The notes under the pieces are model-generated. The model had not been told where the DNA came from. It searched no databases and was given only the letters and a program-made list of their open reading frames with translations. Both the position numbers and the translations under genes were made by a program. A DNA stretch of 32,272 bases, taken from positions 1-32,272 of the forward strand of contig JADCGK010000170.1 of assembly GCA_020249045.1 (NCBI GenBank). Reading direction: 5' to 3'. The stretch comes from Azospirillum sp. GTDB taxonomy: Bacteria; Pseudomonadota; Alphaproteobacteria; CACIAM-22H2. Shown in pieces: positions 1 to 32,272 of this stretch. Position 1 is the first letter of the stretch. Every line of letters starts with the position of its first letter.

Positions 1-503
1 CGGGTGAGCACTTGGTAGACGCCCCACAGCAGCGTCGCACCGACCGCGATCCACATCGCCGGGCCGAGCCCTTCGAACGCCGGCCCGACGACCAGCACCG
101 CCCCCAACATGCCGCCGACGACCAAGCCCCAGCCGATGGGATCCACTTTCTCGCGCAGGAACAAGGCCGCCAGCGCCGTGGCGATCAGCGGCGCCGCCGC
201 CGCGACGGCATGCACCTCGGCCAGCGGCAGATATTTGAAGGCGGCGATGAAGGCCAGCATTTCGAGCAGCAGCACCGCCGTTCGCGCGGCCTGCAGCCAG
301 GGCGCCTTCGTCTCGAACACCAGCCACGGCCCGCGCCGGGCGAGGGCGCACGCGAGCGCGACGAACACCACGAAGCGTACCGCCATGATCTGGGCGATGG
401 GATAGAGATGCGTCAACGTCTTGTTGACCGCATCCATCGCGGCGAACATCGCCATCGCGCCGATCATCATCAGAATGGCGCGATAGCGGGCTGCTTCCGC
501 CAT
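1..503 (-). CDS. EamA/DMT-family transporter, N-terminal part (cut by window edge)
   Basis: This is the first ~167 codons of an inner-membrane drug/metabolite transporter of the EamA family; the rest lies beyond base 1. The start is an ATG whose first bases overlap the TGA stop of fhs (ATGA), so it is translationally coupled and last seen in the TPP enzyme - fhs operon. The visible protein begins [20 protein letters not shown] and shows alternating hydrophobic segments. A helix near residues 10-28 is followed by a 'LTHLYPIAQIMAVRF' segment typical of EamA repeats, then helices near 40-56, 72-88, 96-115 and 122-140, and a 'LREKVDPIGWGLVVGGMLGA' stretch that is a hallmark of the first EamA repeat. 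The substrate cannot be told from sequence. Its place behind fhs does not identify a cargo. Confidence 0.85.
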   Translation of the reverse strand, partial: MAEAARYRAILMMIGAMAMFAAMDAVNKTLTHLYPIAQIMAVRFVVFVALACALARRGPWLVFETKAPWLQAARTAVLLLEMLAFIAAFKYLPLAEVHAVAAAAPLIATALAALFLREKVDPIGWGLVVGGMLGAVLVVGPAFEGLGPAMWIAVGATLLWGVYQVLT

Positions 504-2161
504 CAGAAAATCCCGTCGATCTCGCCCTCGGGCGTCAGGCCGATCGCCTCGGCGGCCGGCACCTTCGGCAGGCCGGGCATGGTCATGACCTCACCCGCCA
601 GCGCGACCACGAAGCCCGCGCCGGCCGAGAGCCGCACCTCGCGCACCGGCAGCGTATGGCCGGTCGGCGCGCCCTTCAGATCGGGATCGGCCGAGAACGA
701 ATACTGCGTCTTGGCCATGCAGACCGGCAGATGGCCGAAACCGGCGGCCTCGATCGCCACAAGGCGCTTGGCCGCCGCCGGCGCGAAGCCGACGCCGCCC
801 GCGCGGTAGATCTCCCGCGCGACCGTTTCGATCTTGGTCTTCAGCGATGCCTCGTCCGGGTAGAGGCCGCGGAACTTCGCGGTCCCCCGCTCGATCGTGG
901 CGATCGCTTCGCGCGCCAGCTCCTCGGCGCCCGCCCCGCCTTCGGCCCAATGCTTGGCGCGGATCGCCTTGGTACCCGCGCCCGCGCAGGCCTTTTCGAT
1001 GGCGGTCCACTCGGCCGCCGTGTCCGAGGTGAAGGCGTTGATCGCAACCAGAACCGGCAGTCCGAACTTCTTCAGGTTCTCGACATGCCGAAGCAGATTG
1101 GCCAGACCCTTTTCGAGCGTGGCGACGTCTTCGCGGCCCAAATCCTTCGCGTCCGCGCCGCCTTGCAGCTTCAGCGCGCGGACGGTCGCAACCACGACCG
1201 CAAGGTCGGGCGCCAAGCCCGCTTGGCGACATTTGATGTCGAGGAACTTCTCCGCGCCCAAATCGGCGCCGAAGCCCGCCTCGGTCACGACATAGTCGGC
1301 AAGATCCAACGCCGTCGTCGTCGCGACGACCGAATTGCAGCCATGCGCGATGTTCGCGAAAGGCCCGCCATGCACCAGCACGGGGTTGCCTTCGAGCGTC
1401 TGCACGAGGTTGGGCTTGATCGCGTCCTTGAGCAGCGCGGCCATCGCCCCTTGGGCCTTCAAGTCGGCGGCGGTCACGTAGCCGCCGTCCTTGCGTTCGG
1501 CGACGACGACGCGCGCAAGGCGCGCCTGCAGGTCGGCCATGTCCTTGGCGAGGCAGAAGATCGCCATCACCTCGGACGCGGTCGTGATGTCGAAGCGGCC
1601 CTGGCGGACGGCGCCGTTGCCGGCACCCAGCCCCATCACCAGATCGCGCAGCGCGCGGTCGTTCATGTCCATCACGCGCGGCCAGACGATCCGCTTGGGG
1701 TCGATGGCGGGCGTCTTGCCCCAATAGACATGGTTGTCGACGAGGGCCGCGAGCAGATTGTGCGCGGCGCCGATCGCGTGGATGTCGCCGGTGAAGTGCA
1801 GGTTGATGTCGGCCATCGGCACGATCTGGGCGTAGCCCCCGCCGGTCGCCCCGCCCTTCATGCCGAAGCAGGGGCCGAGCGAGGGCTCGCGCAAGGCGAT
1901 GGCGGTGCGCTTGCCCAAGCGGTTCAACGCGTCGCCCAAGCCGATGGTGGTGGTGGTTTTGCCTTCGCCCGCCTTGGTCGGGTTGATGGCGGTCACCAGG
2001 ATCAACTTGCCGCGCTTGCCCGTCTTGGGCAGGGCGCCGACGTCGATCTTGGCCTTGGCGCGGCCATAGGGTTCGAGCGCGGCTTCGGGGATGCCGATCT
2101 TGGCGGCGACTTGGGCGAGCGGGCGCAAGCTCGCCTTGCGGGCGATTTCGATGTCGGACAT
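503..2161 (-). CDS. fhs: Formate-tetrahydrofolate ligase
   Basis: Fhs joins formate to tetrahydrofolate using ATP, giving 10-formyl-THF for purine and one-carbon metabolism in the cytoplasm. The product is 552 residues, the usual length for the family. The nucleotide-binding loop TKAGEGKTT lies at about residues 62-70 within a strongly conserved '[19 protein letters not shown]' block, and the '[20 protein letters not shown]' substrate-loop block follows near residue 90. The start ATG at 2161 is preceded by AAGGGA at good distance. It lies 16 bases after the stop of the TPP-enzyme gene and overlaps the following transporter start by ATGA, so the three genes form one operon. The grouping suggests a source of formate or one-carbon units from the upstream enzyme, but that is inference. 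Confidence 0.97.
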
Positions 2162-2177
2162 CGGCGTTTCCCTTTCG

Positions 2178-3866
2178 TCAGCCGGCCGTTGCGGCCCGGC
2201 GCTTGAGTGCGGCTTCGCGGATGGCGGTCAGCGTCGTGCGCGTCGAGATCAACTCGGGATCGGTCTTGAGTTCGATCACCGCGGGCTTGCGCGCCGCGAC
2301 CGCGCGTTCGAATGCCGGGGCGAACTCGGCGGTGCGCGTCACGGTTTCGCCGTGCGCGCCCATCGCCCGGCCGAGGGCGGCGAAATCCGGGCTTTTGAGA
2401 TCGGTGCCGACGACGCGCGCGGGATGTTCGCGTTCCTGATGCATGCGGATCGTGCCGTAGGTGGCGTTGTTGAACACCAGCACGATGGGGGCGGCCCCGT
2501 GCTGGACGGCCGTGGCGATCTCGAGTCCCGACATCATGAACCCGCCGTCGCCGACGGCGCCGATCGTCAACCGGTCCGGATGCACGAGCGACGCGGCCAC
2601 GGCCGCCGGAACCGAATAACCCATGGCGCCCGACGTGGGCCCGATCAGGCGCGCGGGGCGCTTGAACTGCAGATAACGTTGCGGCCAGCCGGTGTGGTTG
2701 CCCGCGTCGAGCGTGACGACGAATTTCTCGGGCAACGCGCCGGCGAGTTCGCGCATCGCGCGGCCCATGTCGAGATCGCCGTTGTAGGGCGTGGGCACGA
2801 GCGAGCCGAGATAATCGGCGCGCGCGGCCTCGGTCCATGCCTTCCAGGGCCGGGATTCGAGCGGGGCGGACGCCGCGAGGGCGAGCGCAAAGGCGTTCGC
2901 GTCGGAGGCGATCGCAAGGTCGGCGCGGAACACGCGGCCAGTTTCCTCGGCGCTCGCATGGACGTGGATCAGGCGCTGCTTGGGCTCGGGCGCGTCCATG
3001 ATCGTGTAGCCCTGGGTCGTCATCTCGCCCAAGCGCGCGCCGACGACGAGCAGCAGATCGGCCTCCTTCGCGCGCTTGATCAATTCGGGCGGACCCGACG
3101 TGCCCAGATCGCCCGCGTAGACGCGGCTGTCGTTGGCGAAGGCGTCCATGCGGCGGAACGAGGCGGCGACCGGCACGTCGTTCGCCTCGCAAAACGCCTG
3201 CATGGCGCGCGCGCCCTCGTCGGTCCAGCCCGGTCCGCCGATCAACGCGAGCGGCCGCTGGGCCTTGGCGAGTTCGGCTTGTACGCGCAGCACGTCGGCT
3301 TGCGGCGCCGCCGCGCGCACGGGGCGATAGGGATCGGCGTCGCGCACGCGGGCCGTGTCGGTCAGCATGTCCTCGGGCAGCGCGAGCACGACAGGGCCAG
3401 GCCGGCCCGACGTGGCGACGTGAAAGGCGCGCGCGACGTATTCGGGGATGCGCTCGGCCACGTCGATCTGGGCCGCCCATTTGGCGACCGACCCGAACAT
3501 TTGCCGGTAGTCGATCTCCTGGAACGCCTCGCGGTCGAGCATGTCGCGCCCGACTTGGCCGACGAACAGGATCATCGGCGTCGAATCCTGGAACGCCGTA
3601 TGCACGCCGACGGCCGCGTGCGTGGCCCCCGGGCCGCGCGTGACCAACGCGAGTCCGGGCTTGCCCGTCAGCTTGCCGTAGGCTTCGGCCATGTTGGCGG
3701 CACCCGCCTCGTGGCGCGCGTTGATCAGGCGGATCGTCCGGCTGTCGTGCAAGGCGTCGAGGACTTCGAGGTAGCTTTCCCCCGGCACGCAGAACGCCAT
3801 GTCGGCCCCGTGGATCAGCAATTGGTCGACCAGAATCCGTCCGCCGGTGCGCGGTGCGAGGGCCAT
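2178..3866 (-). CDS. Thiamine-pyrophosphate-dependent enzyme, acetolactate-synthase-like
   Basis: The product is a 562-residue cytoplasmic enzyme of the ALS/pyruvate-oxidase superfamily. The N-terminal Pyr domain carries the cofactor-activating glutamate in 'NARHEAG' (Glu53), followed by '[14 protein letters not shown]'. The C-terminal PP domain carries the TPP/Mg motif, GDG at about 439 with 'NN' near 466. The start at 3866 is chosen because GGGAGA sits seven bases or so upstream; the reading frame stays open further but without a ribosome site. The reaction cannot be set from sequence. It is not an obvious IlvB, since no IlvN small subunit is nearby, nor an oxalyl-CoA decarboxylase. Being first in an operon with fhs, it may act on a 2-oxo or 2-hydroxy acid that yields a one-carbon product. 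This is inference only. Confidence 0.85.
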
Positions 3867-3915
3867 CGTTTTCTCCCGGAACAATTCCGTCCGGCAGTTA
3901 ACAAGCGGGAGGCCA

Positions 3916-3945
3916 TGGACGCAAGGGCCGCCCGGGCGATAGCCT
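3916..3945 (+). promoter_or_regulatory. Possible promoter of the thioesterase gene
   Basis: TGGACG (3916-3921) and TAGCCT (3940-3945) are separated by 18 bases. The predicted transcript start would fall at about 3952, right at the ATG at 3953, which has no Shine-Dalgarno. The -35 match is modest. Confidence 0.3.
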
Positions 3946-3952
3946 GCGGACG

Positions 3953-4393
3953 ATGGATACCGTACCGGATTGGATGACGCCCGAAGGCGAGAGCGCGTTC
4001 CGCGACCTCGTCGGTTACGCCCCGCGCGCCTGGCGCGAGAATCGCGTCGAAATGGTTCTGGCGCTCGACGAGCGGCACCGCAACCGTTCGGGCATCGCGC
4101 ATGGCGGCGTCGTCGCCACGTTGGTCGATGCGGCGGGCGGTTTCGCGGGCTGCTGGTGCCCGCATCCGGGCCGCGTGCGCCGCGCATCGACCCTGTCGCT
4201 GCATACCCAGTTCATCGGGCCCGCCCGCCTCGGCCGCACGCTGATCGCGACCGGGCTCGCGCGGCCGGGCGGCAAATCGATCTTCTTCGCGACGATCGAC
4301 ATCGTCGACGACGAGGGCAAGCCCGTCGCCACCGGCGAAGGCGTGTACAAATACCGCCCCGGCAGCGAAACGACCGAGGGCGTGCCCCGGTGA
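3953..4393 (+). CDS. PaaI-family hotdog-fold thioesterase
   Basis: The 146-residue protein is a single hotdog domain likely to hydrolyse acyl-CoA or aryl-CoA thioesters. The family motif is clear: 'SGIAHGGVVATLVDAAGG', with HGG at 50-52 and the catalytic acidic residue Asp59 on the following helix. The C-terminal strand 'SIFFATIDIVDDEGKPVATGEGVYKY' is typical of PaaI/YbgC-like enzymes. It diverges from the TPP enzyme gene across 86 bases. No ribosome site precedes the ATG, and the start may be leaderless. A transporter gene follows 13 bases downstream, probably in the same transcript. The substrate is unknown. Confidence 0.88.
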   Translation: MDTVPDWMTPEGESAFRDLVGYAPRAWRENRVEMVLALDERHRNRSGIAHGGVVATLVDAAGGFAGCWCPHPGRVRRASTLSLHTQFIGPARLGRTLIATGLARPGGKSIFFATIDIVDDEGKPVATGEGVYKYRPGSETTEGVPR

Positions 4394-4406
4394 AAGGCGC
4401 CGCACG

Positions 4407-5303
4407 GTGAACGCGAACGCCCGCCCGCCGGGCCCTGCGGCGATGTCGATCCTCGTCGTGCTGTGTCTGATCTGGGGCTTCAATCAAGTCGCTATCAAAA
4501 TCGGCAACGAAGGGATTTCGCCCGCCTGGCAAGCCGCCTTGCGGTCGGCGGGCGCCGCAGCGCTCGTCCTCGTCTGGGCGCGCGTACGCGGCATCCCGCT
4601 GTTCGCGCGCGACGGCACGCTAGCGGCGGGCTTGGCGGCGGGCGCGATGTTCGCGGCCGAATTCGCCCTCGTCTACTGGGCGGTCGAATTCACCACCGCC
4701 GCGCGCGCGGTCGTGCTGCTTTACACCGCGCCGTTCACGGTCGCGATCGGCGCGCATTTCTTCCTGCCCGGCGACCGGCTGACGCGGCCCAAGTTGCTGG
4801 GACTGGGCGCTTGTTTCGCGGGCGTGGCGCTGTTGTTCGCGGATTCGCTGACGCTGCCCGACAAGCGCGCGCTGATCGGCGATGCGATGGCGCTGCTCGC
4901 CGCGATTTTCTGGGGTGCCACGACCGTCGTGATCAAAGCGAGCGCGCTGGCCCGCGCGCGTGCGGAGAAGACGACGTTCTATCAACTCGGCGTGTCGGCG
5001 CTCGTCTTGCCGATCGCGGCGATCGGGTTGGGCGAACGCGGCGTATTCGATCCCACGCCGACGGTTCTCGCCTCGCTCGCCTTCCAGATCGTGGTGGTCG
5101 TGTTCGTCAGCTACACGATCTGGTTCTGGCTCGTGCGGGAGTATCGCGCGTCCAGCCTCGCGGCGTTCTCGTTCCTGACGCCGGTCTTCGGCGTCGCGGC
5201 CGCGTACGTGGCGCTCGGCGAACCGGTCGAAGCGAACCTCGCGGGTGCCGTGGTCCTCGTCGGTGCGGGGATTTGGCTCGTCAACCGCCCCGCGCCGACG
5301 TGA
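4407..5303 (+). CDS. EamA/DMT-family transporter
   Basis: This is a 298-residue inner-membrane protein with two EamA repeats and about ten transmembrane helices. The first repeat opens with 'ILVVLCLIWGFNQVAIKIGNEGISP', the classic DMT signature with a Trp-Gly pair, and 'ALRSAGAAALVLVW'. The second begins near 'IGDAMALLAAIFWGATTVVIKASA' (about residue 155). The GTG start at 4407 has an AAAGG-like site upstream. It follows the thioesterase by 13 bases and ends 4 bases before the converging stop of dps. The cargo (metabolite efflux or amino-acid export) cannot be inferred. It is not closely similar in visible sequence to the partial transporter at 1-503. Confidence 0.9.
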   Translation: MNANARPPGPAAMSILVVLCLIWGFNQVAIKIGNEGISPAWQAALRSAGAAALVLVWARVRGIPLFARDGTLAAGLAAGAMFAAEFALVYWAVEFTTAARAVVLLYTAPFTVAIGAHFFLPGDRLTRPKLLGLGACFAGVALLFADSLTLPDKRALIGDAMALLAAIFWGATTVVIKASALARARAEKTTFYQLGVSALVLPIAAIGLGERGVFDPTPTVLASLAFQIVVVVFVSYTIWFWLVREYRASSLAAFSFLTPVFGVAAAYVALGEPVEANLAGAVVLVGAGIWLVNRPAPT

Positions 5304-5307
5304 CCGA

Positions 5308-5775
5308 TCAGGCGAGTTGGCTGCGCAACATCCAGGCCGTCTTGCCGTGGTCTTGCATGCGCTCGACCATCATATCGCCGCTTTCCGAATCGCCCACGCC
5401 CTCGACGATGTCCTTGGTCGCGCGCGCAAGACGGATCACCGCCTCGTGATCGGCCAGCAACTCGGCGAGCATCTTCTCCGCCTTGGGCGTGCCGGTCTGC
5501 TCCTCGACGACCGAAAGCTTCTTGAATTGGGCGAAGGACCCCGGCGCAGCGTGCCCCAACGCGCGGATGCGTTCGGCGATTTCATCGACCGCATCGCTCA
5601 GCGCTTCGTATTGCGCGCCGAATTGCTCGTGCAGCGGGGCGAACAGCGGGCCGGTGACGTTCCAATGGAAGCTTTGCGTCTTCAACGCGAGGACGTAGGA
5701 CGAGGCCAAAACCTTGGCCAGCGCCTCGGCGGCGGTCCGTCGCGCCTTCTCGTTCAGGCCGATTTCGACTTTCAT
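5308..5775 (-). CDS. dps: Dps-family DNA-binding/ferritin-like protein
   Basis: Dps forms a hollow dodecamer that stores iron and protects DNA against peroxide. The 155-residue protein has the signature 'KTQSFHWNVTGPLFAPLHEQF', with ferroxidase ligands His37 and His49, and 'DAVDEIAERIRALG', with Asp64 and Glu68 (numbered from the start used here). Two ATGs lie six bases apart. AAGGAG sits one base from the first (5781) and seven from the second (5775), so the second, giving MKVEIG, is preferred. The position equivalent to E. coli Dps Asp67 is glycine here, as in some other family members. The gene is monocistronic, converges on the transporter, and has palindromes upstream that may bind a regulator. 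Confidence 0.93.
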   Translation of the reverse strand: MKVEIGLNEKARRTAAEALAKVLASSYVLALKTQSFHWNVTGPLFAPLHEQFGAQYEALSDAVDEIAERIRALGHAAPGSFAQFKKLSVVEEQTGTPKAEKMLAELLADHEAVIRLARATKDIVEGVGDSESGDMMVERMQDHGKTAWMLRSQLA

Positions 5776-5845
5776 ATTCATTCTCCTTCAAGCTCTTACA
5801 GCGAATTCTGGATCAATTCCATATCCTGAGGGACATATTGGCAGC

Positions 5846-5911
5846 CGGGCGCGCTTTGCCTAGGCGCCCGCCGCGCAGCCCCGCCATGCATGGCCAACAT
5901 AAAGCCTAGGC
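5846..5911. repeat. Cluster of short palindromes between dps and the hydratase-like gene
   Basis: CGGGCGC (5846-5852) and GCGCCCG (5864-5870) form a 7-base stem with an 11-base loop. GCCATGCATGGC (5883-5894) is a perfect 12-base palindrome. GCCTAGGC occurs twice (5858-5865 and 5904-5911), the second overlapping the stop of the hydratase-like gene. No U-run follows, so a standard terminator is not supported. Operators for dps are possible. Confidence 0.5.
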
Positions 5912-6670
5912 GAAACGGATTTCCACCTTACCGAGCGGCCCGAAATCGGCCACCGCGAGGGCCGGATCGACGACGGGCGTCATGCCTGTGCACGAACCGG
6001 TGGTGACGATTTGACCCGCACGCAAGCCGGTCCAGGGCGGCGGCGCGTTGGCCAACTCGACGAGGGCCAACAGCGGATCGCCGAGGATCGCGGCACCCGT
6101 CCCTTGCGCCGAAGCCCGGCCGTCGAGCGCCAGCGCCACGGACGCAGTCGCCAGATCGAGGCGGCGCCAATCGGCGATCGGCGCACCATAAACGAAGCCC
6201 CCGCTCGCCATGCAATCGGCGAACGCGTCCAGCGGCGTGGCGCCCGCCACGCGCTTGTCCACGATTTCGATGGCCGGCCGCAGCGCCGCGACGCGGGCTT
6301 CGATGTCCGCCCGGGTATAGGGCGCCGCGCGCGCCGGAATATCGGCGCCGAGTTCGAACGCGAACTCGCATTCGAGCGCGGGCGGATCGACGAAAGCCGC
6401 GCGTGCGAAGCGCGCGGGCGAAGCGGCGAACCATGGCCCCAAAAGCGGCGCGCAAATCGCCGTCGGGATGCCGGAGGCCGCGCGCTGCGCGGACGTGAGA
6501 TTGCCGGCCTTCCATCCCGGCACAGCACCGTCGAGTAGGCGCGCGAGCGCCGCGTGGGTGGCGTAGGCGTCGGCGGGGTTGCGCGCGCCGAGGGCGCCGG
6601 GCAGACGTGCGGCCGCGCGTCGGGCGGCGAGCAGGGTCGCCGCCGCCGCTTGCGGATCGAAGGCGGTCAT
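5906..6670 (-). CDS. 2-keto-4-pentenoate hydratase family protein
   Basis: The 254-residue protein belongs to the MhpD/fumarylacetoacetate-hydrolase-related hydratases, which add water to 2-oxo-4-enoates or decarboxylate related acids using a divalent metal. Family features visible are 'GWKAGNLTSAQRAASGIPTA', 'ALECEFAFELGADIPA' (metal-ligand Glu-x-Glu, about residues 98-100), 'ALRPAIEIVDKRV' and the C-terminal 'GLRAGQIVTTGSCTGM'. It is the last gene of the aatA - reductase - ABC operon, and its ATG overlaps the ABC transporter's TGA. No ring-cleavage dioxygenase or aldolase partner is present here, so a meta-cleavage pathway is not supported. The substrate is therefore open. Confidence 0.82.
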   Translation of the reverse strand: MTAFDPQAAAATLLAARRAAARLPGALGARNPADAYATHAALARLLDGAVPGWKAGNLTSAQRAASGIPTAICAPLLGPWFAASPARFARAAFVDPPALECEFAFELGADIPARAAPYTRADIEARVAALRPAIEIVDKRVAGATPLDAFADCMASGGFVYGAPIADWRRLDLATASVALALDGRASAQGTGAAILGDPLLALVELANAPPPWTGLRAGQIVTTGSCTGMTPVVDPALAVADFGPLGKVEIRFA

Positions 6671-8394
6671 AGCACGGGCTCCGGCGCGGCGGCGGGCGGG
6701 GTTTCGATCATCTCGACGATGCCGCCGCGGCGCACGCGGATCGTGCGCGCGAACAGCGTGCCGACATGCTTGCGGTGCGAGACGCAGATCACGGTCTTAT
6801 CCTTGTAGTCCTCGAGCAGCTTGCCGAGCATGTACATCTCCGTGTCCTCGTCGAGCGACGCGAGCGTCTCGTCCAGAATCAGGCACGGCGCGTCGGTCAG
6901 CAGCGCGCGCGCGAAGGCCACGCGCTGCTGCTCGCCGCCGGAGAACGGCTCGCCCTTGTCGCCCATGGCCGTCTTCACGCCGTCGGGTTCGGCGTAGACG
7001 CGCTTGTCCATGCGCACGCGCGCCAGGGTTTCGTCCCACGTCTCCTTCGGCAGCGCGCGGTGGATCGCGATGTTGTCCTCGACCGTGCCCTGCACGAACG
7101 CCGTCGAGGCCCGGCCGAAGAAGAACAGCCGCTTGCGGTCGGTGAGGCTGAGCGAGGCGACGTCGCGGCCGTCGATCGTGATGCGTCCCGAACTGGGGCG
7201 GTGCATGCCGAGCAGCAGGAACAGCACCGTCGTCTTGCCCGCACCCGAATCGCCGAACAAGCCGATCTTGTCGCCCGGCCGGATCGTGAAGCTGAACGGC
7301 TTGAGCAGCGTTTCCCCGCGATCGGAGACGAGCGACACGTCCTCGAAGCGGATCTCGCCCCACGCGGCGGGCGGCCGCACGCCCTTCTCGGCGACGACGT
7401 CGTCGAGGCCGTCGGTAGTGGAGGAGATGCGCCGGAGCGCCAGCCGCGCGTCGTTGATCATCGGCCAGGCTTCGCCGATGCGGCTGAGATTCGGGAAGAT
7501 CAGCATCGTGTAGTAGGCGAAGACCAGGAACTTGCCGATCGGCGGCGGACCGTCCTTGGAGCCGACGACGAGCAGCACGAGGCAGATCGCCGCCGACATG
7601 CCGATCACGAACTCGATGGCCGCATGATAGGCGCCGTGCCGGCGCCATAGCAGCATGTTCATGCCCATCAATTTGCGCGCGGTCGCCACCAGGCGCACGA
7701 GATAGGCCGAACCCAGACCGGTGAAGCGCAGATCGAGGTTCTTGGCGTAGAGCGAGGCGAGATAGCCGAGATAGCCTTGATCGAGCGCCATCTTCGCCAG
7801 GTATTTCTGCTTGCGCCAATGCGCGTACGCCGCGATGGCGCAAGCCAGCAACGCGATTTCGATGGCCAGGATGTAGAACAGCCACTTCTCCACGAAGAAG
7901 ATGACCGTCAGCATCAGCCCGAGCTGCAGGACCGCGACGCCCGCGTGCACCAACGCCTCGCGCAGCAGGCGTTGCACCGCCTCCACGTCGCCCGACGCGG
8001 CCGCGAGCACGCCGCCCGCGCCGAGCTTGGAAAGCTTCTGGTAGGGCCCGCGCAGCAGATTGAGCGCGATCGATCCCCGGATCGAGCGGATGATCCGCTC
8101 CGACAAACGCGAGGTGCGGTACTCGCTGAGCAGGAAGAAACTCAGCACCACGACCTCGGCCAGAAAGACCAGCGCGATGTAGAACCACAGCCGGTCGATC
8201 TCGCCCAAGGCCATCCGCTCGACCCCGCCCCACCACGTGTCGGGCGCGGGCGGCGTCACCAGCGCGTTGATCGGCAACGGCCGCGCGACCACCGCGATCG
8301 ACTGCACGCAAGCGATCAGGAAAATGACGAAAATGCCGCCGCGCCAGCGCGGATCGTGCTTGCGCAGCAGCGCGTCGATTTCCTTGACGAACAT
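6667..8394 (-). CDS. ABC exporter half-transporter (membrane domain fused to ATPase)
   Basis: The 575-residue type IV ABC half-transporter has an N-terminal membrane domain (about residues 20-310, six likely helices) and a C-terminal ATPase. Seen in the ATPase are Walker A GDSGAGKTT (381-389), signature FSGGEQQ (484-490), Walker B CLILDE (504-509) with the catalytic glutamate, and a switch histidine in 'CVSHRKH' (about 541). The Q-loop region reads 'LFFFGRASTAFVQGTVEDN' instead of the usual '-PQ-x-x-LF-x-GT-', so the usual glutamine appears absent at its normal place. The D-loop 'LASLDED' also differs from the common SALD. GGAGGGG precedes the ATG. The gene follows the reductase by 21 bases. 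It presumably works as a homodimer; the cargo is unknown. Confidence 0.9.
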   Translation of the reverse strand: MFVKEIDALLRKHDPRWRGGIFVIFLIACVQSIAVVARPLPINALVTPPAPDTWWGGVERMALGEIDRLWFYIALVFLAEVVVLSFFLLSEYRTSRLSERIIRSIRGSIALNLLRGPYQKLSKLGAGGVLAAASGDVEAVQRLLREALVHAGVAVLQLGLMLTVIFFVEKWLFYILAIEIALLACAIAAYAHWRKQKYLAKMALDQGYLGYLASLYAKNLDLRFTGLGSAYLVRLVATARKLMGMNMLLWRRHGAYHAAIEFVIGMSAAICLVLLVVGSKDGPPPIGKFLVFAYYTMLIFPNLSRIGEAWPMINDARLALRRISSTTDGLDDVVAEKGVRPPAAWGEIRFEDVSLVSDRGETLLKPFSFTIRPGDKIGLFGDSGAGKTTVLFLLLGMHRPSSGRITIDGRDVASLSLTDRKRLFFFGRASTAFVQGTVEDNIAIHRALPKETWDETLARVRMDKRVYAEPDGVKTAMGDKGEPFSGGEQQRVAFARALLTDAPCLILDETLASLDEDTEMYMLGKLLEDYKDKTVICVSHRKHVGTLFARTIRVRRGGIVEMIETPPAAAPEPVL

Positions 8395-8415
8395 TTCCCC
8401 TCCCGGTCCGCGGCG

Positions 8416-10640
<2,225 letters not shown>

Positions 10641-10682
10641 CTAACCGTATTGTCCCCCAACAATTTTTCCCGGATTCTCGCC

Positions 10683-11063
10683 ATGTCACGTTACCTCTCG
10701 CTCGCCGTCGCCCTGTTGATCGGTCTCGTCGCCGGATGGGCGCTTGCCATGCTGCCGATGGGCGGAATGATGGGCGGGCATGGCGGGCACGGCGCCCGCA
10801 CGACGGGCGGCACGCCATCGACGCTCGAGTACCGCGCGGCCAACGACAAGATGCACAAGGCGATGGACATCCCCTACACCGGCGACGCCGACAAGGATTT
10901 CGTCGCCGGCATGATTCCGCACCACGAGGGCGCGCTCGACATGGCGCGGATCGTCTTGCGCCACGGCCGCGACGCGGAAATCCGCGCGCTGGCCGAGGCC
11001 GTGATCCGCGAACAGGAAAAGGAGATCGCGCTGATGCGCGCGTGGCAGGCGCGGAACAGGTAG
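10683..11063 (+). CDS. DUF305 family exported protein
   Basis: The 126-residue protein has one N-terminal hydrophobic segment (about residues 4-25, signal anchor or signal peptide) and a Gly/His/Met-rich stretch '[13 protein letters not shown]'. The DUF305 ferritin-like helical domain follows, with the defining '[20 protein letters not shown]' motif near residues 76-95. The family is often found near copper and metal resistance genes, and the His/Met-rich stretch fits metal contact, but its reaction is not known. A possible -35 TTGACC lies at 10617-10622, with a weak -10 near 10640. No clear ribosome site precedes the ATG. It diverges from aatA. No copper pump or multicopper oxidase is nearby. 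Confidence 0.85.
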
Positions 11064-11093
11064 ACTGCCGACTCCGCAACGTCGGAGGAGCGC

Positions 11094-12077
11094 ATGCGCG
11101 CCGCTTGGTACACGAAATTCGGTCCCGCCGCCGAGGTGCTGGAGATCGGCGTCCTGCCCGATCCCGAACCGGGGCCGGGCGAAGTGCGCGTCAAACTCGC
11201 CGCGTCCGGCGTCAATCCGTCGGACGTGAAATCCCGACTGCCCGGTTCGCGCAATACGGTCTATCCGCGCGTGATCCCGCATTCGGATGGGGCGGGCACG
11301 ATCGATAAAGTCGGCGAGGGCGTGGACCCGGGCCGCGTCGGCGCGCGGGTATGGGTGTTCAACGGCCAATGGAAGCGCGCCGACGGCACGGCCGCCACAC
11401 ACATCTGTTTGCCCGCGGAATTCGCCGTGTCCCTGCCCGCGAATGTCGGCTTCGACGTGGGCGCGTGTCTGGGCATCCCGGCGTTGACCGCGTGGCGCGC
11501 CGTGACGATGGCGGGCGGCGTCGCACGCCGCACTTTGCTGGTCACCGGTGCCGCCGGGGCGGTCGGGCACGCGGCCGTGCAGATGGCGCGTTACGAGGGG
11601 GCGGCGAAGATCCTCGCGACCGTCTCCTCGCCCGAAAAAGCCGCGATCGCGCGCGCGGCGGGCGCCGATGCGACGATCGACTACAAGACCGAGGACGTGG
11701 CCGCGCGCGTGAAGGAACTCACGGGCGGCGAGGGCGTGGACCGGATCGTCGAACTCGACGTCGCCGGAAACGCCAAGTCGATCCCCGAGGCGCTGAAGCC
11801 CGGCGGCATGCTGGTCGTCTACGGGTCGAACAAGCCCGAATTCACGCTGCCCTTCGGGCCGATGATCGTGAAGAACCTGACGGCGGCGTTCTTCATCGTC
11901 TACGAGCTTTCGCCCGCCTTGCGCCGCGAAGGGGCGGCCTACGTCAATTCGCGCTTGGCCATGGGCCAGCTCGAAACGCGCATCGCGGCGAAGTTCCCGC
12001 TCGCGGAGATCGCCAAGGCGCACGAGGCGGTCGAAAGCGGTGCGGCGATCGGCAACGTGGTGCTGACGCTGGATTGA
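11094..12077 (+). CDS. NADPH:quinone reductase-like zinc-independent MDR dehydrogenase
   Basis: The 327-residue medium-chain dehydrogenase/reductase likely reduces quinones or activated alkenes with NADPH. Evidence is the GroES-like N-terminal half ('VLPDPEPGPGEVRVKLAASGVNPSDVK', 'PRVIPHSDGAGTIDKVGEGV') and the Rossmann loop 'LLVTGAAGAVGHAAVQMA' (about residues 147-165), with 'AGADATIDYKTEDVAARVKELTGG' behind it. The cysteine ligands of zinc alcohol dehydrogenases are missing, which fits the quinone-reductase branch. GGAGGAG precedes the ATG closely. The gene follows the DUF305 gene by 30 bases and may be co-transcribed. The physiological substrate is unknown. Confidence 0.9.
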   Translation: MRAAWYTKFGPAAEVLEIGVLPDPEPGPGEVRVKLAASGVNPSDVKSRLPGSRNTVYPRVIPHSDGAGTIDKVGEGVDPGRVGARVWVFNGQWKRADGTAATHICLPAEFAVSLPANVGFDVGACLGIPALTAWRAVTMAGGVARRTLLVTGAAGAVGHAAVQMARYEGAAKILATVSSPEKAAIARAAGADATIDYKTEDVAARVKELTGGEGVDRIVELDVAGNAKSIPEALKPGGMLVVYGSNKPEFTLPFGPMIVKNLTAAFFIVYELSPALRREGAAYVNSRLAMGQLETRIAAKFPLAEIAKAHEAVESGAAIGNVVLTLD

Positions 12078-12120
12078 GCGCCTCGTCGCGGGGTGGCGCG
12101 CCAACCGCCGTCCGCGCGCG

Positions 12121-12148
12121 TTGACCCGGGGCGCCAAGGGGCTACATT
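12121..12148 (+). promoter_or_regulatory. Predicted promoter of uvrB
   Basis: TTGACC (12121-12126) and TACATT (12143-12148) are 16 bases apart. The predicted start near 12155-12158 abuts the ATG at 12159. No GTTC-N7-GTTC type SOS box is visible beside it. Confidence 0.4.
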
Positions 12149-12158
12149 CCCCTTCCGC

Positions 12159-14374
<2,216 letters not shown>

Positions 14375-14378
<4 letters not shown>

Positions 14379-15574
14379 TCGCCGTCGTCGTCCCGCTGGC
14401 GGCGACGCTGGCGATCCAGATCGCGGTGTCGGGAGCGGGATTGTCGGGGCCGGTGATCGCCCCCATCGCCAACGACGATCTGGGCCTTGCCGCGGCCTTC
14501 GTCGGCGTCTACGTCGCCTTCATGTACGCGACCGCCGCCGTGGTCACGGCCACGTCGGGGGCGTGGCTTCAGCGTTTCGGCGCGGTGGGGACGAGCCAGA
14601 TCTGCCTGAGCTTTTCGGGCCTGTCGCTGTTGTCGATCTCGACCGGAACGCTGGCGGGCTTCGCACTCGCGGGTTTTCTTGCGGGCGTCGGCTACGGTCC
14701 GACGACGCCCGCGTCCTCCGCGATCCTGGCGCGCGTCGGCCGCCCCGAACAACGCAATCTGATCTTCTCGATCAAGCAAACGGGCGTTCCGGCCGGCAAC
14801 ATGCTGGCCGCGGCCGCGATCCCGTCCCTGGCGCTGGCGTTCGGCTGGCAGACGGCCGCGGCGATGGCCGGCGCGGTCGTGCTGGCGCTGGCGGCGGGGA
14901 TGACGCCGTTGCGCGCGCGGCTGGATTCGGGCGCGGCCATCGCGCGCTCGCCCACGCTGCGCGCGGCGCTGGTCGGACCGATGCGTCAAATTCTGGCCGA
15001 GGATCCGTTGCGCAAACTCGTGCTGATCTCGGTCGCGTATTCGGGGCTGCAGGGCGTGTTGTCGACCTTCATGATCGTGTTTTTGGTCGAGGAGGCGGCG
15101 CTGGGCGTGGTCGCCGCCGGCTTCGTGCTCGCCGCGGCGCAGATCGCGGGCGTTGGCGGACGCGTGCTGTGGGGCGTCGTCGCCGATCGGTTCGGACGGC
15201 CGTTGCGCGTCCTGGGGTTGCTGGGGCTGGCGATGGGGGCTTTCGGGGTGGCGATGGCCGTTTTCGGCACGGGCCTGTCCTATCCGGCGCTGACCGTGCT
15301 GGCGATGGGCTTCGGCGGCACGGCCGTCGCCTGGAACGGCGTCTATTTGGCCGAACTCGCGCGCCTCGCCGGACCCGCGCGGGCGGGCGAAATCGTCGGC
15401 GCGGGCGGCTTGTTCACCTTCGGCGGCGTCGCGCTTCTGCCGTCGGCCTTCACCGCGATCGTGCTGGCGGCGGGCAGTTACGCATTGGCGCTGGCCTTGG
15501 TCTCGATCCCGGCGATTCTGAGCGGCGTTTGGCTGTTGCGCGGGAACCCGGCGGAGGTTAAGCCCGCGCCATGA
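14375..15574 (+). CDS. MFS-family transporter
   Basis: The 399-residue inner-membrane protein has about twelve transmembrane helices and the architecture of the major facilitator superfamily. A conserved inter-helix region reads '[43 protein letters not shown]' and is characteristic of cyanate/nitrate-type or uncharacterised MFS members. The second half repeats the pattern from about residue 200 ('[26 protein letters not shown]'). The GTG start overlaps the uvrB stop (GTGA), and the stop overlaps the following SDR start (ATGA), so it is inside a coupled operon. Cargo is unknown. A pterin or folate link is tempting from the next two genes but is not shown by sequence. Confidence 0.9.
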
Positions 15575-16329
15575 TCCCCGCATCGATCCCCCGCGCCGCC
15601 CTCGTCACCGGCGGCGCCAAGCGTTTGGGCGCCCTGTTCGCCCGCACGCTCGCCGCCGACGGCTTCCGCGTCGCCGTCCACTACAATGCCAGCGCGGCCG
15701 AAGCCCAGGCGCTGGCGGCCGAAATCGGCGGCGTGGCGCTGCAAGCGGATCTCGCGCGCGAGGCGGACGTCGTGCGCCTCGCCCGGCAAGCGCGCGCCGA
15801 ATTGGGGCCGCTGGGCGTGGTCGTCAACAACGCCTCGCTGTTCGAGCGCGACGAAGCGCTCGACGCCACGCGCGAAAGCTGGGACGCGCATCTGGAAGCC
15901 AATCTGCGCGCGCCGTTCGTGCTGATCCAGGACCTCGCCCGGCATTTGCCCGCCGGGGCCGAAGGCGTGGCCGTCAACCTGATCGATCAGCGCGTCTGGA
16001 ACCTCACGCCGCATTTCACCAGCTACACGCTGTCCAAGGCCGGGTTGTGGACGCTGACGCAAACGCTGGCGCTGGCGCTCGCCCCGCGCGTGCGCGTCGC
16101 CGGGATCGGACCGGGCCCCACCTTGCCGTCGCCGCGCCAGACCCAAGCCCAGTTCGACCGCCAGGTCGCCAGCGTGCCGCTGAAGCGCGGGCCCGGCCTC
16201 GACGAGATGGCGGCGGGGCTGCGCTTCATCCTGGGCGCACCCGCCTTCACCGGGCAGATGCTGGCCCTCGACGGCGGGCAGCATCTGAACTGGGCCGCGG
16301 TCGCCCCGAACGCGGAGCCGGAGGAGTGA
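15571..16329 (+). CDS. SDR oxidoreductase of the pteridine reductase / FolM type
   Basis: This 252-residue short-chain dehydrogenase is probably a dihydromonapterin or dihydrofolate reductase. The cofactor loop is TGGAKRLG (13-20), where the Arg of the TGxxxRxG form selects NADPH, as in PTR1 and FolM. 'VVNNAS' follows at 84-89. The active site reads Asp139 - Tyr152 - Lys156 within 'NLIDQRVWNLTPHFTSYTLSK'. The aspartate 13 residues before the tyrosine, in place of the usual SDR serine, matches the pattern known for PTR1 (Asp181/Tyr194). It is followed directly by folB with a GTGA overlap, which supports a pterin role. A general SDR with another substrate remains possible. Confidence 0.85.
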   Translation: MIPASIPRAALVTGGAKRLGALFARTLAADGFRVAVHYNASAAEAQALAAEIGGVALQADLAREADVVRLARQARAELGPLGVVVNNASLFERDEALDATRESWDAHLEANLRAPFVLIQDLARHLPAGAEGVAVNLIDQRVWNLTPHFTSYTLSKAGLWTLTQTLALALAPRVRVAGIGPGPTLPSPRQTQAQFDRQVASVPLKRGPGLDEMAAGLRFILGAPAFTGQMLALDGGQHLNWAAVAPNAEPEE

Positions 16330-16694
16330 ACGCGCAACCCGGCACGCGCACGCTGCTGATCCGCGATTTGGTGCTGGCCGCGCGCATCGGCGTGTTCGAC
16401 CGGGAAAAGACCGCCGCCCAGCGCGTGCGGATCGGCGTCGAACTCGAGGTGCTGGACCGGCCGGTCGACGACCGGCGCATCGGCGACGTCGTGCGGTACG
16501 ACAAGTTGATCGCCGAGATCCGCGCGATGCTGGCCGAGGGCCACATCAACCTCGTCGAAACCCTGGCCGAGCGGGTCGCGGCGATCTGTCTGCGTCCGGC
16601 GGACGCGCGCGCGGCGCGCGTGCGCGTGGAAAAGCTCGACATCGAACCCGACGCGGCCGCCGTCGGCGTGGAAATCCGCCGTTTCCGGACCTGA
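16326..16694 (+). CDS. folB: Dihydroneopterin aldolase
   Basis: FolB cleaves 7,8-dihydroneopterin to 6-hydroxymethyl-dihydropterin and glycolaldehyde in folate synthesis. The 122-residue protein has the family blocks 'RIGVFDREKTAAQRVRIGVEL' (about 20-40), 'VVRYDKLIAEIRAML', 'HINLVETLAERVAAICL' with the conserved glutamate of the pterin pocket, and 'RVRVEKLDIEPDA' with the catalytic lysine. The GTG start at 16326 overlaps the TGA of the SDR gene, which fixes it; the frame is open further upstream only as a shadow of that gene. It closes the uvrB - MFS - SDR - folB operon. Some members also act on dihydromonapterin (FolX-like), which cannot be ruled out. Confidence 0.93.
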   Translation: MNAQPGTRTLLIRDLVLAARIGVFDREKTAAQRVRIGVELEVLDRPVDDRRIGDVVRYDKLIAEIRAMLAEGHINLVETLAERVAAICLRPADARAARVRVEKLDIEPDAAAVGVEIRRFRT

Positions 16695-16723
16695 TTGCCG
16701 GAAACGCGGTTCCGGCATAGGTT
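16695..16723 (+). promoter_or_regulatory. Predicted promoter with internal inverted repeat, upstream of orf98-epmA-epmB
   Basis: TTGCCG (16695-16700) and TAGGTT (16718-16723) are spaced by 17 bases. The spacer is filled by an inverted repeat, TGCCGGAA (16696-16703) and TTCCGGCA (16710-16717), with a 6-base loop. The predicted transcript start falls at about 16730-16733, on the ATG of the next gene. TTTCCGG (16682-16688) can pair with CCGGAAA (16698-16704) as an alternative. Confidence 0.5.
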
Positions 16724-16732
16724 CCGGCCGCC

Positions 16733-17029
16733 ATGCAGACGATCCGCATTTCCGGGCTCGAGGACGGCCGCCGGGCGCTGGCCGCCGGAGGCCCCGCGCG
16801 CGTGGCCTTGCCGGTGGATGCGGGCGGGGCGGCGTGGGCGGCGGAAATCGCGCGACTGCTTCGCGCCGAATTTCCCGATGCGCTCGCCGGGGTTTGCGCC
16901 GATTGCGGCGACAGTGCGGGTGCCGCGCTGGCGGCCTTGCGCGAAGGTCTGACCGAAATCGGCTTCGACGGCCCGGCCGAAATCGCCGCCAAGCTCGAAG
17001 CGGCGGGGGCGCGGATCGTCCGTGACTGA
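16733..17029 (+). CDS. Uncharacterised 98-residue protein preceding epmA
   Basis: I do not recognise this small protein. It starts MQTIRISGLEDGRRALAAGG, has no signal peptide or membrane segment, and looks like a compact alpha/beta cytoplasmic domain. Its most striking part is 'GVCADCGDSAGAALAALREG' (about 53-72), a Cys-x-x-Cys followed by Gly-Asp and an Ala-rich helix, and it ends 'LEAAGARIVRD'. Codon usage is like its neighbours. The ATG lies where the predicted promoter would start transcription, and no ribosome site is present. Its end overlaps the GTG of epmA by eight bases, so it is translated together with epmA and epmB. A link to EF-P modification is inferred only from this coupling. 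Confidence 0.75.
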   Translation: MQTIRISGLEDGRRALAAGGPARVALPVDAGGAAWAAEIARLLRAEFPDALAGVCADCGDSAGAALAALREGLTEIGFDGPAEIAAKLEAAGARIVRD

Positions 17030-18113
17030 CGCGATCCCCTGGTGGCGGCCCGACCGCTTCGCGCGCAAGCGCGAGAATTTGACCCTGCGCGGCAAGGCGC
17101 TGCGCGCCACGCGCGGCTTTTTCGAGGCGCGCGCGTTCGACGAGGTCGAAACGCCCGCGCTGCAGGTGTCGCCGGGGCTGGAGCCGCATCTGATGGCCTT
17201 CCAGACCGTTCTGCGCGACCCGGGCGTCCGGCTCGCGCGGCGGCTTTACCTCCACACCTCGCCCGAATTCGCGATGAAGAAGCTTCTGGCCGCCGGCGTG
17301 CCGCGCCTGTGGCAACTCGCGCGCTGCTTCCGCAATTCCGAACGTTCGGCCACGCATCACCCCGAGTTCGCGATGCTCGAATGGTACCGGGCGGAGGCCG
17401 ACTACGGCGCGCTGATGCAGGATTGCGAGGCGTTGCTCAAGCACGTCGCGCGCGAATGCGGCGTCGAACGCCTGCGCTGGGGCGGCAAGGCCGCCGATCC
17501 GGCCGCGCCGTTCGAACGCTTGAGCGTCGCCGAAGCCTTCGCGCGCTATTGCGGCTTCGATTTGCTGGCGTGTTGCCCCGACCCGCGCGATCCGGGCGCC
17601 GAGGCCAAAGCGCTCGACCGTCTGGCGGCGGCGTCGCGCGCGCTCAACATGGTGCCGCACGAGGGCGATCGCTGGGACGATTACTTCTTCCGGCTGTTCT
17701 TCGAGCACGTCGAAGGCAAGCTGGGCGTCGGCCGGCCGACGATCCTTTACGACTATCCCGTCCATATGGCGGCACTGTCGCGGCCAAAGCCGGGCGACCC
17801 GCGGCTGGCGGAACGCTTCGAGCTTTACGTTTGCGGCCTCGAACTCGCCAACGCGTTCGGCGAATTGACCGACGCGGCCGAGCAGCGCCGGCGCTTCGAC
17901 GCGGACCAGGACCTGAAATTGAAGCTCTATCGCGAACGCTATCCGATCGACGAGGATTTCATGGCGGCGCTCGAGCACGGCCTGCCGCGCGCGGCCGGCA
18001 TCGCGCTCGGTTTCGACCGGCTGGTGATGCTGCTCGCGGGCGCGGCGCGCATCGACGACGTGATCTGGGCGCCGGTGGCGCTCGCCGGCTTCGAAGACCC
18101 GGGTGCCGTGTGA
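17022..18113 (+). CDS. epmA: EF-P--(R)-beta-lysine ligase
   Basis: EpmA (PoxA/GenX/YjeA) is a class II lysyl-tRNA-synthetase-like enzyme that activates beta-lysine with ATP and joins it to a lysine of elongation factor P. The 363-residue protein lacks the tRNA anticodon-binding domain. Class II motif 2 is seen in 'RLYLHTSPEFAMKKLLAAG' and 'RLWQLARCFRNSERSATHHPEFAMLEWYRAEADY' (about 70-125). 'GLELANAFGELTDA' is the lysine-binding segment and 'GIALGFDRLVMLLAG' is motif 3. The GTG start at 17022 overlaps the preceding gene by eight bases. The epmB start follows at TGATG. The substrate protein EF-P is encoded at 21721-22287 and keeps the target lysine. Confidence 0.95.
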   Translation: MTDAIPWWRPDRFARKRENLTLRGKALRATRGFFEARAFDEVETPALQVSPGLEPHLMAFQTVLRDPGVRLARRLYLHTSPEFAMKKLLAAGVPRLWQLARCFRNSERSATHHPEFAMLEWYRAEADYGALMQDCEALLKHVARECGVERLRWGGKAADPAAPFERLSVAEAFARYCGFDLLACCPDPRDPGAEAKALDRLAAASRALNMVPHEGDRWDDYFFRLFFEHVEGKLGVGRPTILYDYPVHMAALSRPKPGDPRLAERFELYVCGLELANAFGELTDAAEQRRRFDADQDLKLKLYRERYPIDEDFMAALEHGLPRAAGIALGFDRLVMLLAGAARIDDVIWAPVALAGFEDPGAV

Positions 18114-19129
18114 TGGACGATTCCAAACGCCCCACATTGCGCGCGCCCGCGGCGCTTCTGGCCGAAGGATTGATCGACGCCGACGCCCGCGCGGCGATCG
18201 AACGCGTGGCCGAACGCTACGCGATCGCGATCACGCCCGACGTGCTCGATGCCATCGACCGCGCCGATCCGGCCGATCCGATCGCGCGCCAATACGTTCC
18301 GACCGCCGCCGAACTCGAGACGACGCCCGAGGAACGCGCCGATCCCATCGGCGACGATTCGCACGCGCCCGTGAAAGGCGTTGTCCACCGCTATCCCGAC
18401 CGCGCCTTGCTCAAGCCCACGCATGCCTGCGCGGTCTATTGCCGGTTCTGCTTCCGGCGCGAAACGGTGGGCCACGGCGGCGAAGCGCTGGACCCCGCGG
18501 CGCTCGATGCGGCGATCGGCCACATCGCCGCGACGCCCGCGATCCGCGAAGTGATCCTGACCGGCGGAGACCCTCTTGTTCTTTCCCCGCGCCGCTTGCG
18601 CGATCTGATCGAACGCCTCTCCGCCATCGAACACGTCGATTGGCTGCGCGTGCACACGCGCGTGCCCGTCGCCGATTCCGGCCGCGTGACGCCCGAGCTT
18701 GTCGAAGCGCTCAAGGCAGGCAAGACGATCTGGGTCGCCGTGCATGTCAATCATGCCCGCGAACTCACGCCGGCGGCGCTCGCGGCGTGCGCGAAACTCG
18801 TCGATGCGGGAATCCCCCTGGTGTCGCAGACCGTCCTGCTCAAGGGCGTGAACGATGACGCGGATACGCTCGACACGCTGTTCCGCGCGCTCGTCAAGAA
18901 CCGCATCAAACCCTATTACCTGCACCATGGCGATTTGGCGCCGGGGACGTCGCATTTCCGCACGACGCTCGACGACGGCCGCGCGTTGATGCGGACCTTA
19001 CGCGGGCGGCTTTCGGGCCTCGCGCAGCCCACTTATGTGCTCGATATCCCCGGCGGGACGGGGAAAATCCCCGTGCAGCCGGATTGGTTCGATGCGGACG
19101 GCCGCCCGATTTCGCCCCTGAAGGTTTGA
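18113..19129 (+). CDS. epmB: EF-P lysine 2,3-aminomutase (radical SAM, KamA family)
   Basis: EpmB converts alpha-lysine to beta-lysine with a radical SAM cluster and PLP. The 338-residue protein matches the E. coli EpmB length. It carries the [4Fe-4S] motif CAVYCRFC (Cys106, Cys110, Cys113), 'ILTGGDPLVLS' (the SAM-binding GGDP), and 'YVLDIPGGTGKIPV', where Lys318 is the expected PLP lysine. The N-terminus 'YVPTAAELETTPEERADPIGDD' is typical of the family. The start ATG overlaps the epmA stop (TGATG), so they are co-translated. Being beside epmA and near efp, the EF-P role is favoured over catabolic lysine 2,3-aminomutase. The next gene converges 36 bases downstream with no obvious terminator. 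Confidence 0.94.
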   Translation: MDDSKRPTLRAPAALLAEGLIDADARAAIERVAERYAIAITPDVLDAIDRADPADPIARQYVPTAAELETTPEERADPIGDDSHAPVKGVVHRYPDRALLKPTHACAVYCRFCFRRETVGHGGEALDPAALDAAIGHIAATPAIREVILTGGDPLVLSPRRLRDLIERLSAIEHVDWLRVHTRVPVADSGRVTPELVEALKAGKTIWVAVHVNHARELTPAALAACAKLVDAGIPLVSQTVLLKGVNDDADTLDTLFRALVKNRIKPYYLHHGDLAPGTSHFRTTLDDGRALMRTLRGRLSGLAQPTYVLDIPGGTGKIPVQPDWFDADGRPISPLKV

Positions 19130-19165
19130 CGTCTTCGATGGGCGCCAGACGACGCGCGAAGCCCC

Positions 19166-19918
19166 CTATCCCGCCGCCAGCTTGACGAACGCCTTCAGAT
19201 CCTCGGCGAGGTCGGCGACGGCCGCGTCCCACAAACGCTGCCCCGCCTCGATCGAGGCGAGGTTGGGGTTCGAGCCGATGCGCCCGTCGGGGAAATTGCG
19301 CCGGTAATCGGCCGCGTCGGTGAATTCGCCGCGCGGCGCCACCTCCGGCTCCATCTTCGCCTTGCGCACCGCCTGCGGATACACGGCCCAGGTCAACGCG
19401 ACCTCCGACGGCGTGGCGTGGCTGCCCTCGCTGTCGCCGTAGAGCTCGCGCGAGATCGCCTTGACCTTGGCGCTTTCGTACCAATTGCGCAGTTTGCAGC
19501 GGATCGGCGGCCGGTTGCCCGGCCGGGCGAGCGAGGATTCCGCGTAGAGTTCCGAAAACGCCGCCGAAAACGGCGCGACGTTGCCGCCGTGGCCGTTGAC
19601 GAAATAGAAATGCGTGAAGCCGTGCCGGGCGAGGCTTTCGACGTTGTCCTTGACGACGGCGATCAGCGTCGACGGGCGCAAGGTCATCGATCCCGGAAAG
19701 CCGAGATGGTGCTGGGCCATGCCCACCGCGATGGTGGGGGCGACCAGCGTGCCCGTGACCTCGCCCAGCTTGCGCCCCACCGCCTCGCCGCAGATCGCAT
19801 CGGTGCCGATCAGGCCGGTGGGCCCATGCTGCTCGGTCGACCCGATGGGCACGATGATCGCGGTCGAACGCTTCAGATAGGTCTCGACTTCGGGCCACGT
19901 CTGCAGATGGAGCAACAT
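19166..19918 (-). CDS. Creatininase-family amidohydrolase
   Basis: The 250-residue protein belongs to the creatininase/MftE/ArfB family of metal-dependent amide hydrolases. Metal ligands are visible in '[17 protein letters not shown]' (Glu29, His31, Asp40), 'FVNGHGGN' (His110) and a later '[15 protein letters not shown]' with the last glutamate ligand. GAGGAA lies seven bases before the ATG at 19918. The frame is open upstream, but there the sequence is the promoter region and hairpin shared with the aldolase, so the shorter start is preferred. The gene stands alone and diverges from the class I aldolase. No creatinine, mycofactocin or riboflavin partner genes are present, so the substrate is unknown. 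Confidence 0.88.
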
Positions 19919-19961
19919 CCGGGGATTCCTCGTTGTTTTCCCGACCATAGAAGCCCGTTCC

Positions 19962-19982
19962 GGCCCCCTCGACAAGGGGGCC
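19962..19982. repeat. Inverted repeat between divergent creatininase and aldolase genes
   Basis: GGCCCCCT (19962-19969) and AGGGGGCC (19975-19982) are perfect 8-base arms around CGACA. The loop holds the candidate -35 of the aldolase (TCGACA) and, on the other strand, a possible -35 TTGTCG for the creatininase gene. No U-run follows on either strand. Confidence 0.6.
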
Positions 19983-19997
19983 GTCCAAAGCTAGAAG
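19969..19997 (+). promoter_or_regulatory. Predicted promoter of the class I aldolase gene
   Basis: TCGACA (19969-19974) and TAGAAG (19992-19997) are 17 bases apart. The expected transcript start near 20004 leaves a leader of about 50 bases that contains CAGGAGAG ahead of the GTG start. Confidence 0.5.
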
Positions 19998-20054
19998 ACC
20001 TCGCCTTTATCCCCCGCCCCGGCTCCAGGCCCGTCCGTTTCAGGAGAGACCCAA

Positions 20055-20975
20055 GTGAAGGTCACGCAGAAGGTCAAGAAAATCCTCGCCAATTACGAGA
20101 GCGACAACCCCGGCACGAAGGCGAACATCGCGCGCCTGCTGATGCACGGCAAGCTGGCCGGCACGGGCAAGATGGTGATCCTTCCGGTCGATCAGGGCTT
20201 CGAGCATGGCCCGGCGCGGTCCTTCGCGCCCAATCCGCCGGCCTACGATCCGCACTACCATTTCCAGCTGGCGATCGACGCGGGGCTGAACGCCTACGCC
20301 GCCCCCCTCGGCATGCTCGAAGCCGGCGCGGACACCTTCGCGGGCGCGATCCCGACCATCCTCAAGGTCAATTCGGCGAACTCGCTGTCGACGAACAAGG
20401 ACCAAGCGGTCCATGGGTCCGTCGAGGACGCGCTGCGCCTGGGCTGCTCGGCGATCGGCTTCACGATCTACCCGGGCTCCGAAGACCAGTACGAGATGAT
20501 GGAGGAGATCCGGGAGATGATCCTGGAGGCCAAATCCGTCGGCCTCGCGGTCGTGATGTGGAGCTATCCGCGCGGCGGCAAGCTCGACAAGGCCGGCGAA
20601 ACCGCGTTCGACGTGTGCGCCTATGCCTGCCATATGGCGGCACTGCTGGGTGCGCACATCATCAAGGTCAAGCCGCCCACCGCCGTGCTGTGGCAGGAAG
20701 AAGCCAAGAAGGTCTACGAAGCGCGCAAGATCGATGGCTCGACCCTCGCCAAGCGCATCGAGCATGTGATGAAGACGGCCTTCGAGGGCCGCCGCCTCGT
20801 CGTGTTCTCGGGCGGCGAAGCGAAGGACGAAGCTTCGCTGCTGGCCGAGATCAAGGCCTTGCGCGACGGCGGGGCGACCGGCTCGATCGTCGGGCGCAAC
20901 GCCTTCCAGCGTCCGCGCGAGGAAGCCTTGGCGCTGCTCGAAAAGATCGTCGCGATCTACAAGGGCAACGACTGA
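20055..20975 (+). CDS. fbaB: Class I fructose-bisphosphate aldolase (archaeal/DhnA type)
   Basis: This 306-residue enzyme cleaves fructose-1,6-bisphosphate to triose phosphates through a Schiff base, without metal. The DhnA/FbaB branch is recognised by '[14 protein letters not shown]' (about 40-53), '[23 protein letters not shown]', '[11 protein letters not shown]' and '[15 protein letters not shown]', where Lys204 or Lys206 is the expected Schiff-base lysine. The C-terminal '[11 protein letters not shown]' and '[16 protein letters not shown]' bind the phosphate. The GTG start has CAGGAGAG upstream. thiE starts five bases after its stop, so they share a transcript. The leader and divergent palindrome suggest regulation together with or against the creatininase gene. 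Confidence 0.93.
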
Positions 20976-20980
20976 TCCGA

Positions 20981-21622
20981 ATGGCGGCCGCGAACAAGAC
21001 CCGCCTCTATCTGATCACGCCGCCGGATTTCGATCCGGCGGCGTTTTCGCCCCGGCTCGACGCGGCGTTGGGCGCGGGCGATGTGGCGTGCCTGCAATTG
21101 CGCCTGAAGAACGCCGACGACGCGAAGATCGGCGCCGCCATCGCCGCCCTCAAACCGATCGCGCACCGTCACGACGTGGCGTTCATCCTCAACGACCGGC
21201 CCGATCTCGCCGCCGCGCATGATTGCGACGGCGTGCATATCGGCCAGGACGACACGCCCTATGCCGAGGCGCGCAAGCTGCTGGGCAAGGACCGCATCGT
21301 CGGCGTGACCTGCCACGATTCCAAGGATCTCGCCTTCGCGGCGGCGGAGGCAGGCGCGGACTACGTCGCCTTCGGCGCGTTTTTTCCCTCGACGACCAAG
21401 GAAGTCACGAAGACGCGCGCCCCGGTCGGCTTGATCGAGGAATGGGCGAGCTTCGTCACCGTGCCGTGCGTGGCCATCGGCGGGATCACGGCGGAGAATT
21501 GCGGCCCGCTCGTCAAAGCGGGGGCTGATTTCCTCGCCGTCGCCGGTGCCGTCTGGAACCATCCGCAAGGCCCCGCCGAAGCCGTCAAGGCATTCGGGAA
21601 GGTGCTGAAATCCGGCGTTTAG
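20981..21622 (+). CDS. thiE: Thiamine-phosphate synthase
   Basis: ThiE couples the hydroxymethylpyrimidine and thiazole phosphates into thiamine phosphate. The 213-residue TIM barrel shows '[10 protein letters not shown]' (about 37-46, the QLR motif), '[24 protein letters not shown]' (pyrophosphate and magnesium binding), '[11 protein letters not shown]', '[16 protein letters not shown]' and '[29 protein letters not shown]' (phosphate loop). The ATG at 20981 follows the aldolase stop by five bases. The frame is open far upstream only as a shadow of the aldolase and creatininase genes. No TPP riboswitch can fit here because the gap is too small, and no other thi gene lies in the window. Confidence 0.92.
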
Positions 21623-21628
21623 GGTCGA

Positions 21629-21657
21629 TTGCCTTCCGGGGGGCGGGCTGCTAGGTT
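21629..21657 (+). promoter_or_regulatory. Predicted promoter of efp
   Basis: TTGCCT (21629-21634) and TAGGTT (21652-21657) are 17 bases apart. The segment TAGGTTCCG after it also occurs at the orf98 promoter (16718-16726), which raises confidence. The transcript would start near 21664 and have a leader of about 57 bases. Confidence 0.5.
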
Positions 21658-21674
21658 CCGCCGCGATTTCAGGG

Positions 21675-21695
21675 GGGCGGCCGACGGGGCCGCCC
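21675..21695 (+). terminator. GC-rich hairpin in the thiE-efp gap (terminator of thiE or efp leader element)
   Basis: GGGCGGCC (21675-21682) and GGCCGCCC (21688-21695) make a perfect 8-base stem with a 5-base loop, followed by GTTTCGTT. The short T-run is weak for an intrinsic terminator. Because the predicted efp promoter lies upstream of it, the hairpin would also sit in the efp leader, so attenuation is possible. Confidence 0.45.
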
Positions 21696-21720
21696 GTTTC
21701 GTTCCCGGGACCCGAGACAC

Positions 21721-22287
21721 ATGAAGATCATCGGCAGCGCCATCCGCCAAGGCAACGTCATCGAAGTCGACGGCCGCATCTGGCGCGTCATCAAGCACAA
21801 CATCGTCAGCCCCGGCAAAGGCGGCGCCTTCAACCAGATCGAAGTGCGCGACATCAAGACCGGCACCAAGTCCAACATGAAGTTCCGTTCGGACGAAACC
21901 TGCGAGCTTCTCCGCGTCGAGGAGAAGGTCATGCAGTATCTGTTCAAGGACGGCGACACCTACACGCTGATGGACAAGGAATCCTACGACCAGATGGTCG
22001 TGAACGGCGATCTGTTCGGCGAGCAGGCGGATTTCCTGACCGACAACATGGACGTCTCGGTCGAATTCGTCGACGGGTCGCCCGTCGGCGTCGAACTGCC
22101 GACCACGACGATCTGCACGATCGTCGAGGCCGACGCGGTGGTGAAGGGCCAGACGGCGGCCTCCTCCTACAAGCCCGCGATCCTCGACAACGGCGTGAAG
22201 ATCGGCGTTCCGCCCTTCGTGGCCACGGGCGAGCGCGTCGTCGTCAACATCAAGGAGCGCGCCTACGTCGAGCGCGCCAAGGACTAG
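21721..22287 (+). CDS. efp: Elongation factor P
   Basis: EF-P binds the ribosome next to the P-site tRNA and relieves stalling at consecutive prolines. The 188-residue protein has the three expected beta-barrel domains. Domain I has 'VIKHNIVSPGKGGAFNQIEVRDIKTG', with Lys33 at the loop tip (equivalent to E. coli Lys34). Domain III ends 'TASSYKPAILDNGVKIGVPPFVATGERVVVNIKERAYVERAKD', which includes the efp signature. The Lys33 tip in a PGKG context, with epmA and epmB in the same window, indicates beta-lysylation rather than rhamnosylation (which uses arginine). An inositol monophosphatase gene starts six bases downstream. The ribosome site before the ATG is weak. Confidence 0.97.
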   Translation: MKIIGSAIRQGNVIEVDGRIWRVIKHNIVSPGKGGAFNQIEVRDIKTGTKSNMKFRSDETCELLRVEEKVMQYLFKDGDTYTLMDKESYDQMVVNGDLFGEQADFLTDNMDVSVEFVDGSPVGVELPTTTICTIVEADAVVKGQTAASSYKPAILDNGVKIGVPPFVATGERVVVNIKERAYVERAKD

Positions 22288-22293
22288 GTTCAC

Positions 22294-23121
22294 GTGCCGC
22301 AGGCTTATCGTTCCGCGCTCTACACGGTCATGGAGCGCGCCGTCCGCAAGGCCGGCAAGGGTCTCGCGCGCGATTTCGGCGAGGTCGAACATCTGCAGGT
22401 CTCGGTCAAGGGACCGAGCGACTTCGTGTCGACGGCCGATCTCGCGGCCGAGCGCGCGTTGCGCGCGGAGTTGGAAAAGGCGCGTCCCGGCTATTCGTTT
22501 TTGATGGAGGAGTCGGGCGTATCGCACGGGACCGACCGCGACCACGTCTGGATCGTCGATCCGCTGGACGGAACGACGAATTTCCTGCACTCGATCCCGC
22601 ATTTCGCGATTTCGGTCGCCCTGCAGCATCGCGGCGAGTTGCTCGCGGGCATGATCTACAACCCCGTGCTCGACGAGCTTTACTGGGCCGAGAAGGGCAA
22701 AGGCGCCTATCTCAACGACCGGCGTTTGCGCGTGTCGGGGCGCCGGGATCTCGGCGAATCGCTGATCGGCACGGGCATTCCGTTCCGCGGCCGCGGCAAG
22801 GCCGAGGATCATGCGCATTACCTGAAGCTGCTTGCGGCCACGATGGCGCGCACGGCCGGCGTGCGCCGGCCGGGGGCCGCCGCCCTCGACCTCGCCTATG
22901 TCGCCGCAGGGCGATTCGACGGCTTTTTCGAGATCGGCCTCAATAAGTGGGACGTCGCGGCGGGCATTCTGTTGATCCGCGAGGCCGGTGGCTTCGTCGG
23001 CGACATGGACGGCGACGCCGAAGCGCTGGAAACCGGCAATATCGTCGCCGGGAACGCCAAGCTTTTCGAGCCCTTGCGCGGTTTTCTGCGCGAGCACGGC
23101 GGATCGGGAACGGCCCGTTAA
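22294..23121 (+). CDS. suhB: Inositol monophosphatase family protein (SuhB-like)
   Basis: This 275-residue Mg-dependent phosphatase acts on inositol-1-phosphate and similar sugars; in E. coli SuhB also joins transcription complexes. The metal site is seen in 'FLMEESG' (Glu72/Glu73), 'WIVDPLDGTTNFLHSIPHF' (DPLDGT 89-94) and the second family motif 'KWDVAAGILLIREAGG' (about 218-233). 'GVRRPGAAALDLAYVAAGRFDGFFE' is also typical. The GTG at 22294 is six bases after the efp stop. An ATG at 22330 inside the conserved first helix has no better ribosome site. Together with efp it appears to form a two-gene unit. Whether it is a true SuhB or a HisN-like or CysQ-like paralog is not certain. Confidence 0.9.
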   Translation: MPQAYRSALYTVMERAVRKAGKGLARDFGEVEHLQVSVKGPSDFVSTADLAAERALRAELEKARPGYSFLMEESGVSHGTDRDHVWIVDPLDGTTNFLHSIPHFAISVALQHRGELLAGMIYNPVLDELYWAEKGKGAYLNDRRLRVSGRRDLGESLIGTGIPFRGRGKAEDHAHYLKLLAATMARTAGVRRPGAAALDLAYVAAGRFDGFFEIGLNKWDVAAGILLIREAGGFVGDMDGDAEALETGNIVAGNAKLFEPLRGFLREHGGSGTAR

Positions 23122-23126
23122 CCGGG

Positions 23127-23156
23127 TTGCCCCGGACGCGGGCACAAGGTTAATGT
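23127..23156 (+). promoter_or_regulatory. Possible promoter of the OmpA-MotA-MotB-like cassette
   Basis: TTGCCC (23127-23132) precedes TTAATG (17 bases away) or TAATGT (23151-23156, 18 bases away). The transcript would begin just before the ATG at 23167, which has no Shine-Dalgarno. The -10 match is weak. Confidence 0.35.
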
Positions 23157-23166
23157 CGGTCCCGTC

Positions 23167-24201
23167 ATGACCCGAACGCTTCTCGCCGCCGCCTCCCTCC
23201 TCGTTCTCGCGAGCGCGCCCGTTTTCGCGCAGCAGCAGCTGCGTCAACCTCGCCCGAGCGTTGAAGTTGATTGGACCGTGCTCGACGAATTGGGCGATCT
23301 GCCCATCCAGGCGGTCGCGCCAAGCCCCTTGACCACGTTGCGGCCCCCCGGGCGCCCGGCGCAGCCGCAAACCCTGACGGCGCCGGCGCAGCAGGCTCCC
23401 GCCCCGCAGGCGCAAGCGCGATCGGCGCAAGTCGTTCCGCCGGCCTCCGTCGCGCGCCAAACCGGTGTGCCGCAAGGCACGCGCGTCGGCCCGCAAGCCC
23501 GCGCGCAAACCTCCGACTTCACGCCGCCGCCCGCACCGCCCAGCTTCGTGCCCCCGGCGCCGATGGCCCCGCCCGCGCCGGTCACGTCGGCGCCCGCCCC
23601 GGCATTGCCGCCCCCGCCGCCGCCCGCAGTCATTCAAAGCGCCCCGACGCCGATCGTGCCCCCGGCACCTGCCGCCGCCACAGCGCCGCCCCCGCCGCCA
23701 CCACCCGCGGCCCCGGCGGCCATCCAGGCGATGACGCCGCCGCCCCCACCCCCGCCGGCGGCGCAGATCCCCGCAACGGCGCCGCCGCCCCCGGCGCCCG
23801 CACCTGCGGCAGCACCCGTCGCAGCCCCGACCCCGATTACGCCCCCGCCCCCGCAGCAGGCGGCCGCCCCGGCCGCGCGCGCCGCGGCAACGGGCGCGCT
23901 TGCCTCGCTCGCGTTCGCCGCCGGCGCGGCGGAGTTGACCGATCAGGGCCGTGCGGCACTGGCGCCCGTGCTCGAAGCACTGCGCGGCGACGCCAACGCG
24001 CGTTTGCAGATCCAAGCCTATGCGACGGGCGGCGACGACCAAGGCGGTCAAGCGCGGCGCTTGTCGTTGTCGCGCGCGCTGGCGGTGCGCGGACATCTGA
24101 TCGAGCAGGGCATCGCGGCCACGCGGATGGACGTTCGCGCGTTGGGCCGGACCGGCGATCAGCCCGCCGATCGCGTCGACATTCTGCTCGTCCGGCGCTA
24201 G
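23167..24201 (+). CDS. Secreted poly-proline protein with degenerate OmpA-like C-terminal domain
   Basis: The 344-residue protein has a signal peptide (MTRTLLAAASLLVLASAPVFA, cleavage after 'VFA'). A long Pro/Ala-rich linker follows from about residue 55 to 240, with runs of six, seven, seven and four prolines, and then an OmpA-like domain of about 90 residues ('ASLAFAAGAAELTDQGRAALAPVLEAL' onward). In that domain the usual 'GHTD' that contacts peptidoglycan reads 'AYATGGDD' and the 'NRRVE' reads 'ADRVDI', so peptidoglycan binding may be lost. The linker could span the periplasm. It is 13 bases upstream of the MotA-like gene, which suggests a periplasmic partner of that channel. I do not recognise a named family. 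Confidence 0.82.
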   Translation: MTRTLLAAASLLVLASAPVFAQQQLRQPRPSVEVDWTVLDELGDLPIQAVAPSPLTTLRPPGRPAQPQTLTAPAQQAPAPQAQARSAQVVPPASVARQTGVPQGTRVGPQARAQTSDFTPPPAPPSFVPPAPMAPPAPVTSAPAPALPPPPPPAVIQSAPTPIVPPAPAAATAPPPPPPPAAPAAIQAMTPPPPPPPAAQIPATAPPPPAPAPAAAPVAAPTPITPPPPQQAAAPAARAAATGALASLAFAAGAAELTDQGRAALAPVLEALRGDANARLQIQAYATGGDDQGGQARRLSLSRALAVRGHLIEQGIAATRMDVRALGRTGDQPADRVDILLVRR

Positions 24202-24214
24202 GGGGACCCGCGCC

Positions 24215-25372
24215 GTGGACGCCACGATGACGCGGCCCACGCGCTTTCTGATCCGCACGCTGCTGTTTCTCGTGGCGGTGGCGGGACTCGTGGCGGCGTT
24301 GTTCGACGGCATCGCCGACGCCTTCTCCCACCATATGGCGCTCAACGGCCTGATCCTGGGCGTGCTGACGCTCGGGATCCTCTTCAATCTGCGCCAGATT
24401 TTCAGCCTCAACCGCGAAATCGATTGGATCGACACGTTCCGCGCGGGCAAGCCCGCTTTGTCGGGCGAAGGCGCCAAGCTGCTGGCGCCGATGGTCAAGA
24501 TGCTCGGCGAGCGGACGGGCAAGTTCCAACTCTCCCCCATCGCCACGCGCTCGCTTCTCGATTCGATCGCCTCGCGGCTCGACGAAAGCCGCGACCTGTC
24601 GCGCTATCTGGTCGGGTTGCTGATCTTTCTCGGCCTGATGGGCACGTTCTGGGGCCTGTTGCAGACCGTCTCGGCCGTCGGCGGGGTGATCGGCACGTTG
24701 TCGGCGGCGACCGACACCGATTCGTTGTTCCGGGAATTGCAGGCAGGTCTCCAGGCGCCGCTGGGCGGCATGGGGACGGCCTTCGGCACGTCGCTGTTCG
24801 GCCTTGCGGGATCGATAGTGCTGGGGTTCTGCGATCTGCAGGCGGGCCAAGCGCAGAACCGCTTCTACAACGATCTCGAGGAATGGCTGTCGGCGCAAAC
24901 CCGCCTGTCGTCGGGCGCGCTGGGTGCCGGCGACGGCGACGCGACCGTCCCGGCCTATATCCAGGCGCTGCTGGAAACGACGGCCGACAACCTCGAATCC
25001 CTGCAGCGCACCATGGCGCGCGGCGAGGAAAGCCGCGCCCAAGGCGCCCAAGCCAACGCCGCCCTCGTCGACAAGCTGGGCGCGCTCGCCGATCAGATGA
25101 AGACGGAGCAGCAATTGCTGCTCAAACTCGCCGAAGGCCAGGTGGAATTGCGCGCGGTGCTGACGCGGCTGGCCGACGTGCCGCGCGGCGGCGGTTCCGG
25201 CGGCGGCATCGACGACGCGACGCGGGCGCATATCCGCAACATGGATCTGGCGCTGACCCGGTTGGTCGAGGAGACCGGCACCGGCCGCCTGCAGATGACC
25301 CAGGATCTGCGCAACGAAATCCGCCTGCTGGCGCGCACGATCGCCAATCTCGCCGAGGAGCCGCGCGCCTGA
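24215..25372 (+). CDS. MotA/TolQ/ExbB-family proton channel protein
   Basis: The 385-residue inner-membrane protein has four hydrophobic segments: about 11-31, 42-60, 131-155 and 180-207. The third reads 'YLVGLLIFLGLMGTFWGLLQTV' and the fourth 'LGGMGTAFGTSLFGLAGSIVLG', the paired helices that form the ion path in MotA, TolQ and ExbB. Residues 210-385 are predicted by eye to be a long coiled-coil cytoplasmic tail, unusual for MotA and ExbB. The GTG start has AGGGGGA about nine bases upstream; an ATG four codons on is the alternative. The stop overlaps the MotB-like start (TGATG), so the two subunits are translated together. It is not flagellar MotA, as the length and tail differ. Confidence 0.88.
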   Translation: MDATMTRPTRFLIRTLLFLVAVAGLVAALFDGIADAFSHHMALNGLILGVLTLGILFNLRQIFSLNREIDWIDTFRAGKPALSGEGAKLLAPMVKMLGERTGKFQLSPIATRSLLDSIASRLDESRDLSRYLVGLLIFLGLMGTFWGLLQTVSAVGGVIGTLSAATDTDSLFRELQAGLQAPLGGMGTAFGTSLFGLAGSIVLGFCDLQAGQAQNRFYNDLEEWLSAQTRLSSGALGAGDGDATVPAYIQALLETTADNLESLQRTMARGEESRAQGAQANAALVDKLGALADQMKTEQQLLLKLAEGQVELRAVLTRLADVPRGGGSGGGIDDATRAHIRNMDLALTRLVEETGTGRLQMTQDLRNEIRLLARTIANLAEEPRA

Positions 25373-26502
25373 TGCGCGGGAGCGGCCGCCGCACGGTGCG
25401 AACGGTCGACGTCTGGCCCGGCTTCGTCGACGCGCTGGCCACTCTCGTCATCGCCATCGTTTTCGTGGTGATGGTGTTCGCGGTCTTCCAGTTCCATCTC
25501 AAGGACGTCATCGCCGGCCGCGACGACCAGCTCGCGCGCGCGTCCACCCAGCTCGCGCAATTGGCCGAATCCCTGGCCCTGGAGCGGCGCACGGGCGAGG
25601 ATCTGCGCGGACGGCTGGACCGGCTGCAGGCCGAATTGTCGGCGACGCTGGGCGAGCGCGACCGGGCGACGGGCGAGCTGGGTGCGGCGCGCGCGCTGAC
25701 CCGCGCGCAGGCCGAACAGCTCGAAATCGCCAATCGCGCCATCGCCGCCGACCGCGAAAAGATCGAAATGCAGCTGCGCGAACTCGAAGCGCTGGCGGCG
25801 TTGCGCCAAACCCTCGAACGCCGGGCGGCGGCGGCCGAAGAGGCCGCCGGTGCCGAGCGCCGGCTGTCGGCCGAGGCGCAGGCGCAAGTGGCGTTGCTCA
25901 ACCGCCAGACGGCCGAGTTGCGCGAGCAGCTGCGCCGGTTGGAAAACATCATGTCCGACTCCGAACGCCGGACGGCCGAACAGCAGGCGCAGATCGCGGA
26001 TTTGGGCCGTCGGCTCAACCTGGCTTTGGCGAGCCGGGTCGAGGAACTCGCGCGCTTCCGCTCCGAATTCTACGGCCGCTTGCGCCAGGCGCTGGGCGAG
26101 CGCGCCGATCTGCGCGTGGTCGGCGACCGGTTCGTGTTCCAATCCGAGATCCTTTTCCCGGCCGGCGCCGCGACGATCGAGTTGGAGGGCGGCCGCCAGT
26201 TGCAGCGTTTGGCCGACGTGATCCGCGAACTCGCCCCGCGCATCCCGCGCGAGGTCGATTGGGTCGTCCAAGTGACCGGCCACACCGACCGCCGTCCCAT
26301 CGCCACGCGCGAGTTCCCGTCGAATTGGGAGCTTTCGACCGCCCGCGCGCTGTCGGTCGTGCGCTTCCTGATGGCCAACGGCGTGCCCGCCGAGCGGCTG
26401 CAGGCCGCGGGCATGGCCGAATTCCAGCCGATTGACGAGCGCGACGACGAGATCGGCTGGCGGCGCAATCGGCGCATCGAAATCCGATTTACCAACCGCT
26501 AG
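25372..26502 (+). CDS. MotB-like protein with coiled coil and OmpA peptidoglycan-binding domain
   Basis: The 376-residue partner of the channel subunit has one transmembrane helix (about 18-43) that carries Asp20 in 'VWPGFVDALATLVIAIVF', the position of the proton-carrying aspartate in MotB, TolR and ExbD. A long coiled coil spans about 45-225 with Glu/Gln/Arg heptads. The C-terminal OmpA-like domain (about 255-376) keeps 'VTGHTDRRPI' and 'NWELSTARALSVVRFL', and the terminal 'WRRNRRIEIRF', so peptidoglycan anchoring is expected. Orientation would be cytoplasmic N-terminus and periplasmic OmpA domain. It forms a stator-like pair with the preceding gene. The flagellar or Tol system is not encoded nearby, so the work it powers is unknown. 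Confidence 0.9.
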   Translation: MRGSGRRTVRTVDVWPGFVDALATLVIAIVFVVMVFAVFQFHLKDVIAGRDDQLARASTQLAQLAESLALERRTGEDLRGRLDRLQAELSATLGERDRATGELGAARALTRAQAEQLEIANRAIAADREKIEMQLRELEALAALRQTLERRAAAAEEAAGAERRLSAEAQAQVALLNRQTAELREQLRRLENIMSDSERRTAEQQAQIADLGRRLNLALASRVEELARFRSEFYGRLRQALGERADLRVVGDRFVFQSEILFPAGAATIELEGGRQLQRLADVIRELAPRIPREVDWVVQVTGHTDRRPIATREFPSNWELSTARALSVVRFLMANGVPAERLQAAGMAEFQPIDERDDEIGWRRNRRIEIRFTNR

Positions 26503-26509
26503 ACGTGCC

Positions 26510-26947
26510 ATGCGCGCCCTCGCGCTCGCCGCGCTGATGATCGTCGCTTCGCCGGTTCTGGCGGACGAAGCGGCGCTCGAAGCGGCGATGGCGGCGGCGC
26601 GGCGCGAAGCGGGACTGGCGGTCGCGGCGCCCGATGCGCGGCTTGCGCGCGCCGCGCGCGCGATCGCCGAGGACAACGCGGCGCGCGGCACGCTGGACCA
26701 CACGGACGCGAATGGCGGCACGTTGCGCGGCCGGACGCTGGCCGCAGGCTACGTCTTCCGCTTCGTCGCCGAAAACCTGGCCGCGGGCACGCCGGAGGGC
26801 GCGCGCGTGGCGTCGCTCTGGCTGGATTCGCCCGCGCACCGGGCGAACATGCTGTCGGTCGAGGCGGCGCATTACGGCCTCGCGCGCGTGCGCGGCGCGG
26901 ACGGGCGCGATTACTGGGCGGCGGTGTTCGCCGCCCCGCTACGTTGA
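26510..26947 (+). CDS. Secreted CAP (SCP/TAPS) domain protein
   Basis: The 145-residue protein has a signal peptide (MRALALAALMIVASPVLA) and one CAP domain. Conserved family features are 'TLDHTDANGGTLRGRTLAAGY' with the first histidine, 'VAENLAAG' with the glutamate, and 'SLWLDSPAHRANMLSVEAAHYGLARV', with the second histidine in the 'S-x-x-H-R-x-N-M' motif. Bacterial CAP proteins are mostly of unknown activity. Its start is eight bases after the MotB-like gene, so it probably belongs to the envelope cassette. Its stop overlaps the converging CoA-transferase gene by nine bases. The ATG at 26510 is chosen because it begins the signal peptide. Confidence 0.85.
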   Translation: MRALALAALMIVASPVLADEAALEAAMAAARREAGLAVAAPDARLARAARAIAEDNAARGTLDHTDANGGTLRGRTLAAGYVFRFVAENLAAGTPEGARVASLWLDSPAHRANMLSVEAAHYGLARVRGADGRDYWAAVFAAPLR

Positions 26948-28096
26948 ACCGAAGCCGAGTTCGGCGAAGATCTCGTCGTTGTGCTGGCCCAGCGTCGGCG
27001 CGGCACGGCGTACGGCGGCGGGCGTGTCGGAGAATTTGACCGGCGCGCCGAGCGTTTCCACCCTTCCCAGCGTCGCGTGTTCGGTCGTCACGACCATCTC
27101 GCGCGCGCGGGTTTGGGGATCGGCGAGCATCTCTTGGATCGACAGCACCGGTCCCGCCGGCATGCCCGCGCGTTCGAACAGATCGAGCCACGCGGCGGTG
27201 GTGCGCGCGGCGAACAGCGGGGCGAGCGCGTCGACGAGCGCCGGCAGATTGACCATCCGATCCGCGTTCGAGGCGAAACGCGGATCGGCGGCGAGCTGCG
27301 GAGCGTCGAGACACTCGACGAGCTTGAGCCACGTCTTTTGGTTCGCCGCACCGACATTGATCCAGCCGTCGGCCGTGGCGAACGCCTGGTAGGGCGCGTT
27401 GAGCGGATGGCCCGAGCCGAGCGGCCCGGGCGAAACGCCGGTCGCAAGCGCGATCGCGGATTGCCAGAACGTCTGGACGATCCCCGCCTCGAACAGCGAG
27501 GTGTCGACGCGTTGACCCCGTCCCGTGCGCGCGCGCGCCTGCAGCGCCCCGAGAATGCCCATCGCAGCGAGGATGCCCGCGGTGATGTCGGTCACCGGCG
27601 CCCCCACCTTGACCGGCGCCCGGCCCGGTCCTTCGCCGGTGATGCCCATCAACCCGGACATGCCTTGCGCGACCAAATCGAAACCGCCGCGCGCGGCGTA
27701 GGGTCCGGTGCGGCCGAAACCCGACAGCGAGCAATAGACGAGCCGCGGATTGAGCGCGCTTACCGCTTCGTAGCCGAAACCCAGCCGGTCGAGCGTGCCC
27801 ATCCGGTAGTTCTCGATCAGCACGTCGGCGGTGCCCAGCAGCTTGCGCAAGATCGCCTGACCGCGCTCGGTCTTGAGATCCAACGCGATACCGCGCTTGT
27901 TCCGGTTCATCATCAGATAGGCGGCGCTTTGGTCGCCCAACAGGGGCGGCGCCATGCGCCGCGTGTCGTCCCCGCCCGGCAGCTTCTCGACTTTGACGAC
28001 GTCGGCGCCCATGTCGGCGAGCATCAGCCCGGCGACGGGACCGGCCATGATGTGCGCGAGTTCGACGACGCGGATTCCCTCCAAAGCGCCCGGCAT
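26939..28096 (-). CDS. Class III CoA-transferase (CaiB/BaiF family)
   Basis: The 385-residue enzyme moves CoA between carboxylic acids. The N-terminal 'LEGIRVVELAHIMAGPVAGLMLADMGADVVKVEKLPGGDDTR' is the family signature, and 'PVTDITAG' places Asp170 at the catalytic aspartate (Asp169 in formyl-CoA transferase). 'LNAPYQAFATADGWINVGA' and 'AGMPAGPVLSIQEM' are further conserved blocks. GAGGGG lies before the ATG, inside the end of the preceding hydratase-like gene, three bases away, so they form a two-gene operon. That pair suggests activation and turnover of an unsaturated or beta-substituted acid. Formyl-CoA, succinyl-CoA or carnitine-type specificity cannot be told. The 3' end overlaps the CAP gene. 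Confidence 0.93.
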   Translation of the reverse strand: MPGALEGIRVVELAHIMAGPVAGLMLADMGADVVKVEKLPGGDDTRRMAPPLLGDQSAAYLMMNRNKRGIALDLKTERGQAILRKLLGTADVLIENYRMGTLDRLGFGYEAVSALNPRLVYCSLSGFGRTGPYAARGGFDLVAQGMSGLMGITGEGPGRAPVKVGAPVTDITAGILAAMGILGALQARARTGRGQRVDTSLFEAGIVQTFWQSAIALATGVSPGPLGSGHPLNAPYQAFATADGWINVGAANQKTWLKLVECLDAPQLAADPRFASNADRMVNLPALVDALAPLFAARTTAAWLDLFERAGMPAGPVLSIQEMLADPQTRAREMVVTTEHATLGRVETLGAPVKFSDTPAAVRRAAPTLGQHNDEIFAELGFGST

Positions 28097-28099
28097 GGT

Positions 28100-28936
28100 T
28101 CAGCGCCCCTCGAATTTCGGGCGGCGCTTCTCCAAAAACGCGCGATAACCCTCCAGATAGTCGCGCGTATCGCAGTTCGCGAATCCCTCGCGGTATTCGC
28201 GCGCGGTCAGCTTCTTGGGATCCGTCAGCCGACGCGCGAATTTCTTGTGCCACCGGTTCGACAGCGGCGCGCCGCCCGCGATGCGCGCGGCGGCGACATA
28301 GGCCTCCTCGGTCACCCGCGCGTCGGGCACGACGCGCGTGACGAGGCGCTTGTCCTTCGCCTCGGCCGCACCGAACACCCGCGCTTCGAGCAGGATCTCG
28401 AGCGCCGTCGCCCGTCCCACCAGATCGATCAACGCCGACAATTCGGGATAGGCCATGATGACGCCGATCCGGTTGATCGGCACGCCGAAGCGGGCGGACT
28501 CCCCGCAAATCCGCAGGTCGCACATCGACGCGATTTCGAGCGAACCGCCCACGCACAGGCCGTGGATCATCGCGACGGTCGGATGGCGGCAATCGCGAAT
28601 CGCAGCCAGCGTGCCGTGCATCGTCTTGCCGTACGCGATCGCGAGCTTCGTCGTCGCGCGCGTGCTTTCGAATTCCGAGATGTCGGCGCCGGGACCGAAC
28701 GCCTTTTCGCCCGCGCCGCGCAACACGATGCAACCGACGTCGTTCTCGCGGTGCAGCGCGCGCATCGTCTCTCCCAGGCGCGCCCACAATGCCTTGGTGA
28801 TGGCGTTGAGCTTGTCGGGCCGGTTGATGGTGACGGTGACGACGCGCGGATCGCCCGCGGCCTCGCGATCGACCAGGACGAGCCCGTCCGGCGACGACGC
28901 GGCCCGCGGCGGAAGCTTTTTTCGTTTGGCGGCCAT
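28100..28936 (-). CDS. Enoyl-CoA hydratase/isomerase (crotonase) family protein
   Basis: The 278-residue crotonase-fold protein is longer at the N-terminus (about 18 residues, basic) than classic hydratases. Oxyanion-hole segments are 'AFGPGADISEF' (about 79-89) and 'MIHGLCVGGSLEIASMCDLR' (about 123-142). Glu134 aligns with the first catalytic glutamate of rat hydratase (Glu144). At the place of the second (Glu164, in 'PEI') this protein reads 'FGVPINRIGVI', so the second glutamate is missing. A plain water-adding reaction is therefore doubtful; isomerase, dehydratase or lyase activity is possible. GGGAGGA precedes the ATG. The gene leads an operon with the CoA-transferase. Confidence 0.9.
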   Translation of the reverse strand: MAAKRKKLPPRAASSPDGLVLVDREAAGDPRVVTVTINRPDKLNAITKALWARLGETMRALHRENDVGCIVLRGAGEKAFGPGADISEFESTRATTKLAIAYGKTMHGTLAAIRDCRHPTVAMIHGLCVGGSLEIASMCDLRICGESARFGVPINRIGVIMAYPELSALIDLVGRATALEILLEARVFGAAEAKDKRLVTRVVPDARVTEEAYVAAARIAGGAPLSNRWHKKFARRLTDPKKLTAREYREGFANCDTRDYLEGYRAFLEKRRPKFEGR

Positions 28937-28963
28937 GGAGTCCTCCCGGCGCCGATCCTACCC

Positions 28964-28999
28964 AAAAAAATCGGGCGGCGCTCTGTCGAGGCCGCCCGA
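28964..28999 (-). terminator. Rho-independent terminator of the flagellin gene
   Basis: Read on the minus strand, TCGGGCGGC (28999-28991) and GCCGCCCGA (28979-28971) form a perfect 9-base stem with an 11-base loop, followed directly by seven T (28970-28964). It lies 43 bases past the flagellin stop and separates it from the hydratase-like gene downstream. Confidence 0.92.
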
Positions 29000-29042
29000 G
29001 TCGGACGAGGAGGAGGACGAGGAGAAGACGCGCTGGGGTCGG

Positions 29043-29861
29043 TTACCGGACGATGCCGAGGATGAGCTGCGGCTGCTGGTTGGCGACGGACAATTGCTGG
29101 ACGGCGAGCTGCTGTTGCACTTGGCGCGACTGGGTCACCGCCGAAGCCTTGCCGATGTCCGCGTCGATGACGGCGCCCAAGCCCTGGGTCGTCGAATCGA
29201 CGATCGCGTTGAGCAGATTCGCCTGCAGACGCAGCGTGCGGGAGTCCGCGGCGTTCCCGCCGAGCGCGGCCGAAACGGCCGAGCGGAACGTGGTCAACGA
29301 CGTGAGCGCCGCCGTCGCCGCCGTGGCGGAGGACACGGACGTGGCCCCGAACGCGGTGAACGCGGTGCTGACCGACGAGCGCGAGGCGACGGCGATGGTC
29401 GCGGCCGACGTGTCGGCCAGGAACGTGCGCGCGGCGGAGTTGTTGGACAGAAGGTTGACGCCGTTGTAGTTCGCCTGCGCGATGAAGATCGAAATCTGGT
29501 TGGTCATCGCGCCGAAATCCGCGGCGTAGATCGTGCGCTGATCGTTGCCGATGGACCCGTCGGCGAGCTGCGAGATTTTGGCCTGCAGATTGCCGACGAT
29601 GTTCGAGATGCCCGTCAGCGCCGCTTCCGTGACGGCGCCCAAGCCGGTGCCGTTGGTCAGCGAATTGCTGACGGCCGTGAAGGCCTGAAGATTTCCGCGG
29701 ATGCCTTGGGCGACGGTGAAGGTCGAAGCGTCGTCCATCGCGTCGGCCACGCGATAGCCGGTTTGCACCTGCTTCTGGGAAGTCTGAAGCTGCTGCCCGA
29801 CGCCGCGCAAGGCGCCCATGGCCGCCATCGCGCCGATGTTGGTATTGATCGAGTTGGACAT
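29043..29861 (-). CDS. Flagellin, short form
   Basis: Flagellin is exported by the flagellar type III apparatus and polymerises into the filament. The 272-residue protein has the conserved D0/D1 parts only: N-terminal 'SINTNIGAMAAMGALRGV' and 'VQTGYRVADAMDDASTFTVAQGIRG', and C-terminal 'QSRQVQQQLAVQQLSVANQQ'. It has no variable D2/D3 outer domain, as in several alphaproteobacteria. The middle is rich in Ala, Ser and Thr. The ATG at 29861 is chosen because GGAGAG precedes it and because the sigma-54 promoter would start transcription near 29901; upstream starts would be outside the transcript. No other flagellar gene lies in the window. A strong terminator follows. Confidence 0.93.
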   Translation of the reverse strand: MSNSINTNIGAMAAMGALRGVGQQLQTSQKQVQTGYRVADAMDDASTFTVAQGIRGNLQAFTAVSNSLTNGTGLGAVTEAALTGISNIVGNLQAKISQLADGSIGNDQRTIYAADFGAMTNQISIFIAQANYNGVNLLSNNSAARTFLADTSAATIAVASRSSVSTAFTAFGATSVSSATAATAALTSLTTFRSAVSAALGGNAADSRTLRLQANLLNAIVDSTTQGLGAVIDADIGKASAVTQSRQVQQQLAVQQLSVANQQPQLILGIVR

Positions 29862-29912
29862 CGCACTCTCCATCGTCAGCGGCGCCTCGTGGGGCCCGAT
29901 GGACAGCACTTC

Positions 29913-29927
29913 GCAATCGCCGTGCCA
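29913..29927 (-). promoter_or_regulatory. Sigma-54 promoter of the flagellin gene
   Basis: The minus strand reads TGGCACGGCGATTGC, a full match to the -24/-12 consensus TGGCAC-N5-TTGC, with GG and GC ten bases apart. Transcription would start near 29901, about 40 bases before the ATG. An AT-rich stretch (29931-29957) lies upstream, where an enhancer-binding protein of the FlbD/FleQ kind might act. Confidence 0.85.
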
Positions 29928-30038
29928 TGGTTAATGTGTTTCAAATCAGATACTTAAGCGCGCATCAGCGCAGTCGTACCCGGCAAAACATTCCCTTACC
30001 CCCGGCCCCTGAGAAGATTTCGCCGGGTAAGCCGTGCC

Positions 30039-30067
30039 TCGCCAAGTGCCGGCGCTTGGCCTAGAAA
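30039..30067 (+). promoter_or_regulatory. Predicted promoter of pyrE
   Basis: TCGCCA (30039-30044) and TAGAAA (30062-30067) are 17 bases apart. The start near 30074 gives a short leader with GGGAG (30086-30090) and the ATG at 30096. Confidence 0.45.
30041..30060. repeat. 20-base near-perfect palindrome in the pyrE promoter
   Basis: GCCAAGTGCCGGCGCTTGGC is self-complementary in 18 of 20 positions, the exception being one T/G pair. It fills most of the spacer between the predicted -35 and -10, an operator-like location. Confidence 0.65.
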
Positions 30068-30083
30068 CGGCGTTGTCGCCGTT
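30066..30083. repeat. Inverted repeat at the pyrE transcript start
   Basis: AACGGCG (30066-30072) and CGCCGTT (30077-30083) are perfect 7-base arms with a TTGT loop. They span the predicted transcript start and end three bases before the Shine-Dalgarno, so they could act as DNA operator or, if transcribed, as a leader hairpin. Confidence 0.6.
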
Positions 30084-30095
30084 CCGGGAGTCGCC

Positions 30096-30785
30096 ATGAC
30101 CGAAGCTGAAATCGCCAAGACCGCCGCCCGTATCCTGATCGAGACCCAAGCGATCCATTTCAACGTCGCCAAGCCCTACATCTTCACCTCGGGCTGGGCG
30201 TCCCCGACCTATTGCGATTGCCGGCGGCTGATCTCCTTCCCGCGCGCGCGCGCCAAGCTCATGGATATGGCGGTCGAAACCATCGACCGCACGATCGGTT
30301 TCGACCAGCTCGACGCCGTGGCGGGCGGGGAAACGGCGGGCATTCCCTTCGCGGCGTGGATCGCCGAGCGCCTGGACCTGCCCATGCTGTACGTCCGCAA
30401 GAAGCCGAAGGGTTTCGGCCGCAACGCGCTGATCGAGGGCAAGATCGTCGAAGGCGCGCGCGTGCTGCTGGTCGAGGATCTGGCGACCGACGGCAAATCC
30501 AAACTTCACTTCGTCAACGGGCTGCGCGAGGCGGGCTGCAAGGTCGCGCACAGCTTCGTCGTTTTCCATTACGGCATTTTCCCCGAAAGCGTCGCCTCGC
30601 TCGCCAAGGAAGGCGTGGCGCTGCACGCACTCGCCACCTGGTGGGACGTGCTGGCCGAAGCCCAAGCGCAGAAGGCGTATTCGGACGCCGATCTCGCCGA
30701 AGTGCGCAAATTCCTCGAAAATCCGGCCGACTGGTCCTACGCGCATGGCGGGATCGGCAAAGACGGCAAGAAGAAGGGCGAGTAG
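30096..30785 (+). CDS. pyrE: Orotate phosphoribosyltransferase
   Basis: PyrE joins orotate to PRPP to make orotidine 5'-phosphate in pyrimidine synthesis. The 229-residue protein has the PRPP-binding motif 'RVLLVEDLATDGKS' (about 122-135), the flexible-loop lysines in 'MLYVRKKPKGFGRN' (about 97-110) and the N-terminal 'IHFNVAKPYIFTSGWASPTYCDCRRLIS', typical of the alphaproteobacterial form. Its Lys-rich tail 'IGKDGKKKGE' is not conserved in the family as I know it. GGGAG precedes the ATG. Two inverted repeats upstream suggest transcriptional or leader control. It diverges from the flagellin gene, and a solute-binding protein gene follows six bases after its stop. Confidence 0.95.
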   Translation: MTEAEIAKTAARILIETQAIHFNVAKPYIFTSGWASPTYCDCRRLISFPRARAKLMDMAVETIDRTIGFDQLDAVAGGETAGIPFAAWIAERLDLPMLYVRKKPKGFGRNALIEGKIVEGARVLLVEDLATDGKSKLHFVNGLREAGCKVAHSFVVFHYGIFPESVASLAKEGVALHALATWWDVLAEAQAQKAYSDADLAEVRKFLENPADWSYAHGGIGKDGKKKGE

Positions 30786-30791
30786 CGGCGG

Positions 30792-32272
30792 ATGCGCGCG
30801 CTCGTCCTCGCTTGCGCGTTGCTGCTTGCGGCCGGTACGGCCCGGGCGAAGGACGATCTGACGATCGGGATGACGCAATTCCCGGCGACGCTGCATCCGA
30901 TGATCGACGCGATGGCGGCCAAAAGCTACGTGCTGGGCATGGTCCGCCGGCCGCTGACGACCTACGACAAGGATTGGAAGCTGGTCTGCCTGTTGTGCGT
31001 CGATCTGCCGACGGTCGAAAACGGCGGCGCGCGCCCGGTCGCCTTGCCCGACGGCACCCAGGGCATGGAAGTCACCTTCCGCCTGCATCCGAACGCCGCG
31101 TGGGGCGACGGCCGGCCGGTGACCGCCGAGGACGTGATCCTCGCCTGGGAGATCGGCAAGCATCCGCGCTCGGGCGTCGTCGCGGGCGAAAGCTACCGGC
31201 GCATCCTGTCGGTCGAAGCGCGCGATCCCAAGACGGTCGTCTTCACCCAAGACCGCGTGACGTTCCGCTACAACGATTTCAGCCAATTCGATCCGATTCC
31301 GGCGCATCTGGAGCGGGCGCGCTTCGAACAGGATCCCGAAACCTACCGTCGGCGCACCGGCTACGACACCGACAGCGCCAATCCGGGCCTCTACAACGGC
31401 CCCTACCGCATCGTCGCCGTCCAGCCCGGGGCCTCGATCGCGCTCGAACCCAATCCGCATTGGTACGGCACCAAACCGCATTTCCGGCGCATCTTCGTGC
31501 GCACGATCGAGAATACGGCGGCGATGGAGGCCAATTTGCTGTCCGGCGCCGTCGATTACGTGGCCGGGGAACTCGGCTTCACGCTGGACCAAGCCTTGGC
31601 GCTCGAAAAGCGGCACGCCGCGCGCTTCGACTTCGTTTACGTGTCCTCGCTGCTGTACGAGCATATCGACTTCAATCTCGACCACCCGGCCTTCAAGGAC
31701 GCCCGCGTGCGCCGGGCGATGATCCACGCCCTCGACCGCGAAGGGCTGGTCCGGCAGTTGTTCGAGGGCCGCCAGCCGGTCGCGCATTCCTTCGTGGCGC
31801 CGCGCGATCCGATGCACACCGACACGGTGCCGAAGCTCGGCTTCGACCTCGCGCGCGCGCAAGCTTTGCTCGTCGAAGCGGGGTACGACCGGTTGGTCAA
31901 CGGCGTGCGCCAGAACGCGGCGGGCGAGCGTCTGTCCTTCGAGTTCGGCACCACCGCCGGCAACCGGATCCGCGAGACGGTGCAGCAGGTGCTGCAAAGC
32001 CAATGGCGGCGCGCGGGCATCGAAGTCCGCATCCGCAACGAGCCCGCGCGCGTGTTCTTCGGCGATACGCTGCGCCAGCGGCGCTTCCAGCTCGCCATGT
32101 ACGCCTGGTTCTCCGCCCCCGAAAGCGTGCCGCGCACGACGCTGCATTCGGAGAGCATTCCGAGCGAGGCGAACGCCTGGCAGGGCCAGAACAATCCGGG
32201 CGTGCGTTCGGATGCGATGGATGCGCTGATCGACGCGGTCGAACGCGAGCTCGATCCGGCCAAGCGACGGCC
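30792..32272 (+). CDS. ABC transporter solute-binding protein, family 5 (peptide/oligopeptide type), cut by window edge
   Basis: The visible 493 codons encode a periplasmic binding protein for peptide or similar uptake. The signal peptide is MRALVLACALLLAAGTARA, cleaved before 'KDDLTIGMTQFPATLHPMID'. Family 5 features follow: 'VTFRLHPNAAWGDGRPVTAEDVILAWE' (about 96-122), 'NGPYRIVAVQPGASIALEPNPHWYG' and 'HIDFNLDHPAFKDARVRRAMIHALDREGLVRQLFEG'. The C-terminal end and any permease and ATPase genes are outside the window. It starts six bases after pyrE and may be read through from it. The ligand cannot be told. No strong ribosome site is seen before the ATG at 30792, and no alternative start is better. 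Confidence 0.9.
   Translation, partial: MRALVLACALLLAAGTARAKDDLTIGMTQFPATLHPMIDAMAAKSYVLGMVRRPLTTYDKDWKLVCLLCVDLPTVENGGARPVALPDGTQGMEVTFRLHPNAAWGDGRPVTAEDVILAWEIGKHPRSGVVAGESYRRILSVEARDPKTVVFTQDRVTFRYNDFSQFDPIPAHLERARFEQDPETYRRRTGYDTDSANPGLYNGPYRIVAVQPGASIALEPNPHWYGTKPHFRRIFVRTIENTAAMEANLLSGAVDYVAGELGFTLDQALALEKRHAARFDFVYVSSLLYEHIDFNLDHPAFKDARVRRAMIHALDREGLVRQLFEGRQPVAHSFVAPRDPMHTDTVPKLGFDLARAQALLVEAGYDRLVNGVRQNAAGERLSFEFGTTAGNRIRETVQQVLQSQWRRAGIEVRIRNEPARVFFGDTLRQRRFQLAMYAWFSAPESVPRTTLHSESIPSEANAWQGQNNPGVRSDAMDALIDAVERELDPAKRR

Follow-up and report, generated by a model that had tools for sequence, protein, structure and literature searches.

P-A-B, a conserved gene unit of Alphaproteobacteria predicted to encode an ion-driven envelope motor

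To our knowledge, only few ion-driven 5:2 motors have a known job, namely the flagellar, Tol, Ton, gliding and Zorya systems and a handful more. In MotA of flagellar motors, the torque interface resides in the loop that joins membrane helices two and three. For ZorAB, defence was found to require ion flow, peptidoglycan binding and the cytoplasmic tail (PMC11890865), and a 2025 survey of MotAB relatives reported no OmpA homology in non-flagellar B subunits (PMC12505986). Literature on the aflagellate species Komagataeibacter hansenii (Acetobacteraceae) describes a motA gene (348 aa, four predicted transmembrane helices) that adjoins motB (321 aa, OmpA C-terminus), the latter encoding a protein with 46-48% identity over 95-99% to proteins of Rhodospirillum centenum, Magnetospirillum and Rhizobium (PMC6570709). 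Overexpression of motA/motB resulted in elongated, chained cells with septa and in faster colony spreading, and the genes had no effect in E. coli (PMC6570709; PMC6315621). MotA-GFP and MotB-GFP, also studied under overexpression, were polar and, in long cells, bipolar (PMC6570709), and Komagataeibacter disruption mutants of motA/motB were viable and showed denser cellulose (PMC7347698). In the accessible parts of these reports, the pair is named and interpreted as motility genes, and kinship with ZorA, a P protein, a conserved gene block and a class-wide survey do not feature (PMC6570709; PMC6315621).

The DNA analysed here (the window) is a stretch of 32,272 nucleotides from Azospirillum sp., for which a first-pass annotation had proposed a stator-like channel cassette of four consecutive genes at positions 23,167-26,947. 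These genes, termed P, A, B and CAP, are real and located at these positions (Table 1). P, A and B were upheld as a conserved cassette, whereas CAP occurs only in this genus and its close relatives, and the genes efp and IMP were missing from the start of the proposed unit. The gaps between efp, IMP, P, A, B and CAP amount to 6, 45, 13, -1 and 7 bp, and the stop codon of A and the start codon of B overlap by one base (TGATG); the six genes therefore likely form an operon in the window. Translation of A could start at GTG 24,215 or, with equal likelihood, at ATG 24,227. Further neighbours in the window, identified by Pfam, encode a CoA-transferase, an enoyl-CoA hydratase and a flagellin, the last of these at positions 29,043-29,909 and thus 2 kb from the locus. 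The gene efp shares the block with the polyproline-rich P; a link between EF-P and polyproline was considered as a form of regulation and is recorded as an observation only.

Table 1. Genes, domains and residues of the locus; positions are those of the window.
Feature	Position	Strand	Basis
efp, elongation factor P	21721..22287	+	Pfam EFP_N/EFP/Elong-fact-P_C; first gene of conserved block
Inositol monophosphatase (IMP) family protein	22294..23121	+	PF00459 3.5e-66; second gene of conserved block
P, secreted Pro-rich protein with degenerate OmpA-like C-terminal domain	23167..24201	+	OmpA PF00691 2.3e-9
P, conserved short motif SVEVDWTVLDEL right after predicted signal peptide	23257..23292	+	Candidate docking peptide
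P, proline-rich linker	23329..23871	+	Sequence
P, degenerate OmpA-like domain, residues 250-330	23914..24156	+	Alignment of 65 homologues
A, 4-TM MotA/TolQ/ExbB-fold subunit, predicted channel	24215..25372	+	AF2 model, structure and profile comparisons
A, Thr144, third membrane helix, in invariant GxxGTFxGL, expected pore residue	24644..24646	+	43 sequences
A, C-terminal tail, residues 229-385, helical, presumed cytoplasmic	24899..25369	+	AF2 helices 247-321, 334-380
B, MotB-like subunit with a single TM helix, an extended coiled coil and a PG-binding domain of OmpA/MotB type	25372..26502	+	NF006543, AF2, Foldseek
B, Asp20, membrane aspartate	25429..25431	+	In WPGFVDALATLVIAIVFVVMVF
B, periplasmic helix, about 160 residues, coiled coil	25504..25983	+	AF2 helix 17-204
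B, OmpA-like PG-binding domain	26152..26472	+	PF00691 1.5e-15; Asp306, Arg325 invariant
CAP-domain secreted protein	26510..26947	+	PF00188 5.1e-15

Analysis of the genomic context revealed that the conserved unit is efp-IMP-P-A-B. Among 80 named loci, which are mainly from Rhodospirillales and Acetobacteraceae and in which many neighbours are missing due to contig ends, B was present in 79, IMP in 61 and CAP in only two; efp preceded A in 55, and 53 contained a P-like match. The suggested survey of gene neighbourhoods in Rhodospirillales thus bore out a conserved order, which also recurs in most of another 20 genomes, taken from different families of the class, where genes were called by homology. 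In 107 of 110 loci, A and B are direct neighbours and share a strand, so their pairing is not due to chance. CAP occurs in most loci of the same genus and not beyond near kin, and was rejected as a functional member because of this distribution. Searches of the literature for the operon content or for ExbB/efp terms retrieved no description of an efp-IMP-P-A-B operon.

A model built for the A family matched 189 of 289 alphaproteobacterial genomes, nearly always in single copy, including 161 of the 235 genomes with a completeness of 90% or better and several genomes of 0.7-1.0 Mb. The gene is absent from the other 100 and is consequently not essential to the class. In a phylum-wide sample, strong matches outside the class were limited to five genomes; the others were weak, the strongest being long proteins of about 700-1100 aa, and all three of those checked were ZorA3. 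Detection depends on such family-specific models, as A scores 11.6 bits against Pfam MotA_ExbB (PF01618), below the cut-off of 22.9, and a PF01618 search of its own genome misses it.

The AF2 model of A, computed from the window's protein and 42 homologues, has a mean pLDDT of 81 and exhibits helices at residues 9-28, 41-76, 108-164, 168-228, 247-321 and 334-380, which correspond to four membrane helices followed by a two-part helical tail. The long helical tail noticed in the first pass was thereby confirmed, at about 157 residues rather than about 175, and it is absent or short in 9 of the 43 aligned homologues. A cytoplasmic partner driven by this tail, as suggested in the first pass, is hypothetical. 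Thr144 and Ser193 are invariant in the alignment of 43 sequences, and the conserved motifs are GLLGTFWGLL and GMGTAFSSSLFGL. Members of the MotA/TolQ/ExbB/ZorA superfamily head the list of structural matches; the alignment with known A subunits is moderate (Foldseek best E 2.8e-3) and involves a monomer model, which gives no stoichiometry. A thereby shows a feature of the 5:2 ion-driven motor superfamily, a MotA/TolQ/ExbB fold with conserved Thr and Ser residues predicted to line the pore; B shows another, a membrane Asp.

The B protein is a full-length member of the NCBIfam family NF006543 (PRK09039, "peptidoglycan -binding protein"), scoring 375.6 bits over residues 6-376 against a curated cut-off of 305. 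This family carries a name without a function, and A, P and the efp block lie outside its definition. The proposed transmembrane position of Asp20, which is part of WPGFVDxL, was supported and its conservation holds class-wide: among 108 B proteins, of which one is truncated, 100 fit the first pattern with Asp, and seven of the remaining eight read WPGFVDG or WPAFVDL and carry the Asp too, so that all 107 with a readable N-terminus possess the residue. According to AF2, B folds into one helix (residues 17-204, pLDDT >90 over most of it) and an OmpA domain, in which Asp306 and Arg325 are invariant in the B alignment. By comparison with known OmpA-like domains, we take these two residues to be the peptidoglycan-binding pair. 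A fold search retrieves OmpA/MotB domains only, with the periplasmic domains of MotS, PomB and MotB being nearest (Foldseek E 1.7e-11). B therewith differs from the non-flagellar B subunits of the 2025 survey in carrying an OmpA domain (PMC12505986). The identity of 46-48% published for K. hansenii MotB is the level found within the B family. The published BLAST table suggests that K. hansenii motA/motB, likewise an adjacent pair of a four-helix A and an OmpA-bearing B, are probable orthologues of A and B (PMC6570709). The view of a pair without a known machine accordingly needs adjustment: no machine has been assigned, but the novelty was overstated, as NCBIfam already names the family of B, and probable orthologues have been overexpressed and disrupted in Komagataeibacter (PMC6570709; PMC6315621; PMC7347698).

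The description of P as a secreted poly-proline OmpA-like protein stood, with 19 overlapping PPP in the window copy, a signal peptide predicted to end at VFA and followed by QQ, and an OmpA domain that is degenerate. An upstream ORF with a P-type C-terminal domain was present at 65 of the 67 loci that have a candidate ORF, and P escaped the detection method used in about 40% of loci. In 65 aligned homologues, the Arg of the LSLSRA motif is kept and the Asp of the HTD motif is replaced (AYAxG), which makes canonical DAP binding by this domain doubtful. The variable Pro-rich stretch is preceded by an N-terminal motif, V-x-V-D-x-S-V-L-D, found in 34 of 52 P proteins compared to 0.4 expected from shuffled sequences, an excess that is somewhat flattered, as the pattern was drawn up after viewing the sequences. 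Short disordered N-terminal epitopes are present in TolB and other periplasmic proteins. By analogy, we propose that the N-terminal peptide of P may serve to dock P to the motor or to a partner in the outer membrane.

The best explanation is that P-A-B constitutes a system distinct from the flagellar stator, Tol, Ton and Zorya, which the Alphaproteobacteria inherited from their ancestor or acquired very early. We favour, with some reserve, the reading that it encodes a peptidoglycan-anchored A5B2 ion-driven motor with P as its partner and a role in envelope constriction or cell separation. Judged from sequence and models, A and B very probably belong to the 5:2 motor class; a role in the envelope or in division, to which the polar fusions and chained cells of K. 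hansenii and the frequent nearness of tolQ lend some weight, could go either way. The earlier claim of a pair of ion-motor type that belongs to no flagellar, Tol, Exb or Zorya locus was supported. Of the findings that would have spoken against it, Asp20 and the gene order proved to be conserved class-wide, and A and B are not orthologous to MotAB, TolQR or ExbBD: the window's genome encodes its flagellar MotA on contig C139 (40% identity to the E. coli protein) and its TolQ, the only match to TIGR02796, on contig C112. A is therefore the third such subunit of this cell.

Among the alternatives, a second Tol- or Ton-like energiser, which would pull an outer-membrane partner via P or another transducer and have no cytoplasmic rotary output, survives best, though it is unlikely. 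VIA-align, run on Foldseek's top chains, placed A nearest to TolQ (Z 12.0, rmsd 3.2, 181 aligned) and ExbB (11.6), followed by ZorA (11.1) and MotA (8.9), values that are middling for a helical protein. TolQR and ExbBD share with A the fold and, as predicted for A, the PMF-driven 5:2 class. P carries its short conserved peptide right behind the signal peptide and, further on, a Pro-rich tether that leads to the C-terminal domain. In addition, tol-pal is often nearby: A and tolQ share a contig in 32 genomes, and in 26 of these they are 12-28 kb apart, a distance based on positions transcribed by hand (three A positions being approximate) and biased towards short values by fragmented assemblies, with the pair on different contigs in 29 genomes. 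In the one-contig genomes, tolQ is almost always upstream of A on the opposite strand; the distances are 19, 24 and 22 kb in three single-contig genomes and 21 and about 20 kb in two genomes of the same genus, and four genomes are exceptions. In the window, tolQ is absent from the 24 kb upstream of A, and the genome's sole match lies on another contig. This nearness may reflect a conserved housekeeping region and not a shared function. Against an energiser of this kind, B shows no match to the TolR/ExbD domain PF02472 up to E 1 and carries an OmpA domain instead, a distinct TolQ exists in the same genome, and no TonB-dependent receptor was found among the neighbours examined. The signal sequence of P has a consensus cleavage site, so P is not clearly membrane-anchored like TonB or TolA.

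A Zorya-like phage defence system, in which an orphan ZorAB would trigger an effector through its cytoplasmic tail, is improbable, even though ZorA appears to be the closest family to A in sequence. A matched PADLOC ZorA3 (1.9e-15), hhalign of A gave 97.0% for a ZorA3 protein, 39% for E. coli TolQ and 11% for E. coli MotA, and ZorA had the highest identity to A among the top VIA rows (18%). A tree of A, MotA, TolQ/ExbB and ZorA3 sequences grouped A with ZorA (92/86), with the nesting of ZorA3 inside A probably resulting from long-branch attraction. A lone A clade (p 0.40), A joined to MotA (p 0.26) and A joined to Tol/Exb (p 0.36) were none of them rejected by AU tests, so the deep grouping with ZorA is tentative. 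ZorAB further resembles A and B in the membrane Asp, the OmpA-type peptidoglycan-binding B and the helical cytoplasmic A tail, the latter two being required for defence (PMC11890865). However, NCBIfam ZorA models score A far below their cut-offs (NF033915, 13.6 bits vs 100; NF041792, 10.7 vs 700), and no ZorC, ZorD or ZorE was found among the genes examined around the locus, where efp, IMP and P are the recurrent neighbours. Unlike in ZorAB, B contains a long periplasmic coiled coil, and the A tail is short in some homologues and measures about 157 aa in the window's A, as against a total length of 700-960 aa for the ZorA3 proteins examined. In contrast to patchy defence systems, A is a single-copy, class-wide core gene in one housekeeping block and is kept in reduced genomes.

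The weakest of the rivals, an accessory flagellar stator of the MotAB/PomAB type giving torque to the flagellar rotor, would account for the four MotA-like membrane helices of A, the transmembrane Asp and MotB/PomB-like OmpA domain of B and the flagellin gene close by, but it is very improbable and largely refuted, as the presence of A is independent of FliG (45 genomes with both, 32 with A only, 24 with FliG only and 14 with neither; Fisher p 0.69; FliG missing in 32 of 77 A-positive genomes), A falls below the MotA_ExbB cut-off, lacks a match to the NCBIfam MotA models, resembles ZorA far more than MotA and coexists with a true MotA, only a short loop joins its membrane helices two and three in the AF2 model, at the site of the MotA torque interface, and aflagellate Komagataeibacter retains a probable orthologue (PMC6570709).

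For the P-A-B motor favoured here, we infer stoichiometry, ion, rotation, partner and function as follows. Five A subunits would form a membrane ring around two transmembrane helices of B, and ions, most likely protons, would pass between Asp20 of B and a Thr/Ser ring of A consisting of Thr144 and Ser/Thr residues of the third and fourth helices. Ion passage would rotate the ring and the axle relative to each other. The OmpA-type domain at the end of the coiled coil, which would measure about 24 nm if fully helical (1.5 Å per residue), would hold B to the peptidoglycan; consequently, torque would act on the cytoplasmic tail bundle of A or as tension on the wall. As the periplasmic partner, P would use its N-terminal peptide to bind the motor or a different protein, and the Pro-rich tether with the degenerate OmpA domain behind it would extend toward the wall or the outer membrane. 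The likely role would then be to constrict the envelope or to separate cells at poles and septa, in the manner of Tol-Pal and not of a flagellum.

More tentatively, it is possible that P-A-B represents an unrecognised type of ion-driven machine of the envelope that belongs to the core of most Alphaproteobacteria. In it, a ZorA-like motor, tied to peptidoglycan by the long coiled coil, would be coupled via P, its dedicated periplasmic protein, to envelope constriction or the separation of cells, alongside Tol-Pal, and Zorya motors would have derived from it or share its origin. If true, a further, apparently vertically inherited 5:2 motor in about two thirds of the sampled alphaproteobacterial genomes would represent a sizeable blind spot of envelope biology, and its present labels, "MotA" or "peptidoglycan-binding protein", would lead to false motility annotations in aflagellate bacteria. 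P-A-B would provide a housekeeping relative for testing the origin of Zorya, and the short conserved peptide of P may serve as a handle for finding what the motor drives.

A comparison of the positions of A, coding for the MotA/TolQ/ExbB-fold subunit, and of the separate Tol-Pal channel gene tolQ revealed that, across Alphaproteobacteria, tolQ often lies 12–28 kb from the A-B block in divergent orientation. Beyond this class, A-B pairs were identified at three loci (L160, L161, and L162), which lack the efp block and possibly represent transfers or misplaced genomes. A flagellin gene is located near the block, and the window's own genome (G000) contains five FliG_C matches (contigs C2, C15, C61, C162, and C188), which may reflect multiple flagellar systems or redundancy in the assembly. 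Antisense ORFs overlying the block are artefacts of the composition of this GC-rich DNA.

Features in and around the efp-P-A-B block
Feature	Position	Strand	Length	Remark
Class II tRNA-synthetase-like gene	17022-18113		363 aa	PF00152
Antisense ORF	21619-24546	-	975 aa	very long; similar ones present
efp to P	21721-24201			efp two genes upstream of P
Flagellin gene	29043-29909

The tRNA-synthetase-like gene is situated upstream of fba-thiE-efp and possibly encodes the EF-P modification enzyme EpmA. In Agrobacterium, efp is known as chvH, and its mutants are sensitive to detergent and carbenicillin (PMC4285021). The secreted P protein of the window is rich in poly-proline, exhibiting 19 overlapping PPP motifs, and at least one PPP is found in 48 of 67 homologous P ORFs. 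Ribosome stalling at PPP is relieved by EF-P. Consequently, the linkage between efp and the PPP-filled P may be functional.
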